From Planctomyces sp. SH-PL62 (GTDB lineage Bacteria; Planctomycetota; Planctomycetia; Isosphaerales; Isosphaeraceae), in assembly GCF_001610895.1 (NCBI RefSeq), contig NZ_CP011273.1, positions 1,798,001-1,862,000 on the forward strand: a DNA stretch of 64,000 nucleotides, written 5' to 3'. Below, in pieces: positions 1-64,000 of the stretch (position 1 is the first letter of the stretch; every line of letters starts with the position of its first letter). A program made the translations under genes and the position numbers. The notes beneath the pieces were generated by a model. That model worked only from the letters and a program-made list of their open reading frames with translations. It was not told the origin of the DNA and made no database searches.

Positions 1-175
1 TATTATGAGAGAAACTTCGGAATTCCGTCAATCGGAACCTTGGCGGACGCCCCGGCTCTCATCCCTGCGGTCGACGTTGTACAATCGGGAAACGCGACGC
101 GCGGCCGACTTCCAAGGCCGGGGCGTCCACACCGTTCCGGTCACTCCCCCCGCCCACTCCCCGAGGGACGTCGCC

Positions 176-625
176 ATGAATCTCGAACGCCCGGTCACGG
201 ATCGGATCACCATCGCGGACCAGCCCGACGAGCGGGACCTCTCCCGATTTCGGGATGGGGGCTACGCGGGCGTGGTGAATCTCCGCAACGATGGCGAGCC
301 GGAGCAGCCGATGGACGTGGAACGGGAGGGCCGCGAGGCGGCCGCCCTGGGCCTGGCCTATCATCATTTCGGAGTCGGCGGGACGCCGCTGTCGGACCCC
401 GGGGTGGCCGAGGCGTGCGACTTCATCGACCGTGAGTCGGCGAAGGGGAAGGTGCTCGTCCACTGCCGCAAGGGGGGGCGGGCCGCGGCGATCGTCCTGA
501 TCCAGCAGGCGAGGGCGCACGGTTGGAAAGCCGACGAGGCCGTCGCCAGGGGGCGCGAACTCGGCATCATCCTCGATCCGCCCCTCAAGGAGAAGGTCGA
601 GGCCTATCTGAAAACGAAGGCGTGA
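176..625 (+). CDS. DUF442 / beta-lactamase hydrolase-like phosphatase
   Basis: A 149-residue cytoplasmic protein of the protein-tyrosine-phosphatase-like DUF442 (TIGR01244) type. The N-terminus (LERPVTDRITIADQP) and the strand-turn VVNLRNDGEPEQP match the family opening, and near residue 97 the P-loop HCRKGGRA has the Cys-x5-Arg phosphatase signature, so the catalytic cysteine is present. Free-standing members are weakly characterised; in some bacteria the domain is fused to a sulfur dioxygenase or beta-lactamase fold and linked to sulfide metabolism, but no such partner is near. The frame is open upstream to base 5, but ATG 176 is chosen because family similarity begins there. A TACAAT box at 80-85 could be its -10 element. 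Phosphatase or rhodanese-like chemistry is an inference from the motif. Confidence 0.82.
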   Translation: MNLERPVTDRITIADQPDERDLSRFRDGGYAGVVNLRNDGEPEQPMDVEREGREAAALGLAYHHFGVGGTPLSDPGVAEACDFIDRESAKGKVLVHCRKGGRAAAIVLIQQARAHGWKADEAVARGRELGIILDPPLKEKVEAYLKTKA

Positions 626-641
626 CGCCGGACGGGGGCGC

Positions 642-671
642 TTGACTCGCGAAAACATCGCGTCCTAGAGT
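642..671 (+). promoter_or_regulatory. Candidate sigma-70 promoter of the TPR gene pair
   Basis: TTGACT (642-647), an 18-base spacer and TAGAGT (666-671). Transcription would begin near 678, after the first in-frame ATG at 674. This supports placing the downstream start at GTG 734, which has its own ribosome-binding site. Confidence 0.45.
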
Positions 672-733
672 GGATGAGCGTGCCGTCGCGCCTCTCGAAG
701 ACCTTTCTCCGACGCTGTGTGGGGGAGCCCGCC

Positions 734-3511
734 GTGCCACGTCCCAGTCGCGGATTCGTCGGCTCGATGATCGTCGCCGGCCTCGGCCTCGCCCTCCTGG
801 GGGCGGCTCGCGAGGCCCGAGCCGGGGAAGACTCCCGGACGGCCGAGGCGTTCCTGCTCCAGCTCCGGGAGCGGGGCTACTTCGACCTGGCCTCCGAGTA
901 CATCGAACGGCTCCGATCCGATCCCGGCGTCGGCGAACCCCTCAAGGGCCTGCTCGACTATCAGGAGGGACGCGCCCTGATCGACGAGGCGGCCCGGACC
1001 ACCGACCTGGCGCGGCGGCGCGAGCTGCTCGACCGCGCGGCGGGGCGGTTGGAGGCGTTCATCAAGGACCGTCCCGAGGACGCGACCACCCTGGAGGCGC
1101 TCGTCGAGATCGCCCGCAGCCTCTTCGAACGCGGCCACCAGGCCAGGCTCGTCGGCGAGGAGTCTCAGGAGCCCGAGAAGAAGGCCGCCAAGCTCGACGA
1201 GTCCCGCACGACCTTCCAGCAGGCCGCCGACGCCTACGCCCGCGCCGCCGAACGCCTGGAGGCCGTCTACAAGCCCAAGGCCGGGTTCATCCCCAAGGGG
1301 GACGCCCGCATCGAGGACCGCGACCGGACCCGGACAGCGATGCTCGACGCCTCGCTCAAGCGGGGCATCGCCCTCTACGAGTTGGCCCAGACCCACCCCC
1401 CAGACTCCCAGGAACGGGCAGCGATCCTCGATCAGGCCATCGCCCGATTCCACGCCCTCTACAAGGACTACCGGACCGAGCTCGCCGGCCTCGCGGCCCA
1501 GATGTTCGAGGCCAAGTGCTTCGAGGAGCAGGGCAAGATCGGCGAGGCCATCGGCATCTATCAGCAGGTCCTCGGCCAGCCCGACCCGAGGCTCCGCGAC
1601 CTGAAGCGGAACGTCCACTACTTCCACATCGTCGCCCTGGGCAAGCGCAAGCAGTACGCCCTGGCCGCCGACGAGGCCGTGAAGTGGCTCCAGACCTACG
1701 ACCGCCGCGACGAGCGGCGCTCGATCGAGGGGGCCGGCGTCTATTACGAGCTGGCCCGCAACCTCGACGCCCAGATCAACGCCGAGACGCCCAAGGCCGA
1801 GAAGGACCAGGCGGCGAAGAAGATCGTCGAGGCCCTCTCCCAGGTCGTGCGCATGCCGACCCGCTACAAGAACGACGCCCTGGCGCTCCTGAAGAAGTAC
1901 AAGCCGAACACCGCCGTCGAGCCCCGCGAGATCGCCCGCCTGAGCTTCGACGAGGCCCTCAATCAAGGGGAAGAGGCCCTCGCCGCCCGCGAATGGGACC
2001 GCGCGATCGCACTCCTTCGCGCCGCCGCCTCCAAGGCCGACCCTCGCCGCGACGCCGACCGGATTGCCCTGGCCCGCTACAATCTCGCGTTCGCCTTCTA
2101 CATGAACAAGCAATTCCTCGAAGCGGAGGTCCTGGCGGGCCACCTGGCCCGGCACCGCACCGGCTGGGAATACGCCCCGCCGTCCGCCGCGCTCGCGATG
2201 CAGGCGATCCTCGACCAGTACAACTCGTCCCCCCCGGCCGACCGCGCCAGCGACCTCGAGCGGTACATCGACCTGGCCGAATTCGCCGTCCGCACCTGGC
2301 CCGAGCGCGACGAGGCGGACGACGCCCGCATCGCGCTCGGCCAGATCCACCAGGGACGCGGCGCGTATGACCGCGCGATCGCCGACTTCGACGGAGTTCG
2401 CGAGCGGTCGCCCCGACGGTTGGAAGCCCAGACGCGACTCGGCGGCGCCCACTGGGCCAAGAGCCGCGCCCTGGCCCGGGGCGGCGACGAGAAGAAGGCC
2501 GAATCGGACGCCGAGGCGGAGAAGGCCGTCGCCATCCTTCGGAAGACGCTCGACGATCGCAAGGCCGCCGGCGCGCCGCAGGGGGACGCCGGATATCTCG
2601 GCAACGCCGCCGACCTCGGCGCGGCGCTCACCGAGTGGGGCAAGGTCGACGACGCCCTGGCCGTGCTCCGGCCGATCGTCGAATCCCAGACGTCGAAACT
2701 CGGGCCGGCCTACGCCCGGCTGCTGGAAGCCTACCTCCTCGCGCAGATCAACGCGGGGCAGGTCGAGCCGGCGATCGCGTCGATGCGGGCCGTCGAGGAG
2801 AGCGGGCAGGAGACCAATCGGGCCCAGCTCTATTACAAGCTCGGCCGACTGCTGGAGGAAGAGGTCGACCGCGTCCGCAAGGCGAACCAGCCTCAGAAGC
2901 TCGCCCAGACCAAGGAATCGTTCCGCAACTTCCTCCTCGCCCTGGCCGCGAGCAAGAGCGGGCAGACCTTCGAATCCCTGCGATGGGCCGCCGAGGGCCT
3001 CCTATCGCTCGAAGCCGGCGCCGAGGCCGAGGGGGTCCTTCGCGGACTCCTCGACGAGTACGAACACGACGCCGAGTTCCTGAAGCAGTCAGGGGCGGCC
3101 GAGCGCATCTTGCGGGCCAAAGTGAAGCTGGCCGCGGCCCTGCGGGTCCAGAAGAAGTTCGACCAGGCCGCCTCCGTGTTGGACGAACTGCTGGCCGATT
3201 CGACGTTCAAGCGCTACCTCGACCCGCTGGTCGAGAAGGGCGAACTGCTCGACGCCCAGGCCGAGGCGGGCCAGGGGAGCTGGAACGCCTCGTGCGCGCA
3301 CTGGCAGAACCTCGCCCAGAAGCTCAGCCGATCGCGGCCGAAGCCCGAATCCTACTTCGACGCCTGGTATCGCGCCGCGCTCGCCTACTCGAAGCAGAAG
3401 CAGACGGCCAGGGCCCGCCAGACGCTCACCGCCGTGATGCGGCTGAACCCGGGCGTCGGCGGCCCCGCCATGAAGCAGAAGTATGATGACCTGCTCGCCA
3501 CCTTGAAGTGA
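734..3511 (+). CDS. Exported tetratricopeptide-repeat protein
   Basis: A protein of about 925 residues. GTG 734 is preceded by GGGGGAG (721-727) at a 6-base gap and gives a clean signal peptide: basic Pro-Arg n-region, hydrophobic core MIVAGLGLALLGAA, then a likely cleavage after REARA. The frame is open to ATG 674, but the predicted promoter overlaps that codon. The mature part is almost wholly helical with repeated TPR-like units rich in Ala, Leu, Asp, Glu and Arg (for example the stretches around ALAVLRPIVE and AIGIYQQVLGQP). No enzymatic motif is seen. TPR proteins of this kind are protein-protein scaffolds, probably periplasmic or envelope-associated here. It is followed 17 bases later by a second exported TPR protein, so the two are probably one operon. 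Confidence 0.8.
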   Translation: MPRPSRGFVGSMIVAGLGLALLGAAREARAGEDSRTAEAFLLQLRERGYFDLASEYIERLRSDPGVGEPLKGLLDYQEGRALIDEAARTTDLARRRELLDRAAGRLEAFIKDRPEDATTLEALVEIARSLFERGHQARLVGEESQEPEKKAAKLDESRTTFQQAADAYARAAERLEAVYKPKAGFIPKGDARIEDRDRTRTAMLDASLKRGIALYELAQTHPPDSQERAAILDQAIARFHALYKDYRTELAGLAAQMFEAKCFEEQGKIGEAIGIYQQVLGQPDPRLRDLKRNVHYFHIVALGKRKQYALAADEAVKWLQTYDRRDERRSIEGAGVYYELARNLDAQINAETPKAEKDQAAKKIVEALSQVVRMPTRYKNDALALLKKYKPNTAVEPREIARLSFDEALNQGEEALAAREWDRAIALLRAAASKADPRRDADRIALARYNLAFAFYMNKQFLEAEVLAGHLARHRTGWEYAPPSAALAMQAILDQYNSSPPADRASDLERYIDLAEFAVRTWPERDEADDARIALGQIHQGRGAYDRAIADFDGVRERSPRRLEAQTRLGGAHWAKSRALARGGDEKKAESDAEAEKAVAILRKTLDDRKAAGAPQGDAGYLGNAADLGAALTEWGKVDDALAVLRPIVESQTSKLGPAYARLLEAYLLAQINAGQVEPAIASMRAVEESGQETNRAQLYYKLGRLLEEEVDRVRKANQPQKLAQTKESFRNFLLALAASKSGQTFESLRWAAEGLLSLEAGAEAEGVLRGLLDEYEHDAEFLKQSGAAERILRAKVKLAAALRVQKKFDQAASVLDELLADSTFKRYLDPLVEKGELLDAQAEAGQGSWNASCAHWQNLAQKLSRSRPKPESYFDAWYRAALAYSKQKQTARARQTLTAVMRLNPGVGGPAMKQKYDDLLATLK

Positions 3512-3528
3512 CCCGGGAGGGCCGCCGC

Positions 3529-4584
3529 ATGTCGCCGATGGAGTTCATCCGAGGGGCCGGTGTGGGACTCGCGGTCCTCGCCCTGACCGCGGGGACCGCC
3601 CGCTCCGACGTCGTCCACCTGATCCCGGGGACGACCTTCAAGCAGGGGCAGGGGGGGGCCGTCCGCGGCCAGGTCCAGTCGGAAACGCCGGAACAGGTCG
3701 TGGTCTCGCTCGGGACCGCGACCATCAACGTTCCGACCGACCAGATCGACTCGATCGAATACCAGGGCCAGCCGGCGTCGCTGCAACTCGGAGAGACCAA
3801 CGCGAGCGCCGGTCGTGCGGCGGAGGCGCTCGCCCAGTTCAAGAAGGCGGCCGCCGAGGCCGCCGGCAAACCCCTGATCGTCGAGGCGGCCCTCTATCGC
3901 GAAGCCGCCACCCTGGCCGACCTCGCCCTGACCGAGCCCGACCAGGTCAAGGAGGCGATGGGCAAGCTCTCGGCCTTCATCCAGACGCACGGGAAGGGTC
4001 GCCACATCGTCCCGGCGCGCGAGATCCTGGCGAAGCTCCAGCTCCACGCCCAGGACCTCAAGGGGGCCGAGGCGAACCTCGCCGAACTCGCCAAGATCCC
4101 CCCCGGCGCGGAGAAGGCGGCCGTTTTGAAGGCCCGCCTGCTCCTCAAGGGGGGAGACCTCCAGGCCGCCGGCGCCGACCTTGATCGGCTGATCGCCGCC
4201 TCCCCGGAGGGTTCCCCGCGACAGGTCGAGCTCCGACTGGTCAAGGCGGAGACCCTGATCGCCGCCAGCAAGTACGACGAGGCCGAGTCGCTCGTCCGCC
4301 AGGTGATCGCGGCGGCCGACGCCGACGACGCCGCCATCCAGTCCAAGGCCTACAACACGCTCGGCGACTGCCTCTCCGCCGCCGCCCGCCCCAAGGACGC
4401 CCTGCTGGCCTACCTCCACGTCGACCTGCTCTACGGCAAGGACAAGGAGGAGCACCCGCGCTCGCTCCGCCGCATCGAGCAGATCTTCCGGAAGATGGGC
4501 CAGCTTCCCCGCGCCGACGAGTACGCCCAGCGCCTCAAGCAAGACTACCCCAACAGCCTCTGGACGAAGCAACCCCAGGGCTGA
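3529..4584 (+). CDS. Exported TPR-domain protein
   Basis: A 351-residue protein. An earlier in-frame GTG (3508) overlaps the previous stop, but ATG 3529 has GGGAGG (3515-3520) eight bases upstream and begins a clear signal peptide (hydrophobic GVGLAVLALTAG, cleavage near ARS). After cleavage there is a short beta-rich region (residues about 30-85, with VVVSLGTATINVPTDQIDSIEYQG) of the kind that maps codon-independent 'conversion' modules, then TPR-like helical repeats to the end. It has no catalytic motif. It lies 17 bases after the larger TPR protein, so co-transcription and a shared envelope complex are likely. Function unknown. Confidence 0.8.
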   Translation: MSPMEFIRGAGVGLAVLALTAGTARSDVVHLIPGTTFKQGQGGAVRGQVQSETPEQVVVSLGTATINVPTDQIDSIEYQGQPASLQLGETNASAGRAAEALAQFKKAAAEAAGKPLIVEAALYREAATLADLALTEPDQVKEAMGKLSAFIQTHGKGRHIVPAREILAKLQLHAQDLKGAEANLAELAKIPPGAEKAAVLKARLLLKGGDLQAAGADLDRLIAASPEGSPRQVELRLVKAETLIAASKYDEAESLVRQVIAAADADDAAIQSKAYNTLGDCLSAAARPKDALLAYLHVDLLYGKDKEEHPRSLRRIEQIFRKMGQLPRADEYAQRLKQDYPNSLWTKQPQG

Positions 4585-4620
4585 GGCGGCGAGCGGCGCG
4601 ATCCGGTTCGGCCCGGGGCG

Positions 4621-4866
4621 TCAGTCGTCGTCTCTGCGCGTCGATTCCTCGCGGCGTCGGACGGCCTCGTTGAAGTTCAGGATCGTCCCCGTCAGCCAGA
4701 AGACGAAGCCGACGACGACGATCGCCCAGACCTGGTTCGACGTCATGCCGAACCAGTGGCCTGTGCCGTCCCGAGCGGAGAGGCCCAGGGAGGAGAGGCC
4801 GAACATCTCCATCAGAAGCCCGAGGATGCGGAGAAGCTGGCCGGAATGGCGGGGCATGGCGATCAT
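4621..4866 (-). CDS. Small two-helix membrane protein
   Basis: An 81-residue hypothetical protein with two probable membrane segments: around residues 10-28 (LLRILGLLMEMFGLSSLGL) and around 44-64 (VWAIVVVGFVFWLTGTIL). A charged C-terminal tail (RRREESTRRDDD) follows. A second in-frame ATG lies three codons in (4857). I recognise no family. It lies 101 bases beyond the end of the upstream Gfo/Idh gene on the same strand and could be transcribed with it. Good membrane topology and convergence with the TPR operon support it as a real gene. Confidence 0.6.
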   Translation of the reverse strand: MIAMPRHSGQLLRILGLLMEMFGLSSLGLSARDGTGHWFGMTSNQVWAIVVVGFVFWLTGTILNFNEAVRRREESTRRDDD

Positions 4867-4967
4867 CTCGAATCAGGACGCCGGTCGTGTGGAAACGCCG
4901 GGCGGAAGCGAGACTCCCGCCTCGCCCTCGCCCGGCGTGCATTTTTCGCGGTTCTTCGGGGCCGGCG

Positions 4968-6326
4968 TCAGACGCTCGGCAGTTCGTAGCCCTTGCGGGC
5001 CTCGCGGGAGAGCAGGGCGTCAGCCTCGGGGTCGTCCTTGAAGCGCTCGGCGTCGGCGTCCCAGGAGAGCTTCCGGCCCAGCTTGTAGGCGATGTTCCCG
5101 AGGTGGCAGGTGTTGGTCGACTGGTGGGCGATCTCGATGTCGCTGGTCGGCTTGTCGCGCGAGGCCAGGCAGTCGAGGAAGTTGCGGACGTGCGGCCCCT
5201 GGCCGTCGTCACCCTTCTCCTTCGACGCCTCCAGCGCGATCTTCCGGGGCTCGCGGTCGCCGTGGACCAGCTTGATGCCGTAGGGCAGGACCACCTGGTC
5301 GGGGATGATCTCGAAGCCCGAGCGGTCGAGCATCAGGCTGCCGTCGGTTCCGCAGAAGAGGATCCCGTAGTCGTGGCCGTTGAACTTGTACCCGTTCCCC
5401 TTCCGCATCGAGTACGTCAGGGTGGTCTCGGGGAACTCGTAGACGACCTGGAGGGTGTCGGGCGTGTCGCGGTCGTCCTCGCTGGTGCGGACGCCCCCCG
5501 TGGCATAGACGCTGTGGGGCGCCCTGGCGTTGAGGGCCCAGAGGACGATGTCGTTGAGATGCACGCCCCAGTCGCTCATCATGCCGCCGGCGTAGTCGAA
5601 GTACCAGCGGAAGAGCAGGTGGAAGCGGTTGAGGTTGAACGGCCGCTCCGGCGCGGGGCCGAGCCACCTGTCGTAGTCGACGTACGGCGGCGTCTCCACG
5701 TCCGGCGAGGGACCCATCCCGACCGGGCTGATGTTCTCGAAGTTCCAGGTCTGGACCCAGAAGACCTTGCCGAGCTTCCCGGACTGGACGACCTCGACGG
5801 CCTTGCGGAAGTGGTTCGAGGACCGCTGCTGGGTGCCGACGGCGATGATCTTGCCCGTCTTCTTGCCGGCCTCGATCATGGCCCGGCCTTCGGCGATGTT
5901 GTGCGCGACCGGCTTCTCGACGTAGACGTCCTTGCCGGCGAGGACGGCGTGGAGCGTCGGCAGGGCGTGCCAGTGGTCGGGCGTGGCGATGATGACGGCG
6001 TCGAGGTCCTTCCGGTCGAGCATCGCGCGGTAGTCGCGGCCGGCGTCGGGGCGCTCGCCCCCCTTCACCTTCTTGATCCGGTCGGCGGTCGCGCCGGCGT
6101 GATTGTCGTCGACGTCGGCCACGGCGACGAGGTCGACGTCCTCCTGCCTCAGGAAGTCGTCCAGGAGTTGATTCCCCCGGCTCCCCGCGCCGATGATCCC
6201 CAGCCGCTTGCGCTCGCTCGCCGCCGAGGCCCGACCGATCGCCGGGGCCGCGAACACGGAGGCCGCCCCGACGGCGGCGCCCGCCGTCCCCACGAATCCT
6301 CGCCTCGTGACATTCTCGTTCGTCAT
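4968..6326 (-). CDS. Tat-exported Gfo/Idh/MocA family oxidoreductase
   Basis: A 452-residue NAD(P)-dependent oxidoreductase of the Gfo/Idh/MocA family. The N-terminus has a twin-arginine leader (TRRGFVGTAGAA followed by AASVFAAPAIG), the Rossmann motif GIIGAGSRGNQ begins near residue 43, and the conserved EKP motif is present (VYVEKPVAHN), so the catalytic lysine is retained. HLNDIV and the C-terminal alpha/beta sheet follow the family pattern. Family members act on sugars, inositols and their derivatives; the substrate cannot be read from sequence. Folding with cofactor before Tat export is the usual arrangement, and many such paralogues are typical of planctomycetes. It is divergent from the adaptor gene at 6572. 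Confidence 0.9.
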   Translation of the reverse strand: MTNENVTRRGFVGTAGAAVGAASVFAAPAIGRASAASERKRLGIIGAGSRGNQLLDDFLRQEDVDLVAVADVDDNHAGATADRIKKVKGGERPDAGRDYRAMLDRKDLDAVIIATPDHWHALPTLHAVLAGKDVYVEKPVAHNIAEGRAMIEAGKKTGKIIAVGTQQRSSNHFRKAVEVVQSGKLGKVFWVQTWNFENISPVGMGPSPDVETPPYVDYDRWLGPAPERPFNLNRFHLLFRWYFDYAGGMMSDWGVHLNDIVLWALNARAPHSVYATGGVRTSEDDRDTPDTLQVVYEFPETTLTYSMRKGNGYKFNGHDYGILFCGTDGSLMLDRSGFEIIPDQVVLPYGIKLVHGDREPRKIALEASKEKGDDGQGPHVRNFLDCLASRDKPTSDIEIAHQSTNTCHLGNIAYKLGRKLSWDADAERFKDDPEADALLSREARKGYELPSV

Positions 6327-6571
6327 CGCTGTTCGCCTCGCCTGGGACTGGATGGGATCGCACCGCAGCGTGGGGAAGGGCCGTCGACCGGTCCTTGACG
6401 CCGATCGTACTGCGCGCCGGGGCCGAAAGAAAGGGCCGCGATCGTCGGCCGGACGGGGCGTGGCCCGCCGCCGGTCGACTGCCGTACAATGGCCGAAACG
6501 CCGCGGTGGTCCCCATCCACGCGAAGGGACGCCGCATGCCCCTCTCTTCCTGTCGCCGTGCGAGGGCTCCC

Positions 6572-7764
6572 ATGAACCACGTCCTCAAGAGGTTCGCCCC
6601 GATCGCCTTGCTCGCCCTGTCGGCCCAGGCCCGCGCCCAGAGCCTGCCGACCTCGGCCACGATCGACGCGGAGCCGCTGGAGCTGACCGCGCCCGAGCGG
6701 TTCCAGGTCGTCTCGACCCTGGAGCCGATCCGCAACGTGTCGCTCATCGCGCCCGCCGACGGGGTGCTGAGAAGCATCGACGCGACCCTGGGCTCGACGG
6801 TGCGCGAGACCCAGCAGATCGCCGAGATCGACCGCGCCGAGGCCTCCGCGCGGCTGCGGATCGCCCAGGCCGAGCTGCTCGAAATTGAGCTGGCGTTCGC
6901 GGACTCGCCCCCTGCGCCCAACGCGAAGCAGCCCCGGGTCGAGATCGCCCAGGCGCGCGTCGAGTTGGCCCGGCTCGAGCTGGACCGCCTCACCCTTCGC
7001 GCGCCGTTCGCGGGGCGGATCGTGGCCACGCCCGTCTCCTCCGGGCAGTACGTCCTCAAGGGGACGGTGATCGCCGAGCTGGCCGACGTCTCGATCCTCA
7101 AGGCCCTCGCCCCCGTCGATCGCCGCGCGGTCAAGGCCGGCGAGGAGACCAGGGTCTCGATCGAGGGGGAGGAGCAGTCCGCGAAGGTCCAGGCGATCAT
7201 CCCTCTGCCGACGACCGAGGAGTTCCAGCCCCTTCGCGAACTGGCGACCCCGTTCGCCGCCGCCTGGATCCACGTCCCCAACACCAAGGGCGATCTGGAG
7301 CCCGGGCTTCGCCTGAGGACCACCAGCCTGCCGATCTCGCCGGTGGCGGTGGTGCCGCGTGCGGCGATCAAGGTGCCGGCGGCGGGCTCGCCGGATTCGA
7401 CGGTGCAGGTCATTCGCGCCGAGCACGTCGTCGACGTGCGGATCAAGACGCTGGGGAACGTCGGCCCGGAGCGTGTGCAGGTCTCCGGCGCATTCCGGGC
7501 GAGCGACGCGCTGATCGTGGCGACGTCGGTGCCGCTCCTTCCCGGCACGTTCGTCCGCTTCGGCGCCGGGGACAAGGTGGAGGGCGCCCCCCCGACCCCG
7601 GCCAGCCCGGCCAGGCCGCCTCGATCGCGCCGGCGACCTCGCCGGCCCGCGCGGCGCCGACCAGGCCCGCCGCCGGCGATCCCCCGTCGCGGCCCGCCCC
7701 TCGGTCGCCGAGGCGGCCCGCTCAGCCGGCCCCGGGTGCGAATCCCGGCGCCACGCCGTTCTAA
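6572..7764 (+). CDS. Efflux RND/HlyD-type periplasmic adaptor, apparent frameshift near 3' end
   Basis: A periplasmic adaptor (membrane fusion protein) of about 398 residues. ATG 6572 follows GAGGG and gives a signal peptide (NHVLKRFAPIALLALSAQARAQ). It has two lipoyl-like halves (SLIAPADGVLRSIDATLGST and LRAPFAGRIVATPVSSGQY) flanking a short helical hairpin, then beta-barrel and membrane-proximal domains. Such adaptors bridge an inner-membrane pump and an outer-membrane channel, but neither lies nearby. The frame used to residue about 340 has no stop until 10201, running antisense across two genes. One added C in the C7 tract 7587-7593 shifts into a Pro/Ala/Gln-rich tail (PGQPGQAAS onward) that stops at TAA 7762-7764, eleven bases before the convergent gene. 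That ending is used here. Confidence 0.75.
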
Positions 7765-7774
7765 TCAATCTCGA

Positions 7775-9421
7775 TCAGGACGACTTCGCCGCCTTGCGCC
7801 GGTTCTTGAGGTGCGTCCAGACGTTCCGACCCTGCGCGCCGATCTGCCCGACGACCCGGCCGAGCTTGGATCGGCCGGCGGCCGCCTGGAGGCGACGGAG
7901 CAGGGCGGCTCGCTCGGCGCGGTGGAGCTGGGCCGCGAGCGAGGGGAGGACGTGCTCCACCACTCCGAACGCCGATTCCTCCGGCAATCCGGCCGCGGCG
8001 TACTCGGTGAAGGTCGGCGGCAAGGAGGCCCGGAGCGAGTCGAACAGGCTCCGGACAGCGGTCTCGCGCACGCCCTGCCCGGCCGTCCAGTCGTAGGGGG
8101 GCTGCCACGACGGGCCGAATTCGGCGCGGTCGATCCCCGTCACCACCACGAGCGCCGGCGGGGCTTCCCGATGCGGATTCTGGAGGAAATGGGCGTCCCA
8201 CGCCTTCGCGAAGGCGACGTCGGCCGGCTGGAGGCTCTTGAGGCCGTCGACCACCAGGATCAGCATGTCCGCGTCCAAGGACGAGGCGACCGCGAATTCA
8301 CGCGACTGCCGATCCGACCGCGCCTCCCGTTCGGCCGAGCCTTTCGCCGTGTAGCCGGGGACCTCCGTGTACTTGACGTGCTTCAGGCGGTCGACCAGCG
8401 AGCCGTCGAGCCCCAGACCTTCGAGCCTCGCCCGCACCGGCCGGTCGTCCCCCTGGAAGATGTCGCGAGTCGCCTGGATCAGGCGGGACTTGCCGGACTC
8501 GCGGGCACCGACGACGGCGATGGTCAGGGTGTCGTCGGGGTCGGGCTTGAGCGACGACATCGGCCGTCGGCGCGTCAGCCGACGGTACTCGTCAACGCCG
8601 ATCGCCAGCCGGCCGCTGAACAGCTCGACCAGGTGCACGCCGAGGCGATTGACGTACGCCTGGAAGAACCAGCGCAGCACGTTCTGCTGCATGTTCTTCC
8701 AGGCCGGTTTCACGATCAGCTCGCGGGTGCCGATCCGGGTCAGCCCGCTCAGCGGGTTGAGGAACGGCGAGACCAACGCGTACAGGTCGTTGGCCTTGGA
8801 GATGTAATTGGCCATCTGGAGGGCGCGCCGCCAGTGCGAGAGCGTGATCATGTCGCCGCCGGGGACCTGGCGGGTCAGCTTCGCGAGGTCCTCGGCCGCC
8901 AGCTCCAGCGCGCTGAGGAGTTCGACGACCGGCACCTCGTCGAGCGGGTGCGCGGAGTCCGGGTGGTAGTGGTTCGCCAGTCGGGCGATGAGGGAGCGGC
9001 CGGTCTCGATGTATCGGTCGCCGTCGATCAGGGCCTCCATCGCCAGCGCTTCCGACGCACGGGCCTCCTCCTCGATGATCTCCCACGCCTCCCGGTCCTG
9101 GGGCGAGAAAGTTTTCGGGGCGTCCCAGTCGAGAGGGGGGAGGACCGTCCGCGTGCTGGTGGTCCACCGGGCCGCGAAGATCGCGAACAGGCCGCCGGCC
9201 GCGATCCAGGCCAGGACCCCGGGGATGATCCAGCCGTGCTCCCAGAGCCAGAGCGACCCCAGCACGATGTAGACGCCGAACGGGCCGAGGAAGAGCAGCA
9301 GCAAGACCCCGGTCCGCCACTCCCGGAGGAGCAGCGTCAGGTTCATCCGCCAGCCGCTGAAGGTCTCTCGCAGGTCCGCCATGGGATTCCGACTCGCGGT
9401 TTCGGGTCGCCCTCCATTCAA
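7775..9421 (-). CDS. Membrane-anchored P-loop GTPase-like protein
   Basis: A 548-residue protein with one or two membrane helices near residues 35-90 (GVLLLLFLGPFGVYIVLG; IIPGVLAWIAAGGLFAIFAA), a helical middle region, and from about residue 305 a P-loop domain: Walker A GARESGKSRL, a switch-like EVPGYT, a hydrophobic strand MLILVVDGL, and VVTGID as a G4-like motif. The order fits a TRAFAC-class GTPase (YcjX/DUF697-like or dynamin-like relatives), but the canonical DxxG and NKxD are altered, so nucleotide specificity is uncertain. A second possible start is ATG 9382, 13 codons in. It is convergent with the adaptor and lies 60 bases downstream of pheT on the same strand. Role unknown; membrane remodelling or signalling is only a guess. 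Confidence 0.75.
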   Translation of the reverse strand: MNGGRPETASRNPMADLRETFSGWRMNLTLLLREWRTGVLLLLFLGPFGVYIVLGSLWLWEHGWIIPGVLAWIAAGGLFAIFAARWTTSTRTVLPPLDWDAPKTFSPQDREAWEIIEEEARASEALAMEALIDGDRYIETGRSLIARLANHYHPDSAHPLDEVPVVELLSALELAAEDLAKLTRQVPGGDMITLSHWRRALQMANYISKANDLYALVSPFLNPLSGLTRIGTRELIVKPAWKNMQQNVLRWFFQAYVNRLGVHLVELFSGRLAIGVDEYRRLTRRRPMSSLKPDPDDTLTIAVVGARESGKSRLIQATRDIFQGDDRPVRARLEGLGLDGSLVDRLKHVKYTEVPGYTAKGSAEREARSDRQSREFAVASSLDADMLILVVDGLKSLQPADVAFAKAWDAHFLQNPHREAPPALVVVTGIDRAEFGPSWQPPYDWTAGQGVRETAVRSLFDSLRASLPPTFTEYAAAGLPEESAFGVVEHVLPSLAAQLHRAERAALLRRLQAAAGRSKLGRVVGQIGAQGRNVWTHLKNRRKAAKSS

Positions 9422-9481
9422 GAAGGACGCCCAGAGGAACGGGTTTCACCGATCATGTCCCGCGAATCGCGTGCCCGTCCG

Positions 9482-11503
9482 TTACGCGCGCAACATCGCG
9501 CCCAGCTTCCGGGAGCATGCCTCGACGACGTTCTTGACCGCCAGCTCGACCTCGTCTCCGGTGAGAGTGCGGTCGTCGCGACGGAACATGAGGCTGAAGT
9601 GGACGCTTTGCTGCTCGTCGGTCAGGTTGCCGCCGCGGAAGGTGTCGAGGTAGTCGACCTGGCGGAACGACTCCCCGGCCGACTCGCCGACGACGGCCGC
9701 CAACTCGCCCCAGGAGACCGCGCGATCGAGGACCAGCGAGAGGTCGCGGACGACGGCCGGGAAGCTGGGGAGCGGCCGATAAGCGGCGACCGTCCGTCCC
9801 CTGTCCAGCAGGACGCCCAACTCCAGTTCGACGGCCGAGCAGGCCGCGCGAAGGTCGAACTCCTGGATCTTGCCGGCGTCGACCTCGCCGATCCAGCCGA
9901 GCCGGACCTCGCCGACGAACAACTCCGCGGCGCGGCTTTCGGCGAACAGCGGCAGTACGGCCGGCTTCGCCGAGAGCGGCTCGGCGACCAGGAGGCTCCT
10001 CAGGAGCGTCTCGACGACCCCCTTCAGCCCTCGGAAATCCAGGCCGGCGACGATTCCCAGGCGCGTGGGCTGTTCGGGCGTCTGGCCCCCCTCGCGGGGG
10101 AGATAGACGTCGGCGATCTCGAACACGCGGGCGTCGGCGACGCCGTGGGCCTCATTGTGGCGCCGGACGGCCAGCAGGCTGGGGATCAGGCTCCGCCTTA
10201 GCGCGTTCTCCCGCTTCCGGCTGGAGTGGGAGACCCGCAGCGGGGCGGCGTCCGCGCCCTCGCCCGCGACCGGCGCCGCCAGCGAGTCCTCGACCAGGCT
10301 GAACGTGACGGCCTCATCCATCCCCAGGGCCGTCAGGGTGTCTCGAACGGCCGACTCGACGCGCTCGCGACGCCCGCGCGGGGCGCTCGTGACCGGAATC
10401 GGCCGGTTCTCGACGATCTTCTCATACCCGTGGATCCGGGCGATCTCCTCGATGAGATCGATCTCGCGATCCAGGTCGGCTCGCCAGCTCGGCGGGACGA
10501 CGCGGATCGAGCCGACGTTCTCCTCGACGACCTCGAGCCCGAGCGACTCCAGGATCCGCCGGACTTCGATCGGATCGACCGTGATCCCCAGGACGCGGGG
10601 GATCTGGGACAGCCGCAGGATGATCGGCTCGCGGCGAGGGGCCGGGCGGCCGACGTCGACGACCCCCGGATGCAGCACGCTCCCCGGACAAAGCTCGAGG
10701 ATCAGCTCGGCGCAGCGGCGGCTGGCCCAGTCGGCGACCTCGGGGTCGAGGGGCCGCTCGAAACGGAAGCTCGACGGGCTGAACAGGCCCAGGGCGCGCG
10801 AGGTCTTGCGGACCGACATTGCGTCGAATCGGGCGGCCTCGATGAGAAGGTTCGTCGTCCCGGGCCCGATCTCCGTCTCCAGCCCCCCCATCACGCCGGC
10901 CAGCCCGACCGGCCGCGAGGCGTCGGCGATGACGAGCATTTCGGGCTCCAGGAGGTAATCGCGGCCGTTGATGGCCTTCAGCGTCTCTCCCTTACGAGCC
11001 TTGCGGACGACCAGGCGACGGTCTTCCAGCTTGTCCAGGTCATAGGCGTGCAGGGGCTGGCCGCACTCGAACATGACGTAGTTCGTCACGTCCACGATGT
11101 TGCTGACCGGCCGGACGCCCAGCGTCTCCAGCCGACGCCTCATCCACCAGGGGCTCTCGCCCACCTTCACGCCGGTCATCACCCGCGCCGAGAACCGCGG
11201 ACAGAGTTCGGGGGTCTCCACCGTCACCCCGGCCAGGGCCTCGACGCCGATTCCCGAGGTCCTCGGCGCGGCGGCCGGGATGCGGAGCGGCTTCTCGAAC
11301 AGGACCGAGATCTCCCTCGCCACTCCCAGGTGCCCCAGGCAATCCGAGCGGTTGCTGGTGACCTCCAGGTCGATCGCCAGGTCGCCGCCGACGTCGTCGG
11401 TCGACTCATGGTTCAAGCCGGTCAGGGCCAGTCGTTCGGCGAGAGCCTCCACGGGCATGTCGAGGCGGACGTATTCGGTGAGTTGGTTCCAGCTGACGAT
11501 CAT
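9482..11503 (-). CDS. pheT: Phenylalanine--tRNA ligase beta subunit, short form
   Basis: The beta subunit of the alpha2-beta2 synthetase that charges tRNA-Phe. Recognisable parts are the N-terminal SWNQLTEYV, the B3/B4 editing region (WWMRRRLETLGVRPVSNIVD; HAYDLDKL), the B5 core (IILRLSQIPRVLGI; PSWRADLDREIDLIEEIARIHGYEKI) and the C-terminal anticodon-binding FDX-ACB domain (FPAVVRDLSLVLD to the end). The protein has 673 residues against about 795 in E. coli. The difference is near residue 40: ALTGLNHEST is followed almost directly by IDLEVTSNRSDC, so the OB-fold tRNA-binding domain (EMAP/B2) normally inserted here is absent. It is the last gene of the infC-rpmI-rplT-pheS cluster and is separated from pheS by two genes, starting 4 bases after the permease stop. 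Confidence 0.96.
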   Translation of the reverse strand: MIVSWNQLTEYVRLDMPVEALAERLALTGLNHESTDDVGGDLAIDLEVTSNRSDCLGHLGVAREISVLFEKPLRIPAAAPRTSGIGVEALAGVTVETPELCPRFSARVMTGVKVGESPWWMRRRLETLGVRPVSNIVDVTNYVMFECGQPLHAYDLDKLEDRRLVVRKARKGETLKAINGRDYLLEPEMLVIADASRPVGLAGVMGGLETEIGPGTTNLLIEAARFDAMSVRKTSRALGLFSPSSFRFERPLDPEVADWASRRCAELILELCPGSVLHPGVVDVGRPAPRREPIILRLSQIPRVLGITVDPIEVRRILESLGLEVVEENVGSIRVVPPSWRADLDREIDLIEEIARIHGYEKIVENRPIPVTSAPRGRRERVESAVRDTLTALGMDEAVTFSLVEDSLAAPVAGEGADAAPLRVSHSSRKRENALRRSLIPSLLAVRRHNEAHGVADARVFEIADVYLPREGGQTPEQPTRLGIVAGLDFRGLKGVVETLLRSLLVAEPLSAKPAVLPLFAESRAAELFVGEVRLGWIGEVDAGKIQEFDLRAACSAVELELGVLLDRGRTVAAYRPLPSFPAVVRDLSLVLDRAVSWGELAAVVGESAGESFRQVDYLDTFRGGNLTDEQQSVHFSLMFRRDDRTLTGDEVELAVKNVVEACSRKLGAMLRA

Positions 11504-11507
11504 CGGG

Positions 11508-13067
11508 CTATTCGCTCGCGGGCTCGGGTTTCGGCGTCCGGCGCCCGGACGACGACGATCGGACGCGGTCCCAGAGCAGGTAGACCGGCAGGCCCGCCAG
11601 CACGATCAGGAATCCGACGCCCGAGGTCAGGGGCTTCAGGTACAGGAAATCGACCACCAGCAGGGTCGCCAGGGTGATGTAGACGACCGGCGGCAGCGGG
11701 TAGGCGAACGTCTTGTAGGGTCGGCTGAGGAACGAGGCTTTCTTCCTCAAGACGATCACCGCCGCGACCATGACGATGCAGAACGCCATGTCGACCGGGA
11801 TGATGTATTCCAGCAACTCGCTATAGAGATTGCCGTAGACGACCTCGCCGGTCTCCTCGCGGACCGAGACCGTCACCGGCAGGGTCAGCAGGCAAGCCCA
11901 GATCCCCTGCGCGTAAAGCGCGACGGCCGGCACGTGATGGGCGTTCGTGCGGGCTGCGGCCTGGAAGAACAGGCGGTCGCGGGCCATCGCATAGAAGACG
12001 CGGGCGCCGGCCAGGATCAGGCCGTTGACGCAGCCGAACGTGGAAATCAGGATCGCGCCGGCCATCAGATATCGGCCGCTCGACCCGACCGCCGCCTCCA
12101 TCGCCGCCGTCCCCACCCGATCCTGGGGCGCGTTCTGGATCTCCGAGAAGGGGAGGGAGACCAGATACGAAACGTTCGCCAGGAGGTAAAGCGCGACGAC
12201 CACCGACGTCCCCCGGAACAGGGCCCGGGGGAGGGTCTTGCTGGGATCGCGAATCTCTTCGCCCACGAAGGTGACGTTGTTCCAGGCCGTCGAGGAGAAC
12301 AAGGGGCCGATCATCGCCAGCCCCAGCAGCAGCAGGACGGCGCCGTAGCCGTCGACCGGCAGGGGCTCGGTGTAATAGGTGTTGGGTGTCCAGCCGTTCG
12401 CCCAGGGGTCCCACCACGACGCGGTCCACGCCGCGGCCTTCCCGCTCGCGCCGAGCAGGACGCCGACGAGGATCAGGCCCACGAGCGCGCCGGTCTTGGC
12501 GAGGGTGAACGAATTCTGGATGAGCTTCCCCAGCTTCAGCCCCCGCGTATTGGCGAGGGTCAGGCCGACGATCACCGTGGCGGCGACCGCCTGCTGGGTC
12601 GAGACTCGGAGCGCATAGGGGCCGAACCGGAGGGCTGGCAAAGCGACCTTGTCCGATACGGCCGGGATGAACACCCCGAGGAACTTCGCGAACGCCACGG
12701 CGACCGCCGCGATGGTCCCGGTCTGCACGACCAGGAACATGGACCAGCCGAACAGGAAGCCGACGACCGGCCCATACGCCGTGCGCAGATAATAATACTG
12801 GCCGCCCGCCTTGGGCATCATCCCGGCCAGCTCGGCCGAGGAGACAGCCCCGGCGACGGTCATCAGGCCTGCGAGCGCCCAGGCGGCCATCAGCCAGCCC
12901 GGAGCGCCCACCAGTCGGGCCGATTCCGCCGACGTGATGAACACGCCCGAGCCGATCATGGAGCCCATGACGAGCATGGCCGCGTCCAGGACGCCCAGAT
13001 CTCGCACCAGGGCCGGCGCCCGCCTGGACTTCGCGGCTTTCGCGGGTTCGGAGGGCTCGCTCGCCAT
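11508..13067 (-). CDS. APC-superfamily amino-acid permease
   Basis: A 519-residue integral membrane transporter of the amino acid-polyamine-organocation superfamily with about 12 hydrophobic helices. TM1 carries the substrate-binding signature GSMIGSGVF (about residue 35), followed by SSAELAGMMPKAGGQYYY of TM2-3, and a conserved VGEEIRDPSKTLPRAL loop. ATG 13067 is chosen because similarity starts there; the frame remains open upstream to 13376. It imports or exchanges amino acids across the cytoplasmic membrane; the substrate is not evident. Its position is odd: between pheS and pheT, with 11 bases to the upstream small ORF and 4 bases to pheT, so it is very probably co-transcribed with the phenylalanyl-tRNA synthetase genes. 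A link to phenylalanine supply is a reasonable inference. Confidence 0.9.
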   Translation of the reverse strand: MASEPSEPAKAAKSRRAPALVRDLGVLDAAMLVMGSMIGSGVFITSAESARLVGAPGWLMAAWALAGLMTVAGAVSSAELAGMMPKAGGQYYYLRTAYGPVVGFLFGWSMFLVVQTGTIAAVAVAFAKFLGVFIPAVSDKVALPALRFGPYALRVSTQQAVAATVIVGLTLANTRGLKLGKLIQNSFTLAKTGALVGLILVGVLLGASGKAAAWTASWWDPWANGWTPNTYYTEPLPVDGYGAVLLLLGLAMIGPLFSSTAWNNVTFVGEEIRDPSKTLPRALFRGTSVVVALYLLANVSYLVSLPFSEIQNAPQDRVGTAAMEAAVGSSGRYLMAGAILISTFGCVNGLILAGARVFYAMARDRLFFQAAARTNAHHVPAVALYAQGIWACLLTLPVTVSVREETGEVVYGNLYSELLEYIIPVDMAFCIVMVAAVIVLRKKASFLSRPYKTFAYPLPPVVYITLATLLVVDFLYLKPLTSGVGFLIVLAGLPVYLLWDRVRSSSSGRRTPKPEPASE

Positions 13068-13078
13068 GGGGATCGTTC

Positions 13079-13315
13079 TCAGCCTTCCCGCTTGACGTAC
13101 TCGTCGACGTCGGTGATCGCCTTGGTCAACGACGCACGCCGCCAGTCGGTGAGTGCGGTGTCCATGGCGGCGGCCAGCCGGCTCCCCAGCAGGACGGCGG
13201 CCTCCTTCGGGTTCTGGCCTTCGGCGCGGACCTCGGGAAAGTCGTGATGATGCACGCAGACGCCGTGGGACGTCGCCCCCGCGGTCACGATCACGCTGTC
13301 TTTGACGTCGTTCAT
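13079..13315 (-). CDS. Small conserved-looking protein between pheS and permease
   Basis: A 78-residue soluble protein of unknown function. It opens with a beta-like stretch (SVIVTAGATSHGVCVHHHDFPEV), containing a His-His-His-Asp cluster near residue 22, and continues as an amphipathic helix region (AAVLLGSRLAAAMDTALTDW). It starts 73 bases after pheS and ends 11 bases before the permease, which favours a real operon member. The pattern of a short sheet plus helices resembles HicB-like or small regulatory folds, but I cannot assign it. Confidence 0.55.
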   Translation of the reverse strand: MNDVKDSVIVTAGATSHGVCVHHHDFPEVRAEGQNPKEAAVLLGSRLAAAMDTALTDWRRASLTKAITDVDEYVKREG

Positions 13316-13388
13316 GAGAGAGGCCCCTTACTCGTTCGGTGTGCCCTGCGACAGGTCCCGGATCGGAATCGAGCAAGCCGCCGGAACC

Positions 13389-14396
13389 TCAGAACTGGTC
13401 GAGGAAGCGGACGTCGTTCTGGTACAGCAGGCGAATGTCGTCGATGCCGTGCCGACGCATGCAGAGGCGTTCGATGCCCAGGCCGAAGGCGAAACCGGTC
13501 ACTCGCTCGGGATCATAGCCGACGGCCTTGAAAACGTTGGGGTCGACCATCCCCGCCCCCCCCATTTCAACCCATCGCCGCCCGCCGTGCCAGAGCATAT
13601 CCACCTCGACGCTCGGTTCCGTGAACGGGAAGAACGAGGGCCGGAAGCGGATTTGCACGTCCTCGCCCAGATAGCTCTTGGCGAAGAGGCGGAGGATGGT
13701 CTTGAGGTCCCCCATGGTCACCCCCTCGTCGACCATCAGACCTTCGATCTGATGGAACATGAACGAGTGGGTCGCATCCACGGTGTCGGGCCGATAGACC
13801 CGGCCGATGGCGACGACCCGGACCGGAGGGGGCTGGGACTCCATCACGCGGATCTGGATCGTGCTGGTCTGGCTCCGGAGCATGGTCCCCTCGGACAAAT
13901 AGAAATTGTCCAGAGGGTCGCGGGCCGGGTGGACCGGAGGGATGTTCAGGGCGTCGAAGTTGTGACGGACGTCCTCGACCTCGGGTCCGCGCGCGACGGC
14001 GAAGCCGAACCGACCGAAGATGTCGATCAGTTCGTCGGCCGTCTGGGAGAGCGGATGGCGGTGCCCGAGCCGGGGGGCGATCCCCGGCAGGGTCACGTCC
14101 ACGCCGCCGTCGGCGACCGCCCGTCGCTCGACGCGCCGGCGAGCGGCCTCGATCGCGGCTTCGAGGGCCTGCTTGACGCCGTTGAACCGGCGGCCGTATT
14201 CCTTCTTGACGTCTGGGGGGAGCGACTTGAGCCGTTCCTGCGCGGCCTTGACCCGGCCCTGCTTCTGGCCCAGATATTCGATGCGCGCCGTCTCGACGTC
14301 GTCCGGGGAGGCGGCCGACTCGAACGCGCGAACGCCCTGGTCCTGGAGCTTGTCAAGCTCCAGGAGGGCGGGTTCCAGCGATTCCGTGGGGCTCAT
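13389..14396 (-). CDS. pheS: Phenylalanine--tRNA ligase alpha subunit
   Basis: The catalytic subunit of phenylalanyl-tRNA synthetase (335 residues, normal length about 330-350). It has an N-terminal coiled-coil tRNA-binding arm (residues about 1-90), then the class II core: motif 1 around HPLSQTADELIDIFGRFGF, motif 2 with FHQIEGLMVDEGVTM preceded by VVAIGRVYRPDTVDATHSF, and motif 3 FAFGLGIERLCM near the C-terminus. FRPSFFPFTEPSVEVD is the characteristic PheS segment. ATG 14396 is 11 bases after the rplT stop, so translational coupling with rplT is likely. Unlike most bacteria, pheT does not follow immediately; a 78-residue ORF and a permease intervene. Confidence 0.97.
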   Translation of the reverse strand: MSPTESLEPALLELDKLQDQGVRAFESAASPDDVETARIEYLGQKQGRVKAAQERLKSLPPDVKKEYGRRFNGVKQALEAAIEAARRRVERRAVADGGVDVTLPGIAPRLGHRHPLSQTADELIDIFGRFGFAVARGPEVEDVRHNFDALNIPPVHPARDPLDNFYLSEGTMLRSQTSTIQIRVMESQPPPVRVVAIGRVYRPDTVDATHSFMFHQIEGLMVDEGVTMGDLKTILRLFAKSYLGEDVQIRFRPSFFPFTEPSVEVDMLWHGGRRWVEMGGAGMVDPNVFKAVGYDPERVTGFAFGLGIERLCMRRHGIDDIRLLYQNDVRFLDQF

Positions 14397-14407
14397 CGCA
14401 GCTCGCT

Positions 14408-14806
14408 TCAGGCGGTCTTGGCCTTCTGACGGGCCTGGACCTGGGCCTCGTGCTTGTCCAACTCGGCGCGGACCTTGGCGACGATGGCGTCGAAGGTCTC
14501 GGCGTCGAAGATGGCGAGCTCGGAGAGGCTCTTGCGATCGAGGGCGATGTTCGCCAGCTTCAGGCCGTGGATGAGGCGGCTGTACTTCAGGCCGCGCATC
14601 TCGGCGGCGGCGCTGAGGCGGATGATCCAGAGCTTGCGGAAGTCGCGCTTCTTGGCCCGGCGGTCCCGGAACGAGAACATGCCGGCGCGGAGGAGGGTCT
14701 CCTTGGCCGACTTGAGCAGCCGCCCGCGGCCGCCGACGAATCCCTTGACGGCCTTGAACAGCCGGTTCTTGGCCTGACGCCGGGCCGCACCTTTTCTTGC
14801 ACGCAT
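14408..14806 (-). CDS. rplT: 50S ribosomal protein L20
   Basis: An early-assembly large-subunit protein that binds 23S rRNA. The N-terminal basic arm (RARKGAARRQAKNRLFKAVKGFVGGRG) and the globular motif KLWIIRLSAAAEMRGLKYSRLIHGLKLANIALDRKSL are classic. It has 132 residues, about 14 more than E. coli L20, owing to a charged C-terminal tail (KHEAQVQARQKAKTA). In E. coli L20 represses its own operon by binding the leader upstream of rpmI; the long infC-rpmI spacer here could hold a similar site. It is preceded by rpmI and followed by pheS. Confidence 0.97.
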   Translation of the reverse strand: MRARKGAARRQAKNRLFKAVKGFVGGRGRLLKSAKETLLRAGMFSFRDRRAKKRDFRKLWIIRLSAAAEMRGLKYSRLIHGLKLANIALDRKSLSELAIFDAETFDAIVAKVRAELDKHEAQVQARQKAKTA

Positions 14807-14895
14807 GATTCAAAATCTCGCTGAGGGCGCGATGGGGGTCGGGCGCCCGCTGAAAGGACTCGGGAAATCGCTGGAGAGCGGCTGCTGGGGGCGGT

Positions 14896-15207
14896 TCACT
14901 CGGCGGCGGCGGGAGCGGAAGCGGCCGCGGCGCCTTCGGTCTCGAGGGCCTTGTCTTCGGCCATGGCGGCGAGACGGGCGGCCTCGACGGCCTGGGGGTT
15001 GGTCGACACGCGCCGGCGGAGGGCCTTGCGGACGCGACTCGCCTCGGCGGAGACGCCCAGGAAGCTCTTTTTGCGGAGCCGGCGGATCTTCTTGCCGCTC
15101 TTGTGGCTGTTCAAGTGCGACGACCCGCACCGCTTGTGCGAGACCTTGCCGGTGGCCGACACCTTGAACCGCTTCTTCATCCCCTTATGGGTCTTCATCT
15201 TGGGCAT
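14896..15207 (-). CDS. rpmI: 50S ribosomal protein L35 with C-terminal extension
   Basis: Large-subunit protein L35. MPKMKTHKGMKKRFKVSATG and KCGSSHLNS-type segments (here KRCGSSHLNSHKSGKKIRRLRKK) identify it, and ATG 15207 is the family start; the open frame upstream to 15354 is ignored. It has 103 residues against the usual 64-66. The extra part after about residue 62 is a helical stretch (KALRRRVSTNPQAVEAARLAAM) ending in an Ala-rich tail (AAAASAPAAAE). It is followed 89 bases later by rplT in the standard infC-rpmI-rplT order. Confidence 0.96.
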   Translation of the reverse strand: MPKMKTHKGMKKRFKVSATGKVSHKRCGSSHLNSHKSGKKIRRLRKKSFLGVSAEASRVRKALRRRVSTNPQAVEAARLAAMAEDKALETEGAAAASAPAAAE

Positions 15208-15396
15208 TGCGCTACCGTCCTGTTTCCAATATGTTTCGGTCGTCGCCCGGCCGATGGTCGCGGGGGACGCCTCGCCGCCGCGGAGTCGCCCCGCGTCGGG
15301 AACGGATCGTCTCGCCCCGGGTCGGCGTCGGCGTTGGCAGCCCAGAGCCGGCACCGGGGGGACGCCGATCGGGGACCGATGGCGGGCAAGCGGCCC

Positions 15397-15426
15397 ATCG
15401 TAACAGAACGCCGCCGCCGTCGTCCA
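15397..15426 (-). promoter_or_regulatory. Possible internal promoter in the infC-rpmI spacer
   Basis: On the minus strand TGGACG (complement of 15421-15426), an 18-base spacer and TACGAT (complement of 15397-15402) lie within the 279-base gap between infC and rpmI. Each box matches consensus at four of six bases. The long spacer is also where an L20-binding leader would be expected from the E. coli model, but I could not fold it. Confidence 0.3.
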
Positions 15427-15486
15427 GTCGGCCCGCCCGGCTTGGCGCAGGAAATCCGCGCCGAGCGAGCCCTTTCTATCCCGGGA

Positions 15487-15999
15487 TCACGCCCGAGGGG
15501 CCAGGATGGCGGTCATCCTCCGGCCTTCCATCGACGGCGTCTTCTCCAGCTTGCCCACCTCTTCGAGGGCGTGGAGGACCTCGTCCATCACGCGCCGGCC
15601 CTCGTCGATATGCGCCAGCTCGCGGCCCCGGAAGAGCACGTTGACCAGCACCTTGTCCTTGGCTTCCAGGAACTCGCGGGCCCGCTTGACCTTGACCTCG
15701 ATGTCGTGGTCGCCGGTCTTGGGGCGGACGCGGATTTCCTTGATCTGGACCTGGTGCTGCTTCTGCTTGGTCAGGCGTTTCTTCTGGGTGTACTTGAACT
15801 TGCCGTAGTCAATGATCTTGCACACCGGCGGCCGCTCGTTGGGAGCGACCTCGACCAGGTCCATCCCCGCCTCTCGCGCGGCCTCGAGCGCCTTGTTCGT
15901 CGGCATGACGCCGAGCATGGCGCCTTCCGCGTTGATGACCCGCACGGGGGAGATACGGATCTGCTCGTTGACCCTCAGTCCTCGCTCGATCGGTCCGAT
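15487..15999 (-). CDS. infC: Translation initiation factor IF-3 with apparent ATC start codon
   Basis: IF-3 binds the 30S subunit, prevents premature 50S joining and proofreads start codons. The N-domain ([18 protein letters not shown]) and the C-domain ([20 protein letters not shown]) are both present. No ATG, GTG or TTG lies where the family starts. Instead AGGAGG (complement of 16005-16010) precedes, at exactly 5 bases, an ATC codon (complement of 15997-15999), giving a 170-residue protein of normal length. Upstream alternatives in frame are GTG at 16038 and TTG at 16140, neither with a ribosome-binding site, and the residues they would add look like translated leader. E. coli infC uses AUU, and IF-3 represses it by rejecting the codon, so the same autoregulation is inferred here. 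It is first in the infC-rpmI-rplT-pheS cluster. Confidence 0.93.
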
Positions 16000-16010
16000 G
16001 ACGTCCTCCT
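15997..16010 (-). promoter_or_regulatory. infC: Strong Shine-Dalgarno and ATC initiation site of infC
   Basis: Read on the minus strand: AGGAGG, then ACGTC, then ATC. The ideal spacing decides the start and points to a deliberately poor initiation codon for IF-3 autoregulation. Confidence 0.75.
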
Positions 16011-16153
16011 CGGGGACGGGTGACAGGGATCGCCTCACGGCGTGGGGGCCGACGCAGGCCCGCCCGCGTCGGGTGGCCGGTCGGCCGATCCCGAACGACC
16101 CCGGTACGGCCCCTACGGCCGTCCGATTCGGTCGTCGCAAGGCAACTTAAACC

Positions 16154-16180
16154 ATTATGTCGACAGCGTCGAGATGTCAA
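16154..16180 (-). promoter_or_regulatory. Sigma-70-like promoter of the infC-rpmI-rplT-pheS operon
   Basis: On the minus strand a perfect TTGACA (complement of 16175-16180), a 15-base spacer and CATAAT (complement of 16154-16159). The local sequence is less GC-rich than its surroundings. Transcription would start near 16147, giving an infC leader of about 148 bases. The spacer is two bases shorter than ideal. Confidence 0.6.
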
Positions 16181-16281
16181 GTCCATAGCAGGTTCGAAGC
16201 CGCCGTTTTCCTGGCGCGGTCGTCGCCTCCCCCCGCCTCGGGCCGACCTCGCGCCCCTCTCGGCGGCCGGCGTCGAGATGC

Positions 16282-16310
16282 TTGGCGCGGCCTGGCCGAT
16301 GCCGTACAAC
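16282..16310 (+). promoter_or_regulatory. Candidate promoter of the epimerase gene
   Basis: TTGGCG (16282-16287), a 17-base spacer and TACAAC (16305-16310), about 85 bases before the start codon. Each box matches consensus at four of six positions. Confidence 0.4.
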
Positions 16311-16394
16311 GCCGCGAAGCAAAGTGCGTCGCGCGGCGAAGGTGGGGCGAGGGCCTCGCGGCCGTCGAAGATCGACGCCGAAAGGAGCGAGCGG

Positions 16395-17369
16395 GTGAAG
16401 GTCTTGATGACGGGCGGCTACGGCTGCATTGGTTCCTGGGTGGTGAAGCGGCTGGTCGAGGCGGGCCATGAGGTCTCGATCTTCGACCTAGTCGAGGACT
16501 CCCACCGGCTCGACTTGATCCTGGACGCCTCGGCGAAGGCGGGGGTCCGCTTCCTGGCCGGCGACGTTGCCGATCGCGGGGCGGTCCGGAAGGCCGTCGA
16601 GGAGACCGGGGCGACGCAGATCCTCCACCTGGCGGGGCTTCAGGCGCCGACCTGCCGCGCCGACCCGATCCGGGGCGCGATGGTCAACGTGATCGGCACC
16701 CTGGCGGTGTTCGAGGCGGCGGCCGACCTTCGCGAGCAGGTCGCGCGGGTGGTCTACGCCAGCTCGGCCGCGGTGCACGGCCCGCCCGAAGAGGGATCGC
16801 AGGGCCCCCTGGCGGACCGGATCCGGCTGGCCCCGCTCACCCATTACGGGGCGTTCAAGGTCTGCAACGAGCTGAACGCGCGAGTCTACTGGCTGGACCG
16901 GGGCGTGGTCAGCGTGGGCCTGCGTCCCTGGACGGTCTACGGCGTGGGCCGGGACTTCGGCATGACGAGCGAGCCGACCAAGGCCATCAAGTCGGTCGCC
17001 GTGGGTCGGCCCTATCGGATCAGCTACGGCGGGTATCAGGACCTGCAATACGTCGGCGACGTGGCCGATACGTTCGTCAGGGCGCTCGAGGCTCCGTTCG
17101 AGGGGGCCGAGGCGTTCAACCTGCGAGGGGCGGTCGAGCCGATCGAGGCGTTCGTCGAGACGCTGGCGCAGGTGGTCCCGGCCGCCGGGCCGCTGGTCAG
17201 CCACGGCGACAAGCAGCTTCCCATCGCCCCCAGCCTGGACGACTCCCGCCTCCAGGCCGCGCTCGGCCCCATCCCCCGCACGCCGCTGCGTCAGGGGATC
17301 GCCGAGACCTTCGAACGGTTCGCGAGCCTCCATCGCGAGGGGAGACTCGACCTGTCGGACCTGGGCTGA
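16395..17369 (+). CDS. NAD-dependent epimerase/dehydratase (extended SDR)
   Basis: A 324-residue extended short-chain dehydrogenase. The N-terminal nucleotide-binding motif TGGYGCIG begins at residue 6, an acidic residue after beta-2 (FDLVED) indicates NAD preference, the catalytic Ser lies in VYASSAAVHG, and the Tyr-x3-Lys pair is in THYGAFKV. This set matches the UDP-glucose 4-epimerase-like group acting on nucleotide or free sugars; the exact substrate cannot be told. GTG 16395 is chosen because AGGAG (16383-16387) lies seven bases upstream and the Rossmann strand starts at once. It ends 55 bases before a convergent PPIase gene, with a shared hairpin between them. Confidence 0.88.
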   Translation: MKVLMTGGYGCIGSWVVKRLVEAGHEVSIFDLVEDSHRLDLILDASAKAGVRFLAGDVADRGAVRKAVEETGATQILHLAGLQAPTCRADPIRGAMVNVIGTLAVFEAAADLREQVARVVYASSAAVHGPPEEGSQGPLADRIRLAPLTHYGAFKVCNELNARVYWLDRGVVSVGLRPWTVYGVGRDFGMTSEPTKAIKSVAVGRPYRISYGGYQDLQYVGDVADTFVRALEAPFEGAEAFNLRGAVEPIEAFVETLAQVVPAAGPLVSHGDKQLPIAPSLDDSRLQAALGPIPRTPLRQGIAETFERFASLHREGRLDLSDLG

Positions 17370-17375
17370 GGATCG

Positions 17376-17404
17376 GGCCCCCTCCTCGCGCGGAGGAGGG
17401 GGCC
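17376..17404. terminator. Hairpin between convergent genes
   Basis: A perfect 12-bp stem, GGCCCCCTCCTC (17376-17387) with GAGGAGGGGGCC (17393-17404), around a 5-base GCGCG loop. It lies between the converging epimerase and PPIase genes. There is no T-run, so it is a terminator-like hairpin and not a classic intrinsic terminator. Confidence 0.6.
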
Positions 17405-17424
17405 GGGTTCGATCGGCGGGCGCC

Positions 17425-18528
17425 TTACTCGGCCTTGGCCTTGGGAGCAGAGGCCGGGGGAGCCCCGGCGGGAGCGGCCTGGGCCTGGATCGGCGGGAAG
17501 AGATCCTTGGGCATGGGCTTGACCTCGACCTTGGCCGCCTTCCGGGCTTCGGTGAGAAGGTTCCGCTGGAGCTCGGCGGCGTAGCCCGAGGTGATGTACG
17601 GCTTGTTCTGCTCGAAGTCCACCGGCTTGCCTTCCTTGCGGTCGGTCACCTGGATCAGGTGGTAGCCGTAGGGGGTTTCGACGGGCTCGGAGACGGAGCC
17701 CTGCTTGAGCTTGAAGGCGACGTCCGTGAACTCGGGGATGAAGCCGCTGTTCAGGTTGAAGAAGTCCAGGTCGCCGCCGGCGCCTCCCTCGTTGGCCGGG
17801 TCCTCCGAGTACTTGTCGGCGGCCTGGGCGAAGGTCAGCTTGCCGGCGTCGATCTCTTTCTTGATCGCCAGGAGCTGCCCCTTCACCTTCGCCTTGTCGG
17901 CGGCGGAGGCGTTGGGCTCGGTCTTCCGCAGGATGTGGCTGGCCCGGACCTGGGTCCCGCTGAACAGGTCATGGTTGGCCGCGAGGAACTTCTTCAGCTC
18001 GGCGTCGGTCGCCTTCGCCTTGACGTACTCGATCCAGCGCAGGCGGTCCTCGATCTCCTTCTTGATCTCGTCGAGCGAGAAGCCGTTCTCCAGGAGCGAC
18101 GTGGCCAGGTCCTTGCCTTCGGACTTGAGCCCCTGTTCCAGCTTGCCGATCTCCTCCTGGACCTGCTCGGGCTTGATCGTGATCCGCTGGCGGTTGAGGA
18201 ACTGGGTGACCAGCCTCGTGTTGACCAGCGTGTCGACGGCGTCGCGGTAGACCAGGTCGCGATCCTCGGTGGGGGGGATCGGGTACCGGGTGATGACGTT
18301 GTAGACCTCGCCCTTGGTGATCTTCTCGGTCGCGCCGTTGTAGTCGACCGTCGCGACGACCTCGGCGGGGTTGGCGATCGCGGGAGGCGCCCCGGCCTGC
18401 CCCTGCGGCGGCGATCCGGCCTTCGGCTGGGCGGGGGCGTTCTGGGCGACGGCCATGCCGGCCGCGATGTTCCATCCGACGACCGCCGCGACGACGGCCA
18501 GACTGGCGAATACGATCCTGCGCATCAA
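17425..18528 (-). CDS. Exported parvulin-type peptidyl-prolyl isomerase (SurA/PpiC-like)
   Basis: A 367-residue periplasmic folding factor. A signal peptide (RRIVFASLAVVAAVVGW, cleavage near MAVAQ) is followed by a Pro/Gln-rich linker, a SurA_N-like helical chaperone region (residues about 60-190) and a rotamase domain (about 195-300) with the parvulin landmarks VRASHILRK, FAQAADKYSEDPANEGGAGGDLDFF and ETPYGYHLIQVTDRKEG. It catalyses cis-trans isomerisation of prolyl bonds and probably escorts outer-envelope proteins. The C-terminus is a Pro/Ala-rich tail. It converges on the epimerase; a minus-strand TATAAT lies about 110 bases upstream. Confidence 0.92.
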   Translation of the reverse strand: MMRRIVFASLAVVAAVVGWNIAAGMAVAQNAPAQPKAGSPPQGQAGAPPAIANPAEVVATVDYNGATEKITKGEVYNVITRYPIPPTEDRDLVYRDAVDTLVNTRLVTQFLNRQRITIKPEQVQEEIGKLEQGLKSEGKDLATSLLENGFSLDEIKKEIEDRLRWIEYVKAKATDAELKKFLAANHDLFSGTQVRASHILRKTEPNASAADKAKVKGQLLAIKKEIDAGKLTFAQAADKYSEDPANEGGAGGDLDFFNLNSGFIPEFTDVAFKLKQGSVSEPVETPYGYHLIQVTDRKEGKPVDFEQNKPYITSGYAAELQRNLLTEARKAAKVEVKPMPKDLFPPIQAQAAPAGAPPASAPKAKAE

Positions 18529-18922
18529 GGGCTCTCCCTACACAAAGGCGACGGACCGACCGACGCCCGAGGGCTCCATCCGGTCGGGCCTCCTCCTCAG
18601 TCGTTCGCACGGGACGACGAGTCGGCCGATTTTCCGGATTATAACGATTTCCTCAAGTCCCGCCGCGCGAATCGCCCCAGAAACCCTGGGGGCTCTCCGA
18701 ACCGGCGGAACCTGCCCGACGGCGCCGTCATGTCGGGCGACGTCGCGGCCCGCGGCGCGGAGTCGCGGAGACGGACGGGAGGGCGGCGACCGACCTGGTC
18801 GAGCGTCTCCGGGCCGGGCTCCGTGCGCCGGGGTTGCGGCGACGAATGCGGTGGTCGATGATGTTCACGCCAGGCGCCAGCCGCGACGCGTACCAGGCCA
18901 GCAAGCGACGGGGGATGGATCG
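18529..18922. other. Divergent spacer between PPIase and beta-lactamase-like gene
   Basis: No gene is seen here. On the minus strand a perfect TATAAT (complement of 18638-18643) could be the -10 box of the PPIase promoter, with transcription starting near 18631; no good -35 box is found at 16-18 bases. For the plus-strand gene I see no convincing promoter. Long open frames here lack ribosome-binding sites. Confidence 0.45.
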
Positions 18923-19906
18923 GTGCCCAAGACGATTTCGCGGAGGGGAGTCCGCCTCCTCAGGACCATCCTCACCGGCTTTTTGATGACCTTCACGGAC
19001 GCCGCGTCCCGCGCCGACGACGCGCAAGCCCTGGTCGGCCCGGCCGTCGTCGACCGTTTGATGGAGGGGCTCGATGAGGGGGTCCGCGTGGGAGTCGACG
19101 TCTTTGAACTCCCTCGAACGCAGGGGGAGGCCGCCGTTCTCCGGAAGAACGCGGACGCCGTCCTCCCTACCGCCAGCGCGATCAAGACGGCGATCATGAT
19201 CGAGATGTTCGCGAAGTTCTCCAGGGACCTCGACGCCCCGCCCCCCGGCCTCGATGACATCCTGAAGGACGATCATCCGGCGGTCGCCCATTTCGAGCCC
19301 AGGGGCCGCGAGCAGATCCGGGCCGGGCTCTCGGGGGCGAGCGTGCGACGGATCGGCCGCGTGATGTTGGGTTCGGACAACGCGACGAACCTCGTGTACA
19401 ACGCGGCCTCGAACGTGGCGATCGCGCTCCTGGGCGGCCCCGACGAGGCGACCCGGCTGGTCCACGCACGCGACCCGGGCTTCGCCTCGATCATGGTCCG
19501 CCGCTACATGCTGACCGATCGCAAGGCCCGGGGCGACAACGAGTCGACCGCCGAGGGCCTCGGCGCAGTCCTCCGCCGTCTCGCGTCGCGCGAGGTCCCG
19601 GGCCTGGACGCCGCCACGGTGGAAGCCTGCCGGACGGCCGTCGAAGTTTCCGACGACGCCGCTCGGGGCCGTCGCCGTTTCAAGAACGGGGCGCTCGACT
19701 CGCTCCCGATCACCCGCGTGGTCACCGGCTGGTACGAACGGCCCGACGCCCCGACGATCGTCTACGTCGTCATGCTCGCCCTGGACGATCCGGGCGCCAC
19801 GCCCCCCGCCGAGGCCGCCGCGAAGCTCCAGGACGCGGCCGACCGGATCGCCAGGGACGCCGTGGACGAGTTGCGAGGAGCGAAGCGGGGGCCGGATCAC
19901 CCCTGA
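18923..19906 (+). CDS. Class A beta-lactamase-like serine hydrolase, exported
   Basis: A 327-residue protein of the penicillin-binding/beta-lactamase fold. An N-terminal signal-like segment (VRLLRTILTGFLMTFTDAASRA) is followed by the three class A elements: S-x-x-K in TASAIKTAIM (catalytic Ser and Lys), S-D-N in MLGSDNATN, and K-N-G in RFKNGALDS in place of KTG. The omega-loop E-x-x-L-N motif that activates the deacylating water in true class A enzymes is not evident, so antibiotic hydrolysis is doubtful; a peptidase, esterase or cell-wall role is possible. GTG 18923 is chosen since it opens the signal peptide and a G-rich stretch lies about 8 bases upstream. It stands alone between divergent and convergent genes. 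Confidence 0.75.
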   Translation: MPKTISRRGVRLLRTILTGFLMTFTDAASRADDAQALVGPAVVDRLMEGLDEGVRVGVDVFELPRTQGEAAVLRKNADAVLPTASAIKTAIMIEMFAKFSRDLDAPPPGLDDILKDDHPAVAHFEPRGREQIRAGLSGASVRRIGRVMLGSDNATNLVYNAASNVAIALLGGPDEATRLVHARDPGFASIMVRRYMLTDRKARGDNESTAEGLGAVLRRLASREVPGLDAATVEACRTAVEVSDDAARGRRRFKNGALDSLPITRVVTGWYERPDAPTIVYVVMLALDDPGATPPAEAAAKLQDAADRIARDAVDELRGAKRGPDHP

Positions 19907-19934
19907 GTTCCTCGGCTCTGCGGTGATTTGCGGC

Positions 19935-20369
19935 TCAGGAGCCGATCAGGAGCAGGAACGCCGAGGTCCAGGCGATGGTCCGGATCCAGTTCGTCGCGAC
20001 GAGTCGTCGGATCACGTCGGCGTCGCGCCCGCCCGCCTGCAAGGCGTCGTGGGCGGGGACCGAGAGGGCGATCGTGGACACCCAGGCGGCGCCGACCGCG
20101 ACGGCGGCCAGTCCCAGCCTGACGTTCGGACGGTCGAACAGAAGCCACCCCAGCAGCGCGACCTGGGCGAGCATCAAGGGGCCGACGATCCAGGTGATGG
20201 CGCGGGTGTACCGAGAGTGCCAGGAAACGAACGACTCGGGGACAACCGCCGCGAATCCCGGGTAAACGATGCGCTGCACCATCCAGATCAGGATCACGAG
20301 CCCGAAGGAAACCAAACGACAGGCCTCGTCGACCGTCATCTTCGGGCGTCTCCGCTCGGAACGTCTCAT
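19935..20369 (-). CDS. Four-helix integral membrane protein
   Basis: A 144-residue protein with four hydrophobic segments (about residues 17-35, 57-75, 84-101 and 126-143). Features such as MVQRIVYPGFAAV, WHSRYTRAITWIVGPLML and VPAHDALQAG resemble the DUF1772/anthrone-oxygenase-like small membrane family, which has the same four-helix layout, but the resemblance is loose. It ends 29 bases from the convergent beta-lactamase-like gene and starts 48 bases after the GNAT gene, so it may be the second gene of a two-gene unit. Function unknown. Confidence 0.6.
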   Translation of the reverse strand: MRRSERRRPKMTVDEACRLVSFGLVILIWMVQRIVYPGFAAVVPESFVSWHSRYTRAITWIVGPLMLAQVALLGWLLFDRPNVRLGLAAVAVGAAWVSTIALSVPAHDALQAGGRDADVIRRLVATNWIRTIAWTSAFLLLIGS

Positions 20370-20417
20370 GTGGTCGAAGGAAGGACCGAGGGGACGCGGC
20401 GGCGTCCCGAGATTCTG

Positions 20418-21404
20418 TCAGGGTCGGGAACGGTCGGGGAAAGGGGCGGGGAGTCGGAAGACGGTGGATTGTTCGACGGGTTCGAAGTCGAGGGCCTGGT
20501 AGAAGGCGAGCGCCGGCTCGTTTTCGGCCAGGGTCTGGACCTCCACCACCTGGAAGCCTCGCTCGCGGGCCTCGCGGACGACCTCGCCCATGAGGAAGCG
20601 GCCGTATCCGTTGCGACGATGAGTCGCGGCGACCTCGACGTCAAAGACTCCCAGTCGAGCCCGACCATCGACCCGGCCGAACGCGCTCATGTCCCAGGTT
20701 TTGGCGCGTGCCACCTCGGCACCATCGTCGCGTGACCGCAGCGAGGCGTAGATCGGATGAAAATCGCCGAGGGCGATGTTCTCCCACCACGACGTGGGGA
20801 GATGGTCCTCGTCGAACTGGAGGTTGAGCTGGCGTCGCAGGATCGCCGCCCGGGGATCGCGGGGATCGGGGCGGGTCAGGTCGAAGTGCAGGTGAACGGC
20901 GGTGCCGATCGGCTCATAGCCCAGGCTGCTGAGCGCGGAGGAGAACCGGTTGTGGCTCGACGGTACGCCGGAAGCCTCGCTGCCGCCGTAGATCCCCCAG
21001 TAGAACGGATTCAGCGGGAAGCGACCGCCGCCGTAAAGAACCTTGGCTCCCTTGCTCCGAAGGTAGCGTTCCGCCTCGACGACGAGGGCCTGCGCCACGG
21101 CCGCCTCCTCGTCGCCCGGCTCGGCGGCGAGCATCGAGACGACGCCCAGGTCGTGATCGAGATGGAACGGAAGCTCGGGATGGGTCTCATCCGGGCCGAA
21201 CCCCGCGTGCACGAACCCGACGGGTCGACCGTCACGCTCGGCGACGATCAGCCCCCGCGGGTCGAAGATGACCGGATTGAACGCCTGGTCGTCCAGCTCG
21301 TGAACGCGCAGCGGGCGTGCGGCCACGGACTCGGGAACGGCGGCGTTCCAGAGCTTCAGCAGGGCGGGGGGGTCGGGATTGCGAAAGGGTCGAAAGTGGA
21401 TCAC
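20418..21404 (-). CDS. GNAT-family acetyltransferase with two GNAT domains
   Basis: A 328-residue protein of the N-acetyltransferase superfamily. Residues about 1-150 form a first, degenerate GNAT domain (RGLIVAERDGRPVGFVHAGFG, then AEPGDEEAAVAQALV). Residues about 170-315 form a second domain whose acetyl-CoA-binding motif A is intact (VAATHRRNGYGRFLMGEVVREA), ending with ENEPALAFYQALDF. This two-domain layout is that of mycothiol synthase-like proteins, but the acceptor is unknown. The start codon is GTG. The next gene upstream on the same strand is a Rieske protein 72 bases away. Confidence 0.82.
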   Translation of the reverse strand: MIHFRPFRNPDPPALLKLWNAAVPESVAARPLRVHELDDQAFNPVIFDPRGLIVAERDGRPVGFVHAGFGPDETHPELPFHLDHDLGVVSMLAAEPGDEEAAVAQALVVEAERYLRSKGAKVLYGGGRFPLNPFYWGIYGGSEASGVPSSHNRFSSALSSLGYEPIGTAVHLHFDLTRPDPRDPRAAILRRQLNLQFDEDHLPTSWWENIALGDFHPIYASLRSRDDGAEVARAKTWDMSAFGRVDGRARLGVFDVEVAATHRRNGYGRFLMGEVVREARERGFQVVEVQTLAENEPALAFYQALDFEPVEQSTVFRLPAPFPDRSRP

Positions 21405-21476
21405 CGGCGAAGTCGCGAGGTTCCAGGACGTCGGGGAATTGGACCGACGCGGCCTCGGCGCGGCCGGTCCGGCGGT

Positions 21477-21785
21477 TCAAGGCACGAGCACCAGCACGTC
21501 GTCGCCCTCGACCTTGACTTCGAAGACGTCGACCTTGATCTTCGGTCCCAGCGGCGTCTGGCCGGTCTGGACGTTGAATTCCCAACCATGCCAGGGGCAG
21601 GCCACCATGCAGCCTTCAAGCGGGCCGTCGGCCAGCGGGCCCCCCTGGTGGGGACAGATGCCGTCGATCGCCGAGATCTGGCCGTCCACGTTGAACAGCG
21701 CGTACACGCGCCCCTCGAACTCAACCTCCTTGGCGCCGCCGACGGGGAGTTCCTCGCGGGTGGCCATCTTCACGAACTTGGGCAT
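21477..21785 (-). CDS. Rieske [2Fe-2S] ferredoxin-like protein
   Basis: A 102-residue stand-alone Rieske protein. The two cluster-binding boxes are present: C-P-H-Q-G (CPHQGGPL) and C-P-W-H-G (CPWHGWEF), giving two Cys and two His ligands for a [2Fe-2S] cluster. Such small proteins (NirD-like or biphenyl-dioxygenase ferredoxin-like) pass electrons to oxygenases or nitrite reductase, but no oxygenase lies nearby, so the partner is unknown. ATG 21785 begins at the family start (PKFVKMATREELP). The protein has no signal peptide and should be cytoplasmic. Confidence 0.9.
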   Translation of the reverse strand: MPKFVKMATREELPVGGAKEVEFEGRVYALFNVDGQISAIDGICPHQGGPLADGPLEGCMVACPWHGWEFNVQTGQTPLGPKIKVDVFEVKVEGDDVLVLVP

Positions 21786-21939
21786 GCGCACGACCTCGAC
21801 TGCTCGGCACGCGGTCGCGGCGACTCGCCGGACCTCTCCTCGACGCCAGTCTACCACAATCACGACCGATCGTGGGGGGTCGGCGAGGTCCCGGCGTTCT
21901 AGATGATTACGCGAAAACTCGACGGTCGGTCGAAGCTTC

Positions 21940-22815
21940 TCAGGGGCGGGGGGGAAGCGAGCGCGACGCCTGCGGGGAGGCCGCCTCGGGGGGCCTGCCG
22001 ATCTTGCCTCCGCAACCGTAGATCGAGCACCAGCCGACGAACTCCCAGCAGTCGCGGTGATGGGGCGCGCCGCATTTGACGCAGACGACGAGGGGGCCGA
22101 GATCGGCGACCTCGCCGCAGACCTTGCAGACGGCGGGGCCTTCGTCGGGGTCGGGTTCGCCGTCCTCCTCAAGGAGCGTCACGCCCTCGCTGATCCGCTT
22201 GCGGACCCCTTCGCGAAGCCCCTGGTGGATCGTCAGCGTCTCGGCGACGGCGGCGACGAGGGAGTCTTCGTCGTCGCTCAGATCCCGGTCGAGTTGCACA
22301 AGGAGCCGCTCGGGGCTGACCGCGAGCGTCAGGCCGCCGGGGCGCACCAGGCGCTGGAGCCCCGCGATCGCCCACCTGGTGGCCGGCGCCAGGAAGTCGC
22401 GGGCCATGTCCGGGTCGTTGGCCTGAACGACGAACGCGCCGTCGAACTCGCGGTCGCCCAGAAAGACGGGCTGCGTCCCCTTCGCTGGGGGTCGGAGCTG
22501 CGGCGACTCCCGAGGCGCGAGATCGAGCCGGAACGGAATCCCCCGTCGGAAGCGGACGACGACTCGGGTGCTGATCACCCCCGGGCGGCGAGCCGAGGCC
22601 GGCGCGAGGCCCACGCGGACGAGATCCTCCCCCTGCGGGAAGCTCACGATCGGCGAGTCGGACAGGCCGCGGGTCTCGTAGCGGCCTCCGTGACGGGCGG
22701 CCAGCCGGCGAAAGGCGCGATAGCGCGAGCCGGTCACCCAGGCCGCCGACTTGGCCAGCAGCCGGATCAGCCCATACGCCACCAGAACGCACACCGCAAA
22801 GCCGATCAAGCCCAT
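21940..22815 (-). CDS. Membrane-anchored protein with C-terminal RING-like zinc domain
   Basis: A 291-residue protein. One membrane helix lies at the N-terminus (IGFAVCVLVAYGLIRLL), followed by a cytoplasmic region of unknown fold (residues about 25-215, rich in VRFRRGIPF-type strands), and a cysteine-rich C-terminal domain (about 227-268): C-x2-C (VCKVCGE), C-x2-C (VVCVKCG), H-x3-C (PHHRDC) and two more cysteines (WCSIYGCGG). This spacing matches prokaryotic RING-finger-like domains that bind two zinc ions. The tail is Pro/Ser-rich. These domains are scaffolds in bacteria; ubiquitin ligase activity should not be assumed. The neighbours give no functional clue. Confidence 0.7.
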   Translation of the reverse strand: MGLIGFAVCVLVAYGLIRLLAKSAAWVTGSRYRAFRRLAARHGGRYETRGLSDSPIVSFPQGEDLVRVGLAPASARRPGVISTRVVVRFRRGIPFRLDLAPRESPQLRPPAKGTQPVFLGDREFDGAFVVQANDPDMARDFLAPATRWAIAGLQRLVRPGGLTLAVSPERLLVQLDRDLSDDEDSLVAAVAETLTIHQGLREGVRKRISEGVTLLEEDGEPDPDEGPAVCKVCGEVADLGPLVVCVKCGAPHHRDCWEFVGWCSIYGCGGKIGRPPEAASPQASRSLPPRP

Positions 22816-22932
22816 GCGAGGTCGTCGCTCCCGTCGGCAAGGGGAAGGGAAATCGCCGGGACGCGACTCCCATCTTAAAGACGGCGGGGCCGCCCCGGCA
22901 ACGCGATAATCCCCCGAATCCGAGGGTCGGGC

Positions 22933-23697
22933 TCAACCCTCCGCCACGGCCAGGGTGGCGACGTATCCCGGTCGCGGGGAGACCTCCCAGAGCGTCCAGC
23001 CCCGGACGATCGGCCAGGGCGAACAGCGTCGGAAGTCGTCGGCGGGGGGGGCGGTCCCGAACAGGGTCTCGAATTCGGTGGCCAACCCGGCCAGGCCCAC
23101 CCCCTGGGCCTTCACGACCGCCTCCTTCCGGGTCCATCCCCGGATGAACGCGGCGGCCCGGCCGTCGTCGTCGAGCTTCAGGAACTCGGCGACCTCGTCG
23201 GCCGTGAAGTAAGACTGCACGATCCGCTCGGCCTGCTGGATCGGTCGCGTCTGCTCCACGTCGACTCCCAACTCCAGATGACGGGCGACGGCGATCAGGG
23301 CCAACTCTCCCGAATGCGTGACGTTGAACCGCCAGGTCTCGTGCGCGACGTCGGATGATGTCGGCAGGGCCGGCTTGCCTCCCGGCCCCACCTGGAACCT
23401 CACGTCGGCCGCCGGAATTCCGGTGAGAGCCCCCAAAATCGCCCGCAGAGCCCCCCGGCAGCGCACGAAGCGACGGCCGTCGCGGGCGCGGACCAACCGC
23501 TCCGCCCGGGCGCGTTCCTCGGTCGAGAGCCGCTCCCACTCCGGCGCGTCGCGGAAGGCGTCTCCCTCGGGGCCGGAAGACAGGTCCACGCGGTAGACGT
23601 GAACCTCCCGATCGGCCGGGGCCTGGTTGATGGTCGCGAGCCCGGATGGGTAGTCGAGCAACCTCGGGGGGGGCGGAAAGTCGTTCGGCGACGGCAT
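22933..23697 (-). CDS. 4'-phosphopantetheinyl transferase, Sfp type
   Basis: A 254-residue enzyme that moves phosphopantetheine from CoA onto a serine of carrier proteins (ACP, PCP). Both signatures are present: GVDVEQ (Mg-binding GVD-x-E, about residue 155) and WTRKEAVVKAQG (W-x-x-KEA-x-x-K, about 205). The length and pseudo-dimeric layout fit the Sfp/HetI group. ATG 23697 is chosen because the family start follows; the frame is open further upstream. Two G8 tracts lie inside this gene (23044-23051 and 23666-23673) and are in frame. No polyketide or peptide synthetase is in the window, so this is probably a general activator. Confidence 0.88.
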   Translation of the reverse strand: MPSPNDFPPPPRLLDYPSGLATINQAPADREVHVYRVDLSSGPEGDAFRDAPEWERLSTEERARAERLVRARDGRRFVRCRGALRAILGALTGIPAADVRFQVGPGGKPALPTSSDVAHETWRFNVTHSGELALIAVARHLELGVDVEQTRPIQQAERIVQSYFTADEVAEFLKLDDDGRAAAFIRGWTRKEAVVKAQGVGLAGLATEFETLFGTAPPADDFRRCSPWPIVRGWTLWEVSPRPGYVATLAVAEG

Positions 23698-23772
23698 CGT
23701 TCGTTCCAAATGGGGGCCGGGCGCGGGGCCCGCCTCTCGGGACGACGGAGGGGAGGGGCGCGGGCCAGGCCC

Positions 23773-23800
23773 TTGTATCAGAACCCGGCCCTGGTATTTA
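23773..23800 (+). promoter_or_regulatory. Candidate promoter of the exported methyltransferase
   Basis: TTGTAT (23773-23778), a 16-base spacer and TATTTA (23795-23800), about 50 bases upstream of the ATG, in a locally AT-richer stretch. Confidence 0.35.
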
Positions 23801-23851
23801 TTGGAAGTCGATTTGCGAGGAGTCCACACGACTTCGAACCGAGGGTTTCAC

Positions 23852-24619
23852 ATGGCCGGGTATCGACGGAGCATCCGACTGCTGAGATCGGCGACGGCCG
23901 GGCTGGTGGGCGTCACGCTCGCGCTGGCGGGGTCGACGACTGCGGCCCAGGGGACTCCCCAGGAGGGGAAGGGACCGAAGACCAGGGTGGACCCCAAGAT
24001 CAACGACCAGTTCCAGAAGCCGGGGCACGCCAAGGGCTTCATCGAACGATTCGAGTCGCACGACCGCGAGGTGTTCGCGAAGCGGGATGCGATCGTCGCC
24101 TCCCTCGGGCTCAAGCCCGGGATGGCCGTCGCCGACGTCGGCGCGGGGTCGGGCCTGTTCACTCGGCTGTTCGCCGAGAAGGTCGGCCCTGAAGGCCGGG
24201 TCTTCGCCGTCGACGTCTCCAAGGAATTCCTCCGCCACATCGCCGCCGAGTCGGAGAAGAACGGCCGGAAACAGGTCAAGACCGTGCTGGGCTCGCAGGA
24301 CTCGACGAACCTCGAGGCGAACTCCGTCGACCTCGTCTTTCTCAGCGACGTGTACCATCATTTCGAGGATCACGAGAAGATGCTGGCGTCGATCCGCCAG
24401 GCGCTCCGGCCCGGCGGGACGCTCATCCTGATCGAGTTCGACCGCGTCGAGGGGAAGAGCAGCGAGTTCGTGCTCAAGCACGTCCGCGCAGGCCAGGCGG
24501 AATTCCTCCGTGAGATCGAAGCGGCGGGCTTCACCCTGGACGCCAAGGGGGCTCGTCCCCAACTGGTCGAGAACTTCTTCGCGCGATTCCACAAGCCCGA
24601 CGCGCCGGTCGCGCCGTGA
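23852..24619 (+). CDS. Exported class I SAM-dependent methyltransferase-like protein
   Basis: A 255-residue protein with a signal peptide (basic RRSIRLLRSA, hydrophobic AGLVGVTLALAGST, cleavage near TAAQ) followed by a full class I Rossmann methyltransferase: motif I VADVGAGSGLFTRLF, an acidic beta-2 end (VDVSKEFL), motif IV-like LVFLSDVYHHFEDHEKML and ALRPGGTLILIEFD. ATG 23852 has GAGGG about 6 bases upstream. S-adenosylmethionine is a cytoplasmic cofactor, so export of such an enzyme is surprising, though signal-bearing methyltransferases recur in planctomycetes. It could bind another ligand or act in the cytoplasm before export. The gene is divergent from the phosphopantetheinyl transferase gene. 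Confidence 0.85.
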   Translation: MAGYRRSIRLLRSATAGLVGVTLALAGSTTAAQGTPQEGKGPKTRVDPKINDQFQKPGHAKGFIERFESHDREVFAKRDAIVASLGLKPGMAVADVGAGSGLFTRLFAEKVGPEGRVFAVDVSKEFLRHIAAESEKNGRKQVKTVLGSQDSTNLEANSVDLVFLSDVYHHFEDHEKMLASIRQALRPGGTLILIEFDRVEGKSSEFVLKHVRAGQAEFLREIEAAGFTLDAKGARPQLVENFFARFHKPDAPVAP

Positions 24620-24653
24620 GCGGCCTCGCGAGGTCCCACGTCGACCCGGCCCG

Positions 24654-25058
24654 TCAGCACGGGCCGGGATCGGCGAAGCCCCCCTCGCGACGCAGGTGGT
24701 TCCAGACCTCGACGAACGCCTGGGTCTCGGCGTCTCGCCACGACAGGCCCTCATCCTCCAGCTCGTTCGACCGGCGTCCCCAGCGCTCGCGGGCGTCGAG
24801 CGACCACGCGGCGACGACGCTTCGATAGGCCAGGGGATGGAAGACCGGCGGCGGCGGGGTCCGGTCGACCGGCTCGGGCCGGAGGGCGGGAGCCGCCTTC
24901 CGAGGACGTCGGAACCGAACGGCCGGGGGACCGTCCGCGAACGGCTGCGGGGCTGCTAAAGTGGACGCCTCGGCGACCGGCATGTTGAGCCGACGCTGGA
25001 CGCCTCCCCGACGACGCGAGGCGGTGGACGCTCGCTGCAACGCACCAAGTTCACTCAT
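24654..25058 (-). CDS. Hypothetical protein
   Basis: A 134-residue protein I do not recognise. The first half is low-complexity and rich in Arg, Pro and Ala. The second half (residues about 72-125) is compact and helical (PLAYRSVVAAWSLDARERW, WRDAETQAFVEVWNHLRREGG) and looks like a genuine small domain. Convergence with the methyltransferase gene (34-base gap) and a good codon pattern in the C-terminal half support it. A function cannot be proposed. Confidence 0.5.
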   Translation of the reverse strand: MSELGALQRASTASRRRGGVQRRLNMPVAEASTLAAPQPFADGPPAVRFRRPRKAAPALRPEPVDRTPPPPVFHPLAYRSVVAAWSLDARERWGRRSNELEDEGLSWRDAETQAFVEVWNHLRREGGFADPGPC

Positions 25059-25223
25059 CGAACGCGTCTCCTTCCGGTGCCGCGGTTCGTCGTTCGTGAC
25101 GCCGATGGCGTGTCCGTCGCCGCCCTGATTCTATCTCCAGCCTCTCCAGGGTTCAAGTGTTCACCAGGCAGGTTTCCTATCCTGCTCCTATCTGGAAGGA
25201 TACTCCCGGGAGGACAAACTTTT

Positions 25224-26660
25224 ATGGGAATCGCGATGTCCCCCTCCGAAGACCGGGCCGAAGCCGCCGACTTTTCCGATTCCGCAGCCGGCGAGGCCAA
25301 GATGCCGGCGGAGTTCGGCGTCTGGATGGCGGTGTCCGTGGTGGTCGCGAGCATGGTCGGCACCGGGGTCCTGACGACTTCGGGCTATACGATGGCGCTC
25401 GTCGGCAGCAATCGGTTGATGCTGGCGCTCTGGCTGGTCGGCGGCCTGATCGCCATCTGCGGCGCGCTGACCCTGGCCGAGTTGTCGGCGGCGCTCCCCA
25501 AGACGGGGGGGGATTATGTCTTTCTCTTCGAGGCCTATGGACCGCTCGCGGCGTTCCTGTCAGGCTGGGTCTCGTTCCTGATGGGGTTCTCGGGCCCGAG
25601 CGCCACGGCGGCTTACGGCTCGGCGAAGTACGTCCTCGCCCCGCTTCGGCTCTCGGGGACGAACGCGATGCTCGCGGAGCGCGGGCTGGCGACGGTGGCG
25701 ATCCTGATCTTCGCCGCGATCCACGTCTCCGGCCGGCGGCGGACGTCGCTCGTCCAGGGCTGGATCACGGGGCTGAAGGTGGCCGTCCTGCTGGTCCTGA
25801 TCGTGGCCGGGCTGTCGGTGGGCTGGCCCAACACGGCGAACCTGAACGACGCCCGGCCGATCGACGCCGGCCTGGCGAAGACGATGCTTTTCTCGATGGT
25901 CTTCGTCTACTACGCGTACACCGGGTGGAACGGGGCGTCCTACCTCGCGGGGGAGATCCGCGAGCCCCAGAAGGTGCTGCCGCGGGCGATCCTGATCGGC
26001 ACGGGGATCGTCGCGGTCCTCTATCTGGCGGTGAACGTCGTCTACGCGCTGGCGTTGTCGGCGGCCGACGTGCAGGCGATCGTCGCCGACCCGACCAACA
26101 CCCAGGGGCTCGACGCCGTCGCGCCGATCGCCGAGATCGCCAGCCGTCGACTCTTCGGGGAGCAGTGGTCAAACCCGCTCAGCGTGGCGATCGGCCTGAT
26201 GATGCTCTCGTCGCTGAGCGTGTACATGCTGCTCGGCCCCCGGGTGATCTACGCGATGGCCAAGGCCGGGCAGTTCCCGTCGATCGCGGCCCGACTCCGG
26301 CCGGGGACGCAGACGCCGGGCGTGGCGACGCTCTTCCAGATCGCCGCCACGCTGGTGTTGTTGTGGACGGGCTCGTTCGAGAACCTGTTCATCTACGCGA
26401 GCGTCGGACTGTCGATGTTCTCGCTCCTGGCGATGAGCGCGATCTTCGTGTTGCGGGTCAAGCGGCCGGACCTCCCGCGCCCGTTCCGCACGCCGGGTTA
26501 TCCGGTCACTCCGGCCGTCTACCTGTTGCTGACCGGGACGCTGCTCGTCGCGGCGTTCGTCAGCGCGCCGTTCGTCTCGACGATCTCGCTGGTCAGCATG
26601 CTGGTCGGCATCCCGATCTACTTCCTGGCCTCGCGTTCCCGCCCGGCCGAAGCCGCCTGA
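25224..26660 (+). CDS. APC-superfamily amino-acid permease
   Basis: A 478-residue transporter with about 12 hydrophobic helices. TM1 has SVVVASMVGTGVLTTSG, TM2 LTLAELSAALPKTGGDYVF, and YAYTGWNGASYLAGEIREPQKVLPRA marks TM6 to loop, as in the APC superfamily. ATG 25224 follows GGGAGGA (25208-25214); ATG 25236 is an alternative. The gene is a paralogue in the broad sense of the permease at 11508, but the sequences differ clearly. It converges on the Asp-box protein with only 4 bases between stops. Substrate unknown. Confidence 0.9.
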   Translation: MGIAMSPSEDRAEAADFSDSAAGEAKMPAEFGVWMAVSVVVASMVGTGVLTTSGYTMALVGSNRLMLALWLVGGLIAICGALTLAELSAALPKTGGDYVFLFEAYGPLAAFLSGWVSFLMGFSGPSATAAYGSAKYVLAPLRLSGTNAMLAERGLATVAILIFAAIHVSGRRRTSLVQGWITGLKVAVLLVLIVAGLSVGWPNTANLNDARPIDAGLAKTMLFSMVFVYYAYTGWNGASYLAGEIREPQKVLPRAILIGTGIVAVLYLAVNVVYALALSAADVQAIVADPTNTQGLDAVAPIAEIASRRLFGEQWSNPLSVAIGLMMLSSLSVYMLLGPRVIYAMAKAGQFPSIAARLRPGTQTPGVATLFQIAATLVLLWTGSFENLFIYASVGLSMFSLLAMSAIFVLRVKRPDLPRPFRTPGYPVTPAVYLLLTGTLLVAAFVSAPFVSTISLVSMLVGIPIYFLASRSRPAEAA

Positions 26661-26664
26661 TCGC

Positions 26665-28032
26665 TCATTCCACGACCTCGGGGGCCTGGGTCTCGCCCGT
26701 CATCGTAATCGGCAGGCGGCGGACCTGGGTCCCCAGTCGGTCGGTGAAGTAGAGGCTCGACTCGGACTTCGCGCGGGCGTCGCCGTCGGCCCAGAGGGCG
26801 TGGAAGTCGGGATGGGCGTTCAGCGGACGGCGGGCGTAGGTGTGGTTGCGGGCCTTGTCGGCGGTGAGCTGCTTCACCCGGGTCCAGGTCGTCCCCTGGT
26901 CGGCGCTGGTCCACATCACCATGTCGCCGCCGGTGCCGAACGGCTGAGCGCCGGGCTCGGTGGGGGCGACCACGCGCCAGACGCCGTCTTCCTCGATGGT
27001 GAGGGAGCCGTGATCGTAATTGTGATCGGAGGTGGTGAAGGGCCGGACGACCCAGTCTCGGCCGTCCCAGCGGGCGGTCTGCCACTCGTGCGGACCGTAC
27101 TTCGCGCCGGGTTGGTGGCCCTTGCTGGTGAGGAAGAGGACGACCGGACGACCTTCGGCGTCGAAATTCAGGTCCTTCAGATAGACGAGCTTCCCCTCGG
27201 CCTGGTAGTCGCGGACGAGCGCCGGGTTGTCGGGGTTGGTGAGCGGGAGGGGGACGGGCTGGCCGTCGGCGCGGGTCCAGGTGGCTCCGAAGTCGCGCGT
27301 CTGGAGATAGTACAGGTTCGTCCGGGCATCGAGGCCGAGGGGCCTGGGGTGGAAGTCGAAGACCGTCGCGACGGTCTCCCCACGGGCCCAGGTCACCTGA
27401 TAGTCGCCCAGATCGATGTGGGCGACGGGGGTCGGCTCGCTCCATGCGCGGCCGTCAGGGCTGGTGGTAAATCGGAGCCCCCGGCCCGCCTGGTACTTGG
27501 TGTGCAGGAACAGGAAGCCGCGGCCGGGGACGGGCCACGGGTGGCCGTACGAGAAGTTCGTCTCGACCACCTTCTCGAATGCGTCGATCGAGCGCGGGGC
27601 GAGGCTCCGGTGGATGTACGACGGCCTCGCCGTGCCGTGGGCGTTTGAGAAGACCCAGAGGAACCCCTGGGCGTCGATCGCGAGGCAAGGGTTGTCGTGC
27701 GCGTCGTTCGTCTTCTTGTCGAGCAGGATCACCGGCCGGGGGAGGGTCCCGGTGGCGTGGTCGTAATACGAAACCATGTGCAGGATCGACTTCCGCGCCG
27801 GGTCGGCCCCGCCGTACACGAAGTACGTCCGATTCGAAGGCGCGTCGTAGATCGCGATCGGCGACTGCTGCTGGGGATAGGTCGCGAGCCCGCCGCTGTA
27901 TTTGTACCTGTATTCATCCTTCGTCGAGCCGATCGAATACCAGCAGCCGACGTAGCCCTCGGCGCGGGGGAGGGGGCGAGGGTCGTCGGCGGCGAGGGCT
28001 GAGCAGAGCAGCAAGATCGGCAGGACGTTCAC
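26665..28032 (-). CDS. Exported Asp-box (BNR-4-like) beta-propeller protein
   Basis: A 455-residue secreted protein of the BNR/Asp-box repeat superfamily. At least three Asp-boxes (S-x-D-x-G-x-T-W) are visible: SPDGRAWSEP, TRDFGATWTRA and SADQGTTWTRV. The N-terminal segment WYSIGSTKDEYRYKYSGGLAT and FVYGGADPARKS resemble BNR_4 proteins, which accompany polysaccharide degradation in planctomycetes. GTG 28032, with GAGGAA upstream, opens a signal peptide (VNVLPILLLCSALAA); the TTG at 28062 would add ten basic residues. Beta-propellers of this kind can be glycosidases, lyases or binding proteins; no catalytic set is certain. It lies downstream of two paralogous genes on the same strand, 94 bases away. 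Confidence 0.85.
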   Translation of the reverse strand: MNVLPILLLCSALAADDPRPLPRAEGYVGCWYSIGSTKDEYRYKYSGGLATYPQQQSPIAIYDAPSNRTYFVYGGADPARKSILHMVSYYDHATGTLPRPVILLDKKTNDAHDNPCLAIDAQGFLWVFSNAHGTARPSYIHRSLAPRSIDAFEKVVETNFSYGHPWPVPGRGFLFLHTKYQAGRGLRFTTSPDGRAWSEPTPVAHIDLGDYQVTWARGETVATVFDFHPRPLGLDARTNLYYLQTRDFGATWTRADGQPVPLPLTNPDNPALVRDYQAEGKLVYLKDLNFDAEGRPVVLFLTSKGHQPGAKYGPHEWQTARWDGRDWVVRPFTTSDHNYDHGSLTIEEDGVWRVVAPTEPGAQPFGTGGDMVMWTSADQGTTWTRVKQLTADKARNHTYARRPLNAHPDFHALWADGDARAKSESSLYFTDRLGTQVRRLPITMTGETQAPEVVE

Positions 28033-28126
28033 GGGCGGTTTCCTCGGCGTCGGGCGTCGCAAGGCCGTCGGCGGTCGTCACGCCCGCCCCCCGCGCCACG
28101 CGGGCGCGAGGGGCGTGGAGACCGGC

Positions 28127-29350
28127 TCACGTCCGGGCGAACTGGGATTCGCGGGGCGACTCGTAGCGGACGGCCAGATGGGGGGTGTCGAGCGGCTCCT
28201 GGCGGTTCTGCCGGGAGTCGAGGCAGCTTTCCAGCATGCCGCAGACGAGCATGGTCCGCTCGACGGGATACGCGGCGCGGCCGGTCTCGATCATGCGGGC
28301 GACCTTGTCCATCAACTGCGCCGAGTAGGCGACGTTGGGATTGGGCGGGAGCAGGAATTGCATCGAAAGCGGGTCGGGCCGCCCCTGGACCTTCACGGCC
28401 AGGTTGTAGTCGGCCAGGACGCCGTTGAGCATCAGGAGCGTGGCGCGGGTTCCGTCCGCGTACTCGATGAAGTACGCGGCCGGGTTCTGGGCGATGAGCG
28501 CGATCTCATCCCCCTCGCCGAGCGCCTGGGGGCGGCCGTCCTGGACCGAGAGGCCCTGGAGCGAGTCCGTCCGGGAGAGCGCGGCCCCCAGCAGCTCGCG
28601 CGACCATCGGCCGGCGTCGGCCGCCTTCCAGACGGCGTCGCCCTCGATCATCTGGACGCGGCGGACGCCCGTCTCGCCGCCGCGACGGCGCTCCAGCACG
28701 GACTGCATCGCTTCGAGCGCGTGATAATCCATCGGGTCCGAGCCGCCGACGCCGACCATCAGGGCGTCCTCGACGACCGCGCCGTAGGGCAGGTCGACCG
28801 AGGGGAGCCGCCAGGTGACGGGTAGCGACGAGCCGGCCAGGAACGGAAACTTCAGGCGTTTGGAGGCGTCGACCATCGCCTTCGCCTTGTCGAAGCTGTA
28901 CGACAGGTGCTTGTCGTTGAAGACCGGGACGGAGCGGCCGTCGGCCTCGAAGACGTCGGCCGCCTGCTTGAAGAACTCGTAGCGGGGGTAGAGGATCTGC
29001 CCCTTCTCGTTGCGCGGATAGTCGCCGTGCTCGCCGATGATCAGGACGGCGTCGACGGCCAGCTTGTCGCCCCCCTGGCGGAGCGCCTCGGGGATGGTCG
29101 GGTAGACCTTGAACCCGAAGGTCGAGGCCCGCTCGGCGCTCTGGTCGTCGTCCGGCTTCTGGTCGACGTAGAGCGAGACGACGTCGATGGCCGGCTTCTT
29201 CCAGGCCCCGTCGATCGGGTAGCCGACGAGGAAGCGGTCGCCCATGTGCTGGGCGTGCGACAGGTATTTCCAGACGGTCGTGACGATCGCCAGCCGCTTG
29301 CGGGCGGGGGGCGATTGCGGAGCGTCGTCGATCGGCTTGCGGCTTCGCAT
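28127..29350 (-). CDS. Unrecognised protein, cytosolic member of a tandem paralogue pair
   Basis: A 407-residue protein with no signal peptide. It is clearly homologous over its length to the next gene upstream (29360-30700): both share VVSLYVDQ, KVYPTI-EAL, IGEHGDY, YPRYEFFKQ, VPVFNDKHLS, FPFLAGSSLP-TWR, ERRRGGETGV and PYPVERT. The order of a strand ending in GEHGDY, then VFNDKHLSYSFDKAKAMVDASK, then FLAGSS mirrors the region of Gfo/Idh/MocA proteins around EKP, but the N-terminal G-x-G-x-x-G and the EKP lysine are not in place (DKH instead). I infer a distant, altered relative of that family. The two genes are 9 bases apart and must be one transcription unit. Confidence 0.75.
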   Translation of the reverse strand: MRSRKPIDDAPQSPPARKRLAIVTTVWKYLSHAQHMGDRFLVGYPIDGAWKKPAIDVVSLYVDQKPDDDQSAERASTFGFKVYPTIPEALRQGGDKLAVDAVLIIGEHGDYPRNEKGQILYPRYEFFKQAADVFEADGRSVPVFNDKHLSYSFDKAKAMVDASKRLKFPFLAGSSLPVTWRLPSVDLPYGAVVEDALMVGVGGSDPMDYHALEAMQSVLERRRGGETGVRRVQMIEGDAVWKAADAGRWSRELLGAALSRTDSLQGLSVQDGRPQALGEGDEIALIAQNPAAYFIEYADGTRATLLMLNGVLADYNLAVKVQGRPDPLSMQFLLPPNPNVAYSAQLMDKVARMIETGRAAYPVERTMLVCGMLESCLDSRQNRQEPLDTPHLAVRYESPRESQFART

Positions 29351-29359
29351 GGCTCGGAC

Positions 29360-30700
29360 TCAGCTCCTCATATATTGCGATTCGCGGGGGGCTTGATAGA
29401 CGATCGACGCCAGGTCGGGGGTCTCGGCCCGACCGCGCTTCTCGGCCAGGAGGTCGACGGCGGTGCAAAGCACGCCCGAGGTCAGCAACGTCCGCTCGAC
29501 GGGGTAGGGCGCCCGGCCGGTGAGGAACATGGCCTCGATGTGGTTCGCCAGCGGGCTGAAGAAGTTCGGCAAAGTCTGATTCGGCGAGATCCCGCAGAGG
29601 TACAGCTGCGTCGAGCGGATCGCCGGATCGTCCTCCAGCTTGAGCGCGACCGTGAAATCGGCCACCAGTCCCGACATCATGAACAGGCTGCCGACCAGGC
29701 CGTCGTTGTAGTGCAGGCGATAGAGCAGGGGGTCCGGGACGAGCTTCGCCGCCTGCTCCAGGTTCGGGAAGGCGTTGCCGTAGCCCGGCATCGGCGAGGT
29801 CAGCCGGAAGCTCCGGCAGAGGCAGGCGTCGAACAGGGCCTTCGTCCGGGCCGAGCCCCCCGAAGCGGGGTCGAGCGCCTTCCAGACGTCGGCCCCGCGC
29901 AGGGCCTCGACGGCCTTCACGCCGGTCTCGCCGCCGCGACGACGCTCGACGAAGCACTGGAGCGATTCGAGGCCGTGGAAATCATAGCTGTCCACGCCGC
30001 CGTAGCCGACGCAGACGGCCTCCTCGATCGGGGCGTCGGGGGGCGTCTCGTACTCGGGGATGCGCCAGGTGAGCGGCAGCGACGAGCCCGCCAGGAACGG
30101 GAAGTTGAGTTCGCGGGAAGTCGCGACCATCTCCTTCGCCCAGTCCCAGTTCCACGACAGGTGCTTGTCGTTGAAGACCGGGACGGAGCGGCCCGACTTG
30201 CGGAAGACGTCGACCGTCTGCTTGAAGAACTCGTACCGTGGGTAGTGCATGCGGCCGCGATCGTCGCGGAGATAGTCGCCGTGCTCGCCGATCAGGGCCA
30301 CGCCGTCGACGTCGAGCGTCGGGCCACCCCGGGTCAGGGCCTCGGCGATCGTGGGGTAGACCTTCAGGCCCGGATGGCGCGCGACGCGTTCGTCGGTCAG
30401 ATCGCCCTTGGGCCGCTGGTCGACGTAGAGCGAGACGACGTCGAGCGCCGGCCGGTGGTGTCCCCCTTGCCAGCCGTAACCGTCCATGAATCGGTCGACG
30501 ATCCCCTGGCCGTGGGAAGTCTTGTAGTAGCAGGTGACGATAGCGGCGATCCTCGGCCGGGGCTTCGGCGTCGTCGCGACCGCCGGCTGGGCCTCGGCCC
30601 GCCCGCGGGCGGCCCCGACGGCGCCGGCGGCCATCGCCCCCATCGCGGCGCGGCGCGTCCAGGCGAAGCCGGGCGCGGGATCGGGTTCTTTCACGTCCAT
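29360..30700 (-). CDS. Unrecognised protein, Tat-leader member of a tandem paralogue pair
   Basis: A 446-residue paralogue of the gene at 28127-29350. Unlike its partner it starts with a twin-arginine leader (WTRRAAMGAMAAGAVGAARG), so it should be exported folded, perhaps with a cofactor. The shared core runs from IAAIVTCYYK (about residue 51) to the C-terminus (YQAPRESQYMRS). Motifs conserved in both copies include GEHGDY, YPRYEFFKQ, VFNDKHLSW and FLAGSSLPLTWR. The ATG 30700 start is supported by the leader. Duplicate genes, one exported and one not, next to an Asp-box protein suggest a matched pair acting on related substrates in two compartments; this is inference. No database family is assigned. 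Confidence 0.78.
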   Translation of the reverse strand: MDVKEPDPAPGFAWTRRAAMGAMAAGAVGAARGRAEAQPAVATTPKPRPRIAAIVTCYYKTSHGQGIVDRFMDGYGWQGGHHRPALDVVSLYVDQRPKGDLTDERVARHPGLKVYPTIAEALTRGGPTLDVDGVALIGEHGDYLRDDRGRMHYPRYEFFKQTVDVFRKSGRSVPVFNDKHLSWNWDWAKEMVATSRELNFPFLAGSSLPLTWRIPEYETPPDAPIEEAVCVGYGGVDSYDFHGLESLQCFVERRRGGETGVKAVEALRGADVWKALDPASGGSARTKALFDACLCRSFRLTSPMPGYGNAFPNLEQAAKLVPDPLLYRLHYNDGLVGSLFMMSGLVADFTVALKLEDDPAIRSTQLYLCGISPNQTLPNFFSPLANHIEAMFLTGRAPYPVERTLLTSGVLCTAVDLLAEKRGRAETPDLASIVYQAPRESQYMRS

Positions 30701-30863
30701 CGGCGTTCCTCCAGCGACTTCGGCGGGTGTTCAACGCCTGTATAACAACCCGGCGACCCCGAGTCCAGGAGGCGTCGTCCTGCGTCCAAACCAAGTTGCC
30801 TGAAAGGGGGTTAACGGATATGTTGCGGCCCGGTTCCGCGCAGCCATCCGAGGAGCGGTCGTC

Positions 30864-32251
30864 ATGGAAGACTCGCAAGCGTCGATGATTCAGCATGGGG
30901 CAGGGCAGCGGACGCGCCGGGACGGCCCCTCCACGGCCGGCTCGTCCACGCCCCCCCGCGGCGGCGCGGCCCCGGCCGAGGCAAGCGGATCGCGTTCGCG
31001 ATGGTGCTGCTCGGCATGGCCTGGGGGGCCTGCGAACTGGCGGCCTGGCCGTTGTTCCGGCTCGCGACCGGCCAGCGGTTCTCCTGGTCCGCCCTCCAGG
31101 ACGAGCGCCGGGAGCGGGCGAACCGGCCCGACGGAATCGGCGGCGCGGTCTTCTCGCAGGTCCACCCCTTCGTCGGCTACGTCCGCGATCCCCGGCCCGA
31201 CAGCGGGGTCGTGCGCCAGAGCGACGGCCGGACCATGCCGGTCTCGAACTTCGGCTACGTGGACGACAAGGACCCGATCCACAAGCGCGAGCCCGGCAAG
31301 CTGATCGTCGGGATCTTCGGCGGCTCGGTCGCCTCGTACTTCGGGGTCAACGGCGTGAGCCGGCTGGAGCAGGCGCTCCGACGCTCGCCGGAATTCGCCG
31401 ACAAGAAATTCGTGTTCGTCAACGCCGCGCTCGGCGGTTACAAGCAGCCCCAGCAGCTGACCACGCTGGCCTACCTGACGGCCCTTGGGGCCGAGTTCGA
31501 CCTCGTCGTCAATATCGACGGCTTCAACGAGGTGGCGCTCCACGAGCTGGAGAACGCCGGGCACCACGTCTTCCCGGCCTTCCCTCGAAGCTGGCACGCG
31601 CGGGTCGGCATGAACGACCCGAGGCTCGGCTCGGCGCGGGCCGAGTTGAACAACCTGGAGGATCGTCGCATCACCTGGTCGCGGTGGGCCTCGACCTCGC
31701 CCTGGCGGTGGTCGATCGTCGCGAATCTCGTCTGGAAGTTGCAGGACCGCCGCCTGGAATGGTCGTCGTACTCGATCACCAAGGGGCATCAGGAACTGAA
31801 GGATCAGGCCGGTCCGTACGTCGCCACCGGCCCCTTGCGCGAGTTCGGCGGGCGGGACGAGCTGTTCGAGCACATGGTCTCGATCTGGTCCAACAGCTCC
31901 CTGGCGATCCACGCCCTCTGTCGCCAGAACGGCACGCGGTACGTCCATTTCCTGCAGCCCAACCAGTACGTCGCCGACTCCAAGCCGATGGACGCCGCCG
32001 AGCTTCGCGTGGCCTTCAACGCCGACCACCCGTATCGCCGGGGCGTCGAGGCGGGCTATCCGCTCCTGCTCCGCGAGGGCCAAGCCCTCCGCGAACGCGG
32101 CGTGGCCTTCCACGACCTCACCGGGATCTTCCGCGACCATCCCGAGTCGCTCTACATCGACGACTGCTGCCACTACAACCAGGCGGGCCTGGAGATCATG
32201 GCCGAAGCCGTCGCCCGCGCGATCCTCGACGACCCGACGCCCACGCCCTGA
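30864..32251 (+). CDS. Membrane-anchored SGNH/GDSL-type hydrolase, frame broken at a C7 tract
   Basis: The catalytic part (ATG 31001 onward, 416 residues) is a single intact frame: a membrane helix (AMVLLGMAWGACELAAWPL), then an SGNH-hydrolase domain with block I IFGGSVASYFG (nucleophile Ser), VVNIDGFNE (oxyanion Asn) and block V DDCCHYNQAG (Asp-x2-His). This suggests an esterase or acyl-transfer enzyme facing the outside. ATG 31001 has no ribosome-binding site. ATG 30864 does (AGGAG, 30851-30855) but reads in another frame. One extra C in the C7 tract 30951-30957 joins the two and yields a hydrophilic N-terminus ending RRRGPGRGKRIAFAM just before the helix, which obeys the positive-inside rule. 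The full length would be about 462 residues. It converges on the next gene with one base between stops. Confidence 0.75.
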
Positions 32252-32252
32252 C

Positions 32253-33737
32253 TCAGTTGTAGATGAAATAGACCGACGCCGTGCAGGCTCGGTCGACGGT
32301 CACGCGCACCCAGTGCGCGGAGTAGCCGTCCGGGAAGACGTGGAAGCCGTATCCCTTCGACGACAGGGCGATCGTCTGGTAGGTCTTCCACGAACCGTCG
32401 CCGAGGAAATCGACCTCCACGGTGAACCGCACCGGCTCGGTCGAGTCGTGCGAGAGGTGGAGGACTTTCTTGTCGAACCCGGTCATGAGGTAAGGGTCGG
32501 AGACCGCGCCGGCCTCGACGGGGTCGTTCCACCAGGGGCCTCCCCAGCCGGTGGGCTTTCCCATCTTCCAGAGGTCGTCGATGTTGCCGAACCAGAGCCC
32601 GGACTGGGGCTGGCCGACGACCGAATCCCCCTGATCGCTGGCCATCACGAACAGGCCCCGCCAGTGGAGGAAGTCGGGGATCACCCGGAGGTGCGACGCG
32701 ATCGGCCGCACGCCCCAGAGCTTGCCGGCGTAGCGGTGCAGCGGCATCTCGTAGAAGAGGCCGAAGGCGTCCATCAACTGACGCTCGGTGGACGCCTCGC
32801 GGATCCGCATCCATTCCGTGCACCACTGGTGGTCGAACGTCTGGCTGGACTTCGGCAGCCGATACCTCGACCACTCGCCCCGGTCGAGCACCCGGAGGAT
32901 GGCCGACCGCTTGTCCCAGCCCAGGGCGTAGAGCGGGTCGGACGGCGAGTAGCGGCCGGAGACCTCGACGAACGGGTTCTTCTCCAGGATGGTCCAGGTC
33001 TTACCGTCCCACTCGGCCAGCCGACCGGCCTGGCGTTCGCCCAGAAACTCCTTCTCGTCGTACGAGTTGTTCGCGACCACGAGCCGCCCGTGGGCCGTGT
33101 GCGCCCCCTTGAAGTGCTTGTAGCCGTCGATCCCCAGCTCCTTGATGAGGTCGTAGAGGAGTTTGGATTCGAGCGTGTGGAGGTCGGTCTCGAAGAGGAG
33201 GCCTTCCATGGTCAGGAAATAGACCTTGTTCTCCGGGTCGGTCAGGTGCCTGGCCGTGGCGGTCAGGCGGTGCCCGGACAGCTCCTTGATGGTGCGCACC
33301 GCGCCGTGCTCGTCGATGACGTGGGGGCCGATGATCGCCTGGCGCGTCCCCCAGTGGACCATCCGATTCGCGAAGGTCCCGGTGACGGACTCGGGGTGCA
33401 GCCGGACCGCCATGTCCTCGCGGATCTCGTAGAGCCCCAGCCCGGAGCCGGTGATGTGGGCGACGTAGCCGACCGCCCAGAGCCGGTCGGCCCAGGGGAT
33501 CATCGCCCCGATCCCCGCCTCGGTCCGGCTGCCGGTCTTCGGGGCCATGACGGCCAGCTGCGGGAAGACGCCGCCGACGTTCAGCTCGGAGCGCCGCCAG
33601 GCGAAGCGGTCGTCGACGGGCGAGGCCTCGCCCTCGACGACCGGCCCGGCTCCGGGCTGTTCCTGCGCCGCCAGCCGGGGCGCGACGAGGGCGAGGATCA
33701 AGGCGACGCAGGCGGAGCGTGTCGCGTGCGGATTCAT
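32253..33737 (-). CDS. Secreted protein of unknown function
   Basis: A 494-residue protein with a signal peptide (RSACVALILALVAPRLAAQ). The mature part is beta-rich with repeated Trp and Gly-Asp turns (for example GYVAHITGSGLGLYEIREDM; DPLYALGWDKRSAILRVLDRGEW; FVMASDQGDSVVGQPQSGLWFGNIDDLWKMG), suggesting a beta-propeller or similar, but no Asp-box or catalytic motif is clear. ATG 33737 follows GGGAG about nine bases upstream; the long open frame beyond it to 35411 is antisense to the next gene. Its neighbours (Asp-box protein, SGNH hydrolase, Gfo/Idh enzyme) suggest a role with extracellular polymers. Confidence 0.75.
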   Translation of the reverse strand: MNPHATRSACVALILALVAPRLAAQEQPGAGPVVEGEASPVDDRFAWRRSELNVGGVFPQLAVMAPKTGSRTEAGIGAMIPWADRLWAVGYVAHITGSGLGLYEIREDMAVRLHPESVTGTFANRMVHWGTRQAIIGPHVIDEHGAVRTIKELSGHRLTATARHLTDPENKVYFLTMEGLLFETDLHTLESKLLYDLIKELGIDGYKHFKGAHTAHGRLVVANNSYDEKEFLGERQAGRLAEWDGKTWTILEKNPFVEVSGRYSPSDPLYALGWDKRSAILRVLDRGEWSRYRLPKSSQTFDHQWCTEWMRIREASTERQLMDAFGLFYEMPLHRYAGKLWGVRPIASHLRVIPDFLHWRGLFVMASDQGDSVVGQPQSGLWFGNIDDLWKMGKPTGWGGPWWNDPVEAGAVSDPYLMTGFDKKVLHLSHDSTEPVRFTVEVDFLGDGSWKTYQTIALSSKGYGFHVFPDGYSAHWVRVTVDRACTASVYFIYN

Positions 33738-33956
33738 GGCGGTCTCCCAGAACGGCCCCGAGGCCTCCAGCCCAGCGACGGGCCCGGCGGCGGGGGCCAT
33801 CCTAACAGCCCTGAGGGCGCTCTTGAACCCGGTCGGCCTGACGCCTGAAGGGGGGCGAAGGAGTCGCGAGGGGGCGGGACAATCGTTAAGCTGGATCGAC
33901 CGAGGGCCGCCGATGAGACGGCCTTCGCCAAAACAATGATGAATTGGAGGTCGCTG

Positions 33957-35351
33957 ATGCAGCGTCGTGATGCGAATACGCGCCGAGGGTTCCTGAAGAC
34001 GGCGGCGGCGGCCTCGACGGCCGTGACGATCCTGGCCCGCAACCCGGAGACCGAGGCGGCCGCCTCGGCGCTCGCCAAGGCCGGTCCCAACGACAAGGTG
34101 CGGATCGCGACGATCGGCATGGGGATCATCGGCTTCATCGACACCGACTGCGCGCTGCAGGCGCCGGGCGTCGAGCTGGTCGCCGCGGCCGACCTCTACG
34201 AAGGCCGTCGGACGCGGGTCAAGGAAAAGTACGGCGACCACGTCTCGACCCACGTCGACTATCGCGAGATCCTCGACCGCAAGGACGTCGACGCGGTCTT
34301 GCTCTGCGTCCCCGACCACTGGCACGCCCAGATGTCGGTCGACGCTATGAAGGCCGGCAAGGCCGTCTACTGCGAGAAGCCGATGGTCCAGTCGCTGGCC
34401 GAGGGGCCGGACGTCATCAAGGTCCAGCAGGAGACCAAGGCCGTCTTCCAGGTCGGCAGCCAGTTCGCCAGCTCGATCGTCTTCGAGAAGCTCCACGAGA
34501 TGATCGCCGCCGGCGCGATCGGCAAGCTGAACGTGGTCGAGGCCCGATACAACCGCAACTCCTCGCTCGGAGCCTGGCAGTACACCCTGCCGCTGGACGC
34601 CTCGCCCGCGACCGTCGACTGGGATCGGTTCCTGGGCAAGGCCCCCAAGCGGCCGTTCGACGCCACCCGCTTCTTCCGCTGGCGGAACTACCAGGACTAC
34701 GGCACGGCCGTCGCCGGCGACCTGTTCGTCCACCTGCTGACCGCCATCCACCGCGCCACCGACTCGCAGGGCCCCAACAAGGTCGCCGCGATGGGCGGGC
34801 TCCGCTACTGGGACGACGGCCGCGACGTCTACGACGTCATCCTCAGCCTGCTCGACTATCCGGCCGTCGAGGCCCATCCCGCCTTCACCGTCTCGCTCCA
34901 GTGCGACTTCGAAGACGGCGGCGGAGACGCCACCTCGTTCCGGTTCGTGGGCGACGAAGGCGTGATCTCCACCGACCTCGCCTCGCTCAAGCTGGAGCGT
35001 ACCGGCATCTCCTGGCCGACCCCGGAACAGGAGCTCAAGGGGTATAACTCCGTCCAGACCTTCTCCAAGGCTCAGCAGGACGCGATCGCCGCCAAGCTCG
35101 CCTCCGAGCCGAGGAAGGGTCGCAAGCCGGCCCCCTACGAAGGGGCCCAGAGCTTCCAGCCCCCGGCGGGGTACGACCCCCGCCTCGACCACTTCGTCAA
35201 GTTCTTCACCTCGGTCCGCCAGGGCGAGCCGGTCTACGAGGACGCCGTCTTCGGCTACCGCGCCGCCGCCCCGGCCCTCCTCTGCAACACCAGCCTCTAT
35301 GAGAGCAAGCTCATCGGCTGGGACCCGATCAAGATGCAGGTCACGGCCTGA
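33957..35351 (+). CDS. Tat-exported Gfo/Idh/MocA family oxidoreductase
   Basis: A 464-residue oxidoreductase, the second Gfo/Idh/MocA enzyme here. ATG 33957 is chosen because TGGAGG (33945-33950) lies six bases upstream; two earlier ATGs (33936, 33939) lack one. A twin-arginine leader (TRRGFLKTAAAASTAVTIL) is followed by the Rossmann motif IATIGMGIIGF, VPDHWHAQMSVDAMKAGKAVYCEKPMVQSL with the EKP lysine, and the C-terminal sheet domain (GDLFVHLLTAIHRAT). It differs strongly from the enzyme at 4968. The probable substrate is a sugar or sugar acid. A perfect 17-bp hairpin follows its stop codon and may end the transcript. Confidence 0.9.
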   Translation: MQRRDANTRRGFLKTAAAASTAVTILARNPETEAAASALAKAGPNDKVRIATIGMGIIGFIDTDCALQAPGVELVAAADLYEGRRTRVKEKYGDHVSTHVDYREILDRKDVDAVLLCVPDHWHAQMSVDAMKAGKAVYCEKPMVQSLAEGPDVIKVQQETKAVFQVGSQFASSIVFEKLHEMIAAGAIGKLNVVEARYNRNSSLGAWQYTLPLDASPATVDWDRFLGKAPKRPFDATRFFRWRNYQDYGTAVAGDLFVHLLTAIHRATDSQGPNKVAAMGGLRYWDDGRDVYDVILSLLDYPAVEAHPAFTVSLQCDFEDGGGDATSFRFVGDEGVISTDLASLKLERTGISWPTPEQELKGYNSVQTFSKAQQDAIAAKLASEPRKGRKPAPYEGAQSFQPPAGYDPRLDHFVKFFTSVRQGEPVYEDAVFGYRAAAPALLCNTSLYESKLIGWDPIKMQVTA

Positions 35352-35763
35352 GGCCCCCGCCGATGATTGGGTTCGCTCGCGCCATCCCGCGAGCGAACCC
35401 AATCGAGGCAAATCGCTTGCTCAAAAACACTTGGAACGAATACTCGGCCACACGGATTGGGTTCGTTCGCGCGTTTTCGAAGGTCGCAGACCGTTCGGCC
35501 GGGGTGCCCGCCGGCCCATCCCGAAATCGGCTTCGTTCGCGACGCCCCCGAACCGAACCCGATCAACATAACTGTCTTACTTGACATCACTTAGACCACA
35601 GGGCCGGCTTCCAAAATTGGGTTCGTTCGGCGCAAAACGTGGTCGTTGCCGTTCAACCTGAATCGAGCCCGCCGCCGGCGTGCCGCGCGGTCCGCGCGCA
35701 CTCTCCCTTAAGGAGAGGATGGTCGACGAACGCCGTTTGCGGAACGACGATCGGCGTCGTTCG
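35352..35763. repeat. Intergenic repeat cluster built on ATTGGGTTCGTTCG
   Basis: This 412-base spacer holds no convincing gene. It carries at least four copies of a short word close to ATTGGGTTCG(T/C)TCG at 35366, 35456, 35526 (degenerate) and 35616, spaced about 90, 70 and 90 bases, with inverted copies at 35388-35404 (perfect) and 35554-35564 (partial). Small frames in it translate the repeat over and over and are not treated as genes. The base composition is lower in GC than its flanks. It looks like a multi-copy intergenic element of the genome. Confidence 0.7.
35365..35404. terminator. 17-bp perfect hairpin after the oxidoreductase gene
   Basis: GATTGGGTTCGCTCGCG (35365-35381), a 6-base loop and its exact complement (35388-35404), starting 14 bases after the stop. 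It may terminate transcription, although no T-run follows. It is also a mirrored pair of the local repeat. Confidence 0.45.
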
Positions 35764-37053
35764 TCACCGGCCCCGGCGGGCGCGGAGGCTCTCGGGGAAC
35801 AGGTCTTCCTGAACGATGTTCCCCTGGTCGTCGAACGGGATTGGAAGATAGTCGGAGTCGAAGGCCAGCCCGGGATGGGCCTCGACTTCCCCGGCGAGCG
35901 GACTCGTGACCCAGAGCGTGGTGAGTTCGAGGGTGTTGGGAATCAAGGCGAGCTTCGCCTCGGCCGGGTCGATCCGCCAGCAGGTGTCCAGGCAGGCGGC
36001 GATCACGTCGCGGTCGGTCGGCAGGGCCAGCGGGACTCGGGCGCGGGCCAGGAAGTTGCTGGTGAAGCTGTTCACGCGCATCGGCGTCGGGTCGATCGCC
36101 CGCACCAGCCGCTCCGTGGTCAGGTCCGCGAACCCGATCCCCAGCGCATTGCCGCGCGATTCCTCGGAGACGTCGAGCACGGCCAGGCGGGTGACGACCG
36201 GCGCGGGGTGGTCGCGCATGGTTTCGACGCGGAGGCGGCCGATGACGTTCGGGTCCATCCCGGTGCCGCTGTAATTCTTCCCCAGCTCGCCGACGATCAG
36301 CACGTCCAGCTCCGGGAACGGCAGCCCCGGCATCAAGGCGCGGGCCTCCGTAAGCAGGGCGGGCTCGACCTCCAGGATCTCCTCGGGCTCGACCGCGACG
36401 ATCCGAGCGACGCGATCGGCGGCGTTCTCGATGATCGCCAGCCCGAGCGCGACGGGCGTTCGCTTCAGGAGGAACGCGCCAACTTCCGGGAGCAGCCTGA
36501 TCAGGCCGGGGAGGCCCAGCTTGTGGACCTGCGCAGCCCCCTCGCGCTTGCCCAGGCCGACGGCCAGCATCTTCAGCAGGCCGCTCTCATACGAGCCCGT
36601 GAACGAGGTGTGGGGCTTGACGCGGTTCAGGAGGATGACGCCGTCAGCGTCGAACGCGTTGCGGTCGAAGTGGATCGGCAGGCCGAAGGCGTTGGTCCCC
36701 AGGACGACGGTGTCCATCTCGCAGCGGACGGGGCAGCCGACGCTTCGTTCGGTGACGCCCAGCTCGGCCAGGAGCGCCCGCTGACCTTCGGCTGTCCCGC
36801 CGCCGTGGCTCCCCATCGCCGCGACGACGAAGGGGTGGAAGCCGACCGAGCGCACGGCCGTCGCGACGGCCCGGACGATCTCGGGCAACCCGGCGATCCC
36901 CCGACTGCCGACCGTGATCGCGACCTGGCCGCCGGCCGGCACCCGGGCGACGAGGCCGCTGGCCACCACGGCGCGAGCCGCGGCGTCGGCCGGGTCGGGG
37001 AGCTCGGGCTGGTCGAAGGTCCGTCGGACCCTGGCGATGGTGGGCGTGTTCAT
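35764..37053 (-). CDS. LarA-like (DUF2088) lactate-racemase-domain protein
   Basis: A 429-residue cytoplasmic protein with the N-terminal domain of the nickel-dependent lactate racemase family (VAITVGSRGI; MGSHGGGTAEGQ; VILLNRVKPHTSFTGSYESGLLKM). LarA isomerises lactate with a nickel-pincer cofactor bound by a Lys and several His. Here GSHGGG and KPHT hold histidines in matching areas, but the full ligand set cannot be confirmed by eye, and many DUF2088 proteins act on other hydroxy acids. ATG 37053 is the family start; the ORF extends 24 codons further upstream. No larB/larC/larE cofactor genes are in the window. It stands alone between two spacers. Confidence 0.75.
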   Translation of the reverse strand: MNTPTIARVRRTFDQPELPDPADAAARAVVASGLVARVPAGGQVAITVGSRGIAGLPEIVRAVATAVRSVGFHPFVVAAMGSHGGGTAEGQRALLAELGVTERSVGCPVRCEMDTVVLGTNAFGLPIHFDRNAFDADGVILLNRVKPHTSFTGSYESGLLKMLAVGLGKREGAAQVHKLGLPGLIRLLPEVGAFLLKRTPVALGLAIIENAADRVARIVAVEPEEILEVEPALLTEARALMPGLPFPELDVLIVGELGKNYSGTGMDPNVIGRLRVETMRDHPAPVVTRLAVLDVSEESRGNALGIGFADLTTERLVRAIDPTPMRVNSFTSNFLARARVPLALPTDRDVIAACLDTCWRIDPAEAKLALIPNTLELTTLWVTSPLAGEVEAHPGLAFDSDYLPIPFDDQGNIVQEDLFPESLRARRGR

Positions 37054-37224
37054 GATGTTGCGACCCGGCTTCGCGGGGATCTCCCGCGGATTGCCGACAC
37101 ACCTCGCTCGACACCACCACCTCAAGGGGGGGCGGGAGACGGCCTTCGGCCGGAACTCGGTGGAGTCGAATGAGGAGTCTCGGATTTCCTCATTGTAAGG
37201 GATCGGGGTCCGGTTCGAAACGCC

Positions 37225-37263
37225 GAAGCCCCCCTCGCGTCCGAGGACGGCGAGGGGGGCTTC
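37225..37263. terminator. Long hairpin downstream of the PEP-CTERM gene
   Basis: GAAGCCCCCCTCG (37225-37237) pairs perfectly over 13 bp with CGAGGGGGGCTTC (37251-37263); the 13-base loop can itself form a small CGTCC/GGACG stem. It lies 40 bases past the PEP-CTERM stop and upstream of the LarA-like gene. Minus-strand termination is the likely role. Confidence 0.6.
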
Positions 37264-37303
37264 CGTGGCGACTTGCGGTCGGTCGGTCGTTCGCCTCGGA
37301 ACG

Positions 37304-38095
37304 TCAGGCGGCGCGGCGGTTGCGGCGGCGCTGGACGAGGCCGGCGGCGGCGATGATGCCGGCCCAGGCGAGCACGGTCGACGGCTCGGGGACCGGGACT
37401 TCCTGGATCGGGCCGCCCTCGGAGGCGTAGGCCGACGGGTAGACGATCTGGGGGTTGGCGTTCTGGAGGCTGACCAGCTTGTTGGTCCACTTCTCGGTGG
37501 TCAGCACGACGATCGTGCCGGTGGTGGAGCCGGCGCCGATCGGGTCGGTGGCCTTGCTGGCGTCCAGGTACTGGAAGGTCAGGGCGCCGGTCTTCTCACC
37601 CGGGAGCCAGGCGACCGAGCTGGGGATCTGGATGCCGCCGCCCGCGACGGACGAGACGGGGACGCTCAGGCCGCCGACCGTGCCGTCCTTGACCACGAAC
37701 ACGGCGCTGCCGGGCCCGCCGGTGCCGAGCAGGTCGGCCCGGGTGGGGGTGGCGTTGAACTGGAGCGAGGCGCTGTTGACGGAGGTGGGCTCGCCGGACT
37801 CGTCCTTCACGTCCTTGACGCCGAACTGGTAGGCGTAGGCGTAGAGCCCGGCGTACGCCCCGGTCCCTTCCAGGACCTGGGACTGCACGACGCCCGTGAG
37901 GGGCGTGTTGATGAAGCGATACTCGGCCGTGATCGGCGGCGCCTCGGCGATGGGCTTGAAGAGGCTGTTGAACTCCGAGGCGGAGAGCTCGGGGGCGTCC
38001 AGATTCTGAACGATCGGGGCGGCGTCGGTGGTCCGACCGGCCGCGCTCAACACGAGACCAGCCCCCAGGGCGAGAGCAAAGGTGAACTTGTTCAT
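37304..38095 (-). CDS. Secreted protein with PEP-CTERM sorting signal
   Basis: A 263-residue secreted protein. Signal peptide MNKFTFALALGAGLVLSAAG; beta-rich middle part with no known domain; and at the C-terminus the PEP-CTERM signal: VPEPST, a hydrophobic helix (VLAWAGIIAAAGLV) and a basic tail (QRRRNRRAA). Proteins with this tail are cut and sorted at the membrane by an exosortase, generally for attachment to extracellular polysaccharide. No exosortase lies in the window. ATG 38095 follows GGAAG about nine bases upstream. A strong hairpin ends the transcript. Confidence 0.88.
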   Translation of the reverse strand: MNKFTFALALGAGLVLSAAGRTTDAAPIVQNLDAPELSASEFNSLFKPIAEAPPITAEYRFINTPLTGVVQSQVLEGTGAYAGLYAYAYQFGVKDVKDESGEPTSVNSASLQFNATPTRADLLGTGGPGSAVFVVKDGTVGGLSVPVSSVAGGGIQIPSSVAWLPGEKTGALTFQYLDASKATDPIGAGSTTGTIVVLTTEKWTNKLVSLQNANPQIVYPSAYASEGGPIQEVPVPEPSTVLAWAGIIAAAGLVQRRRNRRAA

Positions 38096-38472
38096 TCGAG
38101 TCGATCTTCCAAGGTTGATCCGGGCTGCTCGTCGCATCACGAACGGCCCCGTGCGAGTCGATCCATAACTCGCCGACCGGAGAACGTCTCCGGGCGGTAC
38201 CCGCGCGCCGCTGTCGGTCGAATGCGGGTCGGGAGGAATCGAACCGGCGATCCCCGCCGCGACTCCCCACTACTCAGATGGCAGATCGCAGTTCCGCCGA
38301 CGTCGTTGGATTCCATCGGTCGGAGACGAAGGCGAAAATTACCAGGAAGATTCAAGTCGGTCAACACGACTTTAGGCGTCCAGCCACCACCTCACGCCAC
38401 TCCTCTTGCGACCGCCTTCCACCGCCTGTTCGGGCCGAATTTCGATCGCGGCGGACGCACCGGCGCGACGGT
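38096..38472. other. Spacer upstream of the PEP-CTERM gene
   Basis: No gene is seen in these 377 bases. On the minus strand TTGACC (complement of 38359-38364), a 17-base spacer and TAATTT (complement of 38336-38341) form a weak promoter candidate that would leave a leader of about 235 bases. Nothing else is clear. Confidence 0.35.
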
Positions 38473-39309
38473 TCAGGCGCGGGTGAGGGGATGGGATTCG
38501 CTCTCGCGAGGGACGGCGAGGGCCGCGTGCTGGGGGGGCTCCGGCGGCGCGGGGAAGCTGGACGAATCGGGACGTTCTCCGGCCTTCGGCTCCGGGGGGG
38601 CCGTCGCGAGCGTCGGCGTGGACGCCGAGGCCGCCGTCTCGAGGAGCGGCGTGGGGCAGGGGTCCACCTCGAGATCGTCCGGGGGAAGGGGGAGGTCGTC
38701 GCTGACGAGGACCGGGGGGCCGACGGGGAGCCCGGCGCGCTGATGTCCCTTGTAATGGCGGTACATCACGCAAACGACGACCCCCACCGCGATGGTGATC
38801 GCGATCCATTGCTGGGCCTCGTGCAGGCCCTTCTCGATCTGGTGGGCGAACAGGTAGCCGAGCCCGAACATCAGGCTGGTGCTCAGGAGCGCGGCGACGA
38901 GGTCCGTGAGCAGCAGCTTGAGCGGGGGGAGTTTCAGGATGCCGGCCGTCAGATAGGCGGCCGTCCGGAAACCGACCGCGAATCGGCCCAGGATCAGGAT
39001 CTTGAAGCCGTGGCGATGGAAGTAGCCCTTGATCTGGGCCTCGCGGGGCTTGGTCAGGAGTCGGCGGGTCAGCCGGAGGCTGAGCACCCGCTCGCCGAAG
39101 CGGTAGCCCACGGCGTAGACCAGGAAATCGCCCAGGAGCACGCCGAGCATGCAGGCTGAGAACGCGATCGGCCCCGACATCTTGCCGTTGCGCGAGAGGA
39201 TCGCCGCCAGCAGGACCGGGGCCTCCTCCGGTATGGGCAGGAAGCCGCCCGCCACCAGGGTCAGGGCGATCCCGATGTACCCGAGTTGTCCGATCAGCTG
39301 CTCCGTCAA
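38473..39309 (-). CDS. DedA-family membrane protein
   Basis: A 278-residue integral membrane protein of the DedA/SNARE-associated family. The signature ALTLVAGGFLPIPEEAPVLLAAIL (reentrant segment with conserved acidic residues) and FGFRTAAYLTAGILKLPPLKLLLTD (conserved Arg, here GRFAVGFRTAAYL) are present, with four or more hydrophobic segments to about residue 180. Members help flip undecaprenyl phosphate or phospholipids and keep the proton-motive force. The last 90 residues are a disordered Pro/Ser/Glu tail not typical of the family. The start is TTG 39309 with AGGAG six bases upstream; no ATG is available nearby. Confidence 0.85.
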   Translation of the reverse strand: MTEQLIGQLGYIGIALTLVAGGFLPIPEEAPVLLAAILSRNGKMSGPIAFSACMLGVLLGDFLVYAVGYRFGERVLSLRLTRRLLTKPREAQIKGYFHRHGFKILILGRFAVGFRTAAYLTAGILKLPPLKLLLTDLVAALLSTSLMFGLGYLFAHQIEKGLHEAQQWIAITIAVGVVVCVMYRHYKGHQRAGLPVGPPVLVSDDLPLPPDDLEVDPCPTPLLETAASASTPTLATAPPEPKAGERPDSSSFPAPPEPPQHAALAVPRESESHPLTRA

Positions 39310-39658
39310 CCTCGGCTCCTGACTCCGCCACGCGATCCGGCCCGTCGGCGCCGTCGACGCCGCGCCTCAACCTTTGGTATCACAACGCGGCCGGTGCGTC
39401 GAGGCCCTCCTTCGCAGGCCCCGGCGTCGCCCGCGGAGCGCCGGGCCCGACTCGGGGATCGTCGCCCCGTTCGAACCGTCTTGACCTCGATCGGAGGCGG
39501 GGGTATTTTCCCGCGAAGCCCAGGATGGGTTTCCGAAGTTCGAGAGCCGTGCCGCCTCCCCCCCCGTCGCCGTTCATGGGGAGGCCGGGCGACGGCGCAG
39601 GGGCCGCCCTCCCGTTCGGGCCGCGGCCTCGCCGAGGTCATCAAGGAGGAGGACGAGC
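39310..39658. other. Divergent spacer between DedA and CARDB genes
   Basis: No gene is seen in these 349 bases. It contains the promoter candidate for the CARDB gene at 39481-39509 and an AAGGAGG ribosome-binding site at 39643-39649. Confidence 0.45.
39481..39509 (+). promoter_or_regulatory. Candidate promoter of the CARDB gene
   Basis: TTGACC (39481-39486), a 17-base spacer and TATTTT (39504-39509). The predicted leader is about 140 bases long. Confidence 0.45.
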
Positions 39659-41230
39659 ATGTCCGACAAGCGACGATCCGAGGGACGTCGACGCGCCTGG
39701 GGGCGCGGTCCGATCATCTTGCGATTCGACTCCCTCGAGAAGCGCGAAGTCCTGTCGGCCGCCGGGCACGGCCTCCCCGACCTCGTCGGCTCCTCGATGG
39801 TGGTGGTCCAGGACGCCGACTGGGGCGAGACCGTCACCGCCACCGGCCAGATCACCAACCAGGGGGACGCCGGCGCCACGGGCCCGTTCAACGTCGCGAT
39901 CTACGCCGGGAGCCGGGCCAACGTCGGCCGCTATTCGGTCTACCTGGGCGAAGTCACGGTCCCCGACGGCCTCGCCGCCGGCCAGTCCGTGCCGTTCACC
40001 ACGGTCGTCAAGCTCCCGTCCAACCCGGTGCCGGGACTGGGCTCCACCGGCCTGCTCCACCTGTCGCTCAAGGTGGATTCCCAGCGGCAGGTGAACGAGG
40101 CCAACGAGCGGAACAATTCCGGCGTCGGCCCCGGCTTCGACCAGGCGGTCGTCGCGATCGCCCCGCAGCAGCCCGCCCAGCTCATCGCGACCTCGGTCGG
40201 CACCTACCCCACCACGGCGACGTGGGGCAAGACCCTCTCCGTGACGACCCAGATCACGAACAAGTCGTACGGCGCGGCCCCGGCGACCCGCGCCCAGGTC
40301 ATCCTGACCCCCGCGGGCATCGCCCAGGGGACCGGGTCCGACGTCACCATCGGCAGCATCACCGTGCCGGCGATCCAGCCCTGGCAGACGGTCAACGCCG
40401 AGAAGTCGTTCACCCTCCCGGAGATCCCGCCGGTCCTGCTCTCCGGCGCGAGCCAGTTCACGCTGACGATCCTGCCCGACGGCGACTTCCTCACCAACCC
40501 GGTCGGGCCCCACTTCGCGATCAGCGGGATCGGCGTCGATCAGGCCGTGGTCAACATCAATCTGCCGGCCGGCGCGTCCGGCGCGCCGATCCACGAGATC
40601 CTGCCCGACCTGGCCGTCGCCACCGTCACCCCGTCGACCAGCGATCTGGTCTGGGGCGGCAGCTTCGACGTCGCCACCAGCGTCCAGAACATGGGGACGA
40701 TCGACCCCGGCCCGTTCCGCGTCCGCTTCCTGCTGGTCGGCCCCAGCGGCAACACCACGCGCACCATCTTCCTCGGCGACGCCGTCATCCCGGGCCTCGC
40801 GCCGGGATACCAGCAGCCGATCACCCAGACCGTCTCCCTCCCCAGCCGGCTCCCCGCGGGGATCCTCCTGGACGGCGTGGGGACCGCCAAGATCGTGGCG
40901 ATCGCCGACCCGGAGAACGGGATCAACGAGACGTTTAAGAACAACAATACGGCGACCTCGGCCCCGGTTTCGCTCCGCCTCCTCGGCAGCGACGGCACCA
41001 CGTACGTGCCCAACACGCCGAATCCGGAAGTGCTGCTGTCGATCAACCGGCCCAGTCTCGCCAAATATCAGAAGTCCGTGAAACTGGCCCAGGCTGCCGC
41101 GGACACCCAGAACGGCCAGGCCGCCCCGACCAAGAAGCTTTTCCGACGGCCGCCCCCCAAGGTCAAGAGCGATCGCGCCCTGGGCATCTTCCCCAAATCG
41201 GTCGGAAGTTTCCTGGACGACCTCTTTTGA
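39659..41230 (+). CDS. Secreted CARDB-repeat protein with LEPR-like N-terminal motif
   Basis: A 523-residue protein. Near residue 22 it has FDSLEKREVLSA, a form of the L-E-x-R-x-L-L-S motif that opens many large secreted planctomycete proteins and is thought to act in export or sorting; there is no ordinary hydrophobic signal peptide. Three or more CARDB-like immunoglobulin-fold repeats follow (residues about 40-135, 150-265, 300-430), with typical wording such as GQITNQGDAGATGPFNVAIY, VNEANERNN and INETFKNNN. The last 60 residues are basic and Lys/Pro-rich. Adhesion or display of partner domains is the usual role. The ATG follows AAGGAGG (39643-39649). Confidence 0.82.
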   Translation: MSDKRRSEGRRRAWGRGPIILRFDSLEKREVLSAAGHGLPDLVGSSMVVVQDADWGETVTATGQITNQGDAGATGPFNVAIYAGSRANVGRYSVYLGEVTVPDGLAAGQSVPFTTVVKLPSNPVPGLGSTGLLHLSLKVDSQRQVNEANERNNSGVGPGFDQAVVAIAPQQPAQLIATSVGTYPTTATWGKTLSVTTQITNKSYGAAPATRAQVILTPAGIAQGTGSDVTIGSITVPAIQPWQTVNAEKSFTLPEIPPVLLSGASQFTLTILPDGDFLTNPVGPHFAISGIGVDQAVVNINLPAGASGAPIHEILPDLAVATVTPSTSDLVWGGSFDVATSVQNMGTIDPGPFRVRFLLVGPSGNTTRTIFLGDAVIPGLAPGYQQPITQTVSLPSRLPAGILLDGVGTAKIVAIADPENGINETFKNNNTATSAPVSLRLLGSDGTTYVPNTPNPEVLLSINRPSLAKYQKSVKLAQAAADTQNGQAAPTKKLFRRPPPKVKSDRALGIFPKSVGSFLDDLF

Positions 41231-41551
41231 CATAACGCCGCGACCGCAACCCGCGACCTTGTTTCCGGACCTTGCGCATCCCGCGCAAGCTTCGGACAAG
41301 CGTCAATCGACACAACCCTGGCAGATTTCATGGATTCGGGGGTCGCTCGGATCGCATTCCGGGAAACTTGAGACAAAATGGAAAATAGCTAGGCGGTTTG
41401 TTGAAGAGCGGTAAGATCGCGGCTATGCTTGCCTCGTCGGACTCCTTCCTTCCATCCATCGTAGGAAGGCGTCCTCGAGCCCGGCGTCCGGTCTCCGCCA
41501 GGGTCGATATCGGTCGACTTCTTTGAAGTCTCGCTCACTGAGGATCTCACG
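41231..41551. other. Spacer before the hydrolase-like gene
   Basis: No gene is seen in these 321 bases. It is locally AT-richer around 41370-41430, where the promoter candidate lies. A small stem (CCTTCCT / AGGAAGG) occurs near 41445-41467. Confidence 0.4.
41401..41429 (+). promoter_or_regulatory. Candidate promoter of the hydrolase-like gene
   Basis: TTGAAG (41401-41406), a 17-base spacer and TATGCT (41424-41429). The leader would be about 115 bases long. Confidence 0.4.
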
Positions 41552-42337
41552 ATGGCCCAGGACCGGACAGACGCACATGGCTCCTCGACCGCCTCACGAA
41601 TCGGGGCGCTGACTGACGCCCGCTTCGTGCCGCGCCAGTATGAGCCCAATTATGCCTACCCGCTCCTGGTCCTGCTGCACGGCAAGGGTGGCGACGAGGA
41701 TCAGCTCATCCGGGCGATGCCCGCCCTGAGCCGGCAGAATTACGTCGGCCTCGGCCTGCGGGGCCCCGTCCCCGTCGTGAAGCGCGAACGCCTGGTCGGC
41801 TACTCCTGGGGCTCCGAGTTCGAGATCCCCGAACGGTGCAGCTTCCGCCAGGGCCCCGCTCTCCGAGAGGCCGATCGATTCCGACGGGCGATGTGCGAGC
41901 CCGAGTTGGACCCGATCACTCGCCTGGAAGAGGGGGTGTTCGCCAGCGTCCGCGAGGCGCGGAGCCACCTGCACGTCCACTCCGAGCGGATCTTCCTGGT
42001 CGGCTGCGGCGAGGGGGCGGCGGCGGCCTACCGGCTGGGCCTCAGCTTCCCGGATCGGTTCGCCGGGGTCGTGGCGATCAACGGCTGGCTCCCCGGCGAG
42101 TTCCGTCCCCTCGCCCGGTTCGACGCCTGTCGCGACTTCCCCGTCCTGGTGGTCCACGGCGCCTGGAACGCCCGCGTCCCCCTCTCTCGCGCCCGTCGCG
42201 AGGTGGGCACGCTCCGAGCCGCCGGGCTTCGGGTCGCCTTCCAGTCCTACCCCTGCAACCACCGCCTCGACTCCGACATGCTCGCCGATGTCGACAACTG
42301 GCTCATGACGCGCTGCACGGGCAACCCCGCCGTCTGA
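41552..42337 (+). CDS. Alpha/beta-hydrolase-fold protein lacking the catalytic nucleophile
   Basis: A 261-residue protein of the phospholipase/carboxylesterase group of alpha/beta hydrolases: YPLLVLLHGKGGDE is the oxyanion-loop strand, and IFLVGCGEGAAAAYRLGL is the nucleophile elbow. In active members the elbow is G-x-S-x-G; here it is G-C-G-E-G, so residue 153 is Gly in place of Ser. The acid position in GAWNARVPL is Asn206 in place of Asp, while His237 (CNHRLDS) is kept. With two triad members lost, ester hydrolysis by the usual route is very unlikely. GAGGA lies about eight bases before the ATG. A binding or regulatory role is inferred. The next gene follows after 81 bases. Confidence 0.8.
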   Translation: MAQDRTDAHGSSTASRIGALTDARFVPRQYEPNYAYPLLVLLHGKGGDEDQLIRAMPALSRQNYVGLGLRGPVPVVKRERLVGYSWGSEFEIPERCSFRQGPALREADRFRRAMCEPELDPITRLEEGVFASVREARSHLHVHSERIFLVGCGEGAAAAYRLGLSFPDRFAGVVAINGWLPGEFRPLARFDACRDFPVLVVHGAWNARVPLSRARREVGTLRAAGLRVAFQSYPCNHRLDSDMLADVDNWLMTRCTGNPAV

Positions 42338-42367
42338 TTCACCTCTCATCACGGGTTGGTGTATAAT
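42338..42367 (+). promoter_or_regulatory. Promoter of the zinc-ribbon membrane protein gene
   Basis: TTCACC (42338-42343), an 18-base spacer and a perfect TATAAT (42362-42367), beginning directly after the previous stop codon. The start codon is about 50 bases downstream. Confidence 0.5.
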
Positions 42368-42418
42368 CGGACGCCGCGTCGCGTCCCCCCCCGCCCAACC
42401 CGGAGAGACTCCCCTGAC

Positions 42419-43666
42419 ATGGACGGCGAATTCGCCTGTCCCGAGTGCGGCCAGACGGTTCAGGTGCGAGGAACGAGCCCCGGGCGACAGGTCCGCTGCT
42501 CGTTCTGCGGCCGTCTCATCGAGGTCCCGTTCCTCCCCCGCGTGGACGGGGAGTGGAAGCGGGCTCGCTTCACCCGGCCGCGATGGGTTCCCTGGGCCTG
42601 GGCGGCGCTCGCGATCGTCCTGATGGGAATCATCGGGACGGCCGGCGTCCAGGTCCTGATCCGCGGCGAGCGGGCGGCGAAGGTCCGCGCGGTCGAACGC
42701 CTGATCGAGTCCTCGAAGTCTCATGAAGACGACGGCCGCCTCGACCTGGCCCTCGTCGACCTCGACTCGGCCCTTGAGGTCGCCCCGTCGACCGGCACGC
42801 CGCTCGCCGACCCCGAGTCCCTCCGGCTGCATCGCGGAGATCTCGCGCGGCGGGACCTCCAGGACGTCGTGACGAAGCTGGCGGAGGACCCGGGCTCGTC
42901 GAAGCCGGTCGGAGCCTGGCTGAACGTCGTGGCCCGGGTGGGGGCGGATCGCGACCTGACCTCGCTCCGGAAGGAGATCGAGGCCCGGTTCTTCGAAGTC
43001 CTCCGGGCGTGGATCGGCGAGACCGAACGGCAGGCCCTCCACGAAACCGTCCCGGACGCCGCCTTCCAGTCATGCGTCGAGGGGGGCGACCTGGCGATCC
43101 ATCTCCCCCAGCCCGATCAGGACGCCGCCCGCAATCGGTTCCATGCGATCGCGTCCTCGCTCGTCGAGCGATTCGGCGTCGTGATCGAGGCGGAGCCTGG
43201 CGAGTTCGTGCTGGGGACCCCCGCCGGCTATGAGAAGGTCTTCGAGCCTCCGGCGGTGGAAGCCCTCCGGAATAAAGGCTACCTGCCGCCGCCGAAGTCG
43301 ACCCGGTGGCGGGAACTCTGGTCGCGCGCGCCTTATCGCTTCTCCTATCGAATCCTGGAGCGTCATGAGGCGGCCTACCTGGGCACCCAGAATCGGACCT
43401 CGCGAATCGAGGCGAAGCTCTCCCTCCGCGAGCGGGGCCGGGAAATCTGGACGACCGCCCCCAACGCCCACACCCGCGTCCCCGTCCCCAACATGGCGTC
43501 GTACCTCGCAGGCCGCCTGGCGCTCAGTCAGAACCGGGGCGACGAGGCCGAGAGGGTCCTCTACGACGACGCCTTCTGCCAGATCATCCAGCGATTCCAG
43601 CACGGCCTGCTCAGCCTCCCCGCTTGCCGGGCGAGGGACGCGAACGAGGCCTCCGGCGCGTCCTGA
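42419..43666 (+). CDS. Zinc-ribbon single-pass membrane protein
   Basis: A 415-residue protein. Residues about 6-35 form a zinc ribbon with C-x2-C pairs (CPECG and CSFCG) of the MJ0042/FmdB-like sort; a membrane helix follows (WVPWAWAALAIVLMGIIGTAG, about residues 60-82); the rest is a large soluble domain with TPR-like helices near residues 90-130 and an unknown C-terminal part. The topology puts the zinc ribbon in the cytoplasm and the large domain outside. This layout recurs in planctomycetes, but its role is not known. ATG 42419 is chosen because the zinc ribbon begins at once. Confidence 0.75.
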   Translation: MDGEFACPECGQTVQVRGTSPGRQVRCSFCGRLIEVPFLPRVDGEWKRARFTRPRWVPWAWAALAIVLMGIIGTAGVQVLIRGERAAKVRAVERLIESSKSHEDDGRLDLALVDLDSALEVAPSTGTPLADPESLRLHRGDLARRDLQDVVTKLAEDPGSSKPVGAWLNVVARVGADRDLTSLRKEIEARFFEVLRAWIGETERQALHETVPDAAFQSCVEGGDLAIHLPQPDQDAARNRFHAIASSLVERFGVVIEAEPGEFVLGTPAGYEKVFEPPAVEALRNKGYLPPPKSTRWRELWSRAPYRFSYRILERHEAAYLGTQNRTSRIEAKLSLRERGREIWTTAPNAHTRVPVPNMASYLAGRLALSQNRGDEAERVLYDDAFCQIIQRFQHGLLSLPACRARDANEASGAS

Positions 43667-43701
43667 GTCGCGACTCGTCGCCGCGGGTTCGGTATGATGT
43701 T

Positions 43702-43730
43702 TTGACCGGACGCCATACCGTCGATATGAT
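43702..43730 (+). promoter_or_regulatory. Sigma-70 promoter of the cbiMQO operon
   Basis: TTGACC (43702-43707), an optimal 17-base spacer and TATGAT (43725-43730), each five of six to consensus. The leader is about 68 bases. No cobalamin-riboswitch box was recognised in it. A second TATGAT lies at 43693-43698. Confidence 0.65.
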
Positions 43731-43804
43731 TTCGAGAGTGTCGGTCGGGCCGTCGCCCCCGGCGCGGGCGGTCGCCTCGCAGTTCGAGCGGAGCCACGAC
43801 AGGC

Positions 43805-44812
43805 ATGCATATCCCGGACGTACTGATCGATTCCCGGATCTCGATCGCGACGACGGTCATGGGGGCGGCGTGCCTGGCCTACGGCCTGCGTCGGGTCGAG
43901 GAACGCCACGGGCCCCGGACGACGTCGCTGATGGGGATGACGGCGGCCTTCATCTTCGCGGCCCAGATGGTGAATTTCCCGGTCGGTCCCGGCGTCTCCG
44001 GGCACCTGCTCGGCGGCGTGCTTTCGGCCGTGATCCTGGGGCCCTGGGCGGGGGCGGTGGTCCTCGCGGCCGTGCTGATCGTCCAGTGCCTGCTCTTCCA
44101 GGACGGCGGCGTGACGGCGCTCGGCGCGAACTTCCTCAACATGGGCGTGATCGGCGCCGTGGGCGGCTACGCCATCTACGCCCCGATCCGACGCGCCCTC
44201 GGGGGGCGTCGGGGAATCCTCATCGGGTCGATGATCGCGGCCTGGTTCTCCGTCTTGCTCGCCGCCGGCGCGTTCACGATCGAGCTGGCCGCCGGGTCCG
44301 GCCGGGACGACTTCCTCCGCGTCCTGAGCTGGATGGCCCTGGTCCACGCGGCGATCGGCGTGGGAGAGGCCCTGATCACCGGCCTGGTGGTCCGCTTCGT
44401 CCTGCTCACCCGCCCCGAGCTGATCGAGGAGGAGGCCGACTACGAAGGCGCGGCGACGCCGACCCTCGCGGCGCGATGGCTCTCGACGGCGGTCGCGGGC
44501 CTGGGCGTGGCCCTCGGGGTGGCGGTCTTCGCCTCCCCTTTCGCCTGGGACAAGCCCGACGGCCTGGAGTTCGTCGGCGAGAAGTTCGACTTCCTGCCCG
44601 AGTCCGAAACCCCGCCCCTCGTGAAGTCTCCGATGGCCGATTACCAGGCTCCACTGCCGGCCGGCCTGGACGCCGTCGACGAGGTGAAGCTGGCCACGGC
44701 CGCCGCCGGCCTGACCGGGACCCTGGTGGTCTTCGCCCTGGCCTGGACGATGGCCCGCGTCTTCGCCGCCAAGGACCCCAAGCGAGACGGAGTGCTGATC
44801 GATGTCGCCTGA
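43805..44812 (+). CDS. cbiM: Energy-coupling factor substrate-binding protein CbiM with fused PDGLE domain
   Basis: A 335-residue membrane protein that captures cobalt or nickel for an ECF importer. The N-terminus MHIPD is the essential metal-binding tip (N-terminal amine and His2), followed by about seven hydrophobic segments with NFPVGPGVSGHLLGGVLSAVILGPWAG. From about residue 240 there is a CbiN-like PDGLE domain (KPDGLEFVGEKFDF; SPMADYQAP) with its own helix, so the small CbiN role is fused in. Its end overlaps the start of cbiQ by 11 bases. Whether the metal is cobalt or nickel cannot be told. Confidence 0.92.
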   Translation: MHIPDVLIDSRISIATTVMGAACLAYGLRRVEERHGPRTTSLMGMTAAFIFAAQMVNFPVGPGVSGHLLGGVLSAVILGPWAGAVVLAAVLIVQCLLFQDGGVTALGANFLNMGVIGAVGGYAIYAPIRRALGGRRGILIGSMIAAWFSVLLAAGAFTIELAAGSGRDDFLRVLSWMALVHAAIGVGEALITGLVVRFVLLTRPELIEEEADYEGAATPTLAARWLSTAVAGLGVALGVAVFASPFAWDKPDGLEFVGEKFDFLPESETPPLVKSPMADYQAPLPAGLDAVDEVKLATAAAGLTGTLVVFALAWTMARVFAAKDPKRDGVLIDVA

Positions 44813-45425
44813 CGGCCCGATCCACCGCCTCGACGCGCGGGTGAAGTTGCTCGCGGCCGTCGGCTTCGTCGTCGTCGTGGTCGCCCTGCCCCCGGGCTCG
44901 TGGCGGACTCAGGGGACGCTCGCCGCGGCGCTCGCCGTCGTCGCGACGATCGCGGGAGTCTCGCCGCTCCGCCTGTTCGCCCGCTGGCTGGGGTTCGCCC
45001 TGGTGGTCGGATTCCTGGCGCTGCTGACGGCGGGAAGCCTGGCGGCGCGGACCGGGCTGAGCCCGAAGCTCGTGGTCCTGGACCTGGTGATCCGAAACAG
45101 CCTGGCGATCGTCATGATGATGGTCCTGGCCCACGTCACGCCCTGGCCGAAGCTGCTGGGCGCGATGCGACGACTGGGCGTGCCCGCGGTCCTGGTGACG
45201 ACTCTCGGCCTGATGTTCCGCTACCTGTTCGTCCTTCGCGAGGAACTCGAACGGATGACGACCGCCCGCCGCGCCCGCAATTTCGGGCGGTTCGGCCTGG
45301 GGTTCGGGACGCTCGCGGGCCTGATCGCCGCCCTGTTGTTCCGCGCCCTGGAACGCGAGGAGCGAGTCTTCGCGGCCATGACGGCCCGGGGCTGGGACGG
45401 CACCATGCGCACCCTGGAAGACTGA
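44802..45425 (+). CDS. cbiQ: Energy-coupling factor transmembrane protein CbiQ
   Basis: A 207-residue T-component of the ECF importer. It opens with DGPIHRLDARVKLLAAVGFVVVV, the family start, and carries four to five membrane helices and the coupling-helix motif near residue 145-165 (EELERMTTARRARNFG; cf. A-R-G) that transmits ATP hydrolysis to the S-component. ATG 44802 overlaps the cbiM stop, so translation is coupled. It is somewhat shorter than the typical 220-260 residues. cbiO follows 3 bases after its stop. Confidence 0.92.
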   Translation: MSPDGPIHRLDARVKLLAAVGFVVVVVALPPGSWRTQGTLAAALAVVATIAGVSPLRLFARWLGFALVVGFLALLTAGSLAARTGLSPKLVVLDLVIRNSLAIVMMMVLAHVTPWPKLLGAMRRLGVPAVLVTTLGLMFRYLFVLREELERMTTARRARNFGRFGLGFGTLAGLIAALLFRALEREERVFAAMTARGWDGTMRTLED

Positions 45426-45428
45426 CCC

Positions 45429-46217
45429 GTGGCGACGACCGACGAGACGCCCGCCCCGGCCGTCCGCCTGCGGGGCCTGACCTACGACTACCCCGACGGC
45501 CGCCGCGCGCTCGACGGGGTGGACCTGACGATCGCGCCCGGCGAGTCGACGGCGCTCGTCGGCCCCAACGGCGCCGGCAAGAGCACGCTGCTTCTCCATC
45601 TCAACGGCCTCCTCCCCGGCCGTCGGCTCCGGGGCCGCAACGGGCCCTCGGTCTGGATCGACGGCCTGGAAGCGGCCAGGGACGCGGCCGCCGTCCGCCG
45701 CAAGGTCGGGCTCCTGTTCCAGGACCCCGACGACCAGCTCTTCTCCACCTCGGTGATCGAGGACGTAGCGTTCGGGCCGCTGAACCTGGGGATGGGCAAG
45801 GAGGAGGCCCGTCGGCTGGCGCTCGAGTGCCTGGCCCGGGTCGACCTGGAGGACGCCGCCGAACGGCCGCCGCACCACCTCAGCTTCGGCGAGCGGAAGC
45901 GGGTCTGCCTGGCGGGCGTCCTCGCCTGCGGGCCGTCGGTTTTGGTCCTCGACGAGCCGACCGCGAATCTCGACCCTCGCGCCCGGCGGCGGTTCATCGG
46001 CCTGGTCGCGTCGCTCCCGGCCACCAAGCTGATCGCCACGCACGACCTGGAGATGGTCCTCGAAGTCTGCCCTCGCACGATCCTCCTGGACGCCGGCCGC
46101 GTCGTCGCCGACGGCCCCTCGCGCGAGATCCTCGACGACGCCCCCCTCCTGGAAGCCCACGGGCTCGAACGCCCGCTCAGCCTGCTGATCCACCGCCGCG
46201 ACGACGTCCTGCGCTAA
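45429..46217 (+). CDS. cbiO: Energy-coupling factor ATPase CbiO
   Basis: A 262-residue ABC ATPase powering the CbiMQ importer. Walker A GPNGAGKST, Q-loop FQDPDDQLF (with the DDQLF wording typical of ECF ATPases), a signature-like LSFGERKRV in place of LSGGQ, Walker B VLVLDEPTANLDP and the His switch ATHDLEMV are all present. The start codon is GTG 45429, 3 bases after cbiQ. It is the last gene of the operon; 17 bases separate it from the convergent kinase gene. Confidence 0.93.
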   Translation: MATTDETPAPAVRLRGLTYDYPDGRRALDGVDLTIAPGESTALVGPNGAGKSTLLLHLNGLLPGRRLRGRNGPSVWIDGLEAARDAAAVRRKVGLLFQDPDDQLFSTSVIEDVAFGPLNLGMGKEEARRLALECLARVDLEDAAERPPHHLSFGERKRVCLAGVLACGPSVLVLDEPTANLDPRARRRFIGLVASLPATKLIATHDLEMVLEVCPRTILLDAGRVVADGPSREILDDAPLLEAHGLERPLSLLIHRRDDVLR

Positions 46218-46234
46218 TCGGGCGCGTCCCGTCC

Positions 46235-48061
46235 TCACCGCGAGACGGCCGACCGGGCCGTCGCCTCGGCGTAGTCGCCCCGCCGACGAAGCGGCTCCAG
46301 GTCGGGGTCGGAATCGGCGGCGGACGTCGGCGCCCCGGCGAGGAAGGCGCGGCCCAGGAGGTCGACGGCCCGGGAGAGGCTCGCCTCGTCCTGGGTCTTC
46401 TCCCCCAGGATCGTCAGGGCGCAGGCCGCATTGTACAGGCGGTTGGCGGTGGGAGCCTTGACCAGCACGTCCACGTCGTCCAGGGCCGAGCGATCGCCCC
46501 GGCGGGCCCGCTCCAGCGCACGCAGCTCGACCGCCTCGAAGAGCCGAGGATCGTCCCGCAAGGCCTGGTCGAGATGGCTCAGCGCCGCGTCGCGGTCGCG
46601 TTCGCGGACCACGCGAGCCATGCCGTAGTGGGCCAGGGCGCAGGAAGGATCGTCCGACAAAACGAGGGCGAAATCCTCGGCCGCCCCCTTCGGGTCGAGC
46701 CCCAGACGGATGATGCCGCGAGCCGTCCGAACGGCCGCGTCGTGCGGCTCGTGGGCCAGCAGGTCGGCGAACAGCCGCTCGGCCTCGTCCGGCTTGCCCT
46801 GACGGGCGAGCGCGTCGCCCAGCGCGGACAGCACGCGGGGGTCGCGTCGGGCGCGATCGAGCCCGCTCCGCAGGTCGGCCTCGGCGGCCGCCGGGCGGTC
46901 CAGATCCAGCTCGACCAGGCCGCGATCGATCCGCGCCTCCGCGAAGTGGGGATCGTTCGCGATCGCCCGGGAATAGGCGTCGCACGCCTCGCGAGGACGC
47001 CCCGCGCGGGCCAGGGCGAGTCCCCGATTGTAGTGGCCCCACGCGAACTCGGGACGGGCCACCACGCACGCCGTGAAGTCGCCGACGGCTTCCTCGAAGC
47101 GCTCCTGCTCGAAATGGCAGTGTCCCAGCGCGAACCAGGCCCAGAACGAGGTGACGTCGAGGGCCACGGCCTGCGTCAGCGCCTCCTCGGCCTCGGCCAC
47201 CTGGTCGGTCGAGAGGAATGAGAGCCCCAGCGCCGTCCAGTCGTGGCAGGTCGACGGCGGACGCGCGTCGGCCTCGGCGAGATCCGCGATCGATCCCTGC
47301 GCGTCGCCAAGGGCCGCACGATAGCGAGAGCGTTCGCGGAACAGGGCCGACGGGGCCGGATCGACGCTCGCCTGGAGGCGGTCCAGCCGCGAAACCGCCC
47401 GGGCCAACGCCTCGCGACGGGCCTCGTCCTCACACTCCCGGCCCGCCAGCACCACCCGGGCGCGGGCGTCTTCGAGGATGAGGTCGACGATCGATCGCCT
47501 GACTTCGTCGCGCTCCTGGGGCGCGAGCCGATCGACCCAGGGGCCCCCGAGCGGTCCCTTCGCCGATCCCGACTCGTCGACGCCCGCCGATTTCAGGGTC
47601 GAGGCGGCCAGCTCGACGCCCCGCCTGATCCTCGCGTCGGAGTCGCCGAAGGTGTTGAGGAGGAACTGGCACTCCAGGAAGTCGCGATGGAACGCCCGAA
47701 GCTTGAGCCGCGCCTGCAGCCCTTGCATCGCTTCATAGGCCTGAAACGCGCCGAAGATCGAGAGCCCGAGCAGGAGGGCGAAGGCCAGGGCGGTCGACGA
47801 TGAGGAGCTGACCGCCGGATGCCGCCTCGCCCACTTTCGCCCGCGTTCGACGAGGCTGGGCTCCGGCCCGTGCTTCATCGGCAGGTCGTCGAGAAAGCGG
47901 CGGAGGTCCTCCGCGAGATCCGCCGCGAACCGATGCCGACGCGCCGGATCGGGGTCCAGGCACTTCGCCACCAGGGCGTCGAGGCTGGGGGGGACCTCGG
48001 GGACTCGCGAGCGGAGCGAAGGGGCGGGCTTGCGCCGTTCTCGGATCATCCGGCGCAGCAT
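46235..48061 (-). pseudogene. C-terminal part of a TPR Ser/Thr protein kinase (frame-broken)
   Basis: This frame (608 residues) holds the end of the kinase C-lobe (SLDALVAKCLDPDPARRHRFAADLAEDLRRFLDDLP), a membrane helix (TALAFALLLGLSIFGAFQAY, about residue 95) and a long set of TPR repeats (about 230-590). The kinase domain begins in the overlapping frame at 48046-49368. Adding one base in the GC-rich stretch 48072-48084 restores the reading TG-x-GPLRMLRRMIRERR, which is the usual planctomycete sequence at this point. It is therefore treated as the second half of one gene; whether the break is real or a sequencing error is not known. Confidence 0.75.
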
Positions 48062-49368
48062 CCGCAGCGGGCCCCGCCCGTGGGGACGGGTTCGAAGGCC
48101 GGCGCGTCCGCGATCATCTCGAAGAGGATCAGGCCCAGGGAATAGAGGTCGGAACGCTCATCGACCGCGTCCGGCGAGGTCGTCCCCTCCGGATCGAGCG
48201 CATCCAGGTGTTCCGGCGCCATGTACGGGAGCGTCCCGCCGACCGTCGCTCGGGCGACCGACTCGTCGGCCGACTCGACGACCTCGGACTCGACCGCGAG
48301 GTTGAAGTCCAGGAGCATCGGCGTGCCGTCGGCCGCGATCAGGACGTTCGACGGCTTCAGGTCGCGATGGAGCAGCCCGCGACCGTGGGCGTGTTCCAGG
48401 CCCTCGGCCAGCCTGGCGACGATCCAGACCGAGGCCCGCACCACGTCGGCCCCGCGGAGGAACCGACGTGACGGCAGCATCTCTTCGGCGGCCCCTTCGG
48501 GCCCCGAGTCTTCCGCCTCGGCCCCGCGCTCGAGCATCCGGCGCAGGGGGCCGAACCGTCGCGAAGGCCGATCGCAGCGGCCGGCCGTCGCCGCCTTCCG
48601 GGACGACCCCACCGGCGGGTCGACCCGCAACGAGACCCCGTCGTGCGACCGCGACCGGATCAACGACCGACGGGCGGAACGGTAACCGTCCTCCACGGGG
48701 CAGGGGAAGCGTCGGCTGAGCTGGTCGAGCGCCTCGACCAGGCTCCGGCCCTCGTGGTTCGCCCCCTGCACGGCGCGCGCCTCCTCCATCACCTGCGCCA
48801 GATTCGCTCCCCCCAGGAACGGCATGCAGAGGAGGCGGAGGCCGGTCCGCGGGTCGTCGCGCACCGAGTGGACGGGGACGATGTGGGCGTGCTGCAGCCG
48901 GGCGAGGATCTGGGGTTCGTCCCCCTCGGCCGCGGAGATCTTCAGGGCGACGCGACGGCCGCCGAGGCTCGCCTCCTCGGCGAGGAAGACCCGGGCGAAG
49001 GCCCCCCGACCCAGCTCGGCGATCAGCCGGAAGCCGCCGACCTCGTCGCCGAGACGGAGCTGTTCGAGGGATACGGGGCAGTGGCCGGCGCCCGAAGCGG
49101 AGCCCGCCTCGCTCGCCGAGCCGATCCCTTCGAGGTGCACGCAGGTCTGCGAGAGCCCACCGCCTCCCGTCCCCCCGTTCGGCGCCGCGACCTCGCCGGG
49201 AACCTCCCCGGCGCCGTTCGACCGCGAAGGTCGGCTGGGCACCTTCGCGTGCGGCCCCCGGACGCCGCCGAGCGACGGTCGGAGCGAGTCCAGCGAGCGA
49301 ACGGAGTCGATCTCCCAGGCGCCGTAGAGCACCTCGTCTTCTCTCTCGTTCGAGCGGTCGCCACTCAT
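48046..49368 (-). pseudogene. N-terminal catalytic part of a TPR Ser/Thr protein kinase (frame-broken)
   Basis: A Hanks-type kinase domain: glycine loop LGRGAFARVFLAEE, VAIK-like VALKIS, catalytic loop LLHRDLKPSNVLI, D-F-N in place of D-F-G (LLDFNLAVES), and APE (PYMAPEHLDAL). A long insert of about 120 residues rich in Arg/Ser sits between the hinge and the catalytic loop (QLSRRFPCPVEDG to FLRGADVV). The N-terminal 130 residues are disordered. ATG 49368 is chosen because GAGGAGGA lies about ten bases upstream. The frame ends at a TGA at 48046, mid C-lobe; a one-base insertion near 48072-48084 joins it to the TPR part (46235-48061), giving a receptor-like kinase of about 1,040 residues. Confidence 0.75.
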
Positions 49369-49683
49369 TCGGCTCTGGTCCTCCTCGGTCGAATCGCCCT
49401 CGCGGCGAGGCTCCTCGACGAGCCGCCGCGAGTCCTTCCCTTGCATCCGTCGCGGCGAGCGGCGTCGCCCCCGGCGATCTAAACGAATGGATGCACGAAC
49501 CCCACTCAACTGACTAGGCCCCGCCGTGGGAGATGTCCAGGGTCTGTGGCTTTTCGTCGACACGCCCCTCGAACGGGCCGAGCAATCACGACGCCCGCCG
49601 AGACGTGTCCTAGGCTTCCTGGTGATGGACGTGCGGCTTTCGCATCGCGGGACACGTGCCTCGGTCCGAGGGGAGAATTCCTT
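49369..49683. other. Divergent spacer between kinase and HD-GYP gene
   Basis: No gene is seen in these 315 bases. The kinase frame stays open upstream, with another ATG at 49446 but no ribosome-binding site. No promoter with both boxes was found on either strand. A GGGGAGA ribosome-binding site for the HD-GYP gene lies just before 49684. Confidence 0.4.
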
Positions 49684-50838
49684 ATGTACGCGGAGCGCCA
49701 AGAGCGGGCGCCACGGCTCGACAACGTCAGGTCGGACGAGGCCTCGGACGGGGTGCCGGCCGGGGAGGAGGGGGAACACGTCGTGATCGGCCGGCTGATC
49801 CGCCGGCTCAAGATCTCGGACGCCCCGACGCGATTCCAGACGCTGGCGACGAACGTCCTGCGGGCGTCGCTGGGAGTGGAGGCGACGGCCTGGGTCCCCG
49901 CCGAGGAGCATGAACCGGTCGTCGTCAGCGGCGAGGTGCCGGGCCTCACCTCCACGGCGCTCCGCGTTATCGCGGGGTCGTACGGCAGGGACGCCGTCCA
50001 GATCGTCGACGCCCGGCAGGATCGGCCGGGGCTCGCCCCCGACTCCGTCCGACAGTTCGCCATCGTCGTCGCCGGGTCGTCGGGGGCCCTGGTGGTGGTC
50101 AACCCCCCTCCGGGCGCGGTCATCAGTCCCCTGGAGGTCGAGCGGACCCAGTACATCGCCTCGCTGATCGCCACCCAGTCGCACAACGCCCGGATCTATG
50201 CCGAGCTGAAGGACCTGCTGTTCGGGATCATCCGCGCCCTGACGGCCGCCATCGACGCCAAGGACCCCTACACGTCAGGCCATTCCGAGCGGGTCGCGCG
50301 GATCGCCGTGCGGCTGGCCGAGGAGCTGGGGATGCCGCCGCAGAAGCGCAGCGACCTGTACCTGACGGGCCTGCTGCACGACATCGGCAAGATCGGCATC
50401 GACGACGAGGTGCTCAAGAAGGTCGGGCCGCTCAGCCAGGAGGAGTACCGCCGCATCCAGGAGCACGTCGAGATCGGCGTGACGATCCTCCAGGACCTCA
50501 AGAAGCTCCGGCACATCATGCCGGGCGTGCGCCACCACCATGAGAGCTTCGACGGGACGGGCTACCCGGACCACCTGGAAGGGGAGGAGATCCCGATGGA
50601 GGCGCGCATCCTGGCCGTCGCCGACTCGTTCGACGCGATGTCGAGCAATCGGCCGTACCGCAAGCGGCTCTCGCCGATGCAGATCGACGAGATCCTCGCG
50701 AAAGGCAAGGGCGTGCAATGGGACCCGGACGTGGTCGACGCGCTGCGGGCCTGCCGGATGGACGTGGAGGCGATCCGCCAGAAGGGACTGGGAGACAGCC
50801 TCATCCGCGTCGTCGACGTGACCCTGGGCCGCCGTTGA
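49684..50838 (+). CDS. HD-GYP domain protein with N-terminal sensory region
   Basis: A 384-residue protein. Residues about 30-180 form a GAF-like sensory region (TRFQTLATNVLRASLGVEATAW; IVVAGSSGALVVVNPP). Residues about 180-375 are an HD-GYP phosphohydrolase: SGHSERVARIAVRLAEELG, the metal-binding HD in LLHDIGKIGI, HVEIG, RHHHESFDGTGYPDHLEG with the GYP motif, and ILAVADSFDAM. Such enzymes degrade cyclic di-GMP or related dinucleotides. All key residues are seen, so activity is likely. The gene is divergent from the kinase gene, which suggests, without proving, a signalling pair. The ATG follows GGGGAGA. Confidence 0.9.
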   Translation: MYAERQERAPRLDNVRSDEASDGVPAGEEGEHVVIGRLIRRLKISDAPTRFQTLATNVLRASLGVEATAWVPAEEHEPVVVSGEVPGLTSTALRVIAGSYGRDAVQIVDARQDRPGLAPDSVRQFAIVVAGSSGALVVVNPPPGAVISPLEVERTQYIASLIATQSHNARIYAELKDLLFGIIRALTAAIDAKDPYTSGHSERVARIAVRLAEELGMPPQKRSDLYLTGLLHDIGKIGIDDEVLKKVGPLSQEEYRRIQEHVEIGVTILQDLKKLRHIMPGVRHHHESFDGTGYPDHLEGEEIPMEARILAVADSFDAMSSNRPYRKRLSPMQIDEILAKGKGVQWDPDVVDALRACRMDVEAIRQKGLGDSLIRVVDVTLGRR

Positions 50839-51211
50839 GAGTCGCTCCCGACCTCTCGCGCGGGAAGCTGGTCCGAAGAACCGGGCGAGCCCGACAGTCG
50901 TGGCCACGACCTCCGCGAGGGGAGAGACCGTTGAGGAGGCCGCCGGCCCTCCGAGTCCGGGCCCATGAATTCCTTCCCCCCTCGCGGGGGAAGGTGGTCC
51001 GAAGGACCGGATGAGGGGGAGGACGAGCGAGGCGGCCGTCGGCGACTCAAGCGGCCGGGCTGCGAATCCCGACGGCCTTCGTGCTGGTCCTCCCCCTCAT
51101 CTGACCCCTTCGGGGTCCGTCTTCCCCCGCGAGGGGGAAGACCGTGAGGAGGCCGCCCCGGCATGAGCTTCCGAGACGGACTCCGAGTCGTTCCGTCACG
51201 GCGCCGCCGGC
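50839..51211. repeat. REP-like palindromic repeat spacer
   Basis: These 373 bases hold no gene but several related repeats. One forward unit near 50973-51026 has a CCTTCCCCC/GGGGGAAGG stem, a GGTCCGAAGGACC hairpin and GATGAGGGGGAGGAC. An inverted unit lies near 51085-51150 (GTCCTCCCCCTCAT, then GTCTTCCCCC/GGGGGAAGAC). A degraded copy lies near 50855-50885. A direct repeat, GCGAGGGG-AGACCGT-GAGGAGGCCGCC in outline, occurs at 50915-50944 and 51129-51156. The elements would form strong hairpins between the HD-GYP gene and the macroglobulin gene that converges on it, and probably recur elsewhere in the genome. Confidence 0.7.
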
Positions 51212-54200
51212 TCAACGGAACTCGCCGGCCGCCGCTCCCGGGGCCTGCTCGGGCGGGACGACCTGATAGCGGTTCTGGAGCCGCTCGATTTGCTTGAGGT
51301 TGTTGCTCCGATTCAGCATCCGCAGGTTGGCGTCGAGCGACTGGTTCGCGTCGCCAGCCTGGCCCGGCTTGGTTTCCGGCTGGGGCGGGACCTCGGCCGG
51401 GGCGTTCGGGGTCGGCGGGGTCCCGAGGTAGGTCGTCCCCCTGTGGAAGGCGTATTCCGTGGTCCCCTTGCGGACGACCACGGTGGCGGCCCCGTGCAGG
51501 CCTTCGGCTGAGTACACGCCGCGCAGGTCGGTTTCGCCGGACTGGAACTCCGGATCCGCCGCCCCCACGACCTTCACCTGCACGCGGCTCGCGGGCGCCT
51601 TCGAGGTCGCGTCGCGGACCACGACCCGGACGCGGCCGGGCGCCGCCTCCTCCAGCACGTCCACCTCCAGCGGCGAGACCAGGACGACGCCCGAGGCGTA
51701 GAGGTCGCCCCCTCGGATCATCACGAGGTACGCCCCGTGCTTGGTCAGCGGCAGGTCGATGACCTTCGTCTTGTCCTCATAGTCGTCGCCCGAACCGAGG
51801 GTCACGGACTGCTCGAACAGCGGCGTGATCCCCGCCAGGTCCACGCCCGCGATGGCGTCGAGGTTCCGCCGGGCGAGGTACAGCTGCATCAGGTCGACGG
51901 GGTGGACGGTGACGTCGACCTTGGCCATGTTGCGGTAGGTCAGCGTGATCCGCGGCGTCCCTGCGGCGGGGGTCGCGGCGGGCTCGACGGCGGGGCGGAC
52001 CACGGTGATCTCGTCGACGCGAAGGCTCTTGCGCGTGTAGTACGCGACGGCGTCCGCGGCGTCGGTGAAGCGGTCGGTGGCCTGACGGTAGTATTCCAGG
52101 GCCCGCGCGGGCATGCGCCGGGCGTCGAAGATCTGGCCGAGGATGTAGATCGCCTGCCACTTGTTGGGGCTGGGCGATTCGACGCCCGAGGCGTCCTTGT
52201 AGGTCGCCTTGGCGATGGCCTCGGCGAGCGTCACCGCCTCGTCGTACCGGCCGAGGTGGAAGTCGGCGAGCGCCTGGCTGTACTGGAAGCCGTCCAGGAA
52301 CGGGCTCTTGGGATACATCGCCGCGTAGCGGGCCGCCGCCTTCACGACGCCGGCGTGGTCGTCCAGCTCCAGGAGCGTCCCCAGGAGGGCGAGGCTGGCC
52401 TCGTCGGCCGTCGGGTTGGTCGGCGATTGCGCCAGGAACGTCTGGATCATCCGGGCCGCATGGAGCAGCAGGCCCGACCGCGTGACGCCCGCCGCGGCGA
52501 GCTTCCGGCGCAGGACGGGGTCGTCGACCGCCCGGGTCGCGGCGTCGGCCACGACCTGGGAGAGGCCGAAGAAATCGGTCTCGATCGAGGGCGTGTTGGG
52601 ATACCTCCGCCAGAGGTCGATGAGGTACGCCGACGCTTCCAGCGGCTCCCCGCGCTGGCGGAGCAGCTCGCCGACGCGGGCGTCCTCGACGTAGCCCGCC
52701 TCGATCAGCCCCCGCCACACGATCATGGCTCGCTCGGGCTCGTCGATGTCGCGATACGCCCGTCCGATCACCTGCAACTGGTCGAACGACAGGATCAGCT
52801 CCGGCGAGCGCTCCTTGACCACCTCGAAGTACCGCACGATCTTGCGGGCGTCGTAATGGGCGACGGTGATCAGCAGCAACATCCGCGAGACGTCCTTCGC
52901 CACGTCGTCGCGGAGCGTCCAGTCGTTGATCAGGGCTTCGAGCGGCGGCCCGGCGTCGGCGAGCTTGCCGGCGTCGAAGAGGATCTTGCCGCGGGCGTGA
53001 AGCTCGTCGGGCGTGGCCCGGATCTTGTCGGGGTTGGGCTCTCCCGGCGAGAGGACGCCGAACTCGCCCGGCTCGCCGACGTGGAACCGCCCCGGCTCGT
53101 CGGCGCTGCGGACGCTCGCCGGGAGCGTGCGGTACTGGCCCGGAAGCCAGCCGTAGACGTCGTACTGGATGCCGCCGGGATTGCGGTCGGGAGGGAAGTA
53201 GAACGTGAGGACGCCGTCGGCCAGGGTGAACGAGGCCGCCGAGGAGACCACCGAGCCCTCGATGAGCGTGGTCCCGGCGGGGAGGCGTTCCTCGACGATC
53301 AGGAAGTCGCGCTCCCACTCCGGAGTGTCGCCCGGGATGTTGCGCCAGACGGTCAGGCCCACGCGGGCCTTGCCGCCGAGGGTCGTCCGGGTGGCGACGT
53401 TCTCGAACGTCGATGGATTGACGGCGACGCCGAAGCCCGTGGGAAGCGCCTTCCCGTCCAGCTCCGGCGGGGCCGGCCAGTAGACCCGACGCTCGATCCA
53501 GGCCGGACGGCCGTCTCGCGCCTGGTCGGGGCCGAACTCGCGGGTGAAGCCGGTCAGGGAGACGGCGTAGTGGAAGGTCCCCTGGCCTTCGATCGCGAAC
53601 CCGACGCGGTTGGCGTCGTTGGCGTTGACCGCGTCGGCCGGGACGGCGATCTCGGTCGGCTCGACCGCGCCGGCGACGTCGATCTCGGAGACCTTGCGGT
53701 CGTTGACGGTGATCGTCAGCTTGTAGCGGTCGCCGCTCTCCGGCGTCTTGCCGTGGAAGGCGGCGAGCGCGGCGACGGCCGGTCCCTTGGCCTTGCGGGG
53801 ATTCCAGCCTAGGCCGAAACGGTGGGCCTCCAGCCAGTCGATCCCCTGGGCCAGCTCGGCCGCCTGGGGCCGCGTGCGGGCGTAGGCCAGGCAGACGAGG
53901 GCCGTGGTCTCGGGCGTCGAGCGTAGGCCGGCGGACTGTCCCGAGCCCTCCCACGAGAGCCGGGGCCGACGGCCCGGGGCGGGCGTCTCGACCTTCGCGC
54001 GGGGCCCGAGGATCGCCAGGGCCTCGGCGGCCAGCTCCGGCCGCCCCAGGTTCGCGAAGGTCAGGGCCAGATACGCCAGCGCGCCGTTGGAGAGATTCTG
54101 ACGCTCGCGATTGAGGCTGTTGGCGGCCTCGAAACCGGCGAGCTTGCGGACGCTGAGCGCGTGCAGGATCGCCGCGCGGGCGTCGCGGTCGCGGGGGTCG

Positions 54201-57200
54201 GTCCCGGTGATCGCCGAGTTGAGCCAGGCCCCGGCCCGGTCGCGGACGCCGGGATCGGGCAGGAGGCCAAGCTCCTCCGCCGAGGCCAGGGCCCAGAAGA
54301 CCGAGGCCGAGGTGAAGCGATCGCTGCCGGAGACCTGCTTGTTGTTCTCGGGCCGGTCGGGCGCCGCGGCCATCCATCCCCAGCCGCCGTCCTCGCGCTG
54401 GGAGGCCGTCAACTGGGAGACGAGCCCCTGGATGCGATCGACTAGCCGGCGGGCTTCGCCCGAGTCGCCCGGCCGGGACTTGCGGAGATACTGGAGCGCC
54501 GAAGTCGCCGCCAGCAGGTCCGCGGCGCGGTCGGCGGTGGTGTCGGGCGGGAAGCACCTCCAATCGACCGAGGGCGAGGCGTCCAGCGGCCGGACGCCCT
54601 CCCCAAGCGCCAGCGCGACGATCATCCGATCCAGGCTCGGCGAGACGACGATCCGCATCGCCGGATTCTCATAAGAGCGGCCTTGCGGCAGGCCGACGAA
54701 CACCGTCTCGCCGTCGCCGCTCGACCCGGAGGCCGACGCGAACGCCTGCACGCCCCAGGGCCGAACGGGGATCTCGGCCGCGACCTCGTCGGAACGCTCG
54801 CCGAGCGTCGCCGAGAGCGTCAGCCGGATCGGCCCTTCGCCCACCTCGATCGGGTCGAAGAACACCTCCTCGACGCCGTCCCCCTCGACCTCGATCGTCT
54901 TCGGGAAGACCTCCGACCGGCCCCCCGCCGCCACGGCCAGCTTGAGCGTCGCGGCCCCGGCCGCGCCCAGGTGGTGGACGCTCGCGACGAAACGGGGTCG
55001 GTCCCCCTGCGTCAGCGCGGGGGGGACTTTCAGGTCCACGAAGAAGTCCTTGCGGACCTGGACGGTGGAGGTGGCCTCGCCGACCAGCGTGTCGGAGCCG
55101 GTGACGCCCCGGGCCGTGATCCGGTACTCCGAGAGCGACGAGGGGGCCGGGAACGTCACCCGCGCCTTGCCGTCCGCCCCGGTCACGACGGCGGGGTTCC
55201 AGTAGGCCGTTTCGACGGTCCGCTCGCGAGGGGGCGCGGCGTCCCGGCCGTCGCGGAAACCGAGAGCGACGTCGCCGAGCTCCTTCTTGTCGGCGGCCAA
55301 ACCAGTCGAGAAGAAGCTGCTCGGTTCCCCCAGGGCCTCGGTCTCGAGGCCCGGCATCCCGGCGGCGTCGAACGCGGCGCCGGCTTTCCTCCTGAGCTGG
55401 TCCTGGCCGGCGCGTCCCATCATCATCCCGCCCATCCCAGCCATACCGCCGCCCATCATCCCGGCCCCGTCCGCGACCTGCCCTCGGGCGGGCCGCGACG
55501 CCGGGGCCGCGGCGGGCGGGGCGATCTCCGCGAGCCGGCTCCGCATGTCGACCTGGCTCGCCGCGTTGGCGAGCGTCGCGGCGGCGCGCTCGGCCTCGTC
55601 GACGATCGCCCGCGCGACCGGCGTGGTGGCCGGGGCGTAGCGGAAGGTGTTGGTGGAGGAGACCGCAAAGGCCCCCACGCGGGTCTGGTCGTAGAAGAAC
55701 CCGCCGATCGGGCGGGCGTCGGCGAACCGACGCAGGAGCGCCTGATCGACGACCGCCAGCGAAAGCTCGGCGGCGACGGGGCGGCCGAGCTGGTCGACCG
55801 TCGTGACCTCCACCTCGACGGGCTCGCCGGGGCCGACCTGGGGCTTCGTCGCCGCGACGGTCACGCGGAGGTCGCGCTCGACCGCCACGTCGAGCCGGGC
55901 CTGGTCGAGCTTGTCGCGCCACATCCGGGTCGCGGTGAGCGTGAAGTTCGGGAACTGTGGCCCGTCCACGTCCCAGGCCACGGCGTTGTCGCCGTCGGCC
56001 AGGGTCACGATCCGATAAGTAAGGATGCGGTCGGCGTCCCAGGTCAGCAGGGCCGTCCCGGCGCGGCCGCGACTGTGCAGGTTCAGCCTGGCGGGCTCGC
56101 CGACCTTGAAACGGGTCCGGTCGGCGATCAGCCGCAACGTCGTCTCGTCGTCCTTGCCGGAGATGAAGACCCCCCGGTCGGCGACGATCGCATTGCCGAA
56201 TCGGTCGGTCCCCGCGACTCGGACGAGGAACCGGCCCCCGCTCTCGTCATCGGCCCGGAAGGCGACGACGCCGCGCCCCGCCGCGTCGGTCGAGACCGGC
56301 TTCCGCTCGACCTCGCGCTCCACGGTGCGCCCGTGGTCGTCGACGATCTTCACGAGCGCCGCCGACAACTCCTGCGCGAGGGGCGAGCCCTGCGCGTCGG
56401 ATGTCCCGACCTTCACGTCGAACGTCTCGCCGCTGAGGAAGACGTCGCGGGTCGTCTCGACCTGGATCGCGAACCCCTTGACCGCCAGCGCCACCGCCGC
56501 GACGGCCCGGACGCCGTCCTGCGGCAGGGTCGCGACCAGCGGCAGGCGCTGCTCCTCGGCGTAGCCCTCGGTCGGGAAGCTGACGTGGAACTTGCCCTCG
56601 GCGTCGGTCGCGCCTCGGATCGTCCGGCCGTCCGGCAGGGCGACCTCGACGGGCCGGGCGGACGCCGGGGCCCCGTAGTGGAACCGGGCGAGCACGTCGG
56701 CCTCGATCGTCTCGCCGCGATAGTAGACGGTCCGGGGGAGGTCGAAGCTCAAACCGATCGGCTGGAGTTGATACGACTGGACCTCGAACGAGCCGCTGAA
56801 CTCGCTCTTGCCCGGCTGGAAGACGCGGACCTGATACGTCCCGACCGGGGCCGCCGAGTCGATCGCCACCGACTGGTGGAACGTGCCGAACTCGGAGAGG
56901 GTCACGTCGCGCGAGACGAGCCGGCGGCCGGCGGCGTCGACGGCCTCGAAGCGATAGACCGCGCCGGGGAGGTTGGCGTACTGGCCGTCCCTGGTCTCGC
57001 GGACCACGCCTCGGATTTCGGCCGTCTGTCCCGGCCGGTACGCCGTCCGGTCCGTGTAGATGTAGGCGCGCGGGGCGAGCCCCTGCGACACGCCCTCCTG
57101 GACGCCCAGGTTGGAGCCGGCGACGTGCGGGCCGTCCACGACGAGATAGGTGAGCCTCCGGCCCCCTTCGCGCGGGGGGGACCAGTCGTGGAGCAGGACG

Positions 57201-59329
57201 CCGTCGGCGCCGGTCGCGGCTTCCAGGACGACCTGCCCGGCGTCGGCGACGAGCACCCGAGCGTTGGGCCGCCCCTTGCCGGTCTTCATATCCTGGGCGA
57301 AGACGAGGACCTGGTCGCGGGAGGTCTTCACGATCGCGTCGAGGTCGCTCGCGACGACCAGAGTGGTCGCCTGGAGCGTCTTCTGGTCCGTCACCTTGAC
57401 CACGTAGACGCCCGGCGACTCCAGCTTCTTGAGGGCGTAGTCGACCTCGACCGGCTTGAGGCGGGCGTAGCCGGGGACGTCCTCGGTCCACTCGGCGTCG
57501 GGGGCGACGAGGCCGATGTCGAGCGCCTCGACGTTCTCGAATCCGTGCTTCTTGCGGAAATAGGACTCGGCGTTGAGCTTGTACGCGGTGAAGGTCAGCC
57601 GCTCCAGGTTCCGCGTCGCGACCTTCAGGAACGGGGCCTCGCCGCTCCGAAAGGCGCGGGGCGTGACGACCGTCAGCGCCTTGGTCTCCATCACGGCGAT
57701 CCGCTGGGCCGCCTGGGCCGCCCAGGGCTGGATCTGGATCTTCTTGTAGGCTTCGACCGCCTCGGCGAGCGTCCCCTTCTCAACCTCCAGGATCGTCCCG
57801 GTCAGGAACTGGGCGTGGGCCGCCGGCTCGACGCCGGGGAACTTCCCCAGGAGCGTCGACCAGGCGGCGATCGCCTGGTCGAACTGCTTCTCCGGCAGGT
57901 GGCTCCGGCCGATCTGGAACAGGATCTCCGGGACGCGGGCGTCGAGCGGATTCTGGGCGACGAACTCGGCCCAGAGGGCTCGGGCCTCGGCGTGGCGGCC
58001 GAGCCGGATCTCGTCGTCGGCCTTGCGGAGCCTCGCCTCCAGGATCGAACGCTGGGCGTCGGCGCTCTGGGGGCCGTTGGGGAACTTCGCCAGGTAGCCC
58101 TCCCAAGCGGCGACGGCCTCGTCGAACTTCCCCTGGCCCAGCAGGATCTCGCCGGAGAGGAACGTGGCGGTCATCGAGAGCTCGGCCAGGTCCTTGCGGG
58201 CCTCGTCCGACTCCGCCTTGAAGCCATCGCCCGCGAGGAAGCGGCCGAACGCGGCGAGGGCGGCGTCGCTCTTGCCCCGGGCGTGTTGCGAGGCGCCGAC
58301 GTCGAAGGCGGCGCGGACGGCCCGGGGATGGGCGGGGAACGCGGCGAGGAACCGCTGCAAGGCGGCGACCCCCAGGGTCAGGCTGGGGTCGTCGGTCGGC
58401 GCCGGCACGCCGTAGGTCGCCGGGATCTGCGCCAGGGCCAGCGCCCGGGAATCCTCGTCCGCCGGGGTCCGCTCCTCGGGCTTCATCCGTTCGACGTCGC
58501 GCGCCAGGTCGGTCCAGGCGAGGCGGGCCTCGAGCATGCGGCCGGCGTCGCGGAGCGATTCGCCGAGGGCGAGACGGACGGCCGAACGGCCGGGGACGCC
58601 GGGATAGTCCCTGAGACGAGACTCGAGTTCCTGGACCGCCCGGGCGTGGTCGCCCATCAATCGGCTGGCGTGGGCGATCTCGACGGTCAGGTCGGCGCGG
58701 GCCGCAGCCCCCTTGGCCAGCAGCCTCGCCTGGATCAGCAACTCGCGCGCGCCCTGGGGGTCGGGGGGCGTCACCGGGTCGTCGGGCTTGAGCAGGCCCC
58801 GCGCGAACGACTTGTAGACGTCGGCCAGGCGGTCCTTCCGCTCGTCGGCGAGCAGGGGGAGGGCCGTGGCCCTCGCCAGCTCCTCGGCGCGGGCGGGGTC
58901 GCCGGCCGCCAATTCCAGGGTCGCCAGCTCGTATCGAATCTTGGGGATCCAGACGCTCTGGGGATGCGCCGTCATCGCCTTGCGGAGCGTCTCCCGCCCG
59001 GGGTCGCGGCGACCTTCCAGGCGGTCGGCCACGGCGGACAGGAATTCGAGGTAGGCCTGCTCGTCGTCGCCGGTCGCCTTCTCGCGAAGCCCCGCGAGCG
59101 CCGCGCGGGCCTCGGCGAACTTCTTCTCCTGTAGGGCCGCGACGATCTCGCCGGGGAGGGCGGGCGCCGGGGCGGGCGGGCTCCCCTTGGCCTCGTCTCC
59201 GGTCGGGGCGACGGCGGGGGCGTCCGGAGCCGCGTCGTCGACCGTCGCCGACTCCCCGACGATCCCCGTCGCCGCGAACATGAACAGGACGAGTTGCAGA
59301 CGACGTGGCTTCACGAGATCGGTCTCCAT
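51212..59329 (-). CDS. Giant alpha-2-macroglobulin-like exported TPR protein
   Basis: A 2,705-residue envelope protein. ATG 59329 opens a signal peptide (KPRRLQLVLFMFAATGIVG). Residues about 60-570 are TPR repeats; about 640-1330 contain MG/macroglobulin beta-domains (YIYTDRTAYRPGQTAEIRG; YQLQPIGLSFDLPRTVYYRGE); a low-complexity Met/Gly patch lies near 1288-1306; then A2M and a terpenoid-cyclase-like helical domain (QREDGGWGWMAAAPDRPENN); more TPRs and a carboxypeptidase-regulatory-like end. In protease-trapping macroglobulins the helical domain begins with a C-x-E-Q thioester; here Cys1592 sits in WRCFPPD, so the thioester is absent. A structural or thioester-free defence role is inferred. 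No penicillin-binding partner lies next to it, unlike in E. coli. Confidence 0.88.
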   Translation of the reverse strand: METDLVKPRRLQLVLFMFAATGIVGESATVDDAAPDAPAVAPTGDEAKGSPPAPAPALPGEIVAALQEKKFAEARAALAGLREKATGDDEQAYLEFLSAVADRLEGRRDPGRETLRKAMTAHPQSVWIPKIRYELATLELAAGDPARAEELARATALPLLADERKDRLADVYKSFARGLLKPDDPVTPPDPQGARELLIQARLLAKGAAARADLTVEIAHASRLMGDHARAVQELESRLRDYPGVPGRSAVRLALGESLRDAGRMLEARLAWTDLARDVERMKPEERTPADEDSRALALAQIPATYGVPAPTDDPSLTLGVAALQRFLAAFPAHPRAVRAAFDVGASQHARGKSDAALAAFGRFLAGDGFKAESDEARKDLAELSMTATFLSGEILLGQGKFDEAVAAWEGYLAKFPNGPQSADAQRSILEARLRKADDEIRLGRHAEARALWAEFVAQNPLDARVPEILFQIGRSHLPEKQFDQAIAAWSTLLGKFPGVEPAAHAQFLTGTILEVEKGTLAEAVEAYKKIQIQPWAAQAAQRIAVMETKALTVVTPRAFRSGEAPFLKVATRNLERLTFTAYKLNAESYFRKKHGFENVEALDIGLVAPDAEWTEDVPGYARLKPVEVDYALKKLESPGVYVVKVTDQKTLQATTLVVASDLDAIVKTSRDQVLVFAQDMKTGKGRPNARVLVADAGQVVLEAATGADGVLLHDWSPPREGGRRLTYLVVDGPHVAGSNLGVQEGVSQGLAPRAYIYTDRTAYRPGQTAEIRGVVRETRDGQYANLPGAVYRFEAVDAAGRRLVSRDVTLSEFGTFHQSVAIDSAAPVGTYQVRVFQPGKSEFSGSFEVQSYQLQPIGLSFDLPRTVYYRGETIEADVLARFHYGAPASARPVEVALPDGRTIRGATDAEGKFHVSFPTEGYAEEQRLPLVATLPQDGVRAVAAVALAVKGFAIQVETTRDVFLSGETFDVKVGTSDAQGSPLAQELSAALVKIVDDHGRTVEREVERKPVSTDAAGRGVVAFRADDESGGRFLVRVAGTDRFGNAIVADRGVFISGKDDETTLRLIADRTRFKVGEPARLNLHSRGRAGTALLTWDADRILTYRIVTLADGDNAVAWDVDGPQFPNFTLTATRMWRDKLDQARLDVAVERDLRVTVAATKPQVGPGEPVEVEVTTVDQLGRPVAAELSLAVVDQALLRRFADARPIGGFFYDQTRVGAFAVSSTNTFRYAPATTPVARAIVDEAERAAATLANAASQVDMRSRLAEIAPPAAAPASRPARGQVADGAGMMGGGMAGMGGMMMGRAGQDQLRRKAGAAFDAAGMPGLETEALGEPSSFFSTGLAADKKELGDVALGFRDGRDAAPPRERTVETAYWNPAVVTGADGKARVTFPAPSSLSEYRITARGVTGSDTLVGEATSTVQVRKDFFVDLKVPPALTQGDRPRFVASVHHLGAAGAATLKLAVAAGGRSEVFPKTIEVEGDGVEEVFFDPIEVGEGPIRLTLSATLGERSDEVAAEIPVRPWGVQAFASASGSSGDGETVFVGLPQGRSYENPAMRIVVSPSLDRMIVALALGEGVRPLDASPSVDWRCFPPDTTADRAADLLAATSALQYLRKSRPGDSGEARRLVDRIQGLVSQLTASQREDGGWGWMAAAPDRPENNKQVSGSDRFTSASVFWALASAEELGLLPDPGVRDRAGAWLNSAITGTDPRDRDARAAILHALSVRKLAGFEAANSLNRERQNLSNGALAYLALTFANLGRPELAAEALAILGPRAKVETPAPGRRPRLSWEGSGQSAGLRSTPETTALVCLAYARTRPQAAELAQGIDWLEAHRFGLGWNPRKAKGPAVAALAAFHGKTPESGDRYKLTITVNDRKVSEIDVAGAVEPTEIAVPADAVNANDANRVGFAIEGQGTFHYAVSLTGFTREFGPDQARDGRPAWIERRVYWPAPPELDGKALPTGFGVAVNPSTFENVATRTTLGGKARVGLTVWRNIPGDTPEWERDFLIVEERLPAGTTLIEGSVVSSAASFTLADGVLTFYFPPDRNPGGIQYDVYGWLPGQYRTLPASVRSADEPGRFHVGEPGEFGVLSPGEPNPDKIRATPDELHARGKILFDAGKLADAGPPLEALINDWTLRDDVAKDVSRMLLLITVAHYDARKIVRYFEVVKERSPELILSFDQLQVIGRAYRDIDEPERAMIVWRGLIEAGYVEDARVGELLRQRGEPLEASAYLIDLWRRYPNTPSIETDFFGLSQVVADAATRAVDDPVLRRKLAAAGVTRSGLLLHAARMIQTFLAQSPTNPTADEASLALLGTLLELDDHAGVVKAAARYAAMYPKSPFLDGFQYSQALADFHLGRYDEAVTLAEAIAKATYKDASGVESPSPNKWQAIYILGQIFDARRMPARALEYYRQATDRFTDAADAVAYYTRKSLRVDEITVVRPAVEPAATPAAGTPRITLTYRNMAKVDVTVHPVDLMQLYLARRNLDAIAGVDLAGITPLFEQSVTLGSGDDYEDKTKVIDLPLTKHGAYLVMIRGGDLYASGVVLVSPLEVDVLEEAAPGRVRVVVRDATSKAPASRVQVKVVGAADPEFQSGETDLRGVYSAEGLHGAATVVVRKGTTEYAFHRGTTYLGTPPTPNAPAEVPPQPETKPGQAGDANQSLDANLRMLNRSNNLKQIERLQNRYQVVPPEQAPGAAAGEFR

Positions 59330-59767
59330 CAAGCAGAGGCGGAGAGGGACGGGGCGCACCCGAGGAGGACGCATCCACTCAATCCCGAAAACCGTCGAAA
59401 GCGGCCTGCACGACATGCCATGAGATGCCCGGAACGGGCCCCTGGTTCCGTGGAACCAGCCCTTTCCCTTGATCTCCGCGCGACGAGGGGGCCGGTGGGT
59501 TCTACGTGCGGGAATCGACTCTCTTAGCCTTCCGATCCAGATCCGCCGTCGAAATGGGCCCGCTGGAAAAATTCCGGTAGAGACCTGTCGCCGGACGACG
59601 CCGGATTACGAGGTTATTCCATAAGCCGAGATATTTCACAGCAACGCGAATCATCCCGCACGATTTTTTCGGCCCGAATTACGCAACTTCGCTCGACAGC
59701 CGGGAAGGATTCCTTAGAATTTCGTCGCCAGCCCCGCTTCGCGACGAACCTACGCTGACGGAGACCG
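59330..59767. other. Divergent spacer with a perfect palindrome
   Basis: No gene is seen in these 438 bases. CTGGTTCCGTGGAACCAG (59442-59459) is an 8-bp stem with a 2-base centre and may be an operator. The stretch 59620-59680 is clearly AT-richer than its surroundings. A promoter for the plus-strand gene lies at 59693-59720; none is clear for the minus-strand gene. Confidence 0.45.
59693..59720 (+). promoter_or_regulatory. Promoter of the LEPR-motif gene
   Basis: TCGACA (59693-59698), a 16-base spacer and TAGAAT (59715-59720). Five of six bases match in each box. The ATG is 48 bases downstream. Confidence 0.55.
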
Positions 59768-61671
59768 ATGGTGGCGACAGCCGTGCATGGATTTTGGCGA
59801 CGATTGCATGAGGCAAGACGCCGATCGCCCCATCGTCGCCGATCGTCGCACGGCTCTCCGGCGCGCCTAGGTCGTCTGGAGGTCCTGGAGCCCCGGATGC
59901 TCCTGAGTGGGGACGTGGGCTCGCTCTGGCCTTCCTCGGAAGTCTCTCCCGCAGACCGACCAGGCGTGCTGGAGATCGGCCGCGGCCCCTTCGTCGGCCC
60001 GGTGGCTCCGTTCATCCTCGGCTATCAAGGCGGGGGCTGGAATGGGGAAGGACCGTCCCCCAGGTCCGTGGCCTCCTCCACGTTCGCCCCCAACGCGGGC
60101 GATCCCCTTGAATTCGAATCGCTGTTTCCGGACGGGGCCGACGCGATCTTTCCGCAGGCCCCTCGGATCACGACGCCTCAGCCCGTCCGCGTCGGGCCGT
60201 TGATTTCGTCCCAGATCTTGCTGGAGGACGAGGCCGGCAATACGCGATCGTCGCTCGACCCGGCGTTCTACCTCCCCAACCTGGAACTGGAGACGGGTCC
60301 GGGGGGGGATGTCGGCGGGGAGGGGATGGACCCGGATCAATTCGAGCCCTTCCTGGCGTTCGAGCCCCCATCGGGACCGCCGCCGCCCCAACAGCTGGCC
60401 GCAACTCCGAAGATCCCCTGGAAGGCGAATATTACGTTCAACGGCACCCTGGAACCGGGCGAGGGGTCCAGCTTCTTCAGGATCCCCGTCGGTCCGGTGA
60501 CGAACATGCTGAAGGTGGACGTGCGACCTGGGCGCGACGGCGACCCGGTCGGCGTGAAGGTCGATCAGATCTTCCTGCTCGGGCCTCGTGGGGACGTCCT
60601 CGCCGAGATCGGCGACGTCGCCTTCATGACCAGCGACAGCCGCCAGACGCTTTTCGTGTCCCTCCACGGCGTGCCGAACGGCGGCGAACTGCTCGTTCGC
60701 GTCGTGCCGTTCTACAACGCCCCCGCGTCGACCGAACCGGACCCAGAACTCCCCTCATCCCCGATCGACGCGCCGGACGATCCCTCCTGGTCCCCCGCCA
60801 CCTACGAGCTGAATGTTCAGCGTAGCGACGCCAGCCCCAAGCCCTCGCCCGCATCGAGCGTGACCCTCGCGACGTACGCAACGTCGAACGGCGCCCCCTC
60901 CGTCATCTATCTGCCGTCCGCGACCCCCGACAAGATCCAGGCCCCGAGGACCGCGGAGTCCTCCGCGAGTTCGGAGGCGGGGGCCGCGACGAGCGGCGTC
61001 GTCGGCGACGTCGATCGGTCCTCGAAAATCGACCGCGACGACGCAGGGATCCCCCAGGAAGCGGCCCCTTCGGTCTTCCTGGGGCCTCTGGTCTCGCGGA
61101 CCTCCGCGCCTCTCGGTCCGGGGCTGGCCACCTCGACCGACGACCCGACCCCCGCCACCTCCCGAGCCGCCTCTTCCGGTCCGGACGCCCAGAATGCGTT
61201 CGGGTTCAGCCTCGATCCGGAGCTGCTCCTCAGCATCCGATCGGGCCGCGGCCGAAGCGAACCAGGAAAGCTCGCCGACGCCGGCCCCGGCGATGAGCCG
61301 GGCGCAGTGACCGCGACCGTTCGGGGCGCGGGGGGGCGCCGATCCTCGTCGGCACCCTCCACGCGAAGGAGGACCGCAGCGACGCCGAGGCGATGGTGGA
61401 GAGCCTGGAACGCCAGCTTGAGGCGGCCGACCTCCTCGCCGACGACCTCACCGCGCCCTCCCTTCTCGACGCCGACGCGCAGGGCGAGGAGCTCGCCCGC
61501 GCAGGGCTCGCCACCCGGGCCTTCGGGTTCCTCATCGGGCTCGGCCTGGCCACCGGACCGCTCTATCCCGACCTCATCGCGTTCGCCCGGAAGAAACTCT
61601 TCCGCAAGTCCCGCCCCTCCCGACGTCGCGCGTCGGCCGGCAAGTTCCCCGCTTACCCCAAGAGCCTCTGA
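59768..61671 (+). CDS. Secreted protein with LEPR N-terminal motif, frame broken at a G7 tract
   Basis: A large secreted protein of about 635 residues if repaired. Basic N-terminus, then LGRLEVLEPRMLLSGDV (about residue 33), the L-E-x-R-x-L-L-S motif of planctomycete exported proteins. The middle (residues about 220-350) has a beta domain like those of pre-peptidase or T9SS-like modules (WKANITFNGTLEPGEGSSFFRIPVG; MLKVDVRPGRDG; DQIFLLGPRGDVL). The original frame runs on past 61330 with an unnatural Arg/Ser composition to 61840. One extra G in the tract 61330-61336 joins it to an intact frame (GGAPILVGTLHAKEDRSD, then VESLERQLEAADLL and a helix AFGFLIGLGLATG) ending at 61671, 37 bases from the convergent gene. 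That end is used. Confidence 0.72.
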
Positions 61672-61707
61672 TCGGAGGCGGAAGCCCGAGCCGGCGCCCC
61701 TTCAACG

Positions 61708-64000
61708 TCAGTCCGCGAGGACGTCGTCGTGCCGGTCCACCCAGGGCATGGCGATCGTCCCGAGGCGTCCGATGGAGCGCCTGAGGAGGCTTAGCCATCG
61801 GGGGAAGCGGTCCGGACGCTCGCGAAGGCAATGGGCGTAGGCGACCAGGACACCGACCTCGGTTTCGGCGTCGTTTCGAGACCACGACGCGGCCTGTTCC
61901 AGGTCGACCAGGGCCGATTCGATCTGCGGGGGGGACAGGTCGAGATAGCAGCGCGCCCGGCCGAGATAGCCGGCGGCCGTCTCGGGATCGCGCCTGAGGG
62001 TCAAGGTCCACTCGTGCACGGCCTCCTCAAGGCGGCCCAGACGCCGGAGGGCCTCGGCCTTGCGGGTGTGGGCGAACGTCCCCCCCGAACGCGCGATCGC
62101 CAGCTCCAGATCCGGCAGTGCGGCCTGGGCGTCCCCCCCTTCGGCGCGGAGAGCGCCCCGGATTTCGAGCAGCCCCGGATCGCCGGGGTCGAGCCGAAGG
62201 CCCAGCTCGACCTCCTGGAGCGCCCACGCGCGGTCGCCGGCGCGATGCGCGACCCGAGCGGCGATCAGGTGGGCTTCCGGCGAGTTCTGGTTGGAGGCCG
62301 CGATCGCCTCGCGCGCGGCCAGCGCGGCCTCGCGGTGACGTCCCAGGGCCGAGAGGATCACCGCGCGGGTGGACTGGGCGCGGTAGACGACCCCGGGACG
62401 GCCTCTGGCCGATTCGGCCAGCCGCCGCTCGGCCGCTTCCAGATCAGCCCGAAGCGGCGCGGCGCCGAACGGGAACAGCACCAGTTCCTCGGGACGATCC
62501 AGCTGGAGTTCGTCGTCGCGTCCGGCGGCAAGGAGCGCCCGCTCGACCAGGCGGTCGCGGGCGGGGGTGGGATCGAGCCGACGCGCTTCGAGGGCGTCGA
62601 CCACCGCCTCGTCGTCTCGGTCGAGCATCATGCGGACGACCGACCGGGTCGCCAGCAGGTCGCTCCGCGCCGCGGTGCGACGCTCGCGGGGAATCAGGCC
62701 GTCGAGCGCCTCGGCGGCCGACGCCGGGCGCCCCTCCCGAAGATCCAGCAGGGACCGGCTGAGCCGCGCGGCGGAATCGTCCGGGTCGAGCGCCAGGACC
62801 TCGGCGTACCCGGCCCGCGCGCGGTCGACGTCCCCCGACTCGGCGTCGAGATTGGCCAGGTTCAGCCGTGCGGCCCGTCCCAACTCGTCCGTCGGGTCGG
62901 CCTTGACCACCTCATGATACTGGGCGCGGGCCCGAGGGAAGTCGCCGAGCGCCTGGTGGACGTAGCCCATCTCCAGGCGGACCTTCAGCGCCTCGGGCCG
63001 GGGGCCCATCAGCTCCAGGGAACGTTGCAGGTCCTCCAGCGCCCAGGTCCACCTCCCCTTCTTGCGGTAGATCCGAGCTCGACTGAAGAGCACCCAGGGG
63101 GATTCGGGCTTCACCGCCGCGGCGACGCTGTACTGGTAGAGCGCCTCATCCTCCGCGCCCTCCTCGTCCTCCAGGTAGCCGAGATAGAACTGATACCAGT
63201 AGTTCGACCAGTCGATCCGGACGGCCCGCTGGAGCCAGGAGATGGCGCGGCCGGACTCGCGACGGCTCGAATGGAGGATCCCCCACTGGAAGCAGGCCAG
63301 GGCCGATCGCTCGTCGCCGACCTGGGGCTCGGCGGTCACGTCGCCGCCCGCGGATTCGGGGTCGTCCTGGTCGGCGAGCCGCGCCTGGAAGCGGGAGCGA
63401 AGCTCCAGCCAGGGGCCGGCCGGGGTCACGAACCGGAGCGCCTTGTCGCAGACCTCGATCGCCGCGGCGACGGACTTTTCGCGGGCCGGGGCGTCGGCCG
63501 AGCCCGCGGCGGGGAGTGCCGATTCGACGCCGACCATCCAGAGGAACAGCAGCTCGTTCACCTCGGATCTGAGCCGGTCCAGCTCGGCCGGGTCGAGCAT
63601 GTCGAGGTTGTGGTCGAGCTGGGTCCAGTCCTTCTGGCCGAGGACGTAGAAGGGCTTCAGCAGGACTTGCAACTCCTCGGTCGCGCCGGCGCGGTCCTCG
63701 CCGATGCCGACGAACCGCATCCGCAGCCCCTCCGAGGCGTCGTGGATCGCCTGGGCCTCCCGGCGCTTGGTGGCCGAACGATCGGCGAGGGCCTTCTTCT
63801 CCTTGGCCAGTTCTTCCAGGCGTTCGAGGTCGCTGTGGGCGTCGGGCTCGGCCAGCCGCACTCGCGCGCGTTCGGCCAGGTCGCGGATGTTCCGCCAGTC
63901 GAAGACGCGGTCGAGGAAGCCCTGATCGGGCCCCTCGGCGAACTGGAGGGCGGCCTCGAACTGGACGACCGCCTTGTCGAAATCGCGCTTCCGCATCAGG
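61708..64000 (-). CDS. TPR-repeat protein, 5' end outside the window
   Basis: At least 762 residues are visible, and the frame remains open at the window edge, so the protein is partial. It is made of TPR-like helical repeats throughout (for example YWYQFYLGYLEDEEGAEDEALYQ, RARAQYHEVVKADPTDELG, EAALAAREAIAASNQNSPEAHLIAARV, EAVHEWTLTLRRDPETAAGYLGRARCYLDL). A coiled-coil-like charged segment lies near residues 60-95 of the visible part (ELAKEKKALADRSATKRREAQ). An in-frame ATG at 63996 is unlikely to be the start. The closing repeats resemble the TPR half of the kinase at 46235-48061, so this may be the tail of another TPR kinase; no kinase motif is in view. Confidence 0.8.
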   Translation of the reverse strand, partial: LMRKRDFDKAVVQFEAALQFAEGPDQGFLDRVFDWRNIRDLAERARVRLAEPDAHSDLERLEELAKEKKALADRSATKRREAQAIHDASEGLRMRFVGIGEDRAGATEELQVLLKPFYVLGQKDWTQLDHNLDMLDPAELDRLRSEVNELLFLWMVGVESALPAAGSADAPAREKSVAAAIEVCDKALRFVTPAGPWLELRSRFQARLADQDDPESAGGDVTAEPQVGDERSALACFQWGILHSSRRESGRAISWLQRAVRIDWSNYWYQFYLGYLEDEEGAEDEALYQYSVAAAVKPESPWVLFSRARIYRKKGRWTWALEDLQRSLELMGPRPEALKVRLEMGYVHQALGDFPRARAQYHEVVKADPTDELGRAARLNLANLDAESGDVDRARAGYAEVLALDPDDSAARLSRSLLDLREGRPASAAEALDGLIPRERRTAARSDLLATRSVVRMMLDRDDEAVVDALEARRLDPTPARDRLVERALLAAGRDDELQLDRPEELVLFPFGAAPLRADLEAAERRLAESARGRPGVVYRAQSTRAVILSALGRHREAALAAREAIAASNQNSPEAHLIAARVAHRAGDRAWALQEVELGLRLDPGDPGLLEIRGALRAEGGDAQAALPDLELAIARSGGTFAHTRKAEALRRLGRLEEAVHEWTLTLRRDPETAAGYLGRARCYLDLSPPQIESALVDLEQAASWSRNDAETEVGVLVAYAHCLRERPDRFPRWLSLLRRSIGRLGTIAMPWVDRHDDVLAD

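Follow-up and report, generated by a model that had tools for sequence, protein, structure and literature searches.

The tandem gene pair at the locus

The window, that is, the whole 64,000-nucleotide stretch of the Planctomyces sp. SH-PL62 contig NZ_CP011273.1 (positions 1,798,001 to 1,862,000) analysed here, carries two adjacent family members on its minus strand. Gene A (29360-30700, minus strand) encodes subunit A, a protein of 446 aa with a Tat-type signal and a predicted Gfo/Idh-type fold, and gene B (28127-29350, minus strand) encodes subunit B, a protein of 407 aa in which no export signal was seen. Nine bases separate the stop of A from the start of B, and the B frame opens only past the A stop. 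The two proteins are 46% identical over 407 aligned columns (E = 1e-118), and the blocks GEHGDY, YPRYEFFKQ, VFNDKHLS and FLAGSS are all present in both, in agreement with a preliminary description of the locus as a tandem paralogous pair with common blocks.

The Tat-type signal of A spans residues 1-39 (30584..30700, minus strand), with the arginine pair at residues 16-17 (TRR start) followed by an Ala/Gly/Met-rich stretch. The turn after beta1, the site of G-x-G-x-x-G in Gfo/Idh enzymes, reads TCYYKTSH (residues 56-63; 30512..30535, minus strand), its last residue being H63. Conservation further marks E139-H140 (30281..30286, minus strand), in a loop past the strand after VDGV, while alignment places D178-K179-H180 (30161..30169, minus strand) at the EKP position of Gfo/Idh enzymes, and conservation together with the structural model places H242 (29975..29977, minus strand) in a helix of the C-terminal domain. 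According to the family alignment, the counterparts in B, likewise on the minus strand, are H32-x-x-H35 (29246..29257; aligned with A positions 63 and 66), H108 (29027..29029; A H140), D146-K147-H148 (28907..28915; A D178-K179-H180) and H210 (28721..28723; A H242). A third, distant copy of the family occurs in the same genome at G000:C1:4282619-4283905; a second family member was not found in this 4.3 kb locus (L003).

Family assignment and predicted fold

Searches of A and B against Pfam and NCBIfam returned zero families at E values up to 1. The 29 relatives forming alignment A1, searched at E values up to 5, matched eight families, just signal-peptide and scattered weak ones, among which PF01408 and its C-terminal domain families were absent. 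No characterised homologue was found in the PDB sequence, Pfam and NCBIfam searches, and no report on the A/B family appeared among the results listed from the open-access literature, which covers few subscription journals. Two antibody light chains matched by A alone in the PDB sequence search (E 0.47 and 0.92) were discarded. The preliminary description had called the family unassigned, and in Pfam and NCBIfam this is the case.

Structure prediction and fold searches recovered the Gfo/Idh fold, and an unrelated fold did not appear. The AlphaFold2 model of window A, obtained from a 53-row alignment, reached a pLDDT of 89.6 and a pTM of 0.86, with residues 1-34 under a pLDDT of 50, and displays the predicted two-domain fold, a Rossmann N-terminal domain and an alpha/beta C-terminal domain. 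VIA-align superposed model range 46-429 on GenD2 (6nor_C) with Z 25.1 and rmsd 3.7 over 286 residues, and we take all 50 listed matches to be Gfo/Idh/MocA-type enzymes, as far as their titles tell. Foldseek, run with the model of a fused chain, likewise placed GenD2 on top, together with other enzymes of the Gfo/Idh fold.

Profile comparisons point the same way. The A1 profile gave weak PDB matches to 6z3b and 6z3c (E 0.008) and to 6o15, the E values ranging from 0.008 to 0.29, and on 6z3b/6z3c FNDKH lies in register with FCEKP. Comparison by hhalign with 30 Gfo/Idh proteins encoded in the window organism's genome yielded a probability of 94.8 (112 columns, in the N-terminal half), with D178-K179-H180 falling on E-K-P; forced into global mode, the probability was 97.3, with the C-terminal half aligning poorly. 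The Gfo/Idh descent proposed in the preliminary description is thus backed by predicted fold, profile matches and hhalign alike. By predicted fold, which is well supported, and by descent, the A/B family belongs to the Gfo/Idh superfamily, whereas by profile and motifs it stands outside; we regard it as a variant built on the Gfo/Idh scaffold that lacks the defining motifs.

The cofactor turn and the EKP region

At the beta1-alpha1 turn, none of the 151 family rows has the pattern G-x-G-x-x-[G/A], which 25 of 30 control proteins of PF01408 type from this genome do have. The loop noted as missing in the window pair is missing throughout the alignment. In its place stands T-x-Y-x-x-x-S-H, with H-x-x-H in most members. 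A G-x-G-x-x-G string does occur elsewhere in 49 of the 71 A proteins (GYGWQG, residues 74-79, in window A); hhalign aligned it with the cofactor turn, an assignment that was rejected, the model placing GYGWQG after helix 1.

The E-K-P motif itself is absent from the window proteins. The replacement of EKP by DKH suggested earlier is confirmed by alignment, lysine falling on lysine, and this lysine is kept in all 71 A rows and in 69 of the 71 B rows. At position D94, where beta2 ends, 69 of the 71 A proteins carry D or E and 69 of the 71 B proteins carry D. An acid at this position is the adenosine-ribose ligand in NAD enzymes, and with the acid conserved NAD binding is conceivable.

Retention of the whole Gfo/Idh fold, of the acid at position 94 and of the EKP-region lysine is what would be expected if A and B formed an NAD(P)-dependent oxidoreductase heterodimer, in which the unusual turn binds the dinucleotide and the histidines serve as catalytic residues on the substrate side. 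Moreover, the strict glycine pattern is also missing in five of the 30 ordinary PF01408 control proteins, so that the pattern alone is not decisive. However, the glycine turn is missing from every family row, a conserved glycine-free motif ending in H63 takes its place, and H63 disappears along with the other histidines in the B subunits of Acidobacteriaceae (see below), which ties the turn to that site. We consider the NAD(P)-dependent reading unlikely.

A near-invariant set of histidines

H63, H140, H180 and H242 are invariant across the 29 rows of A1. In the wider alignment the complete quartet is present in 64 of the 71 A proteins, 59 of the 71 B proteins and all nine remaining rows, the exceptions including N at 180 in the B proteins of L069, L072 and L074 and P at 63 in the A protein of L086. 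Most rows also have His at position 66 (65 of 71 for A, 64 of 71 for B); window A has G there. In both subunits, conservation also reaches at least 95% at E139, Y143, K179, S206-S207, R213, D240, E252-R253-R254 and D333, among other positions. The B rows of L054, L063, L088, L100 and L102 (fragments, frameshifts and decayed copies) were kept out of the conservation reference sets.

This pattern bears on the idea of a non-catalytic binding or sensing pair that retained the fold without its chemistry. The absence of the usual cofactor motif would suit such a pair, as would the fact that neither a named family nor a solved close relative was found, but E139, H140, K179, R213 and H242 rank among the most conserved residues in both subunits across several phyla, and a purely non-catalytic role appears very improbable.

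Joint loss of the histidines is seen in six B rows from Acidobacteriaceae (L084, L085, L090, L092, L094 and L105), in which 14 of 141 otherwise conserved columns are altered, including all five conserved histidines (nominal p 4.6e-6, the six rows being one clade with one history). D178 and Y153 are altered in the same rows, and K179 is unchanged. The corresponding A partners retain H63, H140 and H242 and carry Glu in place of H180, His to Glu being a usual swap for a metal ligand. In these A proteins 10 of 116 conserved columns are altered, among them H180, R155 (to His) and D237, indicating that the A site is modified as well. An independent loss of the His set is seen in the B protein of L088, from another lineage, with 41 conserved columns altered in total. 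We read the His set as one functional site that may be dispensable in B as long as A keeps a version of it. The Acidobacteriaceae B proteins also contain extra residues between about positions 70 and 150, as seen in the sequence of L085.

A single cleft of Gfo/Idh enzymes is faced by the turns that follow beta1, beta4 and beta5 and by a histidine from the C-terminal domain, and H242 is assumed as a candidate equivalent of the inositol dehydrogenase catalytic His. On this topology, H63, H140, H180 and H242 could meet in a single cleft, and a metal site replacing the dinucleotide would then be a simple reading. Formation of a metal site by the His set is nevertheless proposed tentatively, as possible rather than probable.

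Pairing, fusion and distribution of the family

Relatives were collected by a scan of contigs, in which at least 502 of 597 candidate stretches were confirmed as family members. The best 80 loci were kept and, having been chosen by likeness to the query, yield counts that favour pairs. Pairs occur well beyond the window: in 68 of these 80 loci the two genes are separate and on the same strand and in three they are fused, the others comprising one locus with three copies, one with A alone (L096) and seven with single genes. The fusions (L082, L089 and L098, titled Chloroflexi, Caldilineaceae and Litorilinea) join A and B in one frame of 847-909 codons from stop to stop. For L089, a prediction based on 52 aligned rows, in 17 of which the A/B stop is treated as a residue, gave a pLDDT of 91.1 and a pTM of 0.90 over 810 residues, a value otherwise hard to reach, which suggests that the two halves are confidently placed against each other. 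Single A rows in the fused alignment (A5) were checked and sit on the A half.

In a tree of the 151 rows, built by a quick method with SH-aLRT support only and a midpoint root, the 71 A proteins fall on one side of one branch and the 71 B proteins on one side of another, with support 100, and the seven single genes make up a third group, next to B. Identities of A and of B correlate across 63 loci (rho 0.78; L054, L063, L088, L100 and L102 omitted), partly because of shared species history. A and B are two old orthologous groups kept in the fixed order A then B and not recent copies, and their pairing is well supported. Taken as a unit of two subunits, A and B probably form a heterodimer or a multiple of one.

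Several loci depart from the simple pair. The single genes of the third clade (L104 and L107-L112) have a Tat-type start in 7/7 cases, and on these loci no partner was seen except a 58-bit fragment on the opposite strand at the end of L104. L095 holds three family genes in a row, each with a Tat-type start. At L011, L013 and L018, a good family member has beside it a relative so diverged or decayed that its best stretches score 27 to 190 bits, perhaps a partner on its way out.

Evenly drawn genomes seldom have the family, and many of those that do lack an adjacent partner. Of 392 such genomes in the window's phylum, 34 have it, with adjacent members in 8 of the 34; two of these adjacent cases (G133 and G320) have a weak partner. 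In Acidobacteriota, the phylum of L035, it was found in 7 of 149 genomes at E values up to 1e-30, with adjacency in three of the seven. The genomes behind sampled loci contain the pair in 7/7 cases and further members in six. Record titles of the relatives name Planctomycetota, Acidobacteria, Poribacteria, Latescibacterota, Chloroflexi, Pedosphaera and others.

Export signals and compartment

The distribution of Tat signals varies across the family. Among 69 pairs, the signal is on A only in 19, on B only in 20, on both in 8 and on neither in 22, so that just one partner bears the signal in 39 of the 69 pairs, as A does in the window, the remaining 30 pairs being arranged otherwise. Rule-based counts (A only/B only/both/neither) were 20/20/7/22 and 19/21/7/22, and were then corrected by eye, a signal being accepted for L083 B, L086 A and L085 B and none for L053 A and L048 B. 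The 69 pairs include partial B genes (L054, L097, L100 and L102) and two wider gene gaps, of 2.1 kb at L045 and 0.8 kb at L054. None of the three fused A-B chains has a Tat signal. Within related Acidobacteriota, the signal-bearing partner differs and the pair persists.

In the preliminary description, A and B were tentatively seen as matched copies serving the two sides of the membrane, an exported A in the periplasm and a cytosolic B. The signal on A alone, in the window and in 19 of the 69 pairs, would fit this view, but the comparison does not support it: the 20 pairs with B only, 8 with both and 22 with neither, the fusion of the two genes in three of 80 loci and the status of A and B as old, separate ortholog groups all speak against it. 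Two proteins with separate working sites would both have to swap sides at once whenever the signal changes partner, whereas for a single complex one signal on either subunit suffices; the changing signal and the fusions therefore point to one complex in one compartment. The two-compartment arrangement is most likely wrong, and we give it very little weight.

Export of a complex through the signal of one partner has precedents: hydrogenase-2 (HybO/HybC) and PaoABC are described in PMC10924467 and PMC4273604 as being exported by Tat in this way. What bears on whether A and B would fold as a complex before export are the natural fusions and the pTM of the L089 chain (predicted, without PAE). In the window organism co-export of A and B is likely, judging from the distribution of signals.

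Genomic neighbourhood

Neighbouring genes were called by a simple longest-ORF rule, and 94 of the 153 nearest neighbours were scanned against families. In the 25 of 117 families listed, the leading matches were Peptidase M19 (11), creatininase (4), DUF362 (3) and PhyH (3), the remaining listed families having one or two matches each. Neighbours differ from pair to pair: judging by the loci, M19 dipeptidases, creatininases and Amidohydro_3 proteins occur mostly in Acidobacteriota and PhyH mostly in Poribacteria. The neighbourhood was dropped as a guide to function or substrate, leaving a mild hint of a link to amide or peptide catabolism in Acidobacteriota. In 12 loci (L034, L039, L059, L066, L071, L078, L084, L085, L090, L092, L094 and L105), one kind of gene, an M19 dipeptidase by eye, is found no more than 6 kb from the pair.

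Next after the pair in the window comes a gene for a BNR_4 protein, and a facing gene has a weak SGNH-type match below the cut-off. At L033, the nearest relative, the gene next downstream of the pair matched no Pfam family at 1e-8, and BNR_4 was not seen. Further along the window, 33936-35351 (plus strand) encodes a Tat-type Gfo/Idh protein with a PF01408 match, nearest to the BT_2158 glycoside 3-dehydrogenase model and far below its cut-off, and 35764-37125 (minus strand) encodes a nickel-pincer-cofactor-dependent isomerase (NCBIfam group 22, NF052515; 498.6 bits, cut-off 400). The genome as a whole has 47 PF01408 matches.

Proposed function

Collectively, A and B are probably the two halves of an undescribed enzyme, and we lean, by a modest degree, towards a co-exported heterodimeric and possibly metal-dependent enzyme on a Gfo/Idh scaffold. 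A and B would stem from an old duplication and have since been passed down together, with A preceding B. In the planctomycete the dimer would fold in the cytoplasm and be exported whole by Tat, with B riding on the signal of A; in other bacteria B would bear the signal for A, or the dimer would remain cytoplasmic. With the NAD turn replaced, H63 would join H140, H180 (of DKH) and H242 in the NAD/substrate cleft, together with the retained K179, and the resulting site could be that of a metal-dependent, NAD-independent hydrolase, lyase or isomerase. A small polar substrate, sugar- or amide-like, is suggested with low confidence. The most far-reaching version, a new family in which the NAD site became a His metal site, the paralogs form an obligate heterodimer, export takes place in the folded state and a single Tat signal has moved between subunits, remains speculative and, in its entirety, somewhat doubtful.

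Enzymes with the Gfo/Idh fold are widespread in sugar metabolism, and the fold is usually read as that of an NAD oxidoreductase. If the proposal is correct, a conserved two-gene family without the NAD turn would represent re-use of this scaffold in another way, in a family that has no model in the searched versions of Pfam and NCBIfam despite its presence in several phyla. In addition, a Tat signal carried by different partners in different lineages would provide natural test cases for hitchhiker export.

Comparison with known systems

The A/B proteins share the whole predicted two-domain fold with Gfo/Idh/MocA dehydrogenases such as GenD2 (6nor), inositol dehydrogenase (4mie/3nt2), YjhC (6o15) and RgNanOx (6z3b), and have the EKP-region lysine and the acid in register. 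They differ from these enzymes in having no G-x-G-x-x-G turn, DKH for EKP and no PF01408 match, and in possessing a conserved EHGxYPxNxxGQxxYPRYE segment, the near-fixed His set and two co-inherited subunits. The fold is likewise shared with NAD-dependent glycoside hydrolases, represented by a sulfoquinovosidase (8qc6; Z 23.7 to 8qc6_A), which according to the structure title holds NAD+, whereas A and B are without the cofactor turn. DgpA (9m3d, 7xr9 and 7xre) also resembles A in fold, with Z 23.5 for 9m3d_A. We take DgpA to be an NAD enzyme working with separate non-Gfo subunits, whereas in the present pair both A and B are Gfo-fold subunits. With regard to export, the putatively co-exported pair resembles the hitchhiker systems HybO/HybC and PaoABC, as described in PMC10924467 and PMC4273604, in that the signal is on one partner only; unlike in those systems, the A/B partners are paralogs, and the one bearing the signal varies by lineage.
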